From assembly GCF_008932115.1 (NCBI RefSeq), contig NZ_CP044543.1:1984001-2048000 (forward strand): a DNA stretch of 64,000 nucleotides, written 5' to 3'. This stretch comes from Bradyrhizobium betae. GTDB lineage: Bacteria > Pseudomonadota > Alphaproteobacteria > Rhizobiales > Xanthobacteraceae. The notes below the pieces were generated by a model. That model worked only from the letters and a program-made list of their open reading frames with translations. It did not search any database and was not told the DNA's origin. A program made the translations under genes and the position numbers. Numbering within the stretch: the first letter of the stretch is position 1; the number at the start of each line of letters is the position of its first letter. Of the stretch, positions 1-64,000 are shown one piece after another.

Positions 1-643
1 AGACCTGAAACCACCCGGAAAAATCCATCGGGGCCGGATCCTTGGGAATGCCGATGTCGCCCATGTAGCCGGTGCAATAGCGCGCCGGGATGCCCATGCA
101 GCGGCAGAAGGTCAGCGCGAGATGCGCGAAGTCGCGGCAGACGCCGGTCTTCTGCTCGTAGACGTCGTGCGCCGATTTCATGTGATGGGCGTGCTCGTAG
201 CCGAAGGTGACGTGCTTGTGCACGAACTCGGTGATCGCGCAGACACGCGCCCAGCCAGGTTTGGTCTTGGCGAACAACGACCAGGCGATGTCGGTGAGCT
301 TGTCGGTCTCGCAATAGCGGCTCGGCATCAGATAGAGCATCAGCTCGTTCGGCAATTGCTCGATGGGGAGTTGCTGCGCAGTCGGCATCACTTCGTCCGG
401 CAGGCCGGTGTCACGCACCAGCGCGCGGCCCTTCAGGGTGACGCCGCCGGCGGGAGCGACGAGACGGCCGCAGACGTTGCCGAAGCTATCGTGATAGAAG
501 CGGATCGGAACGTCGGGCTCAGCAACCACCGTCTCCTTGCCGATGATGTCGGCCTGCCGCGAGGGGTGGATGTTGAGCATGATCACCATCGGTGTCGGCT
601 GCTCTGCCGCGTAGGTGATGTCGAAGCCGACCCTGATTTCCAT
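1..643 (-). CDS. Transglutaminase-like protein (C-terminus beyond window)
   Basis: Only the first 214 codons are inside the window; the gene runs off the left edge. It begins at ATG 643, immediately after the TAG stop of the next transglutaminase gene, so the two are cotranscribed and probably translationally coupled. A nucleophile-Cys motif of the transglutaminase/protease superfamily is visible (GVCRDFAHLAL) followed by a small hydrophobic stretch (MGIPARYCTGYMGDIG). The position where the sister protein has a catalytic His (THAWVQVYLP) reads MDFSGWFQV here, with Ser in place of His, so classical Cys-His-Asp chemistry is doubtful. The biological substrate is unknown; such genes usually sit in pairs in alphaproteobacteria. 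Family call is firm, function is not. Confidence 0.85.
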   Translation of the reverse strand, partial: MEIRVGFDITYAAEQPTPMVIMLNIHPSRQADIIGKETVVAEPDVPIRFYHDSFGNVCGRLVAPAGGVTLKGRALVRDTGLPDEVMPTAQQLPIEQLPNELMLYLMPSRYCETDKLTDIAWSLFAKTKPGWARVCAITEFVHKHVTFGYEHAHHMKSAHDVYEQKTGVCRDFAHLALTFCRCMGIPARYCTGYMGDIGIPKDPAPMDFSGWFQV

Positions 644-1555
644 CTATAAGACCTCCGCCTCCATCTCATCGTCGCTCTGCTGGTCGTCCGAGACCACCCT
701 GATGGTCACGTCCATGGCCTCGAAGGCATTCCCGGCGCCGATATAGACCCCGTGCAACGGGATCGCCTGGCGCGGATCGCGGGCGACCGCGACGCGAATG
801 AGATCGCGGGTGCCGACGATGCCGTTGGTCGGATCGAACTCGATCCAGCCCGCACTCGGCAGATAGACCTGCACCCATGCGTGGGTCGATCCGCCGCCGA
901 CGTGACGCTGCTCGATATCCCCCGGCACGAAGATGTAGCCGGAGACAAATCGCGCGGCGATGCCGAGGTGGCGCAACGCTTCGATCATAAACAGCGCATA
1001 GTCCCGACAAGTTCCCGAGCCCGACTGCAAAGTATCGAGCGGATGCTGCGTGCCCAGCTCGTGGCGCTTGCGGTATTTGAACTGCTTGCGGATGCCGTGC
1101 GTCATGCCGCTCAGGATCTTGAAAGTCGGCGTCGGCGCGTCCTCGTCGAGGAAGCCGCGCGCCCATTCCGCGATCTCGCCGCCGGGATCGGTGTATTGCG
1201 GCGTGATGTACTGGACGAGATCGGGGAATTCCTCGTCGTCGTACACGAAGGGGTAGAAATAGGCGGTATCGTCCGGCGTCAGCGCGAATTCCTCGACCGG
1301 GTTGTGCTCGACGGTGACATGCCACTCGAAGCTCAGCGTCTCCGCACGTTCGTCGAAATTGGCGATCGCGACCGAGTTGCCGAACACGTCGTGAATCCAG
1401 TGCAGCGACATCGGCGTGGGCGATATCTCGAGCCTGGAGTCGAGCACACGCAGATCGTGCCCGTCGCGCGGACGCAGCATGATCCTGTGTTCGCCGAACG
1501 CCACGGGGCGGTTATAGCGATATTCGGTCTTGTGATGAATTGTCAGCAGCGGCAT
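644..1555 (-). CDS. Transglutaminase family protein
   Basis: A 303-residue soluble protein. The N-terminal ~80 residues match the beta-sandwich domain that precedes bacterial transglutaminase-like cores (start MPLLTIHHKTEYRYNRPV, then HRIMLRPRDGHDLRV). The core carries the full triad signature: Cys in SGTCRDYALFMIEA, His in GGSTHAWVQVYLP and Asp in WIEFDPTNG. It is probably a cysteine peptidase or amide-transferring enzyme acting in the cytosol, since no signal peptide is seen. Its stop codon directly abuts the start of a second transglutaminase-like gene downstream (zero spacing), which argues for a paired role. The substrate cannot be read from sequence. Confidence 0.9.
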   Translation of the reverse strand: MPLLTIHHKTEYRYNRPVAFGEHRIMLRPRDGHDLRVLDSRLEISPTPMSLHWIHDVFGNSVAIANFDERAETLSFEWHVTVEHNPVEEFALTPDDTAYFYPFVYDDEEFPDLVQYITPQYTDPGGEIAEWARGFLDEDAPTPTFKILSGMTHGIRKQFKYRKRHELGTQHPLDTLQSGSGTCRDYALFMIEALRHLGIAARFVSGYIFVPGDIEQRHVGGGSTHAWVQVYLPSAGWIEFDPTNGIVGTRDLIRVAVARDPRQAIPLHGVYIGAGNAFEAMDVTIRVVSDDQQSDDEMEAEVL

Positions 1556-1646
1556 CGTGAGGCAATCATGGTGATATCGGGGGGGATCAATCTACAGCGA
1601 TTCTGCCCAATTGTGCGGGTGACTGCTCTTTCCGTAGGCAATCTGG

Positions 1647-2453
1647 ATGGCTTTAGACACGGCTGGCGTGACCGATCAACTGCTGAATGAGGGCGACATT
1701 CCGCCGGTGCATGAGGTGAATGCCGGGGGAGCATCGCCCTTCCTGCTCACCTCGGATCATTTCGGGCGGATTCTGCCGCGCGCGCTCGGCGATCTCGGCG
1801 TCGCCGAGGCCGAATTGACGCGGCACATCGCCTGGGACATCGGCATCGCCGGTGTCGCCGAGCGGCTGGCAAGGATGCTCGACGCACATCTGATCGCGCA
1901 GCGCTATTCGCGGCTCGTGATCGACTGCAACCGCCCGCCGGGCGCAGCGAGCTCGATTCCGGTCATTTCGGAGGCAACGGCAATCCCGCGCAACGAGGGC
2001 ATTTCGGAGCATGAGCGCGGGGCGCGGCGGCGCGAGATTTTCGAGCCCTATCATCACCGCATCAACGCCGTCATCGACGGCCGGCTGCACGACAAGCGAC
2101 CGACGGTGCTGGTATCGCTGCACAGCTTCACGCCGGTCTATGCCGGGGTGGAGCGGCCCTGGCACATCGGCACGCTCTACAACCGCGACACGGTGCTGCC
2201 GCACCTTCTGCTGAAACATCTCCGCGCCGAGAGCGATCTCGTCGTCGGCGACAACGAGCCTTATGCGGTGAACGACCTCACCGACTACACCATCCCCGTG
2301 CACGGCGAAGCCCGCGGCCTCGTCAACACCGGCATCGAGATCCGCCAGGATCTGATCGCGGATCAGTCCGGCGAGCAGCAATGGGCCGAGCGGCTGGCAC
2401 GGATCTTCGCGGAGATCGAGGTGGAGCTGAGGGCGGAGAGAGTGGTCGACTAG
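1647..2453 (+). CDS. N-formylglutamate amidohydrolase
   Basis: A 268-residue protein of the N-formylglutamate amidohydrolase family, which hydrolyses N-formyl-L-glutamate (last step of one histidine-degradation route) or related formyl amides. Family landmarks visible are the N-terminal FLLTSDHFGRILP segment, the DIGIAGVAERLA block, YSRLVIDCNRPPG, and VLVSLHSFTPVYAG with the metal-type His. No other hut genes lie nearby, so the true substrate in this genome is uncertain. It starts 91 bp from a divergent transglutaminase gene and overlaps the convergent DUF3592 gene by 4 bp at the stop codons. Confidence 0.88.
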   Translation: MALDTAGVTDQLLNEGDIPPVHEVNAGGASPFLLTSDHFGRILPRALGDLGVAEAELTRHIAWDIGIAGVAERLARMLDAHLIAQRYSRLVIDCNRPPGAASSIPVISEATAIPRNEGISEHERGARRREIFEPYHHRINAVIDGRLHDKRPTVLVSLHSFTPVYAGVERPWHIGTLYNRDTVLPHLLLKHLRAESDLVVGDNEPYAVNDLTDYTIPVHGEARGLVNTGIEIRQDLIADQSGEQQWAERLARIFAEIEVELRAERVVD

Positions 2454-3433
2454 CCGCCGCGCGTCGCGACGAACAGCGCCAGCGCGGCGAAGATCGCGGC
2501 GATGCCCCACAGCACCCAGGCCATGCGGCCGTCGCCGCGGGCATCCAGCGTTGCCTCGGCCGGGTTGTCGGGATTGACATGGACCTCCACGGTCGCGCCG
2601 TCCTGATAGCGCGACATCAGCTTCCGCAGCATCTCGTCGGACGCCGACTGCGTTCCGGCCGCGACGCGCGCGCATTCATTGGTGTAGCTGACGTTCTGAT
2701 AGAGGTAGGTATAGGTCACGCGCTTGCCGAACATCTCGACGCCGCGCGCCTCGCCGGGCTCGCTGGCCGCGTGATATTCCTCGATTCCCGACAGCTTGAT
2801 CGTGCCCGGCACCACCGGCCAGCGCGTCGCCATCGACGCCTGCTTGCGCACGGCAAACCCCATCAGCGCGATGACGAGGCCGAACGCGCCGAAGCCGACG
2901 ACGAGGCCCGCCAGATCAGGCCGTCCGATATGGTGCGCGAGATAGGCATAGGCCTGATTGAACCCGAATGCCGAGCCGAACACGATGGCAAGCACGATCA
3001 CCGTACCGATGCCGAGGCAGCCCCACAGGCCCTTGGGCAGGTCGCGTTCCAGCACGGCCTGATCGGGATGGCGCGGATTGTAATAGACCGTGACGATGCT
3101 GCCGGCCGGATATTTCGCGAGCTTCTCGGCGACCTGGAAATTGCCGAGGTCCTCGCCGATCGAGATGCGGTTGTTGCGCAGCTTCCTGCCGCCCACCGAA
3201 TATTCGTAAGTCACATTCGCAAAATTGCGGCTCTCGAGGCGAGAGCCGCCCTCGCGGTCGTCGTCGAAAACCTTGACGTCGCGCAGCTCTGCGACCGAGG
3301 TGACGACCTTGCCCGGCGCTTGCAGCCAGCTTCGCGCCTCGCGCACCTGCCAGGTCTTGACGATTGCGGCGACCAGGATGAGTCCGAGCGGTGCAAGCAG
3401 CATCGCATAGACGAACCAGGGCAGATCCGGCAC
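2450..3433 (-). CDS. DUF3592 domain membrane protein
   Basis: Predicted membrane protein with two DUF3592-type extracytoplasmic repeats. Each has the hallmark YxYxVxG.xY pattern (VTYEYSVGGRKLRNNRI and VTYTYLYQNVSYTNE) and ends in YYNPRHPDQAVLER or HVNPDNPAEATLD. Hydrophobic segments lie near the N-terminus (YAMLLAPLGLILVAAIV), in the middle (GIGTVIVLAIVFGSAFGF and VVGFGAFGLVIALMGF) and at the C-terminus (VLWGIAAIFAALALFV). I place the start at GTG 3433, which has a GAGGG ribosome site 7 nt upstream; an upstream TTG at 3457 in the same frame is the alternative. Function is unknown. The 3' end overlaps the convergent amidohydrolase gene by 4 bp. Confidence 0.82.
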   Translation of the reverse strand: MPDLPWFVYAMLLAPLGLILVAAIVKTWQVREARSWLQAPGKVVTSVAELRDVKVFDDDREGGSRLESRNFANVTYEYSVGGRKLRNNRISIGEDLGNFQVAEKLAKYPAGSIVTVYYNPRHPDQAVLERDLPKGLWGCLGIGTVIVLAIVFGSAFGFNQAYAYLAHHIGRPDLAGLVVGFGAFGLVIALMGFAVRKQASMATRWPVVPGTIKLSGIEEYHAASEPGEARGVEMFGKRVTYTYLYQNVSYTNECARVAAGTQSASDEMLRKLMSRYQDGATVEVHVNPDNPAEATLDARGDGRMAWVLWGIAAIFAALALFVATRGG

Positions 3434-3507
3434 GGCAAAATCCCTCGTCAACGACAATGCTTCCTTGGACGCACCGTCGCGGACGAAGGTTCAACCGGAC
3501 AATCAGC

Positions 3508-4128
3508 TCATTTGGCCCGGGTCAGCGCCAGCCAAATGCCGCCACCGATCATGAAGCCGCCGGACACGCGCGACATCATGCGGGTGCGACGCGCCGAGAA
3601 AAAGCTGCGGGCCTGACCGGCAAGCAGCGCGTAGATCCCGTCCGTCAAGCCGGCAAGAACCATGAAGGTCATTCCGAGCACCAGGACCTGCGACAGGTGA
3701 TCCTTGCTCATGTCCATGAATTGCGGAATGAACGCGCCGAAGAACACCAGCAGTTTTGGATTCGACAACGCGACGACAAAGCCCTGCAAAAGGAAGCCAC
3801 CGCGAGGGGGCGGCGGCGGCGCGTCGGTGTCGACGCCTTCGACCGGGGAGCGGATCAGCTTGATGCCGAGCCAGACCAGATAGGCTGCGCCCGCAAAGCG
3901 CACCCAGTTGAACCAATAGCCCATCGTCGCCATCAGCGAGGTGAGGCCCACCGCAAGGATACCAATCACGATCAACAGCCCCACCTGCACGCCGAGAATG
4001 TTGGTCAGCGCCGCGCGCGTACCGTGGCGCAGGCCGTTGGCGATGACGAGGGTCACGATCGGCCCCGGCAGCAGCGCCAGCGCAATGCAGGCGGCGACGA
4101 AGGCGAGATAGGCTTGCATGGACATCAT
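3508..4128 (-). CDS. LysE/RhtB family amino-acid exporter
   Basis: About 206 residues with six predicted membrane spans, typical of the LysE/RhtB superfamily that exports amino acids or small metabolites through the inner membrane. The N-terminal signature LALLPGPIVTLVIANGLRHG is the conserved loop of the family, followed by AALTNILGVQVGLL and the WVRFAGAAYLVWLGIKLI motif. An earlier in-frame ATG at 4161 would add 11 hydrophilic residues; I prefer the double ATG at 4128/4125 because family members begin just before the first span. It lies upstream of and divergent to the ArsR operon. The substrate is not predictable. Confidence 0.85.
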   Translation of the reverse strand: MMSMQAYLAFVAACIALALLPGPIVTLVIANGLRHGTRAALTNILGVQVGLLIVIGILAVGLTSLMATMGYWFNWVRFAGAAYLVWLGIKLIRSPVEGVDTDAPPPPPRGGFLLQGFVVALSNPKLLVFFGAFIPQFMDMSKDHLSQVLVLGMTFMVLAGLTDGIYALLAGQARSFFSARRTRMMSRVSGGFMIGGGIWLALTRAK

Positions 4129-4203
4129 GAGAGGGACTCGCTGAGGGCGGTTCGGGGACATTAATGCATGGCGAAGGCGGGAACGGAAGTCACGACCTCA
4201 CGC

Positions 4204-4233
4204 TTGACATGCAACCATTTAGTTGCCTATTAT
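4204..4233 (+). promoter_or_regulatory. Promoter and operator of the arsR-SRPBCC operon
   Basis: A consensus -35 box TTGACA lies at 4204-4209 and a -10 box TATTAT at 4228-4233, with 18 bp between. An inverted repeat GCAAC-N6-GTTGC (4211-4226) fills the spacer, an ideal position for repression by the ArsR-type protein encoded right after it. The expected transcription start (about 4240) coincides with the ATG at 4241, implying a leaderless mRNA. Confidence 0.7.
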
Positions 4234-4240
4234 CGCTGCC

Positions 4241-4555
4241 ATGGATGAGGTCTTCAAAGCGCTCGCCGATGCGTCACGACGGTCGCTGCTCGACAGGCTT
4301 CACGCCAGGAACGGCCAGACACTGAGCGAGCTCTGCGAGGGCCTTGCGATGACGCGGCAGGCGGTGACGAAACACCTCGTCATTCTGGAAGAGGCCAACC
4401 TGGTCACGGCGATCAGGCACGGCCGCGAGAAGCTGCACTATCTCAATCCGGTACCGATCCATCAGATCGGCGAACGCTGGATCAGGAAGTTCGAGCGCGG
4501 CAAGCTCGCCGCGCTCGGCGAGTTGAAACGCCAGTTGGAGAAGCGCGATGAGTAA
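4241..4555 (+). CDS. ArsR-family transcriptional repressor
   Basis: A 104-residue winged-helix repressor of the ArsR type that is usually found with SRPBCC (AHSA1) genes. The helix-turn-helix is seen in LSELCEGLAMTRQAVTKHLVILEEANLV, followed by the wing (IRHGREKLHYLNPVPI) and a C-terminal helix. It has no metal-binding CxC motif, so it is not an arsenic sensor; these proteins probably respond to a small organic ligand or act as autorepressors. The ATG at 4241 is preferred over 4223 because 4223 lies inside the operator and upstream of the predicted transcription start. There is no ribosome site, consistent with leaderless translation. The 3' end overlaps the next gene by 8 bp. Confidence 0.88.
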   Translation: MDEVFKALADASRRSLLDRLHARNGQTLSELCEGLAMTRQAVTKHLVILEEANLVTAIRHGREKLHYLNPVPIHQIGERWIRKFERGKLAALGELKRQLEKRDE

Positions 4556-5018
4556 GCCGCAATTCGTCTATGTGAGTTATATCGAGACCACGCCGGAAAA
4601 ACTGTGGGAAGCGCTGACGTCGAGCGAGTTCACGAAGCAATACTGGTTCGGCGCCGAGGTCCGGTCCGACTGGAAGGTCGGCTCCCCCTTCGCGCTGACG
4701 CTCGATGGCGAGATCACCGATTCCGGCGAAATCCTCGAGGCCGATCCCCCGCGGCGCCTGTCCTACAGCTTCAAGCACCAGAAGTTCGAAGAGCTCCGCG
4801 GCGAGCCGATCTCGCGCGTCGTCTTCACCATCGAACCGTTCGGCTCTCTCGTGCGTTTGACCGTGCTGCATGACGGCTTTGTCGAGGGCGGCAAATACCT
4901 CGGCGCCGTCTCCAATGGCTGGCCGGCGATCCTGTCCGGGCTCAAGAGCCTGCTGGAGAGGGGCCAGGTGCTCGCCATCCCGCGAGCAGCCCTCAACAAG
5001 GGATTCGACGCAAAATGA
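4548..5018 (+). CDS. SRPBCC (AHSA1-like) protein, first copy
   Basis: A 156-residue member of the START/Bet v1-like SRPBCC superfamily, subfamily AHSA1. Typical features are the N-terminal YIETTPEKLWEALTS strand-helix, EFTKQYWFG, the GEILEADPPRRLSYSF strand and the C-terminal WPAILSGLKSLLERG helix. The fold encloses a hydrophobic pocket for a small ligand. It is translationally coupled to the ArsR repressor (8-bp overlap) and to the second SRPBCC gene (ATGA overlap). It probably handles or senses a compound whose level is monitored by the repressor, but this is inference from operon structure. Confidence 0.87.
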   Translation: MSKPQFVYVSYIETTPEKLWEALTSSEFTKQYWFGAEVRSDWKVGSPFALTLDGEITDSGEILEADPPRRLSYSFKHQKFEELRGEPISRVVFTIEPFGSLVRLTVLHDGFVEGGKYLGAVSNGWPAILSGLKSLLERGQVLAIPRAALNKGFDAK

Positions 5019-5527
5019 ATCTCGACCAGTTCAAGCCGCTGACGGTCTACACCATCTACATCGCCTCGACGCCAGAGAAGGTGTGGGAGGCGCTGACATC
5101 GGCCGAGTTCAGCCGCAGATACTTTTCCGGCTTTGCGGTGGAGATGGAGCCGAAGCTCGGCGGCAGCTTCATCGTGCGCGCGCCCGACGGTTCCGAACAC
5201 ATCTCCGGCGAGGTGTTCGAATACGATCCACCGAGAAAGCTGACGGTGACGTGGAACGTCAACTGGCCCGACCTCGTCGCAAAACTCGGCGCCACACTCG
5301 TCACCTACGAGATCGAGCAAGCCGGCGAAGCCGTCCGTCTCACAATGAGCGAACGCCACGACCGTCCGCTGAGCGACGATATCCTTTCCGGCGGCCGCAC
5401 CGGCTGGCCGGCGATCCTGTCCGGGCTGAAGAGCCTGCTCGAGACGGGGAAGGCGCCGCAGATCAAGATGGCGCCGCCAGCGCAGATGCTGGCGGCGTTG
5501 AAGGCGATGGGGATCAAGGCGCCGTAG
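5015..5527 (+). CDS. SRPBCC (AHSA1-like) protein, second copy
   Basis: A 170-residue paralogue of the preceding gene. Shared landmarks are YIASTPEKVWEALTSAEFSR, the GEVFEYDPPRKLTVTW strand and an almost identical C-terminal helix (GWPAILSGLKSLLETG). It keeps the fold but differs through the middle, so it is an old tandem duplication. It starts within an ATGA overlap with the upstream copy. A C-terminal extension (AQMLAALKAMGIKAP) is absent from the first copy. Its stop lies 3 bp from the end of the convergent DUF2189 gene. Confidence 0.87.
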   Translation: MNLDQFKPLTVYTIYIASTPEKVWEALTSAEFSRRYFSGFAVEMEPKLGGSFIVRAPDGSEHISGEVFEYDPPRKLTVTWNVNWPDLVAKLGATLVTYEIEQAGEAVRLTMSERHDRPLSDDILSGGRTGWPAILSGLKSLLETGKAPQIKMAPPAQMLAALKAMGIKAP

Positions 5528-5530
5528 GGA

Positions 5531-6301
5531 CTACGTAGGCACCACCAGCCGCCGGTAGAGATGCCACGTCGCATGCCCGAGCACCGGCAGCGTCACGATC
5601 AGCCCCAGGAAATACGGCAGCGCCGAGACGATCAGCAGGATCACGATCACGGCGGCCCAGCCGATCATCGGCAGCGGGCTCGTCACCACCGCGCGCACGC
5701 TCGTGACCATGGCGGTGACGAAATCGACCTCGCGGTCGAGCAGCAGCGGAAACGACACCACGGTCAGCGAGAACAGGATCAGCGACAGCGCCGCGCCGAC
5801 CGCATTGCCGATCGCGAGGAACAGCAGGCCCTCGTTGGTCGTCAGAACCACCGTCATGAATTCCTGGAGGCTCGAGAACGAGGCGTGCAGGCCGAGCAGC
5901 AGCGCGATCAGGAGCCGCACCTGGTACATCCAGATCACGAACACGAACAGCGTGACGAACGCCATCCAGCCGATCTCGCTGCGCGAGCGTATCGCCGACC
6001 AGATCGCGGCAAACGAGACCGGCTCGCCGCGCTCGCGCCGACGGCTGACTTCGTAGAGGCCGATCGCCACGAACGGGCCGATCAGCGCGAACCCCGCCGC
6101 GAGGGGGTAGACCAGATAGACCATGCCGAAGGCGGTGAGGCAGAGCATGATGGCGATGCCGCCGGCCGCGTAGAGCCCACCGAAGCAGAGCCCGTAAAGC
6201 GGCACCGCCTGGAAATCGCGCAGGCCCTCGACCAGCGCCTCGGCAATGTCGGTCGTCGCAACGGCACGCACCACCGGATCGACCTTGCCCGAGATGGACA
6301 T
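5531..6301 (-). CDS. DUF2189 family integral membrane protein
   Basis: A 256-residue protein with about six or seven hydrophobic helices, matching DUF2189. Recognisable blocks are an N-terminal soluble part (VRAVATTDIAEALVEGLRDF), LAAGFALIGPFVAIGLYEVS followed by a basic loop RRRERGEP, and a C-terminal SALPYFLGLIVTLPVLGHAT. The start at 6301 is supported by a strong AGGAGG-type ribosome site a few bases upstream; the longer frame lacks one. Function is unknown. Some relatives are annotated near cytochrome c oxidase genes, but nothing of that kind is present here. Confidence 0.85.
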   Translation of the reverse strand: MSISGKVDPVVRAVATTDIAEALVEGLRDFQAVPLYGLCFGGLYAAGGIAIMLCLTAFGMVYLVYPLAAGFALIGPFVAIGLYEVSRRRERGEPVSFAAIWSAIRSRSEIGWMAFVTLFVFVIWMYQVRLLIALLLGLHASFSSLQEFMTVVLTTNEGLLFLAIGNAVGAALSLILFSLTVVSFPLLLDREVDFVTAMVTSVRAVVTSPLPMIGWAAVIVILLIVSALPYFLGLIVTLPVLGHATWHLYRRLVVPT

Positions 6302-6505
6302 CGGTACCCTCCTCCTCTGCCGGTGCGATCTTCGTCGCACGCGGCTCAATCTCGACAGTAGCGCCCTTGGGCGCCGCGCGCGACGTCAGAATTTTCCCGC
6401 ATGGAGGGCTTTTCGGCAGGATGCCTATGGACTGAGCAGAGGATGGTGCCGCAAATTGTCCTTTTCGACCGGCACATGCGATCACCAGAGCGGACCACCC
6501 GACCG

Positions 6506-8734
6506 ATGAGCTTGCGTACCCGGCTACTGATACTGGTGATCGCGGCCATGCTGGTGCCGGCAAGCCTGGTCGGGCTGCGCTTCGTGCAGAACAGGAGCAG
6601 CGAGATCAACGCGGCCTTGGCCAATCTGGCTGCGACGGCCGACGACATCGCCGGAGATCTGGACGAGAAGATCCAGGGCACCGCCCAGCTTCACTATGGT
6701 CTCGCCCGAGCGCGCGACCTCGACACGCGCGACAAGGCGGCGTGCTCGGCCTTTCTGTCGGACGTGCGCGAGGAATACCCGCAGTTCACCGGGATATTGA
6801 CCATCAATCCGGACGGCAGCCTGTTCTGCGACTCGCTGCGGACCGACCGCACCCTCGATCTGAGGGATCGCGCCTATTTCAAGCAGGTCCAGGGCCTGCA
6901 TGGCGTCGTCGCGCTCGAGCCGGTGTTCGGCCGCCTGACCGGCATATCGGTGCTCCAGATCGCCTATCCCGTACGATCGGAGGCGGGCGCGCTGAAATTC
7001 GTCCTGCTTGCCTCCTTCAACCTCAACAAATTCGCGGAATACCAACACAAGCGGCTGCTCACCGAGACGGAGATCCTGCTCACCGACGGCAAGGGGACCG
7101 TTCTGGTCGCGCCCAAGGAAGGCGGCCGGAGCGAGCCCGTCGGCGCCTCGATCGCAGGGTCCGACCTGTTTCGCTTCGCTGCAAACCCCGATCGTGACGC
7201 GTTTCAGGAGGTGACCGATCGCGAAGGCCGCACCCAGGTCTGGGCCGTCGCCCGCTCGCCTTCGATCCGCAACGCCGGCCTCTACATCATGGTCGGGCGC
7301 TCCAAGGACGGACTGGTCGCGGCCGCCAACCGCCGGCTCTACGAGGACATGGCGATCCTCGCCGTGGCCTCGCTGCTGCTCTTGGCGGGCGTCTGGATCC
7401 TTGCGACCATGAGCGTCGGGCGCCAGGTCGGGCGGCTCGCCACGATGGCGAAGAAGCTCGGGCTCGGCGAGCTCGGCGCACGAATTCCGCCTCCCTATCC
7501 GCGCGGCGAGCTCGGCGGATTGATGACCCTGCTGAACGGCACCGCCGAGTCGCTCGAGCAGCAGCGCGCCGCCATCGCCGACCTCAGTCACAAGCTCAGC
7601 CAGTCCCAGAAGATGGAAGCGATGGGCCAACTCACCGGCGGCGTGGCGCACGATTTCAACAATCTGCTGACAGTCATTCTCGGTAATTCGGAGCATCTTG
7701 CCGACAGGCTGGCGGGAAACAAGGAGCTGCACCGGATTGCCAGCGACATCGCGACCGCCGCCGAGCGCGGGGCGGACCTGACACGGAGCCTGCTCGCCTT
7801 CGCGCGCAAGCAACCGCTCCGGCCGCGCGAGATCGACATCGCGGAGAAGGTCGTCGGCATGGAGCAGTTGTTGCGCCGGTCGCTGGGCGAGCACATCGAG
7901 TGCAGCTTCGTGTTCGGACCCGATCTGTGGTTGACCAGCGTCGATCCCGGCCAGCTGGCAACGGCCCTGCTCAACCTCGTGCTCAACGCGCGCGACGCGA
8001 TGCCCGACGGCGGCAAGCTGACGGTCGAGGTCCGCAACAACTCGCTCAGTGCATCCGACCTCGACGTCAACGGCGAGCCGCGGCCAGGCGACTACGTCAT
8101 GGTGGCCGTGACCGATACCGGCAGCGGCATGACCGGCGAGGTGGCAAGCCGGGCGTTCGAGCCGTTCTTCACCACCAAGGAGGTCGGCAAGGGCACCGGC
8201 CTCGGCTTGAGCATGGTGTACGGGTTCGCGCAACAATCCGGCGGACTCGTGCAGTTGCAGTCCGAACCGGGACAAGGCAGCGTCGTCAGGCTGTTCTTTC
8301 CTCGCATTGCAGCGACGCTGAGCGAGGATCCGCCGCAGGCGGAGCGACTCACCATCCCCGACGGGAGCGAAACCGTTCTCCTGGTCGAGGACGACGACAT
8401 GGTGCGAGCCTACGTCGAGAGCGAGCTGAAGACGCTCGGCTACGGTGTCATCGCGACATCGAACGGGCCCGCGGCGCTGGACGTGCTGCGCCAGCCCCGA
8501 GACATCCATCTGCTGTTCACCGACGTCGTGATGCCCCGCGGCATGTTCGGGCCGGAGCTTGCAAGGCAAGCCATCGTCCTGCGGCCCGACCTCAAGGTGC
8601 TGTTCACCTCCGGCTACAGCCAAAGTCCCGTCAAGACACCCGACGGAATCGATGTCCGCATTCTGACAAAGCCATTCAAGCGGCAGGATCTCGCCGCGAT
8701 GCTGCGGTCCGCGTTGTCGGCGCCGCCGCGATGA
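6506..8734 (+). CDS. Hybrid sensor histidine kinase (Cache-HAMP-HK-REC)
   Basis: A two-component hybrid kinase of 743 residues. An N-terminal membrane span (residues about 5-25) is followed by a periplasmic Cache-type sensor region, a second span near residue 285 (AILAVASLLLLAGVWILAT), a HAMP linker, a HisKA domain whose phospho-acceptor is His382 in GGVAHDFNNLL, an ATPase domain (NLVLNARDAMP, DTGSGM, GKGTGLGLSM) and a C-terminal receiver with acidic pocket VEDDDM and phospho-Asp673 in LLFTDVVMP. No separate regulator or target gene is adjacent, so the output is unknown. I choose ATG 6506, directly before the first span; upstream ATGs at 6401, 6443 and 6476 are in frame. All residues needed for activity are present. 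Confidence 0.88.
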   Translation: MSLRTRLLILVIAAMLVPASLVGLRFVQNRSSEINAALANLAATADDIAGDLDEKIQGTAQLHYGLARARDLDTRDKAACSAFLSDVREEYPQFTGILTINPDGSLFCDSLRTDRTLDLRDRAYFKQVQGLHGVVALEPVFGRLTGISVLQIAYPVRSEAGALKFVLLASFNLNKFAEYQHKRLLTETEILLTDGKGTVLVAPKEGGRSEPVGASIAGSDLFRFAANPDRDAFQEVTDREGRTQVWAVARSPSIRNAGLYIMVGRSKDGLVAAANRRLYEDMAILAVASLLLLAGVWILATMSVGRQVGRLATMAKKLGLGELGARIPPPYPRGELGGLMTLLNGTAESLEQQRAAIADLSHKLSQSQKMEAMGQLTGGVAHDFNNLLTVILGNSEHLADRLAGNKELHRIASDIATAAERGADLTRSLLAFARKQPLRPREIDIAEKVVGMEQLLRRSLGEHIECSFVFGPDLWLTSVDPGQLATALLNLVLNARDAMPDGGKLTVEVRNNSLSASDLDVNGEPRPGDYVMVAVTDTGSGMTGEVASRAFEPFFTTKEVGKGTGLGLSMVYGFAQQSGGLVQLQSEPGQGSVVRLFFPRIAATLSEDPPQAERLTIPDGSETVLLVEDDDMVRAYVESELKTLGYGVIATSNGPAALDVLRQPRDIHLLFTDVVMPRGMFGPELARQAIVLRPDLKVLFTSGYSQSPVKTPDGIDVRILTKPFKRQDLAAMLRSALSAPPR

Positions 8735-8752
8735 ACGACGACCCGGCCCTTC

Positions 8753-10363
8753 CTACCCCTTGGCCCGCAGTTCGCGCCGCAGCACCTTCCCCGTCGCCGT
8801 CATCGGCAGCGTCTCGGCGAACTCCACGAAGCGCGGATATTCGTGCGCGGCGAGCTGCACCTTGACGAACTCCTGGATCTCGCGCGCGAGCTTGTCGCCC
8901 GGCGCAAAGCCGGGACGCAGCACGATCCAGGCCTTGATCGATTCGGTGCGGATTGGATCGGGAATGCCGACCACCGCGGCCATCGCCACCGACGGATGCT
9001 TCATCAGCGTGTGCTCGATCTCGGACGGGCCGACACGATAACCGGCGGTGGTGATGACGTCGTCCTCGCGGCTGACGTACCAGAAATAGCCGTCCTCGTC
9101 CTGCACGCCGAGATCGCCGGTCAGCAGGAACTCGCCGGCATATTTCTTCGCCGTGGCTTCCGGGTTGCGCCAGTATTCGATCATCGTGCAGGGGCATGGC
9201 TGGCGCACGCCGATGATGCCACGCTGTCCTCTCGGCTGCTCTTCGCCCTTGTCGTTGACGATGCGGACATCGAAACCCGGTGTCGCCTTGCCCATCGAGC
9301 CCGGGCGGATCGGAAACAGGTTGGAGTTGCTGCCGATCACGAGATTGCACTCGGTCTGGCCGAACACTTCATGCGCATCGATGCCGAAGGTCTCGCGCAC
9401 CCAGCCGAGCAGTTCGCCGCCGAGGGATTCACCGCCGGTAAAAATACTGCGCAGTTTCACGCCCGAATGCTTCACGCCGGCCTGCCGCATCAGCTTGAGC
9501 GCGGTCGGCGGCAGGAAGACGTTGCGGACGCCGAGATCGGCCATCATCTGCATTGCCGCCTGCGGTTCGAATTTCCGCGCGCGATGACCGACCAGCGGAA
9601 TGCCGTGATACCAGAACGCGAACAGCCCGTTGACGAGGCCACCGATCCAGGCCCAGTCCGCCGGCGTCCACATGAGGTCGCCGGGGCGAGGCAGGAAGTT
9701 GTGACACATCTCCACATTCGGCAGATGGCCGAGCACGACGCGGTGCGCGTGCAGCGCGCCCTTCGGATTGCCCGTCGTGCCCGAGGTGTAGATGATGAGC
9801 GCGGGATCGTCGCACGAGGTGTCGACGCGCGCGAAATCGGGCGATGCGGCCTTGACCGCATCCCAGAATGATTTCGTACCAGCCGGTGCGCGTTCACCGA
9901 CGATATAGACATTCTTCAGGTCCGGCAGGCGATCGCGGATTTTCGCCAGCTTCTCCCAGCCCGCTTCGTCGGTGACGATCGCCTTGGCCTGCGAGTTGGA
10001 CAGACGGAATTCCAGTGCGTCCTCGCCGAACAATGCAAATAGCGGGATCGAGATCATCGCCGAGCGGAACGCTGCCATGTGCGCGACCGGCAATTCCAGC
10101 GATTGCGACAGGAACACCGCAACGCGGTCGCCGTGCGCCAGGCCGTCGGCCTTCAGCACGTTGGCGAAGCGGCGCGACATCTCCGCGACTTCGTCGAAAG
10201 AGGTGCGCGTGGTGGCGCCGTTCTCGTCGACATAGACCAGCGCGAGGCGGCCAGTGCCGTCGGCATGACGGTCGCAGCACGCCTCCGCCATGTTGAAGCG
10301 CGCCGGGACATCCCAGTGGAAGTTGCGATAGAGCTCGTCGTAGGTGGCAGCTTCGGTCAGCAT
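8753..10363 (-). CDS. AMP-dependent acyl-CoA synthetase
   Basis: A 536-residue ANL-superfamily adenylating enzyme, expected to convert a carboxylic acid, ATP and CoA to acyl-CoA. Core motifs visible are the P-loop-like IIYTSGTTGNPKGALHAH, FGQTECNL, LTGDLGVQDEDGYFWYVSR and the C-terminal catalytic lysine region (PMTATGKVLRRELR). Length and the N-terminal YDELYRNFHWDVPARFN resemble medium-chain or acetyl-type synthetases in this group of bacteria. The acid used is unclear. It is transcribed alone, convergent with the hybrid kinase (18 bp between stops). Confidence 0.88.
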   Translation of the reverse strand: MLTEAATYDELYRNFHWDVPARFNMAEACCDRHADGTGRLALVYVDENGATTRTSFDEVAEMSRRFANVLKADGLAHGDRVAVFLSQSLELPVAHMAAFRSAMISIPLFALFGEDALEFRLSNSQAKAIVTDEAGWEKLAKIRDRLPDLKNVYIVGERAPAGTKSFWDAVKAASPDFARVDTSCDDPALIIYTSGTTGNPKGALHAHRVVLGHLPNVEMCHNFLPRPGDLMWTPADWAWIGGLVNGLFAFWYHGIPLVGHRARKFEPQAAMQMMADLGVRNVFLPPTALKLMRQAGVKHSGVKLRSIFTGGESLGGELLGWVRETFGIDAHEVFGQTECNLVIGSNSNLFPIRPGSMGKATPGFDVRIVNDKGEEQPRGQRGIIGVRQPCPCTMIEYWRNPEATAKKYAGEFLLTGDLGVQDEDGYFWYVSREDDVITTAGYRVGPSEIEHTLMKHPSVAMAAVVGIPDPIRTESIKAWIVLRPGFAPGDKLAREIQEFVKVQLAAHEYPRFVEFAETLPMTATGKVLRRELRAKG

Positions 10364-10437
10364 GGGCTTGGTCGTCTTCCCGGTGTCTTGTTATCGCCCA
10401 GTCTAGAGCCGTGAATGCTCGCGACAAGCCCTGCGAC

Positions 10438-10541
10438 GTCATTCCGGGGCGACGCGCCAGCGTCGAACCCGGAATCCATCAGGCGACATTGCCTGCGGCT
10501 CGATGGATTCCGGGTTCGCCCTGCGGGCGCCCCGGAATGAC
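10438..10541. repeat. Palindromic dispersed repeat, family A, copy 1
   Basis: A 104-bp imperfect palindrome bounded by GTCATTCCGGGGC and GCCCCGGAATGAC, with inner arms GGAATCCATC and GATGGATTCC. It fills the gap between the acyl-CoA synthetase and epoxide hydrolase genes. Two more members with the same ends and inner arms lie at 11710-11836 and 37363-37486. Confidence 0.85.
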
Positions 10542-10549
10542 GGCGAGAG

Positions 10550-11686
10550 TCACCGCACCGTCGCGAAGAACTTCCTGACATCGCCGACATACAGCTCCGG
10601 CTGCTCGAATGCGGCGAAATGACCGCCCTTCTCCATCTCGCTCCAATGCGTGATGCTGGAAAAGTTCGGTTCCATCCAGCGCCGCACCGGCGTGATGATC
10701 TCCTTGGGGAACACCGCAACGCCTGTGGGTACGTTGACCTTCGGCGTCGTCCGGCGCTTGCCAAAGCTCTCCCAATAGAGCCGCGCCGATGACGTCGCCG
10801 TCTCCGTCACCCAATACAGCATGACGTTGTCCAGCAGCTCGTCCTTCCTGAAGATGTTCTCGGGATGGCCGTCGCAATCGGTCCAGGCCCAGAACTTTTC
10901 CAGAATCCAGGCCGCCTGTCCGCTCGGCGAATCCGTCAGGCCATAGCCGAGTGTCTGCGGCCGCGTCGATTGCTGTTTTGAATAGCCGGAATCGAGATCG
11001 ACGTAATGCTTGAGGCCGGCGAGCGCGCGCTTCTCCTCCGGCGTCGGTTCGCCATCCACCTTCGGCGCTGCGTTGAAGGCGAGCGTGATGTGGATGCCGG
11101 CGCAGTGCTCGGGGTCCTGCATGCCGAGTGAGGTCGTCACCGCCGAGCCCCAATCGCCGCCTTGGGCGCCGTAGCGCGCGTAGCCGAGCCGATCCATCAG
11201 CTTCGCCCAGGTCGCGGCGATGCGATCGACGCCCCAGCCGGTGGTCTTGGGCTTCTCCGAGAAACCAAATCCCGGCAGCGAGGGGCAGATCACATGGAAA
11301 GCATCGGCGGGATTGCCGCCATGCGCGGCGGGATCGAACAGCGGCGCGATCACCTTCTGGAATTCGACGATCGAACCGGGCCAGCCATGGGTGATGATCA
11401 GCGGCAGCGCCGACGGTTCTTTCGAGCGCGCATGGAGGAAGTGGATGTCGAGCCCGTCGATCTCGGTGGTGTACTGCGCGAAGCGATTGAGCTTGGCCTC
11501 GCGGGCACGCCAGTCATACTCGTTCGCCCAGTAGGAGCAGATCTCCTGAATCCACTTCAGCGGCGCGCCCTGGCTCCAGTCGCCGACCAGTTCAGCTTCG
11601 GGCCAGCGCGTGCGGGCGAGACGTGACTTGAGATCGGTGAGGATGTCCTCGCTGATGGCGATGCGAAACGGTTTGATGGCGGTCAT
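10550..11686 (-). CDS. Epoxide hydrolase (EHN-type alpha/beta hydrolase)
   Basis: A 378-residue protein with the N-terminal epoxide-hydrolase domain (PFRIAISEDILTDLKSRL, then WRAREAKLNRFAQY) and an alpha/beta hydrolase core. Catalytic signatures seen are the oxyanion motif HGWPGSIVEF, the nucleophile Asp in GAQGGDWGSAV, and the base His near the end in GGHFAAFEQPE. It would open epoxides to diols, probably in the cytosol. A palindromic repeat lies on each side. The natural substrate is unknown. Confidence 0.88.
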   Translation of the reverse strand: MTAIKPFRIAISEDILTDLKSRLARTRWPEAELVGDWSQGAPLKWIQEICSYWANEYDWRAREAKLNRFAQYTTEIDGLDIHFLHARSKEPSALPLIITHGWPGSIVEFQKVIAPLFDPAAHGGNPADAFHVICPSLPGFGFSEKPKTTGWGVDRIAATWAKLMDRLGYARYGAQGGDWGSAVTTSLGMQDPEHCAGIHITLAFNAAPKVDGEPTPEEKRALAGLKHYVDLDSGYSKQQSTRPQTLGYGLTDSPSGQAAWILEKFWAWTDCDGHPENIFRKDELLDNVMLYWVTETATSSARLYWESFGKRRTTPKVNVPTGVAVFPKEIITPVRRWMEPNFSSITHWSEMEKGGHFAAFEQPELYVGDVRKFFATVR

Positions 11687-11709
11687 CGCAGCCTCCCCTT
11701 GTTCTTCTT

Positions 11710-11836
11710 GTCATTCCGGGGCGCGCCGCTTGGCGCGAGCCCGGAATCCATTTCGCTACGGAGCCGGCGGCACGATGGATTCTCGGATGCGCAATTGCGC
11801 ACCAAAGCTCGACGCTTCGCGTCGCCCCGGAATGAC
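11710..11836. repeat. Palindromic dispersed repeat, family A, copy 2
   Basis: A 127-bp palindromic element with the same GTCATTCCGGGGC and CCCCGGAATGAC ends as the copy at 10438. Its centre contains the self-complementary core TGCGCAATTGCGCA, which is also found in the copy at 37363. It separates the epoxide hydrolase start from the YqeY gene end. Confidence 0.85.
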
Positions 11837-11839
11837 GAC

Positions 11840-12295
11840 CTAGCCCGTCAGCGCGGCCTTCACCAAGCCGCTGGCCTTGCCGAAATCCATCTGGCCGGCG
11901 TATTTCGCCCGCAACGCCGCGATCACCTTGCCCATGTCCTTCATGCCGGCGGCGCCCGTCTCGCCGATCGCATCCGCGATCGCCTTCTTGACCTCGTCAT
12001 CCGACATCTGCTTCGGCAAATACGCCGAGATCACCGCGATCTCCTCGCGCTCCTGCGCGGCGAGCTCGGCGCGGCCACCCTTTTCGTAGAGCTCGACCGA
12101 CTCCTGACGCTGCTTGATCATCTTCTGAAAGACGCCAAGCAGGTCGGCATCGGAGAGCGGCGGCTTGCCGTTGCCGCGGGCCTCGATGTCAGCGTTCTTG
12201 ATGGTCGAGTTGACCATGCGCAGCGTGGAGAGCTTACGCTCGTCCTTGGCCTTCATGGCCTCCTTAACCGCATTGTTGATGTCGTCGCGCAGCAT
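11840..12295 (-). CDS. GatB/YqeY domain protein
   Basis: A 151-residue stand-alone YqeY-type protein related to the tail domain of the GatB tRNA amidotransferase subunit. Its start (LRDDINNAVKEAMKAKDERKLSTLRMVNSTIKNADIEARG) and the KQRQESVELYEKGGRAELAAQE helix, then SDDEVKKAI and GKVIAALRAKYAGQMDFGKAS, match the family throughout. Its role is thought to involve tRNA-related binding but is not established. In other bacteria it often sits near carA or dnaG; here it is about 0.9 kb from carA, on the opposite strand. Confidence 0.9.
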   Translation of the reverse strand: MLRDDINNAVKEAMKAKDERKLSTLRMVNSTIKNADIEARGNGKPPLSDADLLGVFQKMIKQRQESVELYEKGGRAELAAQEREEIAVISAYLPKQMSDDEVKKAIADAIGETGAAGMKDMGKVIAALRAKYAGQMDFGKASGLVKAALTG

Positions 12296-12328
12296 GATCG
12301 TGATCCCTTCGCATATCCGAGGCCTGAT

Positions 12329-13057
12329 CTAGGCCGTTCGCGCTCCTGAGACAACCTGGGTTTGAAGCCATTCGGCCAGCGCCCGCGCCGTCGCCTCGGG
12401 CTGTTCCGGCTGCGGCAGATGCCCGCAACGTTCGAGGATCACCAGCCTCGCGCCGGCAATGCCCGCCGCCATCTCCTTCGAGAACGCATTCGGAATGGTG
12501 TTGTCCTGATCGCCCGTCAGCACCAGCGTCGGGCATTTGATCGTCGCCAGCGTGGGCCGCGAATCCACCCGCGCCATGATCGCGGTCTGCTGCCGCAAAT
12601 AGCCTTCCACGCCGACGTCCTCGCCCTGCTCGTCCACGAGCCGGCGAATATGAGCGTCGTCGCGGCGCGATGGATGCACCAGTTCGGGAAACATCTCCTC
12701 GCGTGCCGCGCGCAGCTCGCCGCGTCTCGCCCGCTCCATCAGGCCGCGGCGCCGCGCGGTCGCCTCGGGCGTATCAGGCCGTGCCTGGGTGTTGATGAGC
12801 GCGAGCTTTGCGACCCGCTCGGGCGCCTGGCGCATGATCTCGAGCGCGATGTAACCGCCCATGGAATGGCCGGCGAGCGCGAAGCGCGGCGGCGCCTCGC
12901 TCAGGACCCGGCGGGCGATCGCCGTCATACTGTCGTCGCGGATATGGTTGGCGACCATCACCGGGCCGAGCCGCCACAATGCCGGGATCACCGGGGCATA
13001 GATCCGGGCCGAGGACGCCAGCCCCGGAACCAGCAGGATGGGGACGGTCTGGTCCAT
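12329..13057 (-). CDS. Alpha/beta hydrolase
   Basis: A 242-residue alpha/beta hydrolase. The nucleophile elbow is FALAGHSMGGYIALEI (Ser in GHSMG), the acid lies in LVLTGDQDNTIP and the base is His in RCGHLPQPEQPEA. The short N-terminus (PILLVPGLASSARIY) has the usual oxyanion region. It is likely an esterase or a C-C bond hydrolase, with unknown substrate. It precedes the YqeY gene by 33 bp on the same strand, suggesting an operon. Confidence 0.85.
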   Translation of the reverse strand: MDQTVPILLVPGLASSARIYAPVIPALWRLGPVMVANHIRDDSMTAIARRVLSEAPPRFALAGHSMGGYIALEIMRQAPERVAKLALINTQARPDTPEATARRRGLMERARRGELRAAREEMFPELVHPSRRDDAHIRRLVDEQGEDVGVEGYLRQQTAIMARVDSRPTLATIKCPTLVLTGDQDNTIPNAFSKEMAAGIAGARLVILERCGHLPQPEQPEATARALAEWLQTQVVSGARTA

Positions 13058-13204
13058 TATTGCCTCGCAAGCCCCAGGATTTGCCGGAAATTATTCCGGG
13101 CAAGCTTAAGTGCCTGAGACCACCTGTCAAATATGCAAAAACGCATGTGAATCGGCGCATCTGCGCTTTGACGGCGGCGCTCGCGGAGACTATGAAGCGG
13201 GCTC

Positions 13205-14398
13205 ATGACACAACATGAAAACGATACCGCTTGGCCGGACCATAAACCGACCGCGCTCCTCGTGCTCGCCGATGGCACGGTGCTCGAAGGCTTCGGTCTT
13301 GGCGCCGAAGGCCATGCCGTGGGTGAAGTCTGCTTCAACACGGCGATGACCGGCTATGAGGAGATCCTCACCGATCCCTCCTATGCCGGGCAGCTCATCA
13401 CCTTCACCTTCCCGCATATCGGCAATGTCGGGACCAATGAGGAAGACATCGAGACGGTGAACATGGCCGCGACGCCCGGTGCGCGCGGCGTGATCCTGCG
13501 CACCGCGATCACCAATCCCTCGAACTACCGCTCCACCAAGCATCTCGATGCCTGGCTCAAGGCCCGCGGCATCATCGGCCTGTCCGGCATCGACACCCGC
13601 GCGCTGACCGCGCTGATCCGTTCGAAGGGCATGCCCAACGCGGTGATCGTGCATTCCAAGACCGGTGAGTTCGACCTGCACGGCCTGAAGGAAGAAGCGC
13701 GGGAATGGCCGGGCCTCGAGGGCATGGACCTCGTGCCGATGGTCACCTCCGGCCAGCGCTTCACCTGGGACGAGACGCCCTGGCTGTGGGACAAGGGTTT
13801 TGGCCGGCAGGACAAGCCGGAGTTCAACGTCGTCGCCATCGACTACGGCATCAAGCGCAACATTCTGCGCCTGCTCGCCGGCGTCGGCTGCAAGGTGACG
13901 GTGGTGCCGGCGACGACCTCGTCGGAAGACATCCTGGCGATGAAGCCGGACGGCGTGTTCCTGTCGAACGGCCCTGGCGATCCGGCCGCGACCGGCAAAT
14001 ATGCCGTGCCTGTCATCCAGGACGTGATCAAGTCGGGCACGCCGACATTCGGGATCTGCCTCGGCCACCAGATGCTCGGCCTCGCGGTCGGCGCGAAGAC
14101 GAAGAAGATGCATCAGGGCCATCACGGCGCCAATCATCCCGTCAAGGACGAGACCACCGGCAAGGTCGAGATCACCTCGATGAACCACGGCTTCGCCGTG
14201 GACGAGAACACGCTGCCGAAGGGCGCGACGCAGACCCACATCTCGCTGTTCGACGGCTCCAATTGCGGCATCCAGCTCGACGGCAAGCCGGTGTTCTCGG
14301 TGCAGTACCACCCCGAGGCCTCGCCCGGCCCGCGCGACTCGCACTATCTGTTCCAGCGCTTCGCCGATTTGATGCGGCAGCAGAAGAAGAGCGCGTAA
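13205..14398 (+). CDS. carA: Carbamoyl-phosphate synthase small (glutaminase) subunit
   Basis: A 397-residue CarA. It releases ammonia from glutamine for CarB, feeding pyrimidine and arginine synthesis. The N-terminal CarA domain ([38 protein letters not shown]) is followed by a class I glutamine amidotransferase domain with nucleophile Cys in [13 protein letters not shown] and the His/Glu pair in [11 protein letters not shown]. Length is normal. Unlike many bacteria, carB is not adjacent: it begins 4.5 kb downstream on the same strand, with genes on both strands between them. Confidence 0.97.
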
Positions 14399-14437
14399 TT
14401 CCAAAAGACGCCGGCGGACGAGACCGCCGGCTATGCG

Positions 14438-14653
14438 TCACGGACGCATGAACATGAAGTCCGTGTCGGGATCGCAATTCTCGGCGATGAAGCGCAGCTC
14501 CGCCTGGATGTCGGCAACCGATCGCGTCTCGAGATATTTCGAGATCACGAGGCTGAGCAGGGCGCGACAGACGGCTTCGTGCCCGAGGCCGGCCGCCTCG
14601 GCCTCATCGACGGCCGCCGAAAAATGGCGCTGCGCAACGTCGGATGCGTACAT
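14438..14653 (-). CDS. Small conserved hypothetical protein
   Basis: A 71-residue acidic, mostly helical protein. It contains HFSAAVDEAEAAGLGHEAVC, LLSLVISKYLETRS and a C-terminal ENCDPDTDFMFMRP tail. No catalytic motif or membrane span is seen, and I cannot assign a family. Codon use resembles the neighbouring genes. It sits convergently just after carA, 40 bp from its stop. Confidence 0.65.
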   Translation of the reverse strand: MYASDVAQRHFSAAVDEAEAAGLGHEAVCRALLSLVISKYLETRSVADIQAELRFIAENCDPDTDFMFMRP

Positions 14654-14799
14654 GGCGGTCCCCCTCTTCCAATTTGGGTTGCGTGCCCGTGAACGGCCGC
14701 TTGCGCCTTGATCTCCGTCAAGCCCGCCTATGGACTGATTTCAGGAACAAGGACGCCTGTGCCGTCTTGATTTCCAGTCAATTGCTACCGGAGCCTGTC

Positions 14800-15321
14800 A
14801 TGTCCGTCATCCGCGACAAGGCCGAGCCGCTCGCCATCGTGTTTGAGGATGACGGACTCGTGCCGAACAACGCTGTCCCCTTCCTGGTCTACCAGGGCGT
14901 GGTGACGCTCGATCCGAAGCGCCCGGAAGAGACCATCGAAGACCTGTTCGAAGCGAACGGCTGGGGCGGCTCGTGGCGCAACGGCGTCTACGATTATCTG
15001 CACTACCACGCGACGGTGCATGAAGTGCTCGGCGTCGCGCGCGGGAGTGCACGGGTCCGCTTCGGCGGCGACCATGGCGAGGTGCTGGAGATCAAGGCTG
15101 GCGATGTCGCGATCCTGCCGGCGGGCACGGGACATCAGTGCATCACGGCGAGCGATGATTTCTGCGTGATCGGCGCCTATCCGCCGGGCGCGAAGATGCA
15201 GATCACGCGGGCGACGGCGGAGAACCACGCCAAGGCGCTGAAGACGATTCCGAATGTCGCGCTGCCGCCGGCCGATCCGGTGACGGGGAAGGACGGGGCG
15301 TTGATGCGGTTGTGGCGGTAG
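14800..15321 (+). CDS. Cupin domain protein
   Basis: A 173-residue single-domain cupin. The two cupin motifs appear as HYHATVHEVLGVARGSARVRFG and GDVAILPAGTGHQCI, giving the usual His/Glu/His metal set. An N-terminal segment (FEDDGLVPNNAVPFLVYQGVV) and PAGTGHQ identify the type often annotated as a YjlB-like cupin. Its enzymatic role is unknown. ATG 14800 is chosen over longer frames because a GGAG site lies about 7 nt upstream and the cupin fold begins soon after. Confidence 0.83.
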   Translation: MSVIRDKAEPLAIVFEDDGLVPNNAVPFLVYQGVVTLDPKRPEETIEDLFEANGWGGSWRNGVYDYLHYHATVHEVLGVARGSARVRFGGDHGEVLEIKAGDVAILPAGTGHQCITASDDFCVIGAYPPGAKMQITRATAENHAKALKTIPNVALPPADPVTGKDGALMRLWR

Positions 15322-15335
15322 CTACAAGCAAGGTG

Positions 15336-15427
15336 CTGTAGGGTGGGTTAGCGAAGCGTAACCCACCTCTTCTATTTCCGCGGAGACAGATTTGGTGGAT
15401 TACGCCTGCGGCTAATCCACCCTACAG
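15336..15427. repeat. Palindromic dispersed repeat, family B, copy 1
   Basis: A 92-bp palindrome with outer arms CTGTAGGGTGG and CCACCCTACAG, plus inner GTTAGCGAAGCGTAAC and ATTACGCCTGCGGCTAAT hairpins. It lies between the cupin and dps genes. A second element with the same GTAGGGTGG ends occurs at 54471-54565. Confidence 0.8.
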
Positions 15428-15436
15428 CAACGTGGC

Positions 15437-15961
15437 CTACGCCTCGTTGCCGCCTTCCTGGCGGGTGGCTTCGAACAGGAACCAGGTGCGACGCTCGGTG
15501 TCGTCGATGAAGTTTTCGAGCAGGCTGGCGCTGGCGACATCGCCGGCCTCGTCGCAGACTTCATGGGCCTTCCGCATCGCCGCGGCGACGTGCTTGTTGT
15601 CCTGCATCAGCTCGCGCAGCATCTCGCGCGGCGGGACATAGTCCTCGTCGTTGTCCTTGATGGTCTGGAGCTTTGCGACCTGGCCGATCGACTTCAGCGT
15701 CGCGCCGCCGATCTTGCGGACGCGCTCGGCGAGCTGGTCGGTGGTCGCGAAAATCTGGTCGGACTGTTCGTCGAGCAGCAGATGATAGTCGCGGAAATGC
15801 CGGCCGCTGACGTGCCAATGGAAATTCTTGGTCTTCAGATAGAGCGCGAAGGCGTCGGCCAGAAGCACGTTGAGCGCCTCGGAAACCTTCTTGACCGCCT
15901 GGGGCGACAGATCGGTGGGGGTGTCGAGGTCGGGCGAGACCTTGCTGGGGGCTTTGCTCAC
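15437..15961 (-). CDS. dps: Dps-family ferritin-like DNA-protection protein
   Basis: A 174-residue Dps. Twelve subunits normally form a hollow sphere that oxidises iron with hydrogen peroxide and coats DNA in starvation. The ferroxidase signature is present: NFHWHVSGRHFRDYHLLLDEQSDQIF provides the His, Asp and Glu ligands used across the family. The N-terminal tail (SKAPSKVSPDLDTPTDLS) is short with few basic residues, so strong DNA binding through the tail is not obvious. It is monocistronic. Confidence 0.93.
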   Translation of the reverse strand: MSKAPSKVSPDLDTPTDLSPQAVKKVSEALNVLLADAFALYLKTKNFHWHVSGRHFRDYHLLLDEQSDQIFATTDQLAERVRKIGGATLKSIGQVAKLQTIKDNDEDYVPPREMLRELMQDNKHVAAAMRKAHEVCDEAGDVASASLLENFIDDTERRTWFLFEATRQEGGNEA

Positions 15962-16074
15962 GGGAAACCTTCCTGTTAGGACGCGGACATTGACGGCGCG
16001 CCGTCACACCCCTAACGCAGACAGGCAGCGCCGGTTCCAGTACAGGAACCGTTTGGCCGGGGCCCTCGGATACC

Positions 16075-16776
16075 ATGGACGATTGGATCGATTACTACGA
16101 CTCCACGCACACGATCTATGTCAGCAATCTGCATCGCGATTTGCATTTCCAGATCATCGCGCGGGACATCATCGGCTACATCACTTCGCCCGAGGCGACC
16201 GTGCTGGACTATGCCTGCGGCGAGGCGCTGTCGGCGAGCCAGGTGGCGGCCGCCTGCGGCAAGCTGATCCTCGCCGAACCCGCTCCGGGCGTACGCGGCC
16301 GGCTGATCGCGCGGTTTGCCCCGAACACGAAGATCCGCGTCCGCTCACTGGACGACGTTCGCAAGATGCAGGACCAGTCGATCGACCTCGTGGTGATGAA
16401 CTCGGTCGCGCAATATATGACGCCGGAGGAGCTCGATGCCGCGCTCATCAACGTCCGGCGATTGCTGACCCCGTCCGGCAAGCTGGTGCTCGGCGATATC
16501 CTGCAGCCCAATGTCGGCATGTTCAGGGACGTGATGGCGCTGCTCAGCTTCGGCCTGCGTCACGGCTTCCTGAAGGACGCGCTGATCGGGCTGATCAGCA
16601 CCGCGCTGTCGGACTACCGTCATCTGCGCACCCGCATCGGGCTGCAGCGCTACAGCGAGGACGAAATTACCGCCAAGCTCAAAGCGGCCGGCTTCGCAGC
16701 CCAGCGCGCGCACACCAATATCGGCCATAATCGCTGGCGCATGACGTTCATCGCACGGCCGCCCCTGGTGCGTTAA
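16075..16776 (+). CDS. Class I SAM-dependent methyltransferase
   Basis: A 233-residue protein with a Rossmann-type methyltransferase core. The glycine motif is VLDYACGEALSA (motif I), then LILAEPAPGVRGRL, the SIDLVVMNSVAQYM acidic/aromatic motif and LLTPSGKLVLGDIL (post-motif). The C-terminal half contains a hydrophobic helix (LLSFGLRHGFLKDALIGLIS) and a YSEDEITAKLKAAGF segment common in small-molecule methyltransferases. The N-terminal DDWIDYYDSTHTIYVS is typical of a subgroup seen near sugar or lipid genes. The acceptor is unknown. Confidence 0.83.
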   Translation: MDDWIDYYDSTHTIYVSNLHRDLHFQIIARDIIGYITSPEATVLDYACGEALSASQVAAACGKLILAEPAPGVRGRLIARFAPNTKIRVRSLDDVRKMQDQSIDLVVMNSVAQYMTPEELDAALINVRRLLTPSGKLVLGDILQPNVGMFRDVMALLSFGLRHGFLKDALIGLISTALSDYRHLRTRIGLQRYSEDEITAKLKAAGFAAQRAHTNIGHNRWRMTFIARPPLVR

Positions 16777-16830
16777 GCATAACGACCACACGGGGTGGCT
16801 TGTCGCACCTCGATCGGACATGATCTCCGC

Positions 16831-16906
16831 GGCCCGGTGGCGGAAGCGTCTACGCGAGAGCAGTGCATCGCTCTTCATCCTGGTTCAAATCCAGGCCGGG
16901 TCTCCA
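16831..16906 (+). tRNA. tRNA-like gene, degenerate tRNA-Cys candidate
   Basis: A 76-nt cloverleaf-like sequence. The acceptor stem GGCCCGG (16831-16837) pairs fully with CCGGGTC (16896-16902), followed by discriminator T and encoded CCA. The T arm is canonical (CCTGG-TTCAAAT-CCAGG). The other arms are abnormal: the D stem has three pairs and its loop lacks the conserved GG, and the anticodon stem AGAGC/GCTCT closes an 8-nt loop (AGTGCATC). T-GCA in that loop and the U73 discriminator suggest cysteine identity, but the geometry is non-standard. It could be a tRNA pseudogene or a tRNA-like RNA. An inverted repeat starts inside its CCA end. Confidence 0.45.
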
Positions 16907-17002
16907 CGCTTCGCCCCTGCGGGGCTTCGCGTGGCGCAGCCACGCGAGATCCGCAAGGGCGAAGCGTGTCCGGCGTAGCTGAGCGAAGCGAAAGCGTAGA
17001 CG
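16905..17002. repeat. Palindromic repeat downstream of the tRNA-like gene
   Basis: Inverted arms CACGCTTCGCCC (16905-16916) and GGGCGAAGCGTG (16957-16968) enclose a second hairpin (CTTCGCGTGG/CCACGCGAG), followed by a GGCGTAGCTGAGCGAAGCGAAAGCG tail rich in GAAGCG units. The left arm overlaps the CCA end of the tRNA-like gene. It looks like a member of a dispersed repeat family. Confidence 0.65.
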
Positions 17003-17009
17003 GACTGTC

Positions 17010-17053
17010 GCCCAAACAAAAAATGTCTAAAACCACCCCATGCACAGTAGCCG
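17010..17053. repeat. Short dispersed repeat, family C, copy 1
   Basis: This stretch shares CCCCATGCACAGTAGCC plus an upstream A-rich CCAAACAAA and AAAAC block with 29769-29811. The two copies lie in unrelated intergenic regions, so it is a dispersed element rather than part of a gene. Confidence 0.65.
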
Positions 17054-17133
17054 GCCATGGCCGGCGTGATGTCCGCTGGATCTTCTGAAGGCTTTGATAC
17101 CGCGGGCAAATCAGCGGCCGGCGCGCAATCGTC

Positions 17134-17511
17134 TCAGTTTGGGTCGGCGGCGACCATTTCGCACCCGGGCAGCAGCTGAAGCCGGTCGGCGTCCCTGGCC
17201 GCAGAGTTGAGCACGGCATCGAGCAGGCCCGGGAAGCGCACGTCGAGATCCTCGCGGCGCAGCCGCATGAAGCGATTGGTGCCGGCCACGCGCGTCTGCA
17301 TCACGCCGCATTCGCGCAGCTTGGCGAAGTGATAGGCGAGGTTCGACTTCCCACTGAGCGCGTAGAAGTCACCGCAGCGCAATTCGCCGCTGACATGTTC
17401 CTGCTTGGCGAGCTGGTAGACGATCGCGAGCCGGATCGGATCACTCAGGCAATCCAGAACCATTGGCAGTTCGATCTGCTCGCGGGTCGGGTGAGGAGGC
17501 GTGCGACTCAT
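17134..17511 (-). CDS. ArsR-family transcriptional regulator (divergent to MFS)
   Basis: A 125-residue ArsR-type winged-helix protein. The recognition region is ALSGKSNLAYHFAKLRECGVM and the wing is TRVAGTNRFMRLRREDLDVRFPGLL. It has Cys residues near the DNA-binding domain (LRCGDFYALS, RECGV) and the C-terminus (LPGCEMV) but no CxC metal motif. It is divergent to an MFS exporter gene, with paired inverted repeats in the shared promoter region, so it probably represses that exporter and itself until a ligand binds. Confidence 0.86.
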   Translation of the reverse strand: MSRTPPHPTREQIELPMVLDCLSDPIRLAIVYQLAKQEHVSGELRCGDFYALSGKSNLAYHFAKLRECGVMQTRVAGTNRFMRLRREDLDVRFPGLLDAVLNSAARDADRLQLLPGCEMVAADPN

Positions 17512-17540
17512 GGCGCAATCATAACAATGCGGCTCATTTG

Positions 17541-17605
17541 TTCAATAGTTCTTGAACCAATTGACATTAGCAGACTACCGCTCAATAGTTCAATGATTAT
17601 TGAAC
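17541..17605 (+). promoter_or_regulatory. Double operator and promoter between arsR and MFS gene
   Basis: Two similar inverted repeats occur: TTCAA-N6-TTGAA at 17541-17556 and a perfect GTTCAAT-GATT-ATTGAAC at 17588-17605. Between them lies TTGACA (17561-17566), with a possible -10 about 17 bp later (AATAGT). The pattern suits a repressor binding both sides of the MFS promoter and the arsR start. Confidence 0.7.
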
Positions 17606-17620
17606 ATAGGAATGACGAGC

Positions 17621-18790
17621 ATGAGCGTATTCTGGCTGGCGGTCGCGGCATTTGCGATCGGGACGGAGGCCTTCGTCATCGCAGGCCTGCTGCCGACCAT
17701 CGCGGCCGACCTGCAGATTTCCGTGCCGGCCGCCGGACAGCTGGTCAGCGTCTACGCGCTCACCTATGCCGTGGGGTCGCCGATCCTCGCGGTAACCCTC
17801 AACAATATCGACCGCCGCACCGTGCTGATGCTCGCCTTGTCGACCTTCATCGCCGGCAATCTGCTGGCGGTGGCCGCCTCCGGGTTTGCACTGCTGATGG
17901 CATCGCGGATGCTGATGGCGCTCGGCGCCGGCCTGTGCATGCCGACGGCGCTCGGGGTTTCCGTGGCGGTCTCCTCCCCCGAAAGGCGCGGCCGCGCCGT
18001 GGCGCTGGTCACCTCCGGCCTCACGATCGCAACCGTGATCGGTGTCCCCCTCGGCAATTGGATCGGCAGCCTGTTCGGCTGGCGGGCGACGTTCGCCCTG
18101 GTCGCCCTGCTCGGCGGAATCGCGCTGGCAGGCCTGCTTTTTGGCCTGCCCCGCGGCCTGCCGCGCAACACCGCTTCGCTCGCCGAGCGGCTGGCCGTGG
18201 CGCGCCACGGCAACGTCCTGATCGCACTCCTCATCACGATCCTATGGGCGCTCGGCGGCTTCACCATGTTCACCTATTTCGCCGTTCCGCTGCGCGCGCT
18301 CGGCTTCGACGCCTCGCAGATCAGCCTCGCGCTGCTGGTTTTCGGCGCGGCCGCCGCGATCGGGAACATGCTCGGCGGCCTGCTGGCGGACCGGCTCGGC
18401 GCCATCGTCACGGCGGCGCTCGGCCTGACCGGCATGGCCAGCGCGCTTTTCCTGCATTCGCTGGTGCTGAAATTCCTCCCCGGCCAGGCGCATTATGCGA
18501 TCCTGGGCCCGATCTTCCTCCAGGGCGTTTCGGGCTGGGCGTTCTATCCGGCCCAGATCGCCAGCATCATCCGGATCGACCCGCAGGCCTCGATGGTCGC
18601 GCTCTCGCTCAACGCCTCAGCGATGTATCTCGGCTTTGCGATCGGGGGCGCCCTGGGCGGTGCCGTGCTCGCGGGGTGGAGCCCGGCCGATCTCGGCTGG
18701 GTCGGCGGATTGAGCGTTTCAGCAGCGCTTCTGGTGCATCTCGCCCGTGGCTGGCAGGCGCGGCCAAAACCCGTCAAAATTGCTGGTTGA
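17621..18790 (+). CDS. MFS drug/metabolite exporter
   Basis: A major-facilitator protein of about 389 residues with twelve hydrophobic segments, of the DHA1 (AraJ/YdhP-like) type. Visible signatures are GTEAFVIAGLLPTIAADL in helix 1, the loop 2-3 motif NNIDRRTVL, LMALGAGLCMPTALGVSVA, and motif C-like VIGVPLGNWIGSLFGWR. It would export drugs or metabolites by proton antiport. ATG 17621 is favoured, with AGGA 9 nt upstream; TTG 17600 and ATG 17612 are in frame but poorly spaced. The divergent ArsR and its operators suggest ligand-induced expression. Confidence 0.87.
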   Translation: MSVFWLAVAAFAIGTEAFVIAGLLPTIAADLQISVPAAGQLVSVYALTYAVGSPILAVTLNNIDRRTVLMLALSTFIAGNLLAVAASGFALLMASRMLMALGAGLCMPTALGVSVAVSSPERRGRAVALVTSGLTIATVIGVPLGNWIGSLFGWRATFALVALLGGIALAGLLFGLPRGLPRNTASLAERLAVARHGNVLIALLITILWALGGFTMFTYFAVPLRALGFDASQISLALLVFGAAAAIGNMLGGLLADRLGAIVTAALGLTGMASALFLHSLVLKFLPGQAHYAILGPIFLQGVSGWAFYPAQIASIIRIDPQASMVALSLNASAMYLGFAIGGALGGAVLAGWSPADLGWVGGLSVSAALLVHLARGWQARPKPVKIAG

Positions 18791-18875
18791 TGGGCGCTTT
18801 TCGGGGTTTCGCCGCCCCGAAAACTGGTCTAAGACCCGTCCGCGCGCGAGGGAGACCAACGCGCTCTCGGCCACA

Positions 18876-18905
18876 GGGGACGCGCAGCAAGCGCGCCCTT
18901 TTTTT
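18876..18905 (+). terminator. Intrinsic terminator upstream of carB
   Basis: The hairpin GGGGACGCGC-AGCAA-GCGCGCCC is followed directly by seven T. It lies 86 bp after the MFS gene stop and only 30 bp before the carB ATG. It may simply end the MFS transcript or may attenuate carB; the sequence alone does not decide. Confidence 0.7.
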
Positions 18906-18934
18906 GTGCCCAAATTCCACTTCGGCGAGAGTTG

Positions 18935-22399
<3,465 letters not shown>

Positions 22400-22448
22400 T
22401 CGCTAGCGGCGGCGAAGCTTCCGCTAAGTGACTGGCAATGAAGCCACA

Positions 22449-22473
22449 ATGGCCGGAGGAACTGTCCGGCCAT
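22449..22473 (+). other. Hairpin between carB and greA
   Basis: A perfect 9-bp stem (ATGGCCGGA / TCCGGCCAT) with a 7-nt loop lies 50 bp after carB, with flanking CCACA/GTGG extending it imperfectly. No T-run follows, so it is not a clear intrinsic terminator. It may stabilise the carB 3' end or act in greA regulation. The rest of the 210-bp gap shows no gene. Confidence 0.45.
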
Positions 22474-22608
22474 GTGGTTGTTCTGTTCCGGCGCCAGCCC
22501 CACATAACGGTTCCGGCGGGCGTGTATTCAGCCCCCGGGGACACTGACGAATCAAGGCTGCCGCGCCCACTGTCTGGTCGGGCGCGCGGCCGAAGGACGA
22601 GAGAAGAG

Positions 22609-23082
22609 ATGGAAAAGGTTCCGATGACTGCGGGCGGCTTTGCCGCGCTCGGGGAAGAATTGAAGAAGCGCCAGTCCGAGGACCGTCCGCGCATCATCGA
22701 GCACATTGCGGAGGCCCGCTCGCACGGCGACCTCTCGGAGAACGCGGAATACCACGCCGCGAAGGAAGAGCAGTCCCACAATGAGGGCCGCATCGCCGAG
22801 CTCGAGGACAAGCTCGCGCGCGCCGACATCATCGATATCTCGAAGCTGTCCGGCGACACCATCAAGTTCGGCGCCACCGTGACGCTAGTCGACGAGGACA
22901 CCGAGAAGAAGGCGGTGTGGCAGATCGTCGGCGAGGTCGAAGCCGACGCCAAGAAAGGCCGCATTTCCATCACCTCGCCGCTCGCACGCGCGCTGATCGG
23001 CAAGAAGAAGGGCTCGACCGTCGAGGTCAACGCACCCGGCGGCGCCAAGGCGTATGAGATCACCAAGGTGGAGTGGCGGTAA
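22609..23082 (+). CDS. greA: Transcription elongation factor GreA
   Basis: A 157-residue GreA that rescues backtracked RNA polymerase by stimulating transcript cleavage. The N-terminal coiled coil carries the acidic tip ([17 protein letters not shown]), and the C-terminal FKBP-like domain shows [38 protein letters not shown] in pieces and ends with EITKVEW. ATG 22609 gives the usual GreA length and is preceded by GAGAAGAG; the longer frame from 22438 would add non-homologous residues. A strong terminator follows. Confidence 0.97.
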
Positions 23083-23112
23083 GGATTTGCCGCTGAGGGT
23101 GATGATGTTTCG

Positions 23113-23141
23113 AAAAGGCCGCGCGGTGCGCGGCCTTTTTT
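23113..23141 (+). terminator. Intrinsic terminator of greA
   Basis: The stem AAGGCCGCGC / GCGCGGCCTT with a GGT loop is followed by a T-run, 31 bp after the greA stop. Confidence 0.88.
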
Positions 23142-23198
23142 GTTTCAGCGTGTTGCTGTCGATCCGCGTCATTGCGAGCGCAACTCTTTCACCGTCCC

Positions 23199-23331
23199 CC
23201 TGAGGTGCTCGCCTCTTCGGCGAGCCTCGAAGGGCGACGGCCCCGCTGTTGCCGCACGCGGATGTACGCGGGCCGTGCATCCTTCGAGGCTCCTCATCGG
23301 GCGCTTTGCGCCCGACGAGGAGCACCTCAGG
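23199..23331. repeat. Palindromic dispersed repeat, family D
   Basis: A 133-bp palindrome with ends CCTGAGGTGCTC and GAGCACCTCAGG. Inner parts include TTCGGCGAGCCTCGAAGG, ATCCTTCGAGGCTCCTCATCGG and a hairpin GGGCGCTTTGCGCCC. It sits between greA and the Lrp gene. The outer text (GTCATTGCGAGCGCAAC and GATGACGGGAC) resembles typical rhizobial intergenic repeat borders. Confidence 0.75.
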
Positions 23332-23361
23332 ATGACGGGACTGGCAGGACGCCTCGAGAGG

Positions 23362-23841
23362 CTACCTCCGTCCCTTCACGTCCAGCGGCACGGCCGCCTC
23401 GTACTTCGAATTATGCAGCACCAGCGAGGTGCGGACGTTGCGTACATGGGGCGCGGCGGTCAGATGGGTCACGAAATCCTGGAACGTCGCCATGTCGGGC
23501 GCGACGCATTTCAGGATGAAATCGACCTCGCCCGACAGCATCCAGCATTCCCGAACCAGGGGTTCGGCGCGGACGAACTCCTCGAAGGCGCGCAAATCCG
23601 CCTCGGCCTGGCTGGACAGATGCACGGCGGCGAACACGGTGACGTCAAAGCCCAGTTTTCGCGCGTCCAGCAGCCCACGATAGCCGTGGATGTAGCCCTC
23701 CTCCTCCAGCGCCCGGACGCGGCGCAGGCACGGCGGGGGCGAAATGCCGACCCGTTTGGCAAGCTCGACATTGGTGATTCGACCGTCGGCCTGAATCTCG
23801 GTGAGAATCTTCAGGTCGATCTCGTCTAGGTTCCGCGACAC
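23362..23841 (-). CDS. Lrp/AsnC-family transcriptional regulator
   Basis: A 159-residue Lrp-type regulator. The HTH is LDEIDLKILTEIQADGRITNVELAKRVGISPPPCLRRVRALEEEGYI in sequence blocks, and the C-terminal RAM domain has VRECWMLSGEVDFILKCVAPD. Such proteins form octamers and sense amino acids. GTG 23841 (encoding the residue before SRNLDEID) is preferred as start, with AGGAG about 10 nt upstream; the longer frame from 24006 adds an unrelated tail. It is divergent to trxB across 267 bp. Targets are unknown. Confidence 0.85.
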   Translation of the reverse strand: MSRNLDEIDLKILTEIQADGRITNVELAKRVGISPPPCLRRVRALEEEGYIHGYRGLLDARKLGFDVTVFAAVHLSSQAEADLRAFEEFVRAEPLVRECWMLSGEVDFILKCVAPDMATFQDFVTHLTAAPHVRNVRTSLVLHNSKYEAAVPLDVKGRR

Positions 23842-24108
23842 GTGACTGGAACTCCTGGCCTTTATGGCGGTATCGGGTGGGTCTGGTGCAATCCTCATAC
23901 CCAGTCGCGCCCGCCAGCGCAATTTTATTGCGCGTTCACCCCGACCGACTTTTGTTCCCTGTTGGAAAAATCCGCCGAATGGGAATGCAATTCTTGCATA
24001 GCTCACCAGAAGGCTTAGATTAGCTCTGATATTTCAGCGCCCCCGCGAGGCCTCCTGGCTCTTTCCGCACCCGCGCTGCAGTTCCCCGTGACAAAGGCGT
24101 CCGTCGAT

Positions 24109-25074
24109 ATGTCCGCTCCTGTTCATGCAAAGGTCGTCATTATTGGCTCCGGGCCCGCTGGCTATACGGCGGCGATCTACGCTGCGCGCGCGATGCTCGA
24201 ACCGATCCTGATCCAGGGCATGCAGGCGGGCGGCCAGCTCACCATCACCACCGACGTCGAGAACTATCCCGGCTTCGCCGACGTGATCCAGGGCCCCTGG
24301 CTGATGGAGCAGATGGAGAAGCAGGCGGTCCATGTCGGCACCAAGATCGTCTCCGACCTGGTCATCAAGCTGGACACGACGCAGCGGCCGTTCCGCCTCA
24401 CCTGTGACAGCGGCGACGTCTATCTCGCCGACGCCGTGATCCTCGCCACAGGCGCGCAAGCGCGCTGGCTCGGGCTGCCGTCCGAAGCGAAATTCCAGGG
24501 CGGCGGCGTTTCGGCCTGCGCCACCTGCGACGGCTTCTTCTATCGCAACAAGGAGGTCGTGGTGGTCGGCGGCGGCAATACCGCGGTCGAGGAGGCGCTG
24601 TACCTCACCAACCACGCCTCGCAGGTCACCATCGTGCATCGTCGCGATCACTTCCGCGCCGAACGCATCCTGCAGGAGCGCCTGTTCAAGCACCCGAAGA
24701 TCAAGGTGGTCTGGGACGCCGCCATCGACGAGATCTGCGGCACCGAGAGCCCGAACAAGGTCACCCATGTGCGCCTGAAGAACGTCAAGACCGGCGCGCT
24801 CACCGACCTGAAGACCGACGGCGTCTTCATCGCCATCGGCCATGCGCCGGCGACCGAGCTCGTGAAGGACCAGATCAAGCTCAAACCCTCCGGCTATGTC
24901 GAGGTCGCCCCGAATTCGACCGCGACCTCCGTGCCCGGCCTGTTCGCCGCCGGCGACGTCGCCGACGAAACCTATCGCCAGGCCGTCACGGCCGCCGGCC
25001 TCGGCTGCATGGCAGCCCTCGAGGCCGAACGATTCTTGGCCCTGCGCGCCAGCGAGCGCGCGGCAGCGGAATAA
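24109..25074 (+). CDS. trxB: Thioredoxin-disulfide reductase
   Basis: A flavoprotein of about 321 residues that reduces thioredoxin with NADPH. The FAD-binding motif is VVIIGSGPAGYTAAIYAARA, the redox-active disulfide is CATCDGFF, the NADPH motif is VVVVGGGNTAVEEALYL with the HRRDHFRAE arm, and the C-terminal FAD contact is GLFAAGDVADETYRQ. A GTG at 24088 in frame would add seven residues; ATG 24109 places the start at the usual distance from the dinucleotide fold. The next gene, a LysR regulator, follows closely. Confidence 0.96.
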   Translation: MSAPVHAKVVIIGSGPAGYTAAIYAARAMLEPILIQGMQAGGQLTITTDVENYPGFADVIQGPWLMEQMEKQAVHVGTKIVSDLVIKLDTTQRPFRLTCDSGDVYLADAVILATGAQARWLGLPSEAKFQGGGVSACATCDGFFYRNKEVVVVGGGNTAVEEALYLTNHASQVTIVHRRDHFRAERILQERLFKHPKIKVVWDAAIDEICGTESPNKVTHVRLKNVKTGALTDLKTDGVFIAIGHAPATELVKDQIKLKPSGYVEVAPNSTATSVPGLFAAGDVADETYRQAVTAAGLGCMAALEAERFLALRASERAAAE

Positions 25075-25109
25075 AGATCATGCCTCGAACACGCGACGGA
25101 TTTACGGAT

Positions 25110-26003
25110 ATGGATTGGGACAAGCTGAAGGTGTTTCACGCGGCGGCGGAAGCGGGCAGCTTCACGCATGCGGGCGAGCAGCTCGGCCTGTCGCAATCGG
25201 CGGTGTCACGCCAGGTCTCGGCGCTGGAGCAGGAGCTTTCGGTCTCGCTGTTCCACCGCCACGCCCGCGGCCTGATCCTCACCGAACAGGGCGACCTTCT
25301 GTTCCGCACCGCGCATGACGTGTTCATGCAGCTGCAGGCGGCGCGCGCCAAGCTGACCGACAGCCGCGAGCGGCCGAGCGGCGACCTCAAGATCACCACC
25401 ACACCCGGCGTCGGCATCAACTGGCTGATCCCGCGGCTCGGCGAGTTCACCGCGCTCTATCCCGAGATCCGGATCTCGCTGATCGTCACCGACGAGGAGC
25501 TGGACCTGTCGATGCGCGAGGCGGACGTCGCGATCCGCACCCGCAAGCCGACCCAGCCGGATCTCATCCAGCGCAAGCTGTTCGCGATGGGCTTCCACGC
25601 CTATTGCTCGCCTGATTACATCAAGCGCTTCGGCACGCCGCGCACGCTGGAAGAGCTCGACGCTCACCGCATCATCACGCTCTCGGACGGCAGCTTCGCG
25701 CCGCATCTGCAGAACCGCAACTGGCTGGTCGAAGCCGGCCGCAACGGCTCGGGTCCGCGCGAAGCCTATTTCAAGGTCAACAACATCCTCGGTCTCGTGC
25801 GCGCCTGCCAGCAGGGCCTCGGCATTGCGGCACTGCCGGACTATCTGATCGAAGAACAGAGCCGGCTCGTACAACTGTTCGGCGAATCGGATTCGATCCA
25901 GCTCGATACGTACTTCGTCTATCCCGAGGAGTTGAAGACGGTTGCGCGCGTGCAGGTGTTCCGCGACTTCGTGGTGAGCAAGGCGCAGCGCTGGCCTTCC
26001 TGA
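25110..26003 (+). CDS. LysR-family transcriptional regulator
   Basis: A LysR-type regulator of 297 residues (307 if the in-frame ATG at 25080 is used). The N-terminal HTH is VFHAAAEAGSFTHAGEQLGLSQSAVSRQVSALE; the effector-binding domain begins DLKITTTPGVGINWLIPRLGEFTALYPEIRIS in pieces. It lies 6-36 bp after trxB on the same strand, so it is probably cotranscribed, which hints at a role in redox or stress control, but neither target nor effector can be read from sequence. Confidence 0.88.
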   Translation: MDWDKLKVFHAAAEAGSFTHAGEQLGLSQSAVSRQVSALEQELSVSLFHRHARGLILTEQGDLLFRTAHDVFMQLQAARAKLTDSRERPSGDLKITTTPGVGINWLIPRLGEFTALYPEIRISLIVTDEELDLSMREADVAIRTRKPTQPDLIQRKLFAMGFHAYCSPDYIKRFGTPRTLEELDAHRIITLSDGSFAPHLQNRNWLVEAGRNGSGPREAYFKVNNILGLVRACQQGLGIAALPDYLIEEQSRLVQLFGESDSIQLDTYFVYPEELKTVARVQVFRDFVVSKAQRWPS

Positions 26004-26134
26004 TTTCCGCATGTCTGACATGCGACCTGGACGCTTGCTGCATGGCGCTCGTCAAGCCCATACTGCTTGCACGCTGAGCCTTCGCGTTGCGCATTTGTCC
26101 CCCTCCTCCAGTGGCGCGGGAGTTCAGTAATCCC

Positions 26135-26209
26135 TCTTGGAAGGTGATTGTGTCGGCCTCACGTGGCCAATACCTTAAGCCGGGCTCGTTCGAGAGCCCG
26201 GCTTTTTTT
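26135..26209 (+). ncRNA. Candidate small structured RNA with terminator
   Basis: A gene-free block shows an imperfect hairpin (AAGGT...GGCC-TCAC-GTGGCC...ACCTT) followed at 26177-26204 by the perfect stem AAGCCGGGCTC / GAGCCCGGCTT and a T-run. This is the form of a short RNA ending at an intrinsic terminator. It could also be the 3' end of the trxB-lysR transcript, whose stop is 130 bp upstream. No clear promoter was found immediately upstream. Confidence 0.35.
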
Positions 26210-26241
26210 CTGCCGGGTTTGGCCTTCGCCTTCCGCGTGTA

Positions 26242-26281
26242 TTGACAGTTTTGGGCATAGCCAGCATCATTTGCAAATGAT
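26242..26281 (+). promoter_or_regulatory. Promoter-like site with 16-bp perfect palindrome
   Basis: TTGACA (26242-26247) is followed 17 bp later by a weak -10 (CATCAT). A perfect 16-bp palindrome, ATCATTTGCAAATGAT (26266-26281), covers that -10 and the expected start. This placement is typical of a repressor operator. The transcript would run into the terminators at 26312-26409 or on to the aldolase-family gene at 26453. Confidence 0.5.
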
Positions 26282-26311
26282 CACGAAGTCGTGCGCAATC
26301 GTTTCGAAAAA

Positions 26312-26336
26312 AGGCCCCCATCCCGGGGCCTCGGAT
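26312..26336. terminator. GC-rich hairpin with T-runs on both strands
   Basis: The stem AGGCCCC / GGGGCCT (26312-26331) has A-run on the left and T-run on the right, so it could end transcription in either direction. On the minus strand the T-run follows the stem directly. Confidence 0.6.
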
Positions 26337-26382
26337 TTTTGCGCGCGCTAATATCGACTTCGTCATCGCAGCAAAACCCGCA

Positions 26383-26409
26383 AACCCCGCCACCTGGACG
26401 GGGTTTTTT
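26383..26409 (+). terminator. Intrinsic terminator before the aldolase-family gene
   Basis: AACCCCG - 9-nt loop - CGGGGTT is followed by a run of six T. It ends 43 bp before the ATG at 26453 and may be an attenuator in that leader or the end of a short RNA begun near 26275. Confidence 0.65.
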
Positions 26410-26452
26410 CATGTGCCCTCCGTCTCAGGTTTTTACGAGAAGGAGAAGAAAC

Positions 26453-27361
26453 ATGACCGGTCTGGAAGATCATTTGCACGGGCTGTGGCTGCCGCTGGTG
26501 ACGCCGTTTCGCGACGGACGTCTCGACGAGACGTCGCTGCGGCGGCTGACGCGGCACTACAGCGCACACGCCGTCGACGGCCTTGTCCTGGGGGCAACCT
26601 CCGGGGAAGGCATGACGCTACGCGATGCCGAGCTCGAACGGCTGGTTGCAGTGGTGCGCGACGAGATGGCGGCAGGGCGGCGCTCTGTTCCGCTTTGCCT
26701 GGGATTGTCGGGCGCCGACACCGCGCGGCTGAAGGAGCGGCTCGATGAGACCGCGGACTGGCCGATCGACGGTTATCTGATCGCCAGCCCCTATTACGTG
26801 CGGCCGTCGCAGCGCGGCCTGCTGGCGCATTTCGAGGCGCTGGCCGATCACGCCGCCTGGCCGCTGGCGCTCTACAACATTCCCTACCGGACCTCGGTCA
26901 ACATCACCAACCAGACCTTGCTGCGGCTCGCCGAGCATCCGAACATCGTCGGGCTGAAGGATTGCGGCGCCAACCGCGAGCAGTCGATCGCGCTGCTGCG
27001 CGACCGCCCGAAGGGCTTTCGCGTGCTGACCGGCGAGGATGCGAATTACTTCGAGGCGCTCGTCGACGGCGCCGACGGCGGCATCGTGCTGTCGGCCCAT
27101 GTCGAGACCGCGACGTTCGCGGCCGTGCAGGCCGAGCTGAAGCGCGGCAACCATGATGCGGCGCTGGCGCGCTGGCACGAGGTGTCCGAGCTGACGCGCC
27201 TGTTGTTCACCGAGCCGAGCCCGGCACCGGCGAAGTATTGGCTGTGGCGCAGCGGCCTGATCGACAGCCCCGAAGTGCGCCTGCCGATGGTGGAGATCAG
27301 CAGCGAACTCGCGGCGACGATCGATCGCGAGATCGAGCGACGGGTGAAGGTCGCGGCGTAG
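26453..27361 (+). CDS. Dihydrodipicolinate synthase-family aldolase
   Basis: A 302-residue (beta/alpha)8 Schiff-base aldolase/lyase of the DHDPS/NAL family. The catalytic Lys is in NIVGLKDCGANREQ and the Tyr in LYNIPYRTSVNITN; the GTTGE-type pyruvate motif appears as LGATSGEGMTL. It condenses or splits pyruvate-containing substrates; this could be lysine synthesis (dapA) or a sugar-acid aldolase, and the divergent motif argues against calling it the main DapA. ATG 26453 has AAGGAGAAG upstream. The leader contains a terminator-like hairpin. Confidence 0.85.
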   Translation: MTGLEDHLHGLWLPLVTPFRDGRLDETSLRRLTRHYSAHAVDGLVLGATSGEGMTLRDAELERLVAVVRDEMAAGRRSVPLCLGLSGADTARLKERLDETADWPIDGYLIASPYYVRPSQRGLLAHFEALADHAAWPLALYNIPYRTSVNITNQTLLRLAEHPNIVGLKDCGANREQSIALLRDRPKGFRVLTGEDANYFEALVDGADGGIVLSAHVETATFAAVQAELKRGNHDAALARWHEVSELTRLLFTEPSPAPAKYWLWRSGLIDSPEVRLPMVEISSELAATIDREIERRVKVAA

Positions 27362-27366
27362 GCGCG

Positions 27367-27395
27367 CTGACCCTCCCCCTCCAGCGGAGGGTCAG
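27367..27395 (+). terminator. Hairpin downstream of the aldolase-family gene
   Basis: A perfect 10-bp stem CTGACCCTCC / GGAGGGTCAG lies 6 bp after the stop. It lacks a T-run, so it is a weak terminator candidate or a 3'-end stabiliser. Confidence 0.45.
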
Positions 27396-27516
27396 AGCCG
27401 CCCTTGGTTAACCCCGCCCCAACAGCCTTCGCAGCCGCCGCATGGCGCGTCCACGTCTCGTTTACGGAAGCGCGCCTATCGTTTTCGTTCAAAGTCTTTT
27501 CAAAGGGGGAATGATC

Positions 27517-27666
27517 ATGGCGCATCGCACCCGGCCTACGGCCGCGAGCCAGTTCGCGCCCGCCGATCTCTTGCAGGGAATTCTGGTCGTGTCGTCGTTC
27601 GGGTTCTGGGCGGTGATGCTCGGCCTGATCCCGGTGCTGCTGGTTCGGGTCTGGCTCGTCGGCTGA
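27517..27666 (+). CDS. Small single-span membrane protein (49 aa)
   Basis: A 49-residue protein with a short hydrophilic start (AHRTRPTAASQFAPAD) and one long hydrophobic helix (LVVSSFGFWAVMLGLIPVLL), ending VWLVG. ATG 27517 has GGGGGA 6 nt upstream, a convincing ribosome site. No family is recognised. Its layout (polar N-terminus, a D-[IL]-L motif, one C-terminal helix) resembles that of the 54-residue protein 130 bp downstream, suggesting a related pair. It is probably an inner-membrane microprotein with a regulatory or complex-stabilising role, which is inference. Confidence 0.65.
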   Translation: MAHRTRPTAASQFAPADLLQGILVVSSFGFWAVMLGLIPVLLVRVWLVG

Positions 27667-27796
27667 TGCCGGCCCGCGCTGATGGTTAAACGGAGGTCAC
27701 AAATGCGCTCAAAATGCGCAGGGGATTGCGACCCGGAATTTTAAAACATCTGGCGTATCGTCCACGTCCATAAGCGAAGAAATCGCGGGGGCGTTC

Positions 27797-27961
27797 GTGA
27801 ATAGTCGGAACGAAGTGGTGTCGCATTACGGCGCCGGACAGCAGAGCCATACCACCGAAGAGAGCTTCACCACCGAAGACATCCTCTGGGCCGTCGGCAT
27901 CTGGTCGGTGATCCTGACGCTGTCGCCGGTGATCGTGTTCTACATGCTGATGGTGGCTTGA
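27797..27961 (+). CDS. Small single-span membrane protein (54 aa), GTG start
   Basis: A 54-residue ORF starting at GTG with GGGG 6 nt upstream. The N-terminus is polar and rich in Ser/Thr/Glu (SHTTEESFTTED), followed by a hydrophobic helix (ILWAVGIWSVILTLSPVIVF) and a short tail YMLMVA. Codon positions show the strong G/C third-base bias of the neighbours, supporting real coding. It shares the D-I-L motif, Trp and SP/IP kink pattern with the upstream 49-residue protein. It ends convergently with the parA gene, with a hairpin between. Confidence 0.6.
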   Translation: MNSRNEVVSHYGAGQQSHTTEESFTTEDILWAVGIWSVILTLSPVIVFYMLMVA

Positions 27962-27986
27962 CTTCACAACACCCTCTGAAACGCAA

Positions 27987-28008
27987 AACGCGCGGAGAGC
28001 CGCGCGTT
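27987..28008. terminator. Bidirectional terminator between microprotein and parA
   Basis: The stem AACGCGCGG / CCGCGCGTT with an AGAG loop lies in the 72-bp gap between convergent genes. On the minus strand it is followed by TTTGCGTTT. Confidence 0.6.
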
Positions 28009-28033
28009 CTCGTCCGGGGATTGTTGGTTGAAG

Positions 28034-28711
28034 TTAAGCGGCCTGCTTGTGCATCGCGCCGGATGCCGACGCCGTGCCGCGAATGGCCTTCACCGAACGC
28101 TCGATCGCTGCCCACAGCCTGGCGATTTCCTGAGCCGCACGGCTCTCGGCCTGATATTCCCGCGCGCCTTCGCCATGGCTCAGCGCCATCAGCAGGTCCG
28201 AACGGTTGGTGATCTGGCCGCCCCACACCGGTGCACGGAATTTGGCAAGCGCCTCGCGGGCGATGGTGACGATCGGGCTTTCGGATTCGTCGCGGCGTGC
28301 CGGGGCACCGTTGAGTACGACCGCGTAGGGCTTGCGCGCCGCGCGGCACATCTGAATCGTTTCCTGCACCGCGTTGACGTCGAACACGCCGGGACGGGCG
28401 GGAATCACCACCATCGTCGCATTGCGGATGGCGTCGTCGACCACGGCCGACAGGTTCGGCGGCGTGTCGATCAACACCCATTCATAACCGTCGCGCTTGG
28501 CAGCGGAGACGATGCCGCTGACCGAGTTCACGGCGGCCTTGATCGGCGGCTCGTTGGTGCCACGCAGCTTGTGCCACAGCGTGAGCGAGCCCTGCGGATC
28601 CGCGTCCACGAGCATCACCTGCTTGCTCGCCTTGATCTGCGCGGCGAGATGTGCGGCGAGGGTACTCTTGCCCGAGCCGCCTTTACGCGATGCGAAAACA
28701 ATAACGTTCAT
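28034..28711 (-). CDS. ParA/MinD-family ATPase, orphan
   Basis: A 225-residue deviant-Walker ATPase of the ParA family. The P-loop is FASRKGGSGKSTLAAHLAA (Lys in KGGSGKS with the signature Lys), the Walker A' is VLIDTPPNLS, and MLVDADPQGSLTLWHKL is the switch segment. Such proteins position DNA or protein clusters on nucleoid or membrane. No parB or partner gene is adjacent, so its cargo is unknown. ATG 28711 begins directly at the first strand (MNVIVFASR); the longer frame to 28891 is not supported. A pair of tiny membrane proteins lies convergently downstream. Confidence 0.88.
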   Translation of the reverse strand: MNVIVFASRKGGSGKSTLAAHLAAQIKASKQVMLVDADPQGSLTLWHKLRGTNEPPIKAAVNSVSGIVSAAKRDGYEWVLIDTPPNLSAVVDDAIRNATMVVIPARPGVFDVNAVQETIQMCRAARKPYAVVLNGAPARRDESESPIVTIAREALAKFRAPVWGGQITNRSDLLMALSHGEGAREYQAESRAAQEIARLWAAIERSVKAIRGTASASGAMHKQAA

Positions 28712-29161
28712 ACCCTTGGCCTCCAGATTGACCCCAGGCCGCGAAAATGAATCACCTCTCTGATTCGTGAAAGAAAAATTTATCGGCAGTTGCGTTGCAG
28801 CCACGAAATAACAAGACGTGTTGGCTTTTGAGTCACACTGCCGCCTGCGACAAAGATACAAACCGCAACGAAACGCCTTTCGCGCGAGCATTCGTGCGTT
28901 TTTCAGGCAGTTGCGCCGGAAAATCCAAATGCAACCTCCCCGCGCAAACCTGCTCGCAGCTCTCTTTCATCGCACGCGGTTGGAATTGTCGCAGGCGTCC
29001 GCGCACGCAGGCGAACAAAAGGAGTCCGGTAGCTGTCGCGTGGCTGATGAGTCCTCGGCGAGCCGGGCCGGACACGCAAATGCCCGGGCACGTCTAGCGC
29101 GAAACCGCGCGGCAGCCCGGGCATGGAGGAGTTTCAGGGAAGGAACGCGCTTGCCGCGGGC
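28712..29161. other. Gene-free region upstream of parA
   Basis: This 450-bp interval shows no convincing ORF in codon bias or ribosome sites. It contains a likely parA promoter region and, at 29080-29124, a 10-bp perfect stem (ATGCCCGGGC / GCCCGGGCAT) that could end the periplasmic-protein gene transcript on the minus strand. No other repeat was recognised. Confidence 0.5.
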
Positions 29162-29509
29162 TCAGCCCTCGGTCTTTTTCTTCTTGGTCGCCTTCGGCGG
29201 CTTGGCGCTCGTCTTCGCCGCTTTGGGTGCGATGTCGGTCGGCTTGCCGGCGCGGGCTTCGGACGGCTCGGGGCCCTGGCGGAAGAACGGCCGGCACTGC
29301 GGCGAGAGCTGCGTCTTCTTGCGGATCATGCAGGCGGTGATGGCATCGACGTTCGGCACGAACTCGCTGCACAGCCGCATCGCATCGGGCGAGCAGGCCT
29401 GCTGCTCCTCCTGCGTGTAGGCAAAGCCTGTGCCCGGCTGGACCAGAACGGCCAAGGCAAGCCCCGAGACGGCCGCAAGAACGGACTTCTGAAAACGGAA
29501 CGCCGGCAT
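29162..29509 (-). CDS. Small secreted protein with Cys-rich core
   Basis: A 115-residue precursor with a signal peptide (SVLAAVSGLALAVLVQPGTGFA). The mature part starts YTQEEQQACSPDAMRLCSEFVPN and contains ITACMIRKKTQLSPQCRPFF, giving four Cys in a spacing seen in small rhizobial periplasmic proteins. The C-terminus is a Lys/Ala/Pro-rich tail (KAAKTSAKPPKATKKKK), likely disordered and basic. ATG 29509 has AGGGGG 6 nt upstream. Function is unknown; similar proteins are annotated as hypothetical. Confidence 0.75.
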   Translation of the reverse strand: MPAFRFQKSVLAAVSGLALAVLVQPGTGFAYTQEEQQACSPDAMRLCSEFVPNVDAITACMIRKKTQLSPQCRPFFRQGPEPSEARAGKPTDIAPKAAKTSAKPPKATKKKKTEG

Positions 29510-29647
29510 CGATACCCCCTGCATGTCGAGTCGGGGCGGAGTGTGGGTGAACGGCGGTTCGTTGGCAACGCGCGGGAATGCGAAAGGCGCGACGTGTGCG
29601 CTCTCGGCAACAGGCGGGAGAGCGGGCGCGGGACAAACTGCACTTTC

Positions 29648-29756
29648 AGCTGTCGTCACCCGCGAAGGCGGGTGACCCAGTATTCCAGAGACGTCAAACG
29701 TACCCCCGATAAGCCGCGGCGTACTGGATCCCCCGCCTTCGCGGGGGATGACAGCT
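29648..29756. repeat. Palindromic dispersed repeat, family E
   Basis: Ends AGCTGTCGTC and GATGACAGCT bound a 109-bp element with hairpins CCCGCGAAGGCGGG and CCCCCGCCTTCGCGGGGG and inner CAGTATTCCAG / GTACTGGAT. It lies upstream of the secreted-protein gene. Confidence 0.78.
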
Positions 29757-29768
29757 GCCTACAGTGCC

Positions 29769-29811
29769 CCTCCAAAACAAAGCCGCGAAAACAACCCCAT
29801 GCACAGTAGCC
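29769..29811. repeat. Short dispersed repeat, family C, copy 2
   Basis: It matches 17010-17053 in the core CCCCATGCACAGTAGCC and the A-rich block before it. It fills the gap between the family E palindrome and the AEC transporter promoter region. Confidence 0.65.
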
Positions 29812-29955
29812 AAGCCCAGGCGAACACAGCGGATTCCAGATGCACTTACGGATTTTACGAATTTTTCTTTGACACGTCGGGCAAAACAGCGGCATAATGC
29901 GATCATCGGAAAAGTGAGGGGTGGCCTGTCCAAGTCCCCGTGAAGCGAGGGGCGC

Positions 29956-30900
29956 ATGGCCACCGTTCTGATCGTCGCGCCGGTGTTCGCCCTGATCGCC
30001 GCCGGCTATGCCGCGGTGCTGTTTCGCTTCGTCTCGGAGACCGCGCACAAGGGCATCTCCGAATTCGCCTTCAGCATCGCGATCCCGGCGCTGCTGTTCC
30101 GCACCATTGTCGTATCGGAATTCCCCGACGTCAGCCCCTGGCGGATGTGGGGCGCCTATTACGGCGCGCTCGCGATCATCTGGATCGCGGCGCTGGCGAT
30201 CTCGACGCTGCTGCGCGCGCGCCGCGAAGACAGCGAGGACGGCGTCGTGTTCGCGATCGGCTCGGTCTACGGCAACATCGTGATGCTCGGCATTCCGCTC
30301 GTGCTCTCGGCGCTGGGCAACGAGGCGGCGGGCCCGATGGCGCTGATCCTGTCGGTGAACACGCCGCTGCTCTGGCTGTGCGGCATCCTGCAGATGGAGC
30401 TTGTCAGCCGCAAGCAAGGCGGCTCGCCGCTGGCGGTGATCCGGCCCGTGCTGGCGGATCTCGCGCGCAATCCGCTGATGCTGGGGATCGGCTTTGGCGT
30501 GGTCTGGCGCTTTACCGGTCTGGGCCTCAATCCCGTCGTCGACAAGACGATCGAGCTGCTGGCACAGGCGGGCTCGCCGGCGGCGCTGATCGCGCTCGGC
30601 ATCAATCTGTTCCGGTTCGAGGTGAAGGGCGAGATGTTCAGCGTCGTCGTGCTGTGCGCGCTCAAGCTGCTCGCGATGCCGGCGGCCGCGTTCGTGCTGG
30701 CAAAACTGCTCGCTTTGCCGCCGGTCGCAGCCGGCGTGATCGTGCTGTTCGCGGCGATGCCGACCGGCGCCAACGCGTACATCTTCGCGGTTCAATACAA
30801 GCGGATGGTGAACCCGGTATCGGGCGCGGTCGCGCTGGGCACGCTGCTGGCGGCGGTGACGTTGCCGGTGGTGGTCATGGTGGTGGCACGTCTCAGCTAG
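29956..30900 (+). CDS. AEC-family transporter
   Basis: A 314-residue membrane protein with about ten spans, matching the auxin efflux carrier (AEC) family, which moves organic anions such as malate or malonate. Typical features are the GISEFAFSIAIPALLFR start motif, FAIGSVYGNIVMLGIPLV with the conserved N in helix 4, and PTGANAYIFAVQYKR near the end. The substrate is not predictable. It is transcribed alone. Confidence 0.87.
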   Translation: MATVLIVAPVFALIAAGYAAVLFRFVSETAHKGISEFAFSIAIPALLFRTIVVSEFPDVSPWRMWGAYYGALAIIWIAALAISTLLRARREDSEDGVVFAIGSVYGNIVMLGIPLVLSALGNEAAGPMALILSVNTPLLWLCGILQMELVSRKQGGSPLAVIRPVLADLARNPLMLGIGFGVVWRFTGLGLNPVVDKTIELLAQAGSPAALIALGINLFRFEVKGEMFSVVVLCALKLLAMPAAAFVLAKLLALPPVAAGVIVLFAAMPTGANAYIFAVQYKRMVNPVSGAVALGTLLAAVTLPVVVMVVARLS

Positions 30901-30925
30901 GCCGCCAGGCGCGTCCGCGCTGGGA

Positions 30926-31000
30926 TCAATGCAGTCCCAGGAACGACAGAATGGCGCCAACCACGACGACGAGACCGACGAGATAGATGATTCCGTTCAT
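30926..31000 (-). CDS. 24-residue hydrophobic microprotein
   Basis: A 24-residue ORF (MNGIIYLVGLVVVV... ending SFLGLH) that is almost entirely one membrane helix. It has a strong ribosome site, GAGGAG, about 8 nt before ATG 31000. Small proteins of this exact style are familiar in rhizobial genomes, but no role is known to me. It ends 25 bp from the AEC transporter stop, on the opposite strand. Confidence 0.6.
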   Translation of the reverse strand: MNGIIYLVGLVVVVGAILSFLGLH

Positions 31001-31157
31001 TGCTCAGCTCCTCAGCGTTGTCTGTCCCTGCCGCAACTACAAACACCCTGGCCGCCGAAAAGGTCCGTCGCGCCGATTGCCGATTTTTCCCGAATGAAGG
31101 AACGAATAGCCGCTCTGCCGCTTCTGAATCCGGAACTATTCGGCGGGAGAGAAATCG

Positions 31158-31328
31158 ATGCGGGCCTGGCACCAGATCGCGAGTGCGACGACGACGATTG
31201 CATTTTCGATTTGTCTCTTCATGGCGTCGCAGATGTACGTGACCTCGCGCGCATCCGCGGCCGAATCCGCAACATTGCAAGTCCTGAAGCTGCGAAACGC
31301 GGGATATCGCGCGCTGCACGCTCATTGA
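31158..31328 (+). CDS. Small hypothetical protein, possibly secreted or membrane
   Basis: A 56-residue ORF with GGAGAG 7 nt before ATG 31158. The N-terminus has a hydrophobic stretch (TTTIAFSICLFMASQMYV) that could be a signal peptide or one membrane span, then SRASAAESATLQVLKLRNAG. No family is recognised. It may be cotranscribed with the 93-residue ORF 10 bp downstream. Confidence 0.5.
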   Translation: MRAWHQIASATTTIAFSICLFMASQMYVTSRASAAESATLQVLKLRNAGYRALHAH

Positions 31329-31338
31329 GCCGGATCGG

Positions 31339-31620
31339 ATGTCGCTTGCCATATCGCTGATCGTGGACGGCTATGTGCGCCTCGCGGATCGCGACGCTCT
31401 GGAGACGCTGCGCGCCCACCGTGCCAAGATGCTGGAAGCGGCGACGGCCGTCGCCGAAATGGACACCAGCGGGATGATTGCCACGCTCAACGAGGACATC
31501 GAGATCATCGATGCCGGATTGTCTCGACTGAAGGCCTGGCGGGAGGAGCAGGAGCGCGCATCCGGCAGGCCCGAGGCAACGCCTCTCAACGACATCGCGC
31601 GTGGCGACCCGCATGAGTAA
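31339..31620 (+). CDS. Hypothetical coiled-coil-like protein (93 aa)
   Basis: A 93-residue charged, helical protein: DRDALETLRAHRAKMLEAAT, then MIATLNEDIEIIDAGLSRLKAW and an acidic C-terminus. The heptad-like spacing suggests a short coiled coil. No known domain is recognised. It follows the 56-residue ORF by 10 bp. Third-position G/C bias supports coding. Confidence 0.55.
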   Translation: MSLAISLIVDGYVRLADRDALETLRAHRAKMLEAATAVAEMDTSGMIATLNEDIEIIDAGLSRLKAWREEQERASGRPEATPLNDIARGDPHE

Positions 31621-31842
31621 TGGCGGGAGATCCAAGACCGCCTCGAAACATCCGCACACGACAAGCTGCCCGGTTTGCCTCAGGTCGCAACCGGCGTGAT
31701 CGTGCGGGTAGCCACAGATCGTCGGTCCCGAGCACTTAACCCGGCGTGATGTTGACTTAACTCAATGCGAAGCTGGTCGATTGCCTTCAGCTGAATTCTT
31801 GAACCGATAAATTGCGCCGAACATTGCGTGAAGGACGCTCGC

Positions 31843-33195
31843 ATGCAGAACCTCAAACGCACATTTTGGGGCACGCTCGTGCTTCTGGTGCTGCTGTGGC
31901 TGATTGCGGAACCCTCCGTATTTCAGTCCGCCGCGTTCTTTGCTCTTCGTGGAGCGATGGTGCAGTTGAGCGGCATTCTCGCAATCGGATGCATGAGCGT
32001 CGCGATGATCCTGGCGCTGCGGCCGCGCTGGCCGGAGTCGTGGTTGGGCGGCCTCGACAAGATGTACCGCCTGCACAAATGGTTCGGCATCGCGGCCCTT
32101 GTTGTTGCCATCGTCCATTGGCTCTGGGCCAACGGCCCGAAATGGGCAGTCGGCTGGGGTTTGCTGGAGCGACCGGCACGTGGGGCAAGGCGCGCCATCG
32201 AGAATCCCGTCGAAGCGTTTCTTGCAGATCTCCACGGGACGGCGGAGGGCCTGGGCGAATGGGCTTTCTATGCCACGGTGGCACTGGTCGCGCTGGCTCT
32301 CATTCAATATTTTCCCTACCGCCTCTTCTACAAGACGCATCGGCTTCTCGCCCTTGCTTATCTGGTGCTGGTCTTTCACGGCATCGTGCTGATCAAGTTC
32401 AGCTACTGGACGTCTCCAGTCGGATGGGTGACGGCGGGGCTGCTTGCCAGCGGCACATGGGCCGCGGTTCTTGTACTCTTGCGGCGGGTGGGTGCAGGGC
32501 GGCAGGTCAAAGGCAGGATCACATCGCTGCAATATTATCCCGGCGTCACCTCGCTCGAGACCGAAATCGAGGTGCCCCACGGCTGGCCGGGCCACAAGCC
32601 GGGCCAGTTCGCCTTCGCCACGTCGGACGCATCGGAGGGCGCACATCCATACACCATCGCCTCCGGCTGGCACGCCGGGGACCCCAGGATCACCTTCATC
32701 ACCAAGGAACTGGGCGACCACACCAGGCGCTTGCGCCAGAAGCTCCGCGTTGGGCAGGAAGTGACGGTGGAGGGACCCTACGGCTGCTTCACCTTCGATG
32801 ACGACTGTCCGCACCAGATCTGGATCGGCGGCGGCATCGGCGTCACGCCTTTTGTCGCGCGCATGAAGCACATGGCCATGCAAAAGGACGCCCGCGATTG
32901 GCCTCAGGCGCAGGCGGTGGATCTTTTCCACACCACCGCCGATGTCGATGAGGAAGCGCTAGGCAAATTGGCAGCCGACGCCAAATCAGCCGATGTCCAC
33001 CTGCATCTTCTGATCGATGCTCGCGACGGGCGCCTGACCGGTGAACGAATTCGCCAATCCGTCCCACGATGGCGCGAGGCCAGCATCTGGTTTTGTGGCC
33101 CGACGGGATTCGGCGAAGCGCTGAAACGAGACTTTGCCGCGCATGACTTTCCCACCAAACATCGATTCCATCAGGAGCTGTTCGCGATGCGATAA
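31843..33195 (+). CDS. Ferric reductase-like flavohaem membrane protein
   Basis: About 450 residues combining a ferric-reductase transmembrane domain with a ferredoxin-reductase-type FAD/NAD module. Haem-ligand His pairs are seen in KMYRLHKWFGIAALVVAIVHWLW and RLLALAYLVLVFHGIVLIK. The soluble part has HPYTIASGW (FAD), VEGPYGCFTFD and IGGGIGVTPFVARM (NAD). It would carry electrons across the inner membrane from NAD(P)H to Fe(III) or another acceptor. ATG 31843 has AAGGA 7 nt upstream; GTG 31828 is in frame. It is followed by a broken transposase. Confidence 0.88.
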   Translation: MQNLKRTFWGTLVLLVLLWLIAEPSVFQSAAFFALRGAMVQLSGILAIGCMSVAMILALRPRWPESWLGGLDKMYRLHKWFGIAALVVAIVHWLWANGPKWAVGWGLLERPARGARRAIENPVEAFLADLHGTAEGLGEWAFYATVALVALALIQYFPYRLFYKTHRLLALAYLVLVFHGIVLIKFSYWTSPVGWVTAGLLASGTWAAVLVLLRRVGAGRQVKGRITSLQYYPGVTSLETEIEVPHGWPGHKPGQFAFATSDASEGAHPYTIASGWHAGDPRITFITKELGDHTRRLRQKLRVGQEVTVEGPYGCFTFDDDCPHQIWIGGGIGVTPFVARMKHMAMQKDARDWPQAQAVDLFHTTADVDEEALGKLAADAKSADVHLHLLIDARDGRLTGERIRQSVPRWREASIWFCGPTGFGEALKRDFAAHDFPTKHRFHQELFAMR

Positions 33196-33239
33196 CAGTG
33201 ACGCCGTCCAACTTAAAATGATCCAGCCGAGCATCTCGA

Positions 33240-33480
33240 TTGAACCTCGTGGATCAGACCAATCGCCGCAGCCAATCCGTCAGCGAACGGTTCCTGCGCC
33301 TGATGATTGAGAGCGGCATCGTTCGCAGCATGAGCCGATCCGGCAATGTGTGGGACAACGCGGCGATGGAGAGCTTCTTCTCGTCGTCGAAGACCGAGCG
33401 CAAGACCTGTCGCGCCAGGTGACGGAAGCTCGGCCCGACAGATCGAGGAGCACCGTCATCGCAATTTGCTAACCTCCGGG
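33240..33480 (+). pseudogene. IS3-family transposase (orfB) remnant
   Basis: A 60-codon fragment keeps the C-terminal catalytic region of IS3-type transposases: SERFLRLMIESGIVRSMSRS and GNVWDNAAMESFFSS (the third catalytic Glu), then SKTER. The upstream Asp region reads DQTNRRSQSVSE where DRGSQYxSE is expected, and a stop follows KTERKTCRAR, so it is broken at both ends. The remaining bases to about 33480 show no intact frame. It marks past mobility at the left edge of the accessory block. Confidence 0.8.
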
Positions 33481-33507
33481 TCCTGAGCCTGACGACGGCC
33501 GAAAGGC

Positions 33508-34182
33508 TTATTGAACACGCTGGCCCGCGCGCCAGGCCATCTCCCAGAAGTCTGTCTCGAGCCGGGTGGCTTCCTTGAAGATCGCAATCAGTTCTGCCTC
33601 GCGGGCCGGCGTGGCGTAGCGATCGGCGAGATGCTCCATGTGCGCTAGCGCCTTGGCCGCGACCTCTTGATATGGCGCGCCGGCATATTCGCCGATCCAG
33701 ACGCGATAGGCGTTCGTCGCGGCGTCCGCATGGGGACGCGCGGCGAGCCGCGTCGCGATCTCCGCATAGCCGATCACGCAAGGCGCCAGCGCCACCTTGA
33801 GCGCCAGCAGATCGCCGCGCATGCCGGCGTCGAGCACGTAGCGCGTATAGGCCAGCATCTCGGCCGCCGGCGGGGCCTGTTCAAGATCGGCCGGGGACAG
33901 ACCCCAATCGGCACAGAGTTTGACATGCAGGTTCATCTCGACATCGAGGATGGCCGATAGGCCGGCGGATGCTTCACGCATGTCGGCAAGCCGAGGCGAC
34001 TTGTAGACCGCGAGCGCGTAGGCGCGCGCAAACTCGATGAGGAACAGGTAGTCCTGAACGAGGTAGTGACGGAACGCCGCTTCGGGGAGCGAGCCGTCCG
34101 CCAATCCGTTGGTGAAGGGATGCTCGGTGTAGGCCCGCCACTCACCGGATGCTGCTGTCTTAAGACGCTCGAAGAAGGTCAC
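33508..34182 (-). CDS. tenA: TenA-family thiaminase II / aminopyrimidine aminohydrolase
   Basis: A 224-residue helical TenA protein, which hydrolyses thiamine or salvages the amino-pyrimidine from thiamine breakdown. The nucleophile Cys is in VALAPCVIGYAEI, the catalytic Glu near the C-terminus is in LETDFWEMAWR, and the N-terminal FRHYLVQDYLFLIEFARAYALAV block is characteristic. No TPP riboswitch was recognised upstream, and no other thiamine gene is nearby. It stands between the IS3 remnant and the low-GC pair on the other strand. Confidence 0.9.
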   Translation of the reverse strand: MTFFERLKTAASGEWRAYTEHPFTNGLADGSLPEAAFRHYLVQDYLFLIEFARAYALAVYKSPRLADMREASAGLSAILDVEMNLHVKLCADWGLSPADLEQAPPAAEMLAYTRYVLDAGMRGDLLALKVALAPCVIGYAEIATRLAARPHADAATNAYRVWIGEYAGAPYQEVAAKALAHMEHLADRYATPAREAELIAIFKEATRLETDFWEMAWRAGQRVQ

Positions 34183-34384
34183 GATGGTTTTTGCCTGGGT
34201 TGGTTTTTCATGAACGTCTTTGGGTCGCTAGCGATAGCGCATTGCGAAGCGAGGAGATACGGCGCCGCGGACAAAACTAGCTGTGAGAAGCGTTGCGGAC
34301 ACTCCCCGCGCCGAGAGTTTGGTACATTGTCACTGTGATTCCATCTCTATCATTGAGTGGGGTAACTGAAAGGGAGGGCCGAAG

Positions 34385-35272
34385 ATGACCGTTGGAATGG
34401 CGCGTCGATTTGGCGATCGCATGCTTATCGCTACGGATACAATGATCCACGATGAAGCAACAGCAAAGCGCAACCTGATTCCTGGGAGAGTAAAGGCTAT
34501 TGTCCTCTGTGAGGATGTTTCGGTCGCCTATGCAGGGACGGTGGGATACGCGCTCCCCGCCATCCAGGAAGCCGCTGCAATTGCGCGTGGCGGCCGTCGC
34601 ATCGAAGACGTGATCAGACCATTGAGAAACGCCTGCGCTGAGAGTGCAGCCAGGGGTGAAAAATTTCAGACAGAGTTTCTCGTGGCATCGCACCGCAGCA
34701 GAGCCACTATGTTCAAGATTTGGAAAGACGGATTGATCACTGAGAACAATGATCGTCTATGGATAGGGCAGCCTGACGTTGTTACCGCAATTGAGAGCAT
34801 TGAGGCTGAGACGCCAACGGGCCTCGCGCATAGCACCACCATCCCATTCATGCCCCCTGAAGAGCACCGCTTCACCTCCGCCATCAACCAAATTGCGACG
34901 CAGCCGGCACGTTTCTTGAGTAGCAGTGTGGGAGGATTTATGATCACGGTCCTAGCGTCGCCGTTCGGACACACCTATCAACATATAGTAGGGGCCACGA
35001 TGCTCCAGGACATCGAGTTCGATAAAGCCAGAGGCGAAGAACAGCATGCCGAACAGCAAACCGGAATAAATTATTACACCTACCAAATCCTAGCGAATTT
35101 TTGGAGAGGTGCAGCAGTCGTTGCAGCATATCTCGAGCAACCGAGACTTGGCTTTCTATATCGTCCACTCGAATGGGACGGCGTTGAGACGTTCAGAGAA
35201 ACGACTGCTGAAGAGCTTTTAGGCCGTGTCCGTGAAGTGGCAACTGCGATGGGGGCCGTTGAACGGATTTAG
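34385..35272 (+). CDS. Putative proteasome-like Ntn hydrolase
   Basis: A 295-residue protein resembling the proteasome beta/HslV fold at its start. Met is followed directly by Thr (MTVGMARRFGDRMLIATDTM), so Met removal would expose an N-terminal Thr nucleophile; the Asp in IATDT is then residue 17 of the mature chain, as in proteasome subunits. GRVKAIVLCEDVSVAYAGTVG matches the Lys33 strand and following Gly-rich turn of HslV-like proteins, with a loop three residues longer. The C-terminal ~110 residues are an extension of unknown nature. A strong GGGAGG site precedes ATG. GC is visibly lower than in neighbours, suggesting transfer. No ATPase partner is seen. Catalytic activity is inferred. 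Confidence 0.62.
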   Translation: MTVGMARRFGDRMLIATDTMIHDEATAKRNLIPGRVKAIVLCEDVSVAYAGTVGYALPAIQEAAAIARGGRRIEDVIRPLRNACAESAARGEKFQTEFLVASHRSRATMFKIWKDGLITENNDRLWIGQPDVVTAIESIEAETPTGLAHSTTIPFMPPEEHRFTSAINQIATQPARFLSSSVGGFMITVLASPFGHTYQHIVGATMLQDIEFDKARGEEQHAEQQTGINYYTYQILANFWRGAAVVAAYLEQPRLGFLYRPLEWDGVETFRETTAEELLGRVREVATAMGAVERI

Positions 35273-35329
35273 AACCACAGTGACCAATCAAGCACTGACA
35301 CCGTAATCACGACTCAAACATAAGGCAGT

Positions 35330-36163
35330 ATGCAAAAGCCGCCGGCCGTTTTCGATCATCTCGGTCCGTACGCGCAGCCTCCGGCTGTCGCCGAATGCTA
35401 CCGCATGAATGAGCGCTTGTGGCTGAAATATCTAGAGTTGGCTGGCGACTACGAGCACGAGGATAACCAAAGCCGCGAATTCCAGATTGTTCGCATGCTC
35501 CATATTGCCGAGATCACGAGTAGCGCAGTCCGACTAAACGCGAGCTGGGGTCTGACACCCGCCGCTATGTCACTACTCCGCGATCGGTACGAGCAAACTG
35601 TGCGTTTTTCTTGGCTGGTCAGGAACCCGGACCCGCTCGCGTTTCAGAAATACGACCGCACCAAATTCGCCAAGATGGGTGATCTGGCGAAGGCCGCGAA
35701 GCCGGAGACCCGAGCGGATTTCGAGAAGCTATACGGACCTCTGCCTGCTTGGGCGACCGAACCGCTCACAAAGGAGCAGCGCACGTTTTTTCAAGAATGG
35801 TCCACCCTCGATCTTCGCTCAACGGCAAAGAAGCGCGACGAGCTTCCTCCGCTTTCCGACTTGCACATCGCTAAGGAGAAGCTGGCACCGTCATACGACG
35901 CCATCTATGCGCAGTTCAGTTCCGTCGCACATTACGATCGGTTTAGCCTAGAGTTCATGCAAGTGAACAAGTCGCCGGACGGTAGTCGGCATCTAGGCGC
36001 GCAACCTCATTGGCCGCGCATGCTCATCCTGCAGAACGCTCACTTCGACATTATTCAATGCTATGAAGCCGCACACATTTGCTACCAACGCGATGCTTCA
36101 CTGATATTCAATTCTTTCTTCTTTGAGTGGAACCAGCTGGCAAAGGAGATCGTGCCGCCATGA
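35330..36163 (+). CDS. Hypothetical helical protein, DUF5677-like
   Basis: A 277-residue, largely helical protein with no signal peptide. The pattern RMLHIAEITSSAVRLNASWG ... LLRDRYEQTVRFSWLVRNPDP and a later YAQFSSVAHYDRFSLEF resembles DUF5677-type proteins, which are of unknown function and are often found in accessory regions. It lies 57 bp after the Ntn-hydrolase-like gene on the same strand and shares its lower GC, so the two form a probable operon. The family assignment is by pattern only and needs a profile search. Confidence 0.6.
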   Translation: MQKPPAVFDHLGPYAQPPAVAECYRMNERLWLKYLELAGDYEHEDNQSREFQIVRMLHIAEITSSAVRLNASWGLTPAAMSLLRDRYEQTVRFSWLVRNPDPLAFQKYDRTKFAKMGDLAKAAKPETRADFEKLYGPLPAWATEPLTKEQRTFFQEWSTLDLRSTAKKRDELPPLSDLHIAKEKLAPSYDAIYAQFSSVAHYDRFSLEFMQVNKSPDGSRHLGAQPHWPRMLILQNAHFDIIQCYEAAHICYQRDASLIFNSFFFEWNQLAKEIVPP

Positions 36164-36265
36164 GGGACCTGCGAGGCAACCTAGATTGAGTGCGAATTTC
36201 TCATCTGTCAGCAGCCATCTGGTCGATCAGTAAGAAGCCGGCGACGCAGAACAAATCATCTGCAT

Positions 36266-36342
36266 TGGTACAGTTGGGTGGGCTCGAACCACCGACCTCC
36301 TGTTCCACAGACAGGCGCTCTAACCAACTGAGCTACAACTGC
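36266..36342 (-). tRNA. tRNA-His (GTG)
   Basis: A complete 77-nt tRNA on the minus strand with encoded CCA (36266-36268). The anticodon arm CCTGT-CTGTGGA-ACAGG gives GTG (His). The D loop has GTTGG, and the T arm is GGTGG-TTCGAGC-CCACC. The acceptor GCAGTTG pairs with CAACTGT as G1-U72, the discriminator is A73, and there is no paired extra G before position 1, the form described for alphaproteobacterial tRNA-His. Confidence 0.95.
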
Positions 36343-36601
36343 ATCCTTGCGAGCCGCGCCTTGGGGCGCCCTTGAGGGCCGGTCACCTAGGGGGGCTGGA
36401 CGGGGCGGAAACTAGGTGCAACGGGCGTTTTTGGCAAGGCCGCAAACGGACGAAAACCCGGGGTAAATCACCCTCAGCGCAATGAAATCGGGCTTGAGGG
36501 CGACCGTCGCGAGGTTGCGCTCCCCTCGCCGGCCCGGAGGCGACACTCCCGATGAGGAGAGAGCCCTCTGCCGGCCTCTCCCGCGAGCGGGAGAGGTGAA
36601 G
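36343..36601. other. Gene-free region between tRNA-His and phasin
   Basis: No ORF is convincing. It holds the tRNA-His promoter side and, near 36570-36600, a palindromic element (CCTCTCCCGCGAGCGGGAGAGG) of a type also seen around 60797. Nothing else was recognised. Confidence 0.5.
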
Positions 36602-36628
36602 AAAAAACCCGGGCTTTCGGCCCGGGTT
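36602..36628 (-). terminator. Intrinsic terminator of the phasin gene
   Basis: On the minus strand the stem AACCCGGGC / GCCCGGGTT is followed by a T-run (plus-strand A 36602-36607), 29 bp after the phasin stop. Confidence 0.85.
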
Positions 36629-36656
36629 CTCAATCACTTCAAGACCAGCCGAAAGA

Positions 36657-37091
36657 TCAGGCGGCGGGCGGGTAGAGCTTGGCGGCGCTGGCCTTGATCG
36701 GCTCGGCGGCGGCGGTGGCGGCGCGCTGGGCGATCTCGGCGAGCTCCTTGGCCTGGGCCTGGAAGGTCTCGAGCTGGGTCTTGGAGTGGCCGGTCCACAG
36801 CGCGAACGCGTCCTGCGGCGACTTCACGCTGAACAGCTCCTGGGTGAACTCGAGCTGCGCCGTGGTGTTGGCCTTCATGAACTCCATCACCTTGGCAGCG
36901 TATTCGCTCGCGCCCTTGTGGGCGGAGGAGAACACGGCCTCGACGGTGCCGTTATGGCTCTCGGCGGCGTCCTTGAACTTGGCGTAGCTCTCGCGGGCCT
37001 GCGAAACGCCCTTCTCGGCGAACGCACGCATCTGCTCCGGAACCTCGAACGGGATGACGGAGGAAGAGAATGGATCAGTCGCACCTGTCAT
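36657..37091 (-). CDS. Phasin family protein
   Basis: A 144-residue phasin, a small amphipathic helical protein that coats polyhydroxyalkanoate granules. It shows the phasin pattern FEVPEQMRAFAEKGVSQARESYAKFKDAAE, VEAVFSSAHKGASEYAAKVMEFMKANTTAQLEFTQELFSVKSPQDAF in pieces, and an Ala/Lys-rich C-terminal helix. The upstream region has TTGTGCAGCGCAA and GTGCAATGCG stretches that resemble TGC/GCA repeats bound by PhaR-type repressors; this is weak inference. No phaC or phaR gene lies in this window. Confidence 0.88.
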   Translation of the reverse strand: MTGATDPFSSSVIPFEVPEQMRAFAEKGVSQARESYAKFKDAAESHNGTVEAVFSSAHKGASEYAAKVMEFMKANTTAQLEFTQELFSVKSPQDAFALWTGHSKTQLETFQAQAKELAEIAQRAATAAAEPIKASAAKLYPPAA

Positions 37092-37362
37092 GGTTGTCCC
37101 TCACTCTAATTGGAAAAATGGGGTGAGCCATCTGGCGCGCCCGCCGGGCCCCAATCTGGGCCTGCATTCAGCGGTGCGGAGACCGGATACGCGAAACAAA
37201 ACGGCTCGCCCAACGCCCGGTAGTATTGCTGCCTAACATGTCAACATTGTGCAGCGCAACGCGGCAGCGGGGTGCAATGCGAAATTTAATCCCGGGGAGG
37301 ATGAGGTTCCGGAGGTGGGGAACCGGGGGTTGAGGGTGAGCGCGATGGGACGACATCTCTCC

Positions 37363-37486
37363 GTCATTCCGGGGCGCGACGACGTCGCGAGCTATGGTGC
37401 GCAATTGCGCACCTGAGAATCCATTCCTCCACCGTCGTTGCGGCCTGATGGATTCCGGGCTCGCGCTCCGCGCGCCCCGGAATGAC
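37363..37486. repeat. Palindromic dispersed repeat, family A, copy 3
   Basis: It has the same GTCATTCCGGGGC and CCCCGGAATGAC ends as the copies at 10438 and 11710, inner GAATCCATT / GATGGATTCC arms, and the GGTGCGCAATTGCGCACC core shared with copy 2. It fills part of the 594-bp gap before the large kinase. Confidence 0.85.
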
Positions 37487-37609
37487 GGCCCGAATCCTGC
37501 GGAAGCCGGCCGGCTGCGGCTTGCGGGGGCGGAGGGATTAAGGTTATCGCGGCTTTAGGCTTACCTGGTTACGGTGGGACCGTGGACCTGCCCGCGGGGG
37601 CGGGCGATA

Positions 37610-37624
37610 CTAACCCTTTCTTAA
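37610..37624 (+). promoter_or_regulatory. Near-consensus CtrA box upstream of the large kinase
   Basis: CTAA-CCCTTTC-TTAA is a CtrA-type TTAA-N7-TTAA site with one mismatch, 62 bp before ATG 37686. CtrA controls cell-cycle genes in alphaproteobacteria. The site supports cell-cycle regulation of the downstream PdhS/PleC-like kinase. Confidence 0.5.
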
Positions 37625-37685
37625 GGCTGTCATTCCCGGCAGCCTGGCACCCAGATGCGTGACAGCGAGACTTGAAGCCGGTCGG

Positions 37686-40600
37686 ATGACAAGTTCGGAT
37701 TTCCAGTTGCGAGGCGTCGGCGATCCCAGGCTGGCCGTGCACGCGACCTCATCCCTGCCCGCCTGGCTCTGGTCGATCGACGGCACGCGCGTGCTCTGGG
37801 CCAATCCGGTCGGCGCCAAACTGTTCAGGGCGGCCAACGCGACTGCGCTGGCCGCCAGGACCTTCGGCCCCGCCGACAGCCATCGCCGCCAGATCGTGCG
37901 GCTCGCCCTGCAACTGCCCGCGAACGGTGCGATGCGGCTCGAACGGCTGCGCGGCTTCGGCGCGCGGCTCGGCGCGCTGATGACCTGCGGCTGCGCGCGG
38001 CTCGAGTTTGCCGATGGACATCATGCCGTGCTGGTCACCGCGATGGACCCCGCCCTGCGCACCATGCCGCTGATCGAGCGGCTGCATCGCCTCGTCGACG
38101 GTGCCACCGTGCCGATGGCCGCGTTCGGGCCCGACGGCATGTTTGCCGGCGCCAGCGAAGCCGCGCGCGCCCTGCTCGGCTTTCGCGATCTCGGCGAGGC
38201 CGGGCTCGAACAGGCGCGCAGCGATGCGCTGCGCGACGGCCGCGTCGAGACGCCGATCGGCATCGGCCAGATGGTGCTGCAACGGGTCGGCACGGGCGCC
38301 GATGTCGGACTGGTCGCGCTGATCGAACCTGCGGCCGCGCACGCCGCGCCTGCCGCGGAGGCTTCCGATAGCCCAGCGGAGACCGCGCCTGAAGTACAGG
38401 TTCACCACGCCCCTGAGATCGTCGACGCGCCGCCCTCGGGCGAGGCTGACGGCGGGATCGCGCTATTCGACGCGTTCGCTGAGCCGGTCGAAACGTCTGC
38501 TCCCCCTGAGGCGAGCGCACCCGCGCCGGAGCCTCCGGCGCAGGAGACGGTGCCTGCTACCGCAGCGGTCGTCGAGGTGAGCGAGCCCGCGCCAGACTCT
38601 CCGGTTGAAAACCTCGCCGACGCCATTGTGCCGCCGCAGGCCGCGCCGATCACATCCGCCATGGTCGAACCGCCATCAGCGGAGCCGCCTGCACCGCGCC
38701 AGCTTCCGCTGCGCTTTTTGTGGCAGATGGATGCGGACGGCCGCTTCGTGCTCGGCTCGGACGAGTTCATCCGCCTGATGGGCGCGCACACGGCGGCCGG
38801 CTTCGGCCGCCCCTGGCGCGAGATCGCCGATGAATTTTCGCTCGATCCCGAGGGCCGCGTCGCGCAGGCGCTCAGCAGCCACGACACCTGGGCCGGGATC
38901 ACCGTGAACTGGCCGGCCGACGGCGGCGAGCATCTGCCGGTCGAACTGGCGGGCCTGCCGGTCTACGACCAGAATCGCAATTTTGCGGGCTTCAGGGGCT
39001 TTGGCGTCTGCCGCGATCTCGACGGCCTCAACCGGCTCGAAGCGCTCCGCCGCTATGAGCTGCTGGTCGAACCACCAGCGCCGCACGGCCTGTCCGCCGA
39101 CATGGCGGAGCCGGAGCCGGAGCCGGAGCCTGAACCCGTGGCAGAGGCACCGCCTCCGCCGGCCGAGCCGCCTGAACCTGAGCCGACACCTGAACCTGAA
39201 CTGCCCGAGCCCGTCCTCAAAGCAACTTCACACCCAACCGATCCGGAAACGCCAGTGGAAACGCCGCCTCCCAACGTCGTGCCGTTCCGCCCGCACGGTG
39301 ATTCCAGATCACTCGGCGATCAGAGGTCGCCGACCCTGACGCCGGTCGAGAACAGCGCGTTCAACGAGCTCGCCCGGCAATTGTCCGAACGGCTCGAACG
39401 CGAGCGCGAGACGATCGCTTCTGTCACCGTCGAGCCGCCGGCCGCGGAGATCACGCCCGAACCGCTGCCGCCGGAGCCCGAGCCGCCGCACGCGCCGGCC
39501 GAGTGGCTGACCGAGCCCGCGCCGCCCGCGCACGGCCACAGCGCGCGCGACCGCGCGCTGCTCGACCTGGTGCCGACGGGCATGCTGATCTACCGGCTCG
39601 ACCGCCTGCTCTACGCCAACCCCGCGTTCCTCGCGCGCATGGGCTATGCCAGCATCAACGCGCTGGAGGATGCCGGCGGGCTCGATGCGCTCTATGTCGA
39701 GCCGGGCGTCTCGTCGGCCAGCAGCACCTCGCAGGCCGGCACGCCGGTGACGATCAGCGCGACGCTTGCCAATGGCGAACAGCCGCTTGCGACCACCGAA
39801 GCGCATCTGCACACGATCGACTGGGACGGCGAGAGCGCGCATGCGCTGATCTGCGCGCTGCCGCAAGCCGCGCCTGTCGTTGCGGCGCCTGTGCTCGCGC
39901 CGCCCGTTGCCGCCGAGCCTGTCGTCGCGGAATCCTTCCCCTACGTGCCCGAGATCGAGCCGGAGGCCGGCGACACGGATGCGGAGGATCTGGCCGCGAT
40001 CCTCGACACCACGGCCGAAGGCATCGTGATGTTCGATGCCGAAGGCAACATCCACGCCTGCAACCGCAGCGCCGAAGCGCTGTTCGGCTATGACGGCGAA
40101 ACGCTGATGCAGCACAATCTGGTGACGCTGTTCGCGCCCGAGAGTCAGCACGTCGTGATCGACTATCTGGAAAACCTCAAGAGCCAGGACATCGCCAGCC
40201 TGCTCGACCACGGCCGCGAGGTGCTCGGCCGCGAGAAGAAGGGCGGCGTGATTCCGCTCGCCATGATCATGGGCCGCACCCGGCCCGACGGCCCGAACTT
40301 CTTCGCCGTGTTCCGCGACCTCTCCCAGAGCAAGAAGGGCGAGAGCGAGCTGAAGAACGCACGGCGCCTCGCCGACGGCGCGGCCAACGCCAAGGCCGAC
40401 ATGCTGGCGCGGATCAGCCACGAGATCCGCACGCCGCTCAACGCCATCATCGGCTTTGCCGAGGTGATGATCTCCGAACGCTTCGGCACGCTCGGCAACG
40501 AGCGCTACGGCGAATACATGAAGGACATCCGCGCTTCCGGCGAGCGCGTCATCACCATCATCGACGATCTCTTGGAGCTGTCGCGGATCGAGACCGGCCA

Positions 40601-41081
40601 GCTCGACCTCAACTTCGCCAACCTCAACCTCAACGATTTGGTCGAGGCCTGCGTCGTGGTGATGCAGCCGCAGGCCAATCGCGAGCGCATCATCATCCGC
40701 ACCTCGCTCGCGCATGCGCTGCCGCAGGTCACAGTGGACGCGCGCGCGATGCGGCAGATCACCATGAACCTGATCTCGAACTCGATCCGGCTCGCCAGCG
40801 CCGGCGGCCAGGTCATCGTCTCGACCGCGCGGTCCGATCGCGGCGAGATCGCGCTTCGCATCCGCGACACCGGCCATGGCCTGTCCGAGCGCGAGGTCGC
40901 CGCCGCGATGGAGCCGTTCCGCACCCCGCCGCCCGGGGACGCCTCGGACAGCTCGGCGCTGAGCCTGTCGCTGACCAAGGCGCTGGTCGAAGCCAACCGC
41001 GCCCGGTTCAACATCAAGAGCACGGCCAACACCGGCACGCTGATCGAAGTGGTGTTTTCGCCGGTGGTGGCGGGCGCTTAG
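37686..41081 (+). CDS. Large PAS sensor kinase, PdhS/PleC/DivJ-like
   Basis: A cytoplasmic-looking histidine kinase of 1131 residues. A long N-terminal part contains degenerate PAS-type segments joined by Pro/Glu-rich disordered linkers (PEPEPEPEPV). A clear PAS domain near residue 770 (DTTAEGIVMFDAEGNIHACN) precedes HisKA with the phospho-acceptor in LARISHEIRTPLNAIIGFAEVM. The ATPase part has NLISNSIRLA and RDTGHGLSE, but the G2 box, normally GTGLGLPLTKA, reads SSALSLSLTKALVEANRARF and has lost its glycines. Overall it fits PdhS-type cell-cycle kinases. ATG 37686 is chosen over GTG 37659. The altered G2 box may mean weak or no ATP binding. Confidence 0.83.
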   Translation: MTSSDFQLRGVGDPRLAVHATSSLPAWLWSIDGTRVLWANPVGAKLFRAANATALAARTFGPADSHRRQIVRLALQLPANGAMRLERLRGFGARLGALMTCGCARLEFADGHHAVLVTAMDPALRTMPLIERLHRLVDGATVPMAAFGPDGMFAGASEAARALLGFRDLGEAGLEQARSDALRDGRVETPIGIGQMVLQRVGTGADVGLVALIEPAAAHAAPAAEASDSPAETAPEVQVHHAPEIVDAPPSGEADGGIALFDAFAEPVETSAPPEASAPAPEPPAQETVPATAAVVEVSEPAPDSPVENLADAIVPPQAAPITSAMVEPPSAEPPAPRQLPLRFLWQMDADGRFVLGSDEFIRLMGAHTAAGFGRPWREIADEFSLDPEGRVAQALSSHDTWAGITVNWPADGGEHLPVELAGLPVYDQNRNFAGFRGFGVCRDLDGLNRLEALRRYELLVEPPAPHGLSADMAEPEPEPEPEPVAEAPPPPAEPPEPEPTPEPELPEPVLKATSHPTDPETPVETPPPNVVPFRPHGDSRSLGDQRSPTLTPVENSAFNELARQLSERLERERETIASVTVEPPAAEITPEPLPPEPEPPHAPAEWLTEPAPPAHGHSARDRALLDLVPTGMLIYRLDRLLYANPAFLARMGYASINALEDAGGLDALYVEPGVSSASSTSQAGTPVTISATLANGEQPLATTEAHLHTIDWDGESAHALICALPQAAPVVAAPVLAPPVAAEPVVAESFPYVPEIEPEAGDTDAEDLAAILDTTAEGIVMFDAEGNIHACNRSAEALFGYDGETLMQHNLVTLFAPESQHVVIDYLENLKSQDIASLLDHGREVLGREKKGGVIPLAMIMGRTRPDGPNFFAVFRDLSQSKKGESELKNARRLADGAANAKADMLARISHEIRTPLNAIIGFAEVMISERFGTLGNERYGEYMKDIRASGERVITIIDDLLELSRIETGQLDLNFANLNLNDLVEACVVVMQPQANRERIIIRTSLAHALPQVTVDARAMRQITMNLISNSIRLASAGGQVIVSTARSDRGEIALRIRDTGHGLSEREVAAAMEPFRTPPPGDASDSSALSLSLTKALVEANRARFNIKSTANTGTLIEVVFSPVVAGA

Positions 41082-41117
41082 TCTCCGCTGTCATTGCGAA
41101 CACAACGATGCGGATGC

Positions 41118-41147
41118 AAAAAGGGCACGGCTCGCGCCGTGCCCTTT
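41118..41147. terminator. Bidirectional terminator between kinase and thiolase
   Basis: The stem AAAGGGCACGGC / GCCGTGCCCTTT with a TCGC loop lies between the two convergent genes and works in both directions by its A and T ends. Confidence 0.85.
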
Positions 41148-41169
41148 CGCATTCAGTGAGGCGATCGCC

Positions 41170-42342
41170 TCAGCTGTAGATCTCGAACAGGCCGGCGCCG
41201 CCCTGGCCGCCGCCGATGCACATGGTCACCACGCCCCACTTCGCCTTGCGGCGCGCACCTTCCTGCAGCAGATGGCCGGTGCAGCGTGCACCCGTCATGC
41301 CGAAGGGATGTCCGATCGCGATCGAGCCGCCGTTGACGTTGTACCTGGCGGGATCGATGCCGAGCTTGTCGCGCGAATAGAGGCACTGGCTGGCGAAGGC
41401 TTCGTTGAGCTCCCAGAGATCGATGTCGTCGATCTTCAGGCCGTGACGCTTGAGCAGCTTCGGCACCGCGAACACCGGGCCGATGCCCATCTCATCCGGC
41501 TCGCAGCCCGCCGCAGCCCAGGCGACGAAGCGGCCGAGCGGCTTGAGGCCGCGCTTCTCGGCGTCCTTGGCTTCCATCAGCACCACGGCGGCTGCGCCGT
41601 CGGAGAGCTGGCTGGCATTGCCGGCGGTGACGTACTTGCCGGGGCCCCTCACCGGCTCGAGCTTGGCAAGGCCCTCCAGCGTGGTCTCGGGACGGTTGCA
41701 CTCGTCGCGGTCGACGACGTAGTCGACGATACTCTCCGCCTTGGTCGCCTTGTCGACCACCTTCATCTTGGTCTTCATCGGGACGATCTCGTCCTTGAAC
41801 TTGCCGGCCTGCTGGGCGGAGGCCATGCGGCGCTGCGACTCCAGCGAATACTCGTCCTGGTATTCACGGCTGAGCTTGTAGCGCTCGGCGACGATGTCGG
41901 CGGTGTCGATCATCGCCATGAAGATGTCGGGCGCGACCTTGAGCAGCTCCGGATCGACCGTCTCCTTCGCCGTCGCGCCGCCCGGCATCGAAATGCTCTC
42001 GACGCCGCCGGCGACGATGCAGTCGGCGCCGTCCGAACGGATCGAATTGGCTGCCATCGCGATGGTCTGCAGGCCCGACGAGCAGAAGCGATTCACCGAG
42101 ACGCCGCCGATCGACTTGGGAAGACCCGCGAGCAGCGCGGCCTGACGGCCGATGTTCGGCGCGCCATGGGCGCAATTGCCGAGGTAGCAATCCTCGACAT
42201 AGTCCTTCTCGACGCCGGCGCGGTCGACCGCATGCTTGATCGCGTGGGCCGCCAGCGACATCGGCGGGGTGATGTTGAACCCGCCGCGGCCGGACTTGGC
42301 AAGGCCCGTGCGCGCGTAGGAAACGATGACGGCTTCACGCAT
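41170..42342 (-). CDS. Acetyl-CoA acetyltransferase (thiolase)
   Basis: A 390-residue thiolase. The active-site Cys is in VNRFCSSGLQTIAMAA, the second His in GGSIAIGHPFGMTGAR and the last Cys/His in VTMCIGGGQGGAGLFE. It either joins two acetyl-CoA units or degrades 3-ketoacyl-CoA. The N-terminus AVIVSYARTGLAKSGRGGFN is typical of broad-specificity types rather than PhaA, so beta-oxidation is as likely as polymer synthesis, though a phasin lies 4 kb away. ATG 42342 has AAGGGAG upstream; the longer frame to 42459 is not supported. Confidence 0.92.
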   Translation of the reverse strand: MREAVIVSYARTGLAKSGRGGFNITPPMSLAAHAIKHAVDRAGVEKDYVEDCYLGNCAHGAPNIGRQAALLAGLPKSIGGVSVNRFCSSGLQTIAMAANSIRSDGADCIVAGGVESISMPGGATAKETVDPELLKVAPDIFMAMIDTADIVAERYKLSREYQDEYSLESQRRMASAQQAGKFKDEIVPMKTKMKVVDKATKAESIVDYVVDRDECNRPETTLEGLAKLEPVRGPGKYVTAGNASQLSDGAAAVVLMEAKDAEKRGLKPLGRFVAWAAAGCEPDEMGIGPVFAVPKLLKRHGLKIDDIDLWELNEAFASQCLYSRDKLGIDPARYNVNGGSIAIGHPFGMTGARCTGHLLQEGARRKAKWGVVTMCIGGGQGGAGLFEIYS

Positions 42343-42456
42343 TGTTTTCTCCCTTTCGAACAGTGGTACGGAGGCGTTGGAACGAAGGTGTTCTCGGCGC
42401 CATTGGTACACAAAGTTGGGCGGCCACGGGAAGAATAAAGCGCGGCACTGCATCAA

Positions 42457-42486
42457 CAAAAACGCCGCCCTCTCGGGAGGGCGGCG
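42457..42486 (-). terminator. Intrinsic terminator of the serine operon
   Basis: On the minus strand CGCCGCCCTC / GAGGGCGGCG with a TCGG-type loop is followed by five T. It lies 118 bp after the serA stop. Confidence 0.85.
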
Positions 42487-42603
42487 CTCTTGTTCCGCAG
42501 GTCGGAATTTATGATATGATACCCGTCATCCCGAAGTGGGCATGCTCGATCCACTGGTCATGCCCGGGTTTGTCCCGGCCACGACACTAGTGTTGACCAT
42601 GCC

Positions 42604-44193
42604 TCAGAACGTCAGCGCCTTGACCTGCTTGACCTGCGGCAGGGCCTGCACCTTGGCCAGCAGGTCCGCCGGCACCGCGCCGTCGACCTCGATCAGCGCG
42701 ATGGCATCGGAGCCTGGCGCGACGCGGCCGAGATGGAAGGTCGCGATGTTGATCCTGGCGTCGCCGAGCAGGCTGGCGAACTTGCCGATGAAGCCCGGCT
42801 TGTCCTCGTTGGTCACGTAGATCATCGATTTGCCGAATTCGGCATCGACGCGGATGCCCTTGATGTCGACGAGGCGCGGCTTGCCGTCGGCATAGACGGT
42901 GCCCGAGACCGACCGTTCCTGCCGCTCGGTGGTGACGGTGACGGTGATCAGGCTTTCATAGTCGCTCTGGGCGGCGCGCACGATCTCGTCGATCTCCATG
43001 CCGCGCTCCTTGGCGATGACCGGCGCCGAGACCACGTTGATCTCGCCCAGCATCGGCCGTAGCAGGCCGGACAGCACGGCGGAGGTGATCGCCTTGATCT
43101 TCATCTCGGCGACGTGGCCCTCATAGGTGATCTGCACCTTGAGAATGCCGCTCTCGGTGAGCTGGCCGGCGAACGAGCCGAGCTTCTCGGCGAGCGCGAT
43201 GAACGGCTTCAGCTTCGGCGCCTCTTCCGCCGTGATCGAGGGGAAGTTGACGGCGTTCGAGATCGCGCCGGTGAGCAGATAATCCGACATCTGCTCGGCG
43301 ACCTGGAGCGCGACGTTCTCCTGCGCTTCGGTGGTGGAGGCGCCGAGATGCGGCGTGCAGATCACGTTGGGATGGCCGAACAGCACGTTCGCGGTCGCGG
43401 GCTCCTCGACGAAGACGTCGAAGGCGGCGCCCGCAATGTGCTTGGAGTTCAGCGCATCGACCACCGCCTGCTCGTCGACGAGGCCGCCGCGGGCGCAGTT
43501 GATCAGGCGCACGCCCTTCTTCATCTTGGCGATGGCGGCCGCGTCGATGATGTTCCTGGTCTTGTCGGTGAGCGGGGTGTGCAGCGTGATGAAATCGGCG
43601 CGCTTCAAGAGGTCGTCGAGCTCGACCTTCTCGACGCCGATATCCTTGGCGCGCTCCGGCGACAGGAACGGATCGAACGCGATCACCTTCATGCGCAGGC
43701 CGAGCCCGCGATCGGCCACGATCGAGCCGATATTGCCGCAGCCGACCACCCCTAACACCTTGCCGGTGATCTCGACGCCCATGAAGCGGTTCTTCTCCCA
43801 CTTGCCGGCCTGGGTCGAGGCGTCGGCCTGCGGGATCTCGCGGGCCAGCGCCAGCATCAGGGTGATGGCGTGCTCGGCGGTCGTGATCGAATTGCCGAAC
43901 GGCGTGTTCATCACGATGATGCCCTTGGCCGTGGCGGCGGGAATCTCGACATTGTCGACGCCGATGCCGGCGCGGCCGATCACCTTCAGCTTCGCCGCCT
44001 TCTCCAGGATCTTGGCGGTCGCCTTGGTCGCGGAGCGGATCGCAAGGCCGTCGTAATTGCCGATGATCTCGGCGAGCTTGTCCTTGTCCTTGCCGAGGTT
44101 GGGCTGGAAGTCGACCTCGATGCCGCGATCCCTGAAGATCTGCACGGCGGCGGGGGAGAGCGCGTCGGAGATGAGAACTTTCGGTTTGGACAT
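42604..44193 (-). CDS. serA: D-3-phosphoglycerate dehydrogenase
   Basis: A 529-residue SerA of the long type. It oxidises 3-phosphoglycerate to start serine synthesis. The NAD-binding glycine motif is LGVVGCGNIGSIVADRGLG, catalytic residues appear in INCARGGLVDEQAV and TPHLGASTTEAQENVALQ, and the C-terminal part holds the allosteric-substrate-binding domain and an ACT domain (DKPGFIGKFASLLGDARINIA). Start ATG 44193 begins SKPKVLISDALSP. It is the last gene of serC-sseB-serA, 17 bp after sseB. The ACT domain suggests serine feedback. Confidence 0.97.
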   Translation of the reverse strand: MSKPKVLISDALSPAAVQIFRDRGIEVDFQPNLGKDKDKLAEIIGNYDGLAIRSATKATAKILEKAAKLKVIGRAGIGVDNVEIPAATAKGIIVMNTPFGNSITTAEHAITLMLALAREIPQADASTQAGKWEKNRFMGVEITGKVLGVVGCGNIGSIVADRGLGLRMKVIAFDPFLSPERAKDIGVEKVELDDLLKRADFITLHTPLTDKTRNIIDAAAIAKMKKGVRLINCARGGLVDEQAVVDALNSKHIAGAAFDVFVEEPATANVLFGHPNVICTPHLGASTTEAQENVALQVAEQMSDYLLTGAISNAVNFPSITAEEAPKLKPFIALAEKLGSFAGQLTESGILKVQITYEGHVAEMKIKAITSAVLSGLLRPMLGEINVVSAPVIAKERGMEIDEIVRAAQSDYESLITVTVTTERQERSVSGTVYADGKPRLVDIKGIRVDAEFGKSMIYVTNEDKPGFIGKFASLLGDARINIATFHLGRVAPGSDAIALIEVDGAVPADLLAKVQALPQVKQVKALTF

Positions 44194-44210
44194 GGGGTTC
44201 TGCCTGACTG

Positions 44211-44987
44211 TTAGCTGAAGAGCTTTTGGAAGAAGCCGCGCTTGACGGCGGGAATTGGAATTCCGGTACGCAAGGTCGATGCGAGTGAGCTGCTTTCGAG
44301 CGGCACCGCGTCGAGCGGCCGCCCCTTCAAGACATTGCCGGCGACTGCGCGATTGATCGCCGCCAGCACGGTCGACCACGATCCGCCGTGATCGACGCCG
44401 AGCATCCAGCTCTGATCGGGATGCCCAGCCCGCGCCGCCAGCATCAACCAGGCGCCGCGGATGGATTTTTCCGCACTGAACTCGCGCGAGAGCGCCGCGA
44501 TCAACTGGTCCGGCACATCGCTGGGATGGCCGAGCATCACCTGCTCACCGGCAGGAATCGTGATCGTCTCGGCGCCTTCCTCGAAATGGCCGGCGAGCAA
44601 CCGCTTCACCTCGGCAGGAGTGAACTCCTTGCCATAGTCGGAGCCAGGATTGAGCACGAAAAACGCCTCCGGATAGCGGCCAAACAGATCACGCGTGCGG
44701 TCAGGTGCGACCACGTGATCGCCGCTGAACCAGGCACGCGCCCGGGAAGGCGCAGTGAAGAAAGGAAGGAGCCGCTCCTCGCCGCGCATTGCGCTCGGCA
44801 GAGTGAGCCTGGTTCCTTCCGGAACGATGGCTTGTCCGTCCGGACCCGGCTTGAGCTGGCCGCCTTCGGGCACCAGCACCACGACGATTTCGGCGTCGAT
44901 CAGCGCCCGCGCGAAGGCCGCACGTTCCGGCGGCTCCTGCGCGGCACGCATCAGCATGCGCTCGATCTCGTTCTCGGGTTCGAACAT
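44211..44987 (-). CDS. sseB: Enhanced serine sensitivity protein SseB-like
   Basis: A 258-residue protein matching the SseB family. The N-terminal domain has FEPENEIERMLMRAAQEPPERAAFARALID and VLVPEGGQ, with LPFFTAPSRARAWFS; the C-terminal domain has ETITIPAGEQVMLGHPSDVPDQLIAALSREFS in pieces. In E. coli, extra SseB raises sensitivity to serine, but its molecular action is not known. Its position between serC and serA here ties it directly to serine metabolism. It is 62 bp after serC and 17 bp before serA, so almost certainly one transcript. Confidence 0.88.
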   Translation of the reverse strand: MFEPENEIERMLMRAAQEPPERAAFARALIDAEIVVVLVPEGGQLKPGPDGQAIVPEGTRLTLPSAMRGEERLLPFFTAPSRARAWFSGDHVVAPDRTRDLFGRYPEAFFVLNPGSDYGKEFTPAEVKRLLAGHFEEGAETITIPAGEQVMLGHPSDVPDQLIAALSREFSAEKSIRGAWLMLAARAGHPDQSWMLGVDHGGSWSTVLAAINRAVAGNVLKGRPLDAVPLESSSLASTLRTGIPIPAVKRGFFQKLFS

Positions 44988-45049
44988 GACGGGCCTGTGC
45001 AGATCAGGCCGTACGGAGAAGTCCGCACGGCATCAGCTCACGGCGTTTG

Positions 45050-46222
45050 TCAGGCGGCTTTTGCGAGCGCGGCCTTGGTCTCGGCGAAAGCCCAGTCGAT
45101 CCACTGGGTCAGCAGCTCGACGTCCTTCGCTTCGACGGTCGCGCCACACCAGATGCGCAGGCCGGCCGGCGCATCGCGATAGTAGGCGAAGTCGTAGCCG
45201 GCGCCTTCCTTCTCGACCAGCGCGACCAGCTTCTTGGAGAAGTCGGCCTGCGCGTCGTCCGAGAGCGAGGTGAGCGCGGGATCGGTGAACTTCAGGCACA
45301 CCGAGGTGTTGGAGCGGATCGCGGCGTCCTTGGCCAGGAAGTCGATCCAGGGCGTCTTCGCCTTCCAGTCGGCCAGCACCTTGGTGTTGGCATCAGCGCG
45401 CGCGATCAGCGCCTTGAGGCCGCCGATCGACTTGGCCCAGTTCAGCGCGTCGAGATAATCCTCGACGCAGAGCATCGACGGCGTGTTGATGGTCTCGCCG
45501 ACGAAGATGCCTTCGTTGATCTTGCCGCCCTTGGTCATGCGGAAGATCTTCGGCAGCGGCCAGGCCGGCTTGTAGGTCTCGAGCCGCTCCACCGCGCGCG
45601 GAGAGAGGATCAGCATGCCGTGCGCGGCTTCGCCGCCGAGCGCCTTCTGCCAGGAGAAGGTGACGACATCGAGCTTAGGCCAGTCGAGCGGCTGCGCAAA
45701 TGCGGCGGACGTCGCATCGCAAATGGTCAGGCCTTCGCGCGTCGCACTGATCCAGTCGGCGTTCGGCACGCGCACGCCGGAGGTCGTGCCGTTCCAGGTG
45801 AAGACGACGTCGCTCTTGGGATCGACCTTGGAGAGATCGGGGATTTCACCGTAAGCCGCGTTGAGCTTGGTGACGTCCTTGAGCTTCAATTCCTTGACGA
45901 TGTCGCTGACCCAGCCCTCGCCGAAAGATTCCCACGCGAGCGTGGTGACGGGGCGCGCACCGAGCAGCGACCACAGCGCCATCTCGACCGCGCCGGTATC
46001 CGACGCCGGAACGATGCCGATGCGATAATCGGCGGGCACTTCAAGCACTTCGCGCGTCAGATCGATCGCGAGCTTGAGCTTGGTCTTGCCGACCTTCGCG
46101 CGATGCGAACGGCCGAGCGCTGCGTCCTTGAGATTTTGGGCGTTCCATCCGGGGCGCTTGGCGCAGGGGCCGGAGGAAAAATGCGGCACGTTGGGCCGCG
46201 AAGCGGGCTTCGCTACAGTCAT
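45050..46222 (-). CDS. serC: Phosphoserine aminotransferase
   Basis: A 390-residue PLP enzyme of the phosphoserine transaminase family (the non-E. coli length class). It converts 3-phosphohydroxypyruvate to phosphoserine with glutamate as donor. The PLP Lys is in [18 protein letters not shown], and the start [17 protein letters not shown] is diagnostic. It leads the serC-sseB-serA operon. serB is not in this window. Confidence 0.96.
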
Positions 46223-46301
46223 ATTCTACCCTTCCAGATAGTAAGCCTCCCGTTGGGGGGAGGTGTCCCGCCGCGGCTGATACGGGAAACAGGAAGAGTC
46301 G

Positions 46302-46508
46302 TCAAGGAAGTTCCGGGGCCTCACGCGCGAGTGATGGCTCATCCGGTGCGATATCAGGGGATTCGACCACGGCAAGCGCGTTCAGCAAGTCCGTGGCATC
46401 ACTGATCAATTGCGCGGCCCGGCGGCGGCTGCCGACTTTTAAAATGCATTTGTCATTGGCCTGCACAACATAGTCGTTGCCGACCTTGATCATGGAATAG
46501 CTTGTCAT
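46302..46508 (-). CDS. Small conserved hypothetical protein (68 aa)
   Basis: A 68-residue soluble protein with a beta-rich start (MIKVGNDYVVQANDKCILKVGS) and a helix (RRAAQLISDATDLLNALAV), ending in an acidic Pro-rich tail. Its N-terminal pattern resembles small rhizobial proteins of unknown function. A weak CtrA-like TTTA-CCCACTC-TTAA site lies 89 bp upstream of its ATG. It ends 80 bp upstream of serC. Confidence 0.6.
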   Translation of the reverse strand: MTSYSMIKVGNDYVVQANDKCILKVGSRRRAAQLISDATDLLNALAVVESPDIAPDEPSLAREAPELP

Positions 46509-46667
46509 CGAAATCCCCGAACCGACCGAGCTCGGCTTTCAGACGCTGACGTAGCACCCTTCGTTCCTGGTTCCACGTGAACGACGGCTGGGTAGTTTAC
46601 CCACTCTTAATATGAACGAACGCGCGATCCGATTTCGCTGATCGCGCAACGGCCGCTGGATGATGCC

Positions 46668-47132
46668 TCAAAAGCGGACAGTCATGCCGACATGACTCGA
46701 TGTGAATCCGAGTCGCTTGTAGAAGCGCTGCGCGTCGACGCGGCTCGCATGCGTGAGCAATTCGACCAGGATGCAGCCGCGCGCTTTTGCTTCAGTCACC
46801 GCCCATTGCACCAAATGCTCGCCGATGCCGCGGCTGCGGCAATCGGAAGCGACGCGAACATCTTCGAGCAGGCCGCGGATGCCGCCTTGCGAGCTGATGC
46901 CCGGCAGCACCGCCAGCTGAAGACAGCCGACCACCCTGCCCTCGCTCTCCGCAACCACGAGCGTGAGGTTCGGATCGCGCTCGACCCGCGCGAACGCCTC
47001 GTAATAGACCGCGGGCAGCGGGTCCTCCACGCGCTCGCGGGCGCGCCCGAGATGATCGTCGGCGAGCATTGCGATCATCGCGGGGACGTCCTCGCGCCGC
47101 GCGAGACGGATGGAGACGGACTTATCGTTCAT
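46668..47132 (-). CDS. GNAT-family N-acetyltransferase
   Basis: A 154-residue GNAT acyltransferase. The acetyl-CoA-binding motif A is VRVASDCRSRGIGEHLVQWAV (R/QxxGxG/A type), preceded by LTLVVAESEGRVVGCLQLAVL and followed by GCILVELLTHASRVDAQRFYKRLGF. It would transfer an acyl group from CoA to an amine on an unknown substrate. It lies 30 bp after a glutathione S-transferase gene on the same strand, likely in one transcript. Confidence 0.87.
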   Translation of the reverse strand: MNDKSVSIRLARREDVPAMIAMLADDHLGRARERVEDPLPAVYYEAFARVERDPNLTLVVAESEGRVVGCLQLAVLPGISSQGGIRGLLEDVRVASDCRSRGIGEHLVQWAVTEAKARGCILVELLTHASRVDAQRFYKRLGFTSSHVGMTVRF

Positions 47133-47162
47133 AGGCGAAACTCCAGGCTCAGCGCGTGAGGC

Positions 47163-47753
47163 TCAGCGCGCCGGCGGCAGGCCGAGAGAGGCCTCGGCTT
47201 CGCCGATCCAGCGGCGGACGGCCGGGTAACGGCCAAGATCGAAGCCGCCTTCATGCGCGAGACGGGTATAGGCGAGCAGCGAGACATCGGCGAGCGAAAC
47301 CTCTTCGCCGGCGAAGAAACGGCTTGCGGCCAAGTGCTGCTCCATGCGGTCGAGCGCGGCATAACCGCGCTTGACCTTCTCGGGGTCGAGCTCGGATGCG
47401 TCCTTGCCGAGATAGACCAGCTGGAAGCGGCACACCGCGATGTAGGGCTCGTGGCTGTACTGCTCCCAGAACAGCCATTCGTCCATCTTGGCCGCAGCAA
47501 AGGCGTCGCGCGGGATCAGAGCGCTGTCGCGGGCGAGGTAGCGGATAATGGCATTGGACTGCGCCAGCGTGCGGCCGTCATCGAATGCGACGGTCGGCAC
47601 CTGGCCGGCGCCGTTCATTGTCAGGAATTGCGGCGTGCGCGTCTCGCCCTTGCGGGTGTCGATCTCGATCCACTGGTAGGGCAGCGCGAGCTTGTCGCAG
47701 ACCCATTTCACCTTCAGACAATTTCCGGAATTGCTGTCGCCGTAGACCTGCAT
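47163..47753 (-). CDS. Glutathione S-transferase family protein
   Basis: A 196-residue GST: N-terminal thioredoxin fold with the glutathione-binding segment (NSGNCLKVKWVCDKLALPY, the Ser/Cys-containing first motif, then MNGAGQVPTVAFDDGRTLAQSNAIIRYLAR) and a helical C-terminal domain (EVSLADVSLLAYTRLA). Class cannot be set from sequence alone. ATG 47753 matches the usual start of the fold; the longer frame to 47807 is a shadow. It precedes the GNAT gene by 30 bp. Confidence 0.88.
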   Translation of the reverse strand: MQVYGDSNSGNCLKVKWVCDKLALPYQWIEIDTRKGETRTPQFLTMNGAGQVPTVAFDDGRTLAQSNAIIRYLARDSALIPRDAFAAAKMDEWLFWEQYSHEPYIAVCRFQLVYLGKDASELDPEKVKRGYAALDRMEQHLAASRFFAGEEVSLADVSLLAYTRLAHEGGFDLGRYPAVRRWIGEAEASLGLPPAR

Positions 47754-47822
47754 CGCTGTCGCCCCATTTACGGGTGACAGAGCATCAGGCCGGAAAGAAC
47801 CTGTCAACAGGAAGCGGGCAAC

Positions 47823-48683
47823 TCAGAACTTGTAGCCGGCGCCCAGGCGGAAATTGTTCAGGCTGACGGAGATATCCTTGGCGTTCGAGAACCCGACATG
47901 CTCCCACTCACCGCGCAGGATCACACAGTCGAGCAACGCGTATTCGATTCCGATGCCCCCCGTCCATCCGTAGATGAAACTGTTCGCGCGCCGCTCGGAC
48001 TGCGTCATCGTACCGGTGCCGGCGATCGAGCGAGTCGTAACGCCGGAGTTGGGGTCCGTAAAGTCGTCGTATTTCACGTACGACACGGTCGCAAACCTCG
48101 ACACGTCCGCGCGCCCGATCGCAAGGCCGCCAAACGCATAGGGCATGAAGTCTCCACCGGCCCATCCGATCCGACCTCGGAAAGTCGCATAGTCCTTGAG
48201 CTGCAACGCGGCGCCGCCACCGAGCGTCGTATTGTAAGTATAGGCGTGATTGGTCGGCGCTGTTTCGCCGGGGATCAATCTCGACATGGAATCGCTTGCA
48301 CTGCTCGCGAGATTGTTCATGTAGCTGTAGTTGGCCTCAACGCCCATCACGGCATCATAGAGCTGCCAGTTGCGGCCCACATAGGCGCCGAACCCGGTCG
48401 CCTGGACGTGATTTTTCGGCAGCAGCGACCATCCGCCGACCGGCGCCTGAAGAATGCTGTCGCGAAGCATGAAATCGGTCATCGATTTCGGGGCGTGGCT
48501 GAAATCGATTTCCGACGTGGCAAAGCCGAACTGGCCGCCGACATAGAAGCCGTCCCAATTTTGGGATGACTTCGAGAGGCCGTCGGTGAAGCTGCCGCGC
48601 AGGATGGGCAGATCGGAAAGGTCGGCCGCGTGCGCGACAGACACCGTTCCCAACATCACCGCTGCCAACAAAAGCCTACGCAT
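47823..48683 (-). CDS. Outer membrane beta-barrel protein (Omp25/porin-like)
   Basis: A 286-residue precursor with a signal peptide (RRLLLAAVMLGTVSVAHAAD) and a beta-barrel pattern of alternating aromatic strands (NWDGFYVGGQFGFATSE, FGAYVGRNWQLYDAVMGVEANYSYM in pieces). It ends LGAGYKF with a C-terminal Phe, the signal for outer-membrane insertion. It resembles Omp25/Omp31-type proteins of rhizobia. Function is structural or unknown. It is preceded by another gene of the same type with which it shares orientation. Confidence 0.87.
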   Translation of the reverse strand: MRRLLLAAVMLGTVSVAHAADLSDLPILRGSFTDGLSKSSQNWDGFYVGGQFGFATSEIDFSHAPKSMTDFMLRDSILQAPVGGWSLLPKNHVQATGFGAYVGRNWQLYDAVMGVEANYSYMNNLASSASDSMSRLIPGETAPTNHAYTYNTTLGGGAALQLKDYATFRGRIGWAGGDFMPYAFGGLAIGRADVSRFATVSYVKYDDFTDPNSGVTTRSIAGTGTMTQSERRANSFIYGWTGGIGIEYALLDCVILRGEWEHVGFSNAKDISVSLNNFRLGAGYKF

Positions 48684-48793
48684 CGCAACGCTCCATCGAA
48701 CTCGAACTTTCGATGCTGATCATGGCTCGTTAACCTTAACCAATGGTTGCGCCGGACGCTTTCATCGCCGTCAAGCCATGAAAAATACGCAAA

Positions 48794-48824
48794 GCAAAAC
48801 GGCGCGGGATGATCCCGCGCCGTT
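48794..48824 (-). terminator. Intrinsic terminator of the second outer-membrane gene
   Basis: On the minus strand a 13-bp stem (AACGGCGCGGGAT / ATCCCGCGCCGTT) is followed by a T-rich tail, 29 bp after the stop at 48853. Confidence 0.82.
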
Positions 48825-48852
48825 AAGAGACTTTAACCGATGAGGCTTGCTA

Positions 48853-49725
48853 TCAGCCCTTGGTGACGAGCGGCGGCGGCATGTAGGCCGGCGGGCTGTT
48901 GAGATCCCAGCGCACGCCGAGCTTGAGGTCGTGGGACGTGATGTCCTTGAACTTCATTGTATTGCCATACGTGGTGCCATCGTACGCCACAATCGCACCG
49001 GTCGTTCCACTGCCGAGATCGACATAGCTATAGGCCAATTCGAGCGTGAGACTGGGGTTTACCTTGTAGGCCAGACCCGCGTGCGCGGCCCAAGCGAAGT
49101 TCCATTTTGAGCCGGACGCTGCAGTTGCATAGCTCGCCGAGGGGCCGTTATGTGTGGGCCCGGCTGTTATGCGGTCTGTAACCGAACCGCTATCAGTGAA
49201 GTTAGAAATGTTGACCTGCGATGCGCCGACACCAGCACCGATGAACGGAGTCACACACCACCACGTCCCTAGATCCACGTAAGCATTTGCCAGGAACAGC
49301 AGCTCGGACTTGCTGGCATTGTAGTTGTTGACCCCGGAATAGCCGAGACCGTAGGCGGAGGCATTGAATACGTCCGATCCCTTGAAATTCGATTTGCCAC
49401 GATACTGAGCAGTGACATCCGTGCGGAACCAGTTGTTGACACGATAACCGACACCGACGCCAAAGATCCCCGCAGTATCGAAGCCGGTCGTCTGATTGAA
49501 CGAACTCATCTGGGAATAGGCAGTTTCGTCGGATTTCCGAACGCTCTTTACGCTCTGATTGCTGAAGCCGATGTCACCGCGCAGATACCAGCCACCGAAA
49601 TCGGCGGGCTGAGCCACCGGCGCGTACATGGGAGGGGGCGCCGCGATCGGCATGTCGGCAGCGAACGCCATCGACGAGATCAGGGATGCCGCACCCGCGG
49701 CAAGGAGAGACTTAACGCTACGCAT
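48853..49725 (-). CDS. Outer membrane beta-barrel protein with C-terminal tail
   Basis: A 290-residue precursor. The signal peptide is RSVKSLLAAGAASLISSMAFAAD; the mature chain starts with a Pro-rich segment (AAPPPMYAPVAQPADFGGWYLRGDIGF) and continues as a beta-barrel. The last barrel strand (HDLKLGVRWDL) is followed by a Pro-rich tail NSPPAYMPPPLVTKG rather than ending in Phe. Start ATG 49725 is chosen for the signal peptide; the frame to 49785 lacks one. A perfect CtrA box lies 82 bp upstream of the start, suggesting cell-cycle control. Confidence 0.86.
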   Translation of the reverse strand: MRSVKSLLAAGAASLISSMAFAADMPIAAPPPMYAPVAQPADFGGWYLRGDIGFSNQSVKSVRKSDETAYSQMSSFNQTTGFDTAGIFGVGVGYRVNNWFRTDVTAQYRGKSNFKGSDVFNASAYGLGYSGVNNYNASKSELLFLANAYVDLGTWWCVTPFIGAGVGASQVNISNFTDSGSVTDRITAGPTHNGPSASYATAASGSKWNFAWAAHAGLAYKVNPSLTLELAYSYVDLGSGTTGAIVAYDGTTYGNTMKFKDITSHDLKLGVRWDLNSPPAYMPPPLVTKG

Positions 49726-49806
49726 TGGCTTCGTCCTTATGGCCGGTGAGGCAAAATGCAGATGCCTCACGTTCTGGAAACTCACAGGGACGATCGCACC
49801 AAATGT

Positions 49807-49821
49807 TTAAGCGCCACTTAA
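49807..49821 (-). promoter_or_regulatory. Perfect CtrA box upstream of outer-membrane gene
   Basis: TTAAGCGCCACTTAA matches TTAA-N7-TTAA exactly. It lies 82-96 bp upstream of the ATG at 49725, a normal distance for CtrA control of a sigma-70 promoter. Confidence 0.65.
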
Positions 49822-49950
49822 CCCTAATTTTTAAGGTTGATTTTTTCTCACCACTCGCGCGCATGCGGCGCAAGCGTTGCAAAAATGCAGCGTCTGCGCA
49901 CCGCAATCGCTAACGATGTATGAAGCCGCAATGCAGCGAAACAGGATCAG

Positions 49951-51201
49951 TTAACGCATGTGCCGCGGTAGCCTGGGCAGGAACACCGCGAGCAGGCCGA
50001 TCGCCGGCAGGTAGGCGCAGACCTGATAGACGAACTCGATCGAGGTGTGGTCGGCGAGCTTGCCGAGCACGGCGGCACCGAGGCCACCGATGCCGAAGGC
50101 GACACCGAAGAACACGCCGGAGATCATGCCGAAGCGGTGCGGCACCAGCTCCTGCGCGAACACGATGATCGACGATGTCGTCGAGGAAATGATGATGCCG
50201 ATGATCACGCTCAGCACCGCGCTCGCATAAAGCCCGGCATAGGGCAGCGCCAGCGTGAACGGCAGCGCGCCCAGGATCGAGATCCAGATCACGATCTTGC
50301 GGCCGAAGCGATCACCCAAGGGACCGCCGAAGAACGCGCCGACCGCGTTCGCCGCGAGGAAGATGAAGAGATAGATCTGGGCGGTCTGCGTCGACACGCC
50401 GAAACGGTCGATCAAATAGAAGATGTAGTAGCTCGACAGGCTGGAGACGTAGAGCTGCTTGGAGAACAGCAGTGCCACCAGCACCAGCAGCGCGACCACC
50501 ACGCGGCGCGAGCTCGGCGCGTCGGGATGGGCTTGAACCGCGATCGTCTTCTTGGCCTTGATCTGCGGCTCATACCAGCGGCCGATGCGCCAGAGGATGA
50601 GAATCGCCAGGAACGCGATCGAGGAGAACCAGGCGATGCTGCCCTGCCCGAACGGCACCACGATCAGCGCGGCCAGCACCGGTCCCATCGACGTGCCGAA
50701 ACTGCCGCCGAGCTGAAACACCGATTGCGCGAAGCCGTAGCGGCCGCCGGACGCCAGCCGCGCGATGCGCGCGGATTCGGGATGAAACACCGCCGAGCCG
50801 AGGCCGACCAGGGCGGCAGCCACGAGGATGACGAGATACTGATGCGCGGCGCTGAGCAGCAGCAGGCCGAAGAAGGTCGAGGCCATGCCGATCGCCAGCG
50901 AGTAAGGCTGCGCCTTCTTGTCGGTGTAGTGCCCGACCACGGGCTGGAGCAGCGAAGCCGTGAACTGGAACGCCAGCGTGATCATGCCGATCTGCGCGAA
51001 GTCGAGCGCGTAGGTGTCCTTCAGGATCGGATACACCGAGGCGATCAGCGACTGCATGGTGTCGTTGAGGAAGTGCGAGACGCTGATGCCGGCGAGCACG
51101 ACATAGGCCGGCCCGGCGGCCTTGGCAGCGCCAGGCGCGACGTCGGCAACGACGACGGGCTCGGTCAGCGTTTCCGCAGGTACAATGACAGGCTTGTTCA
51201 A
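49951..51201 (-). CDS. MFS exporter, fosmidomycin-resistance (Fsr) type
   Basis: A 416-residue MFS protein with twelve spans. Fsr-family landmarks are ISVSHFLNDTMQSLIASVYPILK, FQFTASLLQPVVGHYTDKK, FHPESARIARLASGGRYGFAQSVFQLGGSFGTSMGP in pieces and the PFGQGSIAWF loop. Such exporters can give fosmidomycin resistance when overexpressed, but the natural substrate is unknown. A hydrophilic N-terminal tail of about 27 residues precedes span 1. It lies upstream of the glmM region on the same strand, separated by a large palindrome. Confidence 0.86.
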   Translation of the reverse strand: MNKPVIVPAETLTEPVVVADVAPGAAKAAGPAYVVLAGISVSHFLNDTMQSLIASVYPILKDTYALDFAQIGMITLAFQFTASLLQPVVGHYTDKKAQPYSLAIGMASTFFGLLLLSAAHQYLVILVAAALVGLGSAVFHPESARIARLASGGRYGFAQSVFQLGGSFGTSMGPVLAALIVVPFGQGSIAWFSSIAFLAILILWRIGRWYEPQIKAKKTIAVQAHPDAPSSRRVVVALLVLVALLFSKQLYVSSLSSYYIFYLIDRFGVSTQTAQIYLFIFLAANAVGAFFGGPLGDRFGRKIVIWISILGALPFTLALPYAGLYASAVLSVIIGIIISSTTSSIIVFAQELVPHRFGMISGVFFGVAFGIGGLGAAVLGKLADHTSIEFVYQVCAYLPAIGLLAVFLPRLPRHMR

Positions 51202-51315
51202 CGCAGCATCCCGGCATGCGCGGCGAACCGCCGCGACCTACTAGGTACGATGATAGCGGCGGCCGAACCACCGCCAATCGTCGATGGCTGGAATGCGAGA
51301 GCATTCTTGGCGCTC

Positions 51316-51474
51316 ACCCTCCCCTGGAGGGGGAGGGTCGATCGCGCGGTGCGCAAGCGGGGTGGGATGATCTCTCCTCACGGGCACCATTGGAGGTGGA
51401 GAGACCGCCACCCCACCCCGTCTCACATTTCGCTGCGCTCAATGTGGGCCGACCCTCCCCCTCCAGGGGAGGGT
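51316..51474. repeat. 159-bp palindromic element with 25-bp perfect ends
   Basis: Perfect 25-bp inverted ends (51316-51340 and 51450-51474), rich in CCCTCC/GGAGGG, enclose further inner inverted blocks (CGGGGTGG / CCACCCCACCCCG). It lies between the glmM end and Fsr start regions with no ORF. It looks like a non-autonomous, MITE-like or REP-type element. Confidence 0.8.
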
Positions 51475-51483
51475 AAGAGAGGC

Positions 51484-52827
51484 TCAGGCCGCGGCCAGCC
51501 CCAATGCCGAGACGATGGTGTCGACGACGTCCTCGACCAGGATGCGGTCTTCGCCCTCGCCCATGACGCGGATCACGGGCTCGGTGCCCGAGGAGCGGAT
51601 CAGCAGGCGGCCGTGGCCGTTGAGGCGCTTCTCGCCGTCGGAGATCGCCGACTTGACGTCGGAATCATCGAGCGGCTTGCCGCCCTTGTGACGGACGTTC
51701 TTGAGGATCTGCGGCAGCGGATCGAAACGGTGGCAGACTTCCGACACCGGGCGGCGCAGCTTCTGCACCACGGCCAGCACCTGCAAGGCGGCGACGAAGC
51801 CGTCGCCGGTGGTGGCGTAGTCGGACAGGATGATGTGGCCGGACTGCTCGCCGCCGAGATTGTAGCCGCCGTTCAGCATCTGCTCGAGCACGTAGCGGTC
51901 GCCGACCGGGGTGCGGACGAGATCGAGCCCGTGGCCCTTCAGAAAACGTTCGAGCCCGAGATTGGACATCACGGTGGCGACGATGCCGGGCCGCGAGAGA
52001 CGTCCGTCTTCCTTCCAGCTCTGCGCGATCACCGCGAGGAGCTGGTCGCCGTCGACGACATGGCCGCGCTCGTCGACCAGGATGACGCGATCGGCGTCGC
52101 CGTCCAGCGCAATGCCGATGTCGGCGCGCATCTCGCGCACCTTCCGCGACAGCGCTTCCGGCGAGGTCGAGCCGCAATCCTTGTTGATGTTGAAACCGTC
52201 GGGCTCGACGCCGATCGGCACCACGTCGGCGCCCAACTCCCACAGCGCTTCCGGCACGACCTTGTAGGCGGCGCCGTTGGCGCAATCGATCACGACGCGC
52301 AGGCCGTCGAGCGACAGATCGCGCGGCAGCGTGCGCTTGGCGAATTCGATGTAGCGGTCATGCACGCCGTCGATACGGCGGGCGCGACCGAGGCTCGCGC
52401 TCTGCGCAAGCCGCTTCTCGATGGGCTCGTCGAGCAGCAGCTCGATCTGCTTCTCGACGTCATCGGACAGCTTGAAGCCCTGCGGGCCGAACAGCTTGAT
52501 GCCGTTGTCCTCGAACAGATTGTGCGAGGCCGAGATCATCACGCCGAGATCGGCGCGCATCGACTTGGTCAGCATCGCGACCGCCGGCGTCGGCATCGGG
52601 CCGACCAGCAGCACGTCCATGCCGACCGAAGTGAAGCCCGCGACCATCGCGTATTCGATCATGTAGCCGGACAGGCGGGTGTCCTTGCCGATCACGACCC
52701 GATGGCGGTGGTCACCGCGCTGAAACGCTAGGCCTGCGGCCTGGCCGACCTTGAGCGCGAGCTCCGGCGTGATCAGTCCGTTGGCGCGGCCCCGAATCCC
52801 GTCCGTCCCGAAATATTTGCGGCTCAT
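51484..52827 (-). CDS. glmM: Phosphoglucosamine mutase
   Basis: A 447-residue GlmM, which interconverts glucosamine-6-P and glucosamine-1-P for peptidoglycan and lipopolysaccharide precursors. It starts [15 protein letters not shown]; the phosphoserine loop is [19 protein letters not shown], the metal loop is [13 protein letters not shown], the sugar loop is GGEQSGHII, and the phosphate site [12 protein letters not shown] is near the end. ATG 52827 is used; the longer frame to 52860 has no extra homology. Confidence 0.97.
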
Positions 52828-53046
52828 ATCGTCCCCCACGCAACAACCAGGAATCCCCACGACAACCTACGGGTGCCACAATGGGCCCCGCATCCCTGAT
52901 TTGCTGGGGTCTTATAATGCCTGCGCGGCTAACTTGGCTTCAAAAAATATGATGAATCATTACGGAACCGTGGACAGGGCGCCCCGGTAACTTATTGTTA
53001 ACATTATATTTCCGAGCGAGCGCCAGAACGGTGTGGAACCCTGCCC

Positions 53047-53226
<180 letters not shown>

Positions 53227-53318
53227 TCAAACGATTTGGCTGTGCATCCAACCATGCTAGATGACCCCTCGATCATCCGATGCAAGACTTACGAAGAGAC
53301 GGGCCGGGGAAAACAACC

Positions 53319-54455
53319 ATGAAGCACATCACCTGTATCGACGACCTTCGCACCCTGCATCAGCGTCGCGTGCCGAAGGCGTTCTTCGACTATTGCGACC
53401 GCGGCTCCTACGCCGAGGAAACGCTGCGCGCCAATCGCGATGACATGCAGCACATCAAGTTCCGCCAGCGCATCCTGGTCGACGTCTCCAAGCGCGACAC
53501 CTCGACCACGATCCTCGGCGAGCCCTCGACCATGCCGCTGATGCTGGCGCCCGTCGGCCTGCTCGGCATGCAGCATGGCGACGGCGAGATCCACGCCTGC
53601 CGCGCCGCGCAGGCCGCCGGCATCCCGTTCACGCAGTCGACGATGTCGATCTGCTCGATCGAGGACATCGCCGCCAATGTCGAGAAGCCGTTCTGGTTCC
53701 AGCTCTACGTGATGAAGGACCGCGGCTTCATCAAGGAATTGATCCAGCGTGCGATGGCAGCCAAGTGCAGCGCGCTGGTGCTGACCGTCGATCTCCAGGT
53801 GATCGGCCAGCGCCACGCCGACATCAAGAACGGCATGACGATCCCACCCGAATGGTCGCTGTCGAAGTTCCTCGATTTCGCGACCAAGCCAGCCTGGGTC
53901 TCCGGCGTGCTGCAAGGCAAGCGCCGCACCTTCGGCAACATTGCAGGCCATGTGAAGAACACCGAGGACCTCAACCGGCTCGCGGAATGGACCGCCTCGC
54001 AGTTCGACACGTCATTGAACTGGAAGGACATCGAGTGGGTCCGCAGCATCTGGCCGGGCAAGCTCATCATCAAGGGCATTCTCGACGTCGAGGATGCCGA
54101 GGAAGCAGCCAAGACCGGCGCGCAGGCGCTGGTGGTGTCAAACCATGGCGGCCGTCAGCTCGACGGCGCGCCCTCCTCGATCGAGGTGCTGCCGGAGATC
54201 GCCGACGCCGTCGGCGACAGAATGGAAATCATGTTCGACGGCGGCATCCGCTCCGGCCAGGACGTGATGCGCGCGCTCGCGCTCGGCGCAAAATCCTGCA
54301 TGATCGGCCGCGCCTATGCCTATGGCCTCGGCGCCGGCGGCCAGGCCGGCGTCGCCAAGGCGATCGACATCATCCAGAAAGAGCTGCTCACCACCATGGG
54401 CCTGTGCGGCGTCAACCGCATCGACGAGATCGACGATCACGTCATTGCGGTGTAG
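53319..54455 (+). CDS. FMN-dependent alpha-hydroxy acid oxidase (L-lactate dehydrogenase-like)
   Basis: A 378-residue TIM-barrel flavoenzyme that oxidises L-lactate or related 2-hydroxy acids. The start ITCIDDLRTLHQRRVPKAFFDYCDRGSYAE is characteristic, the FMN and substrate motifs PLMLAPVGLLGMQHGDGE and VLTVDLQVIGQR are present, and the catalytic His lies in VVSNHGGRQLDGAPSS. The final DGGIRSGQDVMRALALGAKSCMIGR completes the FMN site. Electron acceptor (oxygen or respiratory chain) is not clear. ATG 53319 is chosen with GGGGA upstream. Confidence 0.93.
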   Translation: MKHITCIDDLRTLHQRRVPKAFFDYCDRGSYAEETLRANRDDMQHIKFRQRILVDVSKRDTSTTILGEPSTMPLMLAPVGLLGMQHGDGEIHACRAAQAAGIPFTQSTMSICSIEDIAANVEKPFWFQLYVMKDRGFIKELIQRAMAAKCSALVLTVDLQVIGQRHADIKNGMTIPPEWSLSKFLDFATKPAWVSGVLQGKRRTFGNIAGHVKNTEDLNRLAEWTASQFDTSLNWKDIEWVRSIWPGKLIIKGILDVEDAEEAAKTGAQALVVSNHGGRQLDGAPSSIEVLPEIADAVGDRMEIMFDGGIRSGQDVMRALALGAKSCMIGRAYAYGLGAGGQAGVAKAIDIIQKELLTTMGLCGVNRIDEIDDHVIAV

Positions 54456-54470
54456 CCACAAGGGCGGTGC

Positions 54471-54565
54471 CGTAGGGTGGGCAAAGCGTAAGCGTGCCCA
54501 CCACCTTTCACGGAATGGAAGAGAATACGTGGGCACGGCGCAAGTGCGCCTTTGCCCACCCTACG
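54471..54565. repeat. Palindromic dispersed repeat, family B, copy 2
   Basis: A 95-bp palindrome with ends CGTAGGGTGG and CCACCCTACG and inner GCAAAGCGTAAGCG / GGCGCAAGTGCGCC hairpins. It is related to 15336-15427 and follows the oxidase gene stop by 15 bp. A CACCCCACCCTCTCCCCG/CGGGGCGAGGG block follows near 54590-54630. Confidence 0.78.
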
Positions 54566-54652
54566 AGTTCTGAACTCGCGGAGGCAGCCCCTCACCCCAC
54601 CCTCTCCCCGTAAAAACGGGGCGAGGGAGCGAGAGAGCGATGCGCTCCGCTT

Positions 54653-55279
54653 TCACATCGGCGGCGTCAGGCCATCGCGGCCGACGCTGACGCGGTTGGT
54701 TTCGAACGAGCCATCCGGGAGCTGCTTCATGAAGGCGATGACCTTGGCGCCGGCCTTCAGGTCGGTCTTGTCGCCGGGCACGAAGGTCACCACCGGCGTG
54801 TTGTCGGCGACGAACACCTTCTTCTCGCCGTCCTTGTACTTCACCAGCAGCGTATGGCCGTCATTACCGACCACGCTCTCCGACACCGTGGCATTGGTCA
54901 TGCTGGAATTCGGCTTGAGGTCATAGGGCCGCGAGCCTTCGCCGGTGCCGCGCATGCTCTCCGGAAATACGTGAACCTCGACGGCGTTGTCGCCGCCATC
55001 AGGTCCCGGCACGGTGGTGGCCCCGACGAAGGAGCCGACCTTGATGTCCGCGAGCGAAATCTTGGTGACGCCGGCCACGCGCACGTCAGGCGCAATATGC
55101 AACTTGACGTCCTCGCCGCTGCGCGACTTGACCTGCATGATGTCGCCATCGACGCTTTCGATCGTGCCGCGCACGCGCGTCGGCACCGGCGCCTTCTGCG
55201 CGACGGCATAGAGAGTGGAAGCGGCCACCATCGCGACGGCGATCAGCGGACGTGTAAAACCTGCACGGTGGATGGTCAT
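54653..55279 (-). CDS. Periplasmic protein with DUF5666-like beta domain
   Basis: A 208-residue exported protein: signal peptide PLIAVAMVAASTLYAVAQ, then a beta-rich domain (RVRGTIESVDGDIMQVKSRSGEDVKLHIAPDVRV in pieces, KISLADIKVGSFVGAT). The pattern resembles DUF5666-type OB-like domains. The C-terminal half continues with VSESVVGNDGHTLLVKYKDGEKKVFVAD and VPGDKTDLKAGAKVIAFMKQLPDGSFETNRVSVG. Such proteins are sometimes mislabelled as metal transporters. True function is unknown. Confidence 0.75.
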   Translation of the reverse strand: MTIHRAGFTRPLIAVAMVAASTLYAVAQKAPVPTRVRGTIESVDGDIMQVKSRSGEDVKLHIAPDVRVAGVTKISLADIKVGSFVGATTVPGPDGGDNAVEVHVFPESMRGTGEGSRPYDLKPNSSMTNATVSESVVGNDGHTLLVKYKDGEKKVFVADNTPVVTFVPGDKTDLKAGAKVIAFMKQLPDGSFETNRVSVGRDGLTPPM

Positions 55280-55335
55280 GAATGTCTCCGATTGTCCCCA
55301 CGGATGGTGAACGCCGCGGAGCGCGGCCTATTCTC

Positions 55336-56175
55336 TCAAGTCTTCGTGAGATCGGCCTCGACCAGCGCGCGCAATTCCGCAGTGACCGCCGGCCTGCGGC
55401 CAAACCACAGCTCGAAGCCGCGGACCGCCTGATGCAGCAGCATGCCGAGCCCGTCGGCGGTCCTGAGGCCCCGCGCCTGCGCTGCGGCGAGCAACGGCGT
55501 GACCAGCGGGACGTAGACGAGATCGGCGACCACGGCCGACCGCGGCAGACGGGCCACGTCAATGGCGAGCGACGGCTGGCCGTGCATGCCGAGCGAGGTC
55601 GTGTTCACGAGAAGTTTTGCGCGCGGCAGCACGTCGTCGATCGCGTCCCACGTCACCGGATGCACGTTCGGCCCGAACTGGCTTGCCAGCGTCCCGGCCC
55701 GCTCGAGGGTGCGGTTGGCGAGATGGATGCGGCTGATGCCGCGCTCGAGCAGGCCAAATATGACGGCGCGCGAGGAGCCGCCGGCGCCGAGCACCAGCGC
55801 CTCGTCCGCCGTGTCCCAGCCGGGTGCGCCGGCATCGAGATTGTTGATGAAGCCCTCGACGTCGGTGTTGGTCGAATGCAGCTCGCCGCCTTCGAACCAT
55901 AGCGTGTTGGCCGCGCCTACGGCCCTGGCGCGCGCATCGGGCGTCGACAGCGCCAGCACGCCCTCCTTGTGCGGGATGGTGACGTTGGCGCCGACGAAGC
56001 CACGCAGCGGCAGGCGCAGCACGAAGTCGCGGAGATCCTCCGGCGGCACCGCCTCGATGACATAGCCGCCCTCGATTCCGAGCGTGCGCAGCCAGTAATG
56101 ATGGATCAGCGGCGAGCGCGAATGCGCGGCCGGCCATCCGATCAGGCAGGCTGCGGGAGCTTTGGGCGCGGTCAT
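55336..56175 (-). CDS. aroE: Shikimate dehydrogenase
   Basis: A 279-residue AroE of aromatic amino-acid synthesis. It has the substrate loop GWPAAHSRSPLIHHYWLR, catalytic Lys in NVTIPHKEGVLALS, the Asp in HSTNTDVEGFINNL, and the NADP motif ALVLGAGGSSRAVIFGLLERGI followed by NRTLERA. Start ATG 56175 has GAGGGA upstream. It lies 53 bp after the SulP transporter gene on the same strand. Confidence 0.95.
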   Translation of the reverse strand: MTAPKAPAACLIGWPAAHSRSPLIHHYWLRTLGIEGGYVIEAVPPEDLRDFVLRLPLRGFVGANVTIPHKEGVLALSTPDARARAVGAANTLWFEGGELHSTNTDVEGFINNLDAGAPGWDTADEALVLGAGGSSRAVIFGLLERGISRIHLANRTLERAGTLASQFGPNVHPVTWDAIDDVLPRAKLLVNTTSLGMHGQPSLAIDVARLPRSAVVADLVYVPLVTPLLAAAQARGLRTADGLGMLLHQAVRGFELWFGRRPAVTAELRALVEADLTKT

Positions 56176-56228
56176 CTTTCCCTCAAGGCGTGGTCGAGGG
56201 CGATCCATTTCGCGTCCCGCCGGTCCTG

Positions 56229-57986
56229 TCAAGCAGGCGGCGGCAGCGTCGCGGATCCACTCGCACCGGGGGCCGCCTTGATATCGGCGACGGCACGCTC
56301 GATGGTCTGACGATAACGCGCGTGTCGCGGGCTCACACCGTGCGTGAGCAGCGCGCGGCGGACCGTGGGCGAGGCCCCGGTGATGAACAGCCGGATGCCC
56401 TGGCGCCTGGCCTTGGCGGCGACGCGCCCCAGCACGTTCGCCGCGGTGGAGTCCAGGAATGGCACGGCCGTGAAATCGACCACGAAAGCCTTGCGCCCGT
56501 CGGCGACGCCGTCGAGCACGCTGCCGATGGCCGATGCGGCACCGAAGAAGAACGCGCCGGTGATGCGGTAGACCAGCACGTCGCGATCGACCGCGAGTGC
56601 GGGATCGTAAGGAACGCGCGTCCCATTGCCGTCATCGGGACGGTCGTCGGCCACCAGCGGCGACCGCTCCTCGATGCCGGTCATCTCCGACATGCGGTGG
56701 ATGAACAGCACCGCGCCGAGCGCAAAACCAACCAGGATGCCTTCGGTCAGATCGCGGAAGATCGTGAGCAGGAAGGTGGCGAGCAGCACGACGGCGTCGC
56801 CCCACGAGGAGCGCAGCAGCGTGGCGAATTCGTGCTTCTCCGCCATGGTCCAGGCGACGACGACGAGCACGGAGGCGAGCGCGGCCAGCGGAATGTAGCT
56901 CGCCAGCGGTGCCGCGATCAGCATGAACAGCAGCAGGAAGACCGAATGCAGCATGCCCGCGAGCGGGCCGCGCGCACCGGCGCGGATGTTGGTTGCGGTT
57001 CGCGCGATCAGACCGGTGACACAAATGCCGCCGAACAATGCCGAGCCGATATTGGCGGCGCCTTGCGCCACCAATTCGCAATTGGAGCGGTGACGGCGCC
57101 CGGTCATGCCGTCCGCCACCACCGCCGAAAGCAGCGATTCAATGGCAGCCAACAGCGCGAACGCAATCGCATCCGGCAGCACCGCCGTCGCCTTCGCAAG
57201 CGAGAACGCCGGCAAGGCCGGCGACGGCAGTTCGCGCGGAATGCCGCCGAAGCGCGAGCCGATGGTCTCGACCGGCAGCGACAGCACGGTACACGCGACA
57301 GCCGCGAGCACGACCGCGATCAGGATGCCGGGCCAGGACGGCCGCCAGCGCCGCAGGCCGGCGATGATGGCGATGCTGACGACCGCGACGGCCACGGCGG
57401 ACGGATTGATGGTGGGCAGGCCGCCGGCGAGCGCGACGAGTTTCGGAACGAACTCGCTCGGCTCTTTCCCCGCGAGCGTGATTCCGCCGAGATCGCGAAG
57501 CTGGCTGGCGAAGATGATCACGGCGATGCCGGCGGTGAAGCCGACCGTCACCGGATAGGGGATGAACTTGATGTAGGTGCCGATCCGCAGGAAGCCGGCG
57601 GCAACCAGAAAAAGCCCCGCCATCAGGGTGGCGAGGATCACGCCGTCGACGCCCTGACGCTCGGCGGTCGCAGCGACCAGCACGATGAAGGCGCCGGCTG
57701 GGCCGCCGATCTGAAACCGGCTGCCGCCGAGCAGCGATGCGATGAAGCCACCGACGACAGCGGTGTAGAGGCCCCGGTCCGGCGTCACGCCCGAGGCGAT
57801 CGCGATCGCCATCGACAACGGCAGCGCGACGATCGCGACCGTGAGGCCCGCGAACACATCGGCGCGGAGATCGGCAAGGCCATAGCCCTCGCGCCATACG
57901 GTCACGAGCTTTGGCAGATAGAGTTCGGTAAAGGTCGGCCGACGAAGCTGGTGCAGCTTGCCTGCGTGTTCGTCCGTGATGCTCAT
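56229..57986 (-). CDS. SulP-family anion transporter with STAS domain
   Basis: A SulP transporter of about 585 residues. About twelve membrane segments include DVFAGLTVAIVALPLSMAIAIASG and the signature PADxxGAF-type GGPAGAFIVLVA; the cytosolic STAS domain at the C-terminus contains FVVDFTAVPFLDSTAANVLGRVAAKARRQG in pieces. It may carry sulfate, bicarbonate or another anion. It is the second gene of an XRE-SulP operon and is followed by aroE at 53 bp. The start at 57986 is chosen; 58013 is also in frame. Confidence 0.9.
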   Translation of the reverse strand: MSITDEHAGKLHQLRRPTFTELYLPKLVTVWREGYGLADLRADVFAGLTVAIVALPLSMAIAIASGVTPDRGLYTAVVGGFIASLLGGSRFQIGGPAGAFIVLVAATAERQGVDGVILATLMAGLFLVAAGFLRIGTYIKFIPYPVTVGFTAGIAVIIFASQLRDLGGITLAGKEPSEFVPKLVALAGGLPTINPSAVAVAVVSIAIIAGLRRWRPSWPGILIAVVLAAVACTVLSLPVETIGSRFGGIPRELPSPALPAFSLAKATAVLPDAIAFALLAAIESLLSAVVADGMTGRRHRSNCELVAQGAANIGSALFGGICVTGLIARTATNIRAGARGPLAGMLHSVFLLLFMLIAAPLASYIPLAALASVLVVVAWTMAEKHEFATLLRSSWGDAVVLLATFLLTIFRDLTEGILVGFALGAVLFIHRMSEMTGIEERSPLVADDRPDDGNGTRVPYDPALAVDRDVLVYRITGAFFFGAASAIGSVLDGVADGRKAFVVDFTAVPFLDSTAANVLGRVAAKARRQGIRLFITGASPTVRRALLTHGVSPRHARYRQTIERAVADIKAAPGASGSATLPPPA

Positions 57987-58095
57987 TTCAGCAAATTTCT
58001 CCGCTGCCCACAATGCTCCGATGCATCGTGCGGCCGCGTGCTTCGGCGCGCCGGTGCGTTAGTTCAACCTGCTCCCGAGCATGATCATCGCGGGA

Positions 58096-58368
58096 TCACG
58101 CCCCCACCCGGCGTGGCGGCCCCGGCTCTTTCAGCCGAACGCCGCGTCCGCCGCCTTCGCTGCGCGCCTGTTCGCCGATCAGCTCGACGCCGGCCCGCTC
58201 GAACGCATCGACCACCCTCATCAGGGTCTCGACCACACCACGAACGTTGCCGGTGCTCGCCTCCATCCGCTGGATGGTCGGCAGCGACACGCCTGCGAGT
58301 TCCGCCAAGGTCCTCTGGTCAATGCCAAGCAGCGCGCGGGCTGCCCGCATCTGGAATGACGTGATCAC
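58096..58368 (-). CDS. XRE-family HTH regulator upstream of SulP
   Basis: A 90-residue protein with one XRE-type helix-turn-helix (MRAARALLGIDQRTLAELAGVSLPTIQRMEASTGNVRG in parts) and a C-terminal basic tail. GTG 58368 is chosen as start (MITSFQMRAA) with GAGG about 6 nt upstream; a TTG at 58386 is the alternative. It lies 109 bp upstream of the SulP gene and its own promoter has a perfect palindrome, suggesting autoregulation and control of SulP. Confidence 0.83.
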   Translation of the reverse strand: MITSFQMRAARALLGIDQRTLAELAGVSLPTIQRMEASTGNVRGVVETLMRVVDAFERAGVELIGEQARSEGGGRGVRLKEPGPPRRVGA

Positions 58369-58380
58369 CTTGGCCTCACG

Positions 58381-58435
58381 TATCAAAGCTTATAATTGAT
58401 ATCCTACGCATGTACAATGATGTAAAATACATCAT
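58381..58435 (-). promoter_or_regulatory. Operator palindrome and promoter of the XRE-SulP operon
   Basis: A perfect palindrome ATGATGTA-AAA-TACATCAT (58417-58435) and a second inverted repeat TATCAA-N9-TTGATA (58381-58401) lie in front of the XRE start. On the minus strand TTGTAC and TATAAG, about 17 bp apart, could be the -35 and -10. The layout fits an autoregulated HTH gene. Confidence 0.6.
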
Positions 58436-58546
58436 TTCAAGCCAAACGCAAGCGCCCTTTGCGAGTCCTCCGTCGTTGCGAGCGCAGCGACGGAGCTTGC
58501 GGCGCGGGCTCGGCAAAAAGAAATGTCGTGCCCGCGGAGGCAGCCC

Positions 58547-58591
58547 CTCACCCCACCCTCTCCCCGCAAGAGCGGGGCGAGGGTGGGAGAG
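58547..58591. repeat. Palindromic repeat with CACCCCACCCTC core
   Basis: Inverted arms CTCACCCCACCCTCTCCCCGC and GCGGGGCGAGGGTGGGAGAG (imperfect) with an AAGA-type loop lie in the gap between the XRE and EF-G-like genes. A related arm pair is seen near 54590. It could act as a terminator for the EF-G-like gene on the minus strand but lacks a T-run. Confidence 0.6.
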
Positions 58592-58609
58592 CTGTGCGTC
58601 CCTAACCGC

Positions 58610-60658
58610 TCACGCCGCGTGCTGATGCGCGGCGATGATCTGGTCTGCGGCGCGGCCCGTCACCTCGGCCATGTGGTCGAACTGGCGGGTGAAGCTGCCG
58701 GCACCGGCGGTGGCCGAACGCAGCTCGACGATCAGCTCGCCGATCTCCGCCTCCGGCATCATGGCGCGCACGCAGTCCCAGCCGCTCCAGCCGTCGCGGG
58801 TGTCGAAGCCGAGGATCTGGCCGCGCCGCGCCGACAGGATCGCGTTGATCCTGGCGGTGGCATCGGTCGGGCAGACGATCTCGACGACGTGGATCGGCTC
58901 CAGCAGCACCGGCTGACATAGCGGCAGGCCCTCGTTGAGCCCGACTCGCGCCGCCGTGCGGAAGGCAAGGTCGGAGGAATCGACGCTGTGATAGGAGCCG
59001 TCGGTCAGCGTCACCTGTACATCGGTGACGGGGAAACCGAGCGGACCGCGCGTCAACCCGTCGACGACGCCCTCCTCCACCGCGCCGATATAGTTGCGCG
59101 GCACCGCGCCGCCGACCACCTTCTCGGTGAACTTGAAGCCGTCGCCGCGCGGCATAGGCCTGATGTCGAGCACGACGTCGCCGAACTGGCCGTGGCCGCC
59201 GGACTGCTTCTTGTGGCGGCCGCGCTGGGTGATCGGCTTGCGGATGGTCTCCTGATAGCCGATCGCAGGCGGATGCGAGCTGAGCTTGATACCGAAGCGG
59301 TCGCGGAGCCGCTCGCTGGCGACGCGCAGGTGCATCTCGCCCTGCCCCCACAGCACGGTGTCGTGGGTCTGGGCGTTCTGCACGACGACGAGCGAGGGAT
59401 CCTCCTCGTGCAGCCGGGCCAGCGCCTGGCCGAGTTTGACGTCGTCCTTGCGGTCGGTGGCAGCAATCGAGATCGCCAGCACCGGCGGCGTCGGCTCCGC
59501 GGCGGCCAGCGCATCCGGCGGGGTCTTGCCGGTCGAGACCGTGTCGCCGGTCTTGACGGGATCGAGCTTGGCGAGCGCCACCGTATCGCCGGCTTCGCCC
59601 GCGGCCCGCTTGGTGTCGTAGGCGCCGTTGACCGCGAGGATGCCGGAGATGCGGCTGAGCCCGCCTGAGGATGATTGCAGGGTGGCGCCGTCATCGAGAT
59701 GGCCGGCGAGCAGCCGCGTCAGCGACAGCTTTCCACCATGCTGCGAATGCAGCGTCTTGAAGACGAAGCCGAGCGCGTCCTTGCTGGCGGGCACACCGAG
59801 ACGCTTCGCTGTCTCCGCAATACCAGGCGCCTCGTGGCGCAGCGCCTTCATCAGGCGCAGCACGCCGTTTTCGCGCGAGGCGGCGCCCAGCAGCACGGGG
59901 CAGATCTGTCCTTCGCGCAACTCGCGGGCGAGATCGTCGAACACGGCATCGCGCGGCGGCTGGATGTCCTCGAGCAGTTGCTCCATCAGCGCGTCGTCGT
60001 GATCGGCGAGTTTCTCCAGCATCGAGAAGCGGGCCTCCTTCTCGCGATCGAGATCGCCGCCTTCGAGCGCGACCACTTCGGAGGCCTTGTGCTCGCGATA
60101 GACGAAGGCGCGCTCCAGCGCGAGATCGACGAAGCCCTCGATCAGCTCGTCCTTCCAGATCGGGATCTGGCGCAGCACCAGCGGCACGCGCGAGGCGGGC
60201 TGAAGCGTCGCGAGCGTCTCGCGAATGCGCTTGTTGGCGCGGTCGATCTTGTTGAGAAACAGGAAACGCGGGATCTTCAGTTCCTCCAGCTCGCGCAGAA
60301 TGATCTGAAGCTGCGGCAGCTTCTTCTCGTCGGCCTCGCAGACCACGATTGCGGCGTCGACCGCGGGCAGCGCGGCGCGCATGTCGTGGGCGAACTCGAC
60401 GGAACCTGGACAATCGAGGAAGGTGTAGCTGTCGCCCATGAAACTCGTGGTGGCGGCCGTGAGACCGACGGTCATCTTGTGATGACGGGCTTCCGGCGTG
60501 GCGTCGCCGACCGATGTTCCGGCGTCGACGCTGCCGGCGCGCGGGATGGCGCCCGTTCGCGCCAGGATCGCTTCGAGAAGTGTGGTTTTACCGCTTTGGA
60601 AAGGGCCCACCAGCGCGATGCACCGTGGACCTCGGGGACTTCTGACGTCTTGTCCCAT
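58610..60658 (-). CDS. EF-G-like GTPase with altered GTPase motifs
   Basis: A 682-residue protein with the EF-G domain order (G, II, III, IV, V) and nearly full length. Its G motifs depart from true EF-G: the P-loop is GPFQSGKTT rather than AHVDHGKTT, switch I reads HHKMTVGL where RGITI is usual, and G3 is DCPGSVEF where DTPGHVDF carries the catalytic His; NKIDRA is normal. It therefore belongs to the EF-G2-like group, which in several bacteria is not the main translocase. Start ATG 60658 is used. Whether it hydrolyses GTP efficiently is open; the main fusA is not in this window. Confidence 0.87.
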   Translation of the reverse strand: MGQDVRSPRGPRCIALVGPFQSGKTTLLEAILARTGAIPRAGSVDAGTSVGDATPEARHHKMTVGLTAATTSFMGDSYTFLDCPGSVEFAHDMRAALPAVDAAIVVCEADEKKLPQLQIILRELEELKIPRFLFLNKIDRANKRIRETLATLQPASRVPLVLRQIPIWKDELIEGFVDLALERAFVYREHKASEVVALEGGDLDREKEARFSMLEKLADHDDALMEQLLEDIQPPRDAVFDDLARELREGQICPVLLGAASRENGVLRLMKALRHEAPGIAETAKRLGVPASKDALGFVFKTLHSQHGGKLSLTRLLAGHLDDGATLQSSSGGLSRISGILAVNGAYDTKRAAGEAGDTVALAKLDPVKTGDTVSTGKTPPDALAAAEPTPPVLAISIAATDRKDDVKLGQALARLHEEDPSLVVVQNAQTHDTVLWGQGEMHLRVASERLRDRFGIKLSSHPPAIGYQETIRKPITQRGRHKKQSGGHGQFGDVVLDIRPMPRGDGFKFTEKVVGGAVPRNYIGAVEEGVVDGLTRGPLGFPVTDVQVTLTDGSYHSVDSSDLAFRTAARVGLNEGLPLCQPVLLEPIHVVEIVCPTDATARINAILSARRGQILGFDTRDGWSGWDCVRAMMPEAEIGELIVELRSATAGAGSFTRQFDHMAEVTGRAADQIIAAHQHAA

Positions 60659-60846
60659 TTCGCCGCCTCCTTGGTATGGAGCTCGGCCCATGATTGGGTC
60701 GGCAAGCGCAGATGCTCTGCCCGTCCCTGAGATTTGGCAAGCGTCAAAAATCGCTGCGGTGCGTGGTCAGTTGTTTGTTACCGCTATCGCACTGTTCACC
60801 TCTCCACGATGGGGAGAGGTGAATCAACACCTCCAGTGAGGGGCGC

Positions 60847-61326
60847 TTAACGGCCCGGACGGAGTTCCAGGCTTTCGAGGCCGGCGGCGACGTTGAGGCC
60901 GACCTGGCCCTGCACGCTGAGCGGCTGGAGGGCGATCGAATTGTTGGAGCCACCAACCAGCACGTTGCCGCCGAGGCCGACGCCAACCGAGGCGCTGCCC
61001 TGCGCGCCGGCGTAGTTGCCGGCGAGATCACCGGGACCGAGCCGGTTCACCGGTGCGAACACGCCCCACGCCAGTGCCGTCTCCTGGGTGATGCCGATGT
61101 CGAGACCCACCTTGCGGATCGTCGCGACGTAGCGGTCTTCCGGCAGACCGTCTGCGCGGAGCACGCAGCCGAGATTGGTCACGGAACCCACGATGAACCC
61201 AACACTAGCGCCGCCGCGGCATTCGAGTACGCCGACCTTCACCATCCGCGATTGCGCGCTGGCGCCCGCGATGGAAGCAACGAGGCTGGCTACGGCAAGC
61301 CCGGCTAGAAGGAGTGAACGGCGCAT
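60847..61326 (-). CDS. DUF992 periplasmic protein
   Basis: A 159-residue exported protein with signal peptide RRSLLLAGLAVASLVASIAGASAQ. The mature part shows the DUF992 pattern MVKVGVLECRGGASVGFIVGSVTNLGCVLRADG (in pieces), GLDIGITQETALAWGVFAP and GNYAGAQGSASVGVGLGGNVLVGGSNNSIALQPLSVQGQVG in pieces. Function is unknown; relatives occur in rhizobia only rarely with known roles. ATG 61326 is chosen for the signal peptide. Confidence 0.87.
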   Translation of the reverse strand: MRRSLLLAGLAVASLVASIAGASAQSRMVKVGVLECRGGASVGFIVGSVTNLGCVLRADGLPEDRYVATIRKVGLDIGITQETALAWGVFAPVNRLGPGDLAGNYAGAQGSASVGVGLGGNVLVGGSNNSIALQPLSVQGQVGLNVAAGLESLELRPGR

Positions 61327-61435
61327 GGAATATCTCCGGCAATGAATGTGACGCGAGCATGGGAAGGGATGATGCAAGCCGCGCGGGAGTTCTATGCCAC
61401 AAGAGTGATCTCGGTGCCAAATTTCGTGATGAGAT

Positions 61436-61463
61436 AAAAAAGGCCCGCCGAAGCGGGCTTTTT
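61436..61463 (-). terminator. Intrinsic terminator of the aminotransferase gene
   Basis: On the minus strand the stem GCCCGC-TTCG-GCGGGC, with a neighbouring pair, is followed by a T-run (plus-strand A 61436-61441), 22 bp after the stop at 61485. Confidence 0.82.
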
Positions 61464-61484
61464 CGCAATCCTGTCGCGAGAAGC

Positions 61485-63213
<1,729 letters not shown>

Positions 63214-63864
63214 ATGTACAAGCTCTATTCGATGCAGCGCTCCGGCAACAGCTACAAGGTCCGCCTTGCGCTGGCGCTGTTGAACGTGCCTTACGAAGCG
63301 GTCGAGGTGGACATTCTGCGCGGCGAGAGCCGCACCCCGGACTTTCTGACCAAGAACCCGTCGGGCCAGGTGCCGCTGCTCGAGGTCGGCGGCGACCGCT
63401 ATCTCGCCGAGTCCAACGCCATCCTCTGGTACGTCGCCGTCGGCACGCCGCTCGCGCCGGAGAACCGCATCGACCGCGCCGAGGCGCTGCAGTGGATGTT
63501 CTTCGAGCAGCACGCGCTCGAGCCGAACATCGGCGCGGCCTATTTCTGGCTGTCGCTGGTCAAGGGCGGCCGCGACCTGCAGACCCACGCGCTGGAGGAC
63601 TGGATGGAGCGCGGCTATGGCGCGCTCCAGGTGATGGAGAACCATCTCAAGACCAACGCCTATTTCGCGGCCCGCCAGCTCACGGTCGCCGACATCGCGC
63701 TGTACGGCTACACCCACCTTGCCGACCGCTGCGACTTCGACCTCGAGGCCTTCCCGGCGATCCGGGACTGGCTGAAGCGCGTCGAGGCCGCTCCCGGCTT
63801 CGTGGCGATGGACTGGCGCCCGGCCGACATCGAGGCCTCCGCCAGCATCGCGGCGGGCGCCTGA
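63214..63864 (+). CDS. Glutathione S-transferase family protein
   Basis: A 216-residue GST with a thioredoxin-like domain (YSMQRSGNSYKVRLALALLNVPYEAVEVD in pieces, KNPSGQVPLLEVGGDRYLAESNAILWYVA) and a helical C-terminal domain (FAARQLTVADIALYGYTHLA). The Ser in QRSGNSYK is a likely glutathione-activating residue. Substrate is unknown. ATG 63214 is preferred; a longer frame from 63151 has no homology. A perfect palindrome lies upstream. Confidence 0.88.
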   Translation: MYKLYSMQRSGNSYKVRLALALLNVPYEAVEVDILRGESRTPDFLTKNPSGQVPLLEVGGDRYLAESNAILWYVAVGTPLAPENRIDRAEALQWMFFEQHALEPNIGAAYFWLSLVKGGRDLQTHALEDWMERGYGALQVMENHLKTNAYFAARQLTVADIALYGYTHLADRCDFDLEAFPAIRDWLKRVEAAPGFVAMDWRPADIEASASIAAGA

Positions 63865-63962
63865 AAGGCTCCGGCGTTAAGAATTACGGGCATATCGTTA
63901 ACCTTTGCCGCAATCCCGCCATTTTCATCGCGGGAGCCGCCGCAATATTGCCGGTTGAAATT

Positions 63963-64000
63963 GTGAAGTTGTTCGACGTCGCGGGTGATTCGCCCGAACG
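63963..64000 (+). CDS. Possible start of a CDS running off the right edge
   Basis: An open frame begins at GTG 63963 (reading KLFDVAGDSPE) and continues to the window end. It has no clear ribosome site and only 12 codons are visible, so it is a guess. Confidence 0.2.
   Translation, partial: MKLFDVAGDSPE

Follow-up and report, generated by a model that had tools for sequence, protein, structure and literature searches.

A lone gene of predicted proteasome fold at a tRNA-His integration hot spot of Bradyrhizobium betae

Orphan proteasome homologues and the predicted fold of ORF1

Fuchs, Alva and Lupas (2021) distinguished 22 groups of orphan proteasome-like proteins, a family defined by the beta-type core fold, the triad Thr1/Ser1, Asp17 and Lys33, and Gly47 (PMC8665760, cited throughout from the accessible part of its text). 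According to that part, the 22 groups have no co-occurring AAA+ partner and their genomic context carries no hint of function. One lone proteasome-like fold, that of connectase, acts as a ligase (PMC8665760). For BPH, the accessible part of a separate study reports no known unfoldase and no activity shown in vitro, yet binding of epoxomicin (PMC5777263).

The window analysed here is a stretch of 64,000 nucleotides of Bradyrhizobium betae DNA. Within it, ORF1 (34385..35272, plus strand) encodes a protein of 295 aa (P0001). An initial annotation of this DNA had proposed a proteasome-like Ntn hydrolase from Met1-Thr2, Asp18 in the motif IATDT, Lys37 in GRVKAIV and a long C-terminal extension. All four features are present, and the class is borne out by a structure model and fold search, which predict a proteasome-type, beta-type core fold. 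Conservation of the three catalytic positions, which the annotation had set as a check, was observed in an alignment (A4) of 37 rows, from which P0011, P0040 and P0041 were excluded for short or odd ends. Residue 2 (codon 34388..34390, plus strand like those that follow), the candidate nucleophile after removal of Met1, is Thr in 33 and Ser in 2 of the 35 rows having the position, which is missing in P0038 and P0039. Asp18 (34436..34438) and Lys37 (34493..34495), equivalent to proteasome Asp17 and Lys33, are each found in 36/36 rows, P0039 again being the row with gaps. All 37 rows have Gly51 (34535..34537), the equivalent of the oxyanion-hole residue Gly47, and all 37 have His103 (34691..34693), a family-invariant residue. 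ORF1 is a real gene under purifying selection, with dN/dS values of 0.14 and 0.18 between the window copy and two copies from B. liaoningense. A purine-rich stretch seen by eye 5' of its ATG could be a ribosome-binding site.

The C-terminal extension (residues 208-295; 35006..35269, plus strand) lies outside most structural matches and is predicted to form strands and one helix at 275-288. Modelled alone, it reached a pLDDT of 73.3 and a pTM of 0.60, and Foldseek found no fold match for it with E <= 0.001. A likeness to the polo-box domain was discarded (best Foldseek E 0.17, TM 0.22, no match), and no new fold is claimed. The relatives P0017, P0018 and P0019 (375-380 aa) carry about 80 further C-terminal residues.

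Among PDB sequences, the best profile match of ORF1 was HslV, a weak match with E 0.0027 over residues 1-137. P0001 matched no Pfam family at E <= 1, and the Pfam Proteasome family (PF00227) was matched by one of the 37 A4 members (E 0.01), which is not P0001; across the same 37 members Pfam, NCBIfam and PHROGs yielded no convincing match. Alignment by hhalign of the family profile with the HslV sequence of the same genome failed to link them. Because of this failure, and since PF00227 recognised 1/37 members only, the homology of ORF1 rests mainly on predicted structure. HslV does not appear among the 50 fold matches listed for ORF1, a result that carries no weight. In BFVD, 15 viral-protein folds matched with E <= 0.001, and two of these first 15 matches are named HslV peptidase subunit or proteasome beta type-2; the ORF1-type fold therefore occurs in phages.

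The earlier statement that such a protein fits no nameable system was too strong, as proteasome-like homologues that stand alone, with no ATPase partner, had already been described (PMC8665760). Like those orphans (RPC, DPH, PPH, AAH and others), ORF1 is lone and propeptide-free, has the catalytic triad and comes with no AAA+ partner, as far as the accessible descriptions go. With HslV (ClpQ) it shares the fold class, the Met-Thr start and the Asp17/Lys33/Gly47-type residues, but its 295 aa compare with about 174 aa for the HslV core of its own genome and include the C-terminal extension. Furthermore, no hslU was seen beside ORF1 when the ORF lists were read, and the genome has a separate HslV gene. 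In BPH, Ser may replace the Thr nucleophile, as in the two Ser rows of the ORF1 family; BPH is a double-ring tetradecamer (PMC5777263), whereas ORF1 is known here from sequence and model. PPH differs in being about 140 residues long and phage-linked, and Anbu, which assembles as a split ring, in having a long C-terminal helix H5, in contrast to the predicted strands and single helix of the ORF1 extension (PMC8665760).

ORF1 may be a new branch of this known proteasome-like kind. That its family already bears a name, DPH or that of another group of Fuchs et al. (2021), is possible but in our estimate the less probable situation, and would be a question of label leaving the mechanism unaffected. 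RPC and DPH are restricted to proteobacteria, and the C-terminal extension of ORF1 beyond its core has a counterpart in RPC (PMC8665760); in addition, the distant relative P0042, described below, may connect the ORF1 family to a further branch. Against this identification, the ORF1 model has two helices after strand S4, at 53-68 and 73-89, which were assigned by order to H1 and H2, and H2 is missing in RPC (PMC8665760). Assignment to RPC itself was rejected on this feature of the predicted model. The numbers also differ: ten relatives of ORF1 carry an NCBI source label, in a search of limited reach, against 37 DPH and 79 RPC sequences counted in 2020 (PMC8665760).

The same helices bear on a second reading, in which ORF1 works as a specific protein ligase of the connectase type, or as some other amide-transfer enzyme, and not as a protease. 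Connectase, also a lone proteasome-like enzyme, supplies the precedent, and the C-terminal element and the invariant His103 are specific to the ORF1 family. Connectase is devoid of H1/H2 and has a two-helix insertion between S3 and S4 (PMC8665760); the ORF1 model is the opposite on both counts, with both helices and no long S3/S4 insertion, and we consider a ligase improbable.

The tRNA-His site and the gene next to ORF1

Downstream of ORF1 lies a tRNA-His gene (GTG; 36266..36342, minus strand), which had been called a common integration site. The comparison with relatives agrees: 41-63-bp second copies of its 3' end (window 36266-36313) were found in at least 7 of 25 genus genomes (as a minimum set G001, G004, G010, G017, G018, G019 and G023), at a distance of up to about 227 kb in G017. 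Longer second copies occur in G012 and G014, and the neighbours of the tRNA gene vary among relatives. As such copies are what attachment sites leave, they mark a genus-wide integration hot spot. In the genome of the window, a 20-bp piece of the tRNA 3' end occurs once, with no second copy within 2 mismatches, and an att duplication was dismissed for this genome. ARAGORN also reported a tRNA with a four-base anticodon at window 16831-16906; it is probably no gene, because Rfam finds nothing there.

On the other side, the resident neighbour of the site is TenA (33508..34182, minus strand; PF03070, E 9e-51). Beyond it, tblastn revealed a fragment of an IS3-type transposase (33240..33422, plus strand), about 70% identical to copies on plasmids; of the five copies shown, two are annotated as IS3 transposase. 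The fragment matches no Pfam family at E 0.001. The two ORFs had been placed between an IS3 remnant and tRNA-His. Both elements were found, but a complete TenA gene separates the fragment from ORF1. The lower GC content noted for the two ORFs was recovered, with values of 0.534 for ORF1 and 0.553 for ORF2 against 0.649 for TenA, 0.664 for the phasin gene and 0.641 for the window; among 623 sampled windows as long as the pair, just one had a GC content as low.

Of 16 stretches around this site in relatives, fifteen were read (L052 excluded), as an uncontrolled sample of its cargo. In G021, 523 bp separate TenA from tRNA-His and no ORF >= 90 aa is listed in this interval, which corresponds to an empty site. 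A 541-aa integrase directly adjoins tRNA-His at two of the 15 sites (G011, by Pfam; G002, by eye), and the G009 site (L054:9570-13893) carries the PADLOC candidate defence genes PDC-M30A/B and Hydrolase-TM. In G008 (L053:12592-14064), two ORFs stand between TenA and tRNA-His, neither matching Pfam or PADLOC; a CHAT/caspase-like appearance of the 206-aa one, seen by eye, was dropped for this reason. In B. liaoningense SZCCT0400, a DUF4411/PIN gene and an XRE-M78 gene with RmrA/CapP-like PADLOC matches (L005:12859-14561) lie beside tRNA-His.

ORF2 (35330..36163, plus strand; 277 aa, P0002) begins 57 bp after ORF1. Its description as a DUF5677-like protein stands in a weakened form: PF18928 is matched with 22.0 bits and E 1.9e-4, below the cut-off of 27.1. 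PADLOC profile PDC-S52 is matched with E 4.7e-4 over part of its length. The initial annotation had joined ORF1 and ORF2 into a two-gene module in one transcript. Searches for ORF2 returned its own genome only, that is 1 of 265 genus genomes and 1 of 297 order genomes, and no match in viral contigs, plasmids or phages. The gene is absent from 63 other loci, including two in B. liaoningense (L004 and L005) where ORF1 copies of 87% and 86% identity sit at the same tRNA-His. The module is therefore refuted, by the co-occurrence test that the annotation itself had set, as ORF2 is confined to its own genome and absent beside both close ORF1 copies. A common transcript found no support: promoter and terminator scans gave signals no better than shuffled sequence, and the DNA shared with L004 and L005 ends at window 35308 and 35272, 5' of the ORF2 start. 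Where ORF2 would stand, L004 carries an integrase cut down to its first 204 residues (74% identical to the 541-aa integrase of G011; PF00589, E 3.2e-7), and L005 has a DDE transposase together with its DUF4411/PIN and XRE-M78 genes. A genuine module newly formed in this B. betae strain would account for the common strand, the short gap and the low GC of both genes; we hold it to be most improbable, given that ORF2 is missing at the other loci and in the other genus and order genomes searched and that the ORF1 homology block stops upstream of it. The pair looks like a module by eye and is in fact an accident of the hot spot, ORF2 being a neighbour in that hot spot and no conserved partner.

Distribution and genomic company of ORF1

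Protein searches of a database of 5.8 billion sequences, with one sequence and then with two alignments, listed 8, 19 and 31 proteins, only the best ~8,000 candidates being scored in the second and third. The named sources of the relatives include Bradyrhizobium, Mesorhizobium, Rhizobium fabae, Labrys and a Caulobacter MAG. Within genomes the distribution is patchy. Counting its own genome, ORF1 was matched in 4 of 265 genus genomes and in 4 of 397 order genomes, where one copy has an in-frame TAG and one match spans 90 positions. At the class level, 3/385 genomes matched, namely its own and two weak ones (L018, and L017, which reads as an HslV gene). Another family of the same order gave one match in 229 genomes, the contig-end protein P0042 (L068:7-411, G1062), which hhalign aligned to the ORF1 family with 97.2% probability over 131 columns. 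P0042 retains Met-Thr and the Asp, but Asn replaces Gly51 and His103 has no equivalent; this more distant relative may belong to a further, larger branch. Each of five ORF1 carriers checked has one separate PF00227 gene, and that of the B. betae genome reads as HslV.

P0001 had no match among 72,556 plasmid or 50,697 phage records, nor in viral contigs, and P0030 and P0034 had none in the plasmid records. A pattern for a divergent ORF1 branch gave 101 matches in viral contigs, with no relative among them. Carriage of ORF1 by phages or plasmids was rejected on these searches.

The neighbours of ORF1 change from locus to locus. In L006, a PIN gene and a MazE-type antitoxin gene start about 0.1 kb from the ORF1 homologue. 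In L007, a DUF4160/DUF2442 pair, which we take to be of toxin-antitoxin type, lies at about the same distance (~0.1 kb). In L019, the homologue adjoins a Fic gene and a gene resembling an RHH antitoxin (below its cut-off), with tRNA-Ala on the other side and a ThsB-TIR gene about 5.5 kb away. L020 has a phage-integrase-type gene (below its cut-off) and, by eye, a transposase-like ORF. A reading of the locus ORF lists showed no AAA+ unfoldase or hslU-like ORF beside ORF1. A ParA-like ATPase ORF about 3 kb upstream in L004 and L005 was set aside as a partner, as it is also found near the site in relatives without ORF1.

In total, a toxin-antitoxin-type pair starts within about 2 kb of the ORF1 homologue at 4 of 7 loci (L005, L006, L007 and L019; not the window, L004 or L020), L007 counting only on the putative toxin-antitoxin character of its DUF4160/DUF2442 pair and the control covering PIN genes only. 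PIN matches number 5 in G000, 8 in G026, 1 in G115, 2 in G046 and 1 in G302, so that chance neighbours should be rare, in a small sample where PIN alone was counted. This company, the PADLOC candidates at the G009 tRNA-His site and the patchy distribution would suit an anti-phage or toxin-antitoxin-like effector, a Thr protease that when triggered cuts one host or phage protein, the neighbours being fellow cargo. Such an effector seems to us rather unlikely: ORF1 and P0030 are without PADLOC match, ORF1 has no fixed partner, the control rate is made of PIN counts only, and many unrelated genes ride in hot spots.

Proposed activity and role of ORF1

The reading that we favour, and think somewhat better than an even bet, is that ORF1 encodes a threonine peptidase that is accessory, acts independently of an ATPase and travels as cargo of hot spots in Alphaproteobacteria. 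ORF1 would be a lone, propeptide-free proteasome-like Ntn hydrolase. Once methionine aminopeptidase has cleaved off Met1, Thr2 would stand at the N-terminus and, together with Asp18, Lys37 and the Gly51 oxyanion hole, attack a peptide (or other amide) bond; neither HslU nor any other dedicated ATPase would be needed. The extra C-terminal part probably imposes a quaternary state other than that of HslV or aids substrate binding. The gene itself would be interchangeable cargo of hot spots rich in tRNA and toxin-antitoxin genes in Alphaproteobacteria. From its architecture and genomic company, we infer a role most likely in stress or in conflict between host and mobile elements, rather than in housekeeping proteolysis.

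A more specific version, which we put forward as a long shot, sees in ORF1 a proteasome beta-type fold recruited as the protein-cutting component of a mobile stress or defence gene, directed at a single target protein and working with no propeptide, dedicated ATPase or fixed partner. Specificity or gating would then come from His103 and the C-terminal element, and the gene would be spread by tRNA-targeting integrases and toxin-antitoxin hot spots. To our knowledge, no proteasome-family defence protease is known; searches of the accessible literature for proteasome-like or N-terminal-nucleophile defence enzymes listed none that fits. If this version were true, ORF1 would be the first.

For the proteasome-like family, ORF1 adds a rare, well-conserved branch unseen by the Pfam proteasome model and NCBIfam. 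Its toxin-antitoxin and integrase neighbours provide a functional lead of a kind that genomic context did not give for the 22 groups of Fuchs et al. (2021), going by the accessible text (PMC8665760). Lying in mobile hot spots, ORF1 offers a testable case for the function of orphan proteasome homologues that have no unfoldase.
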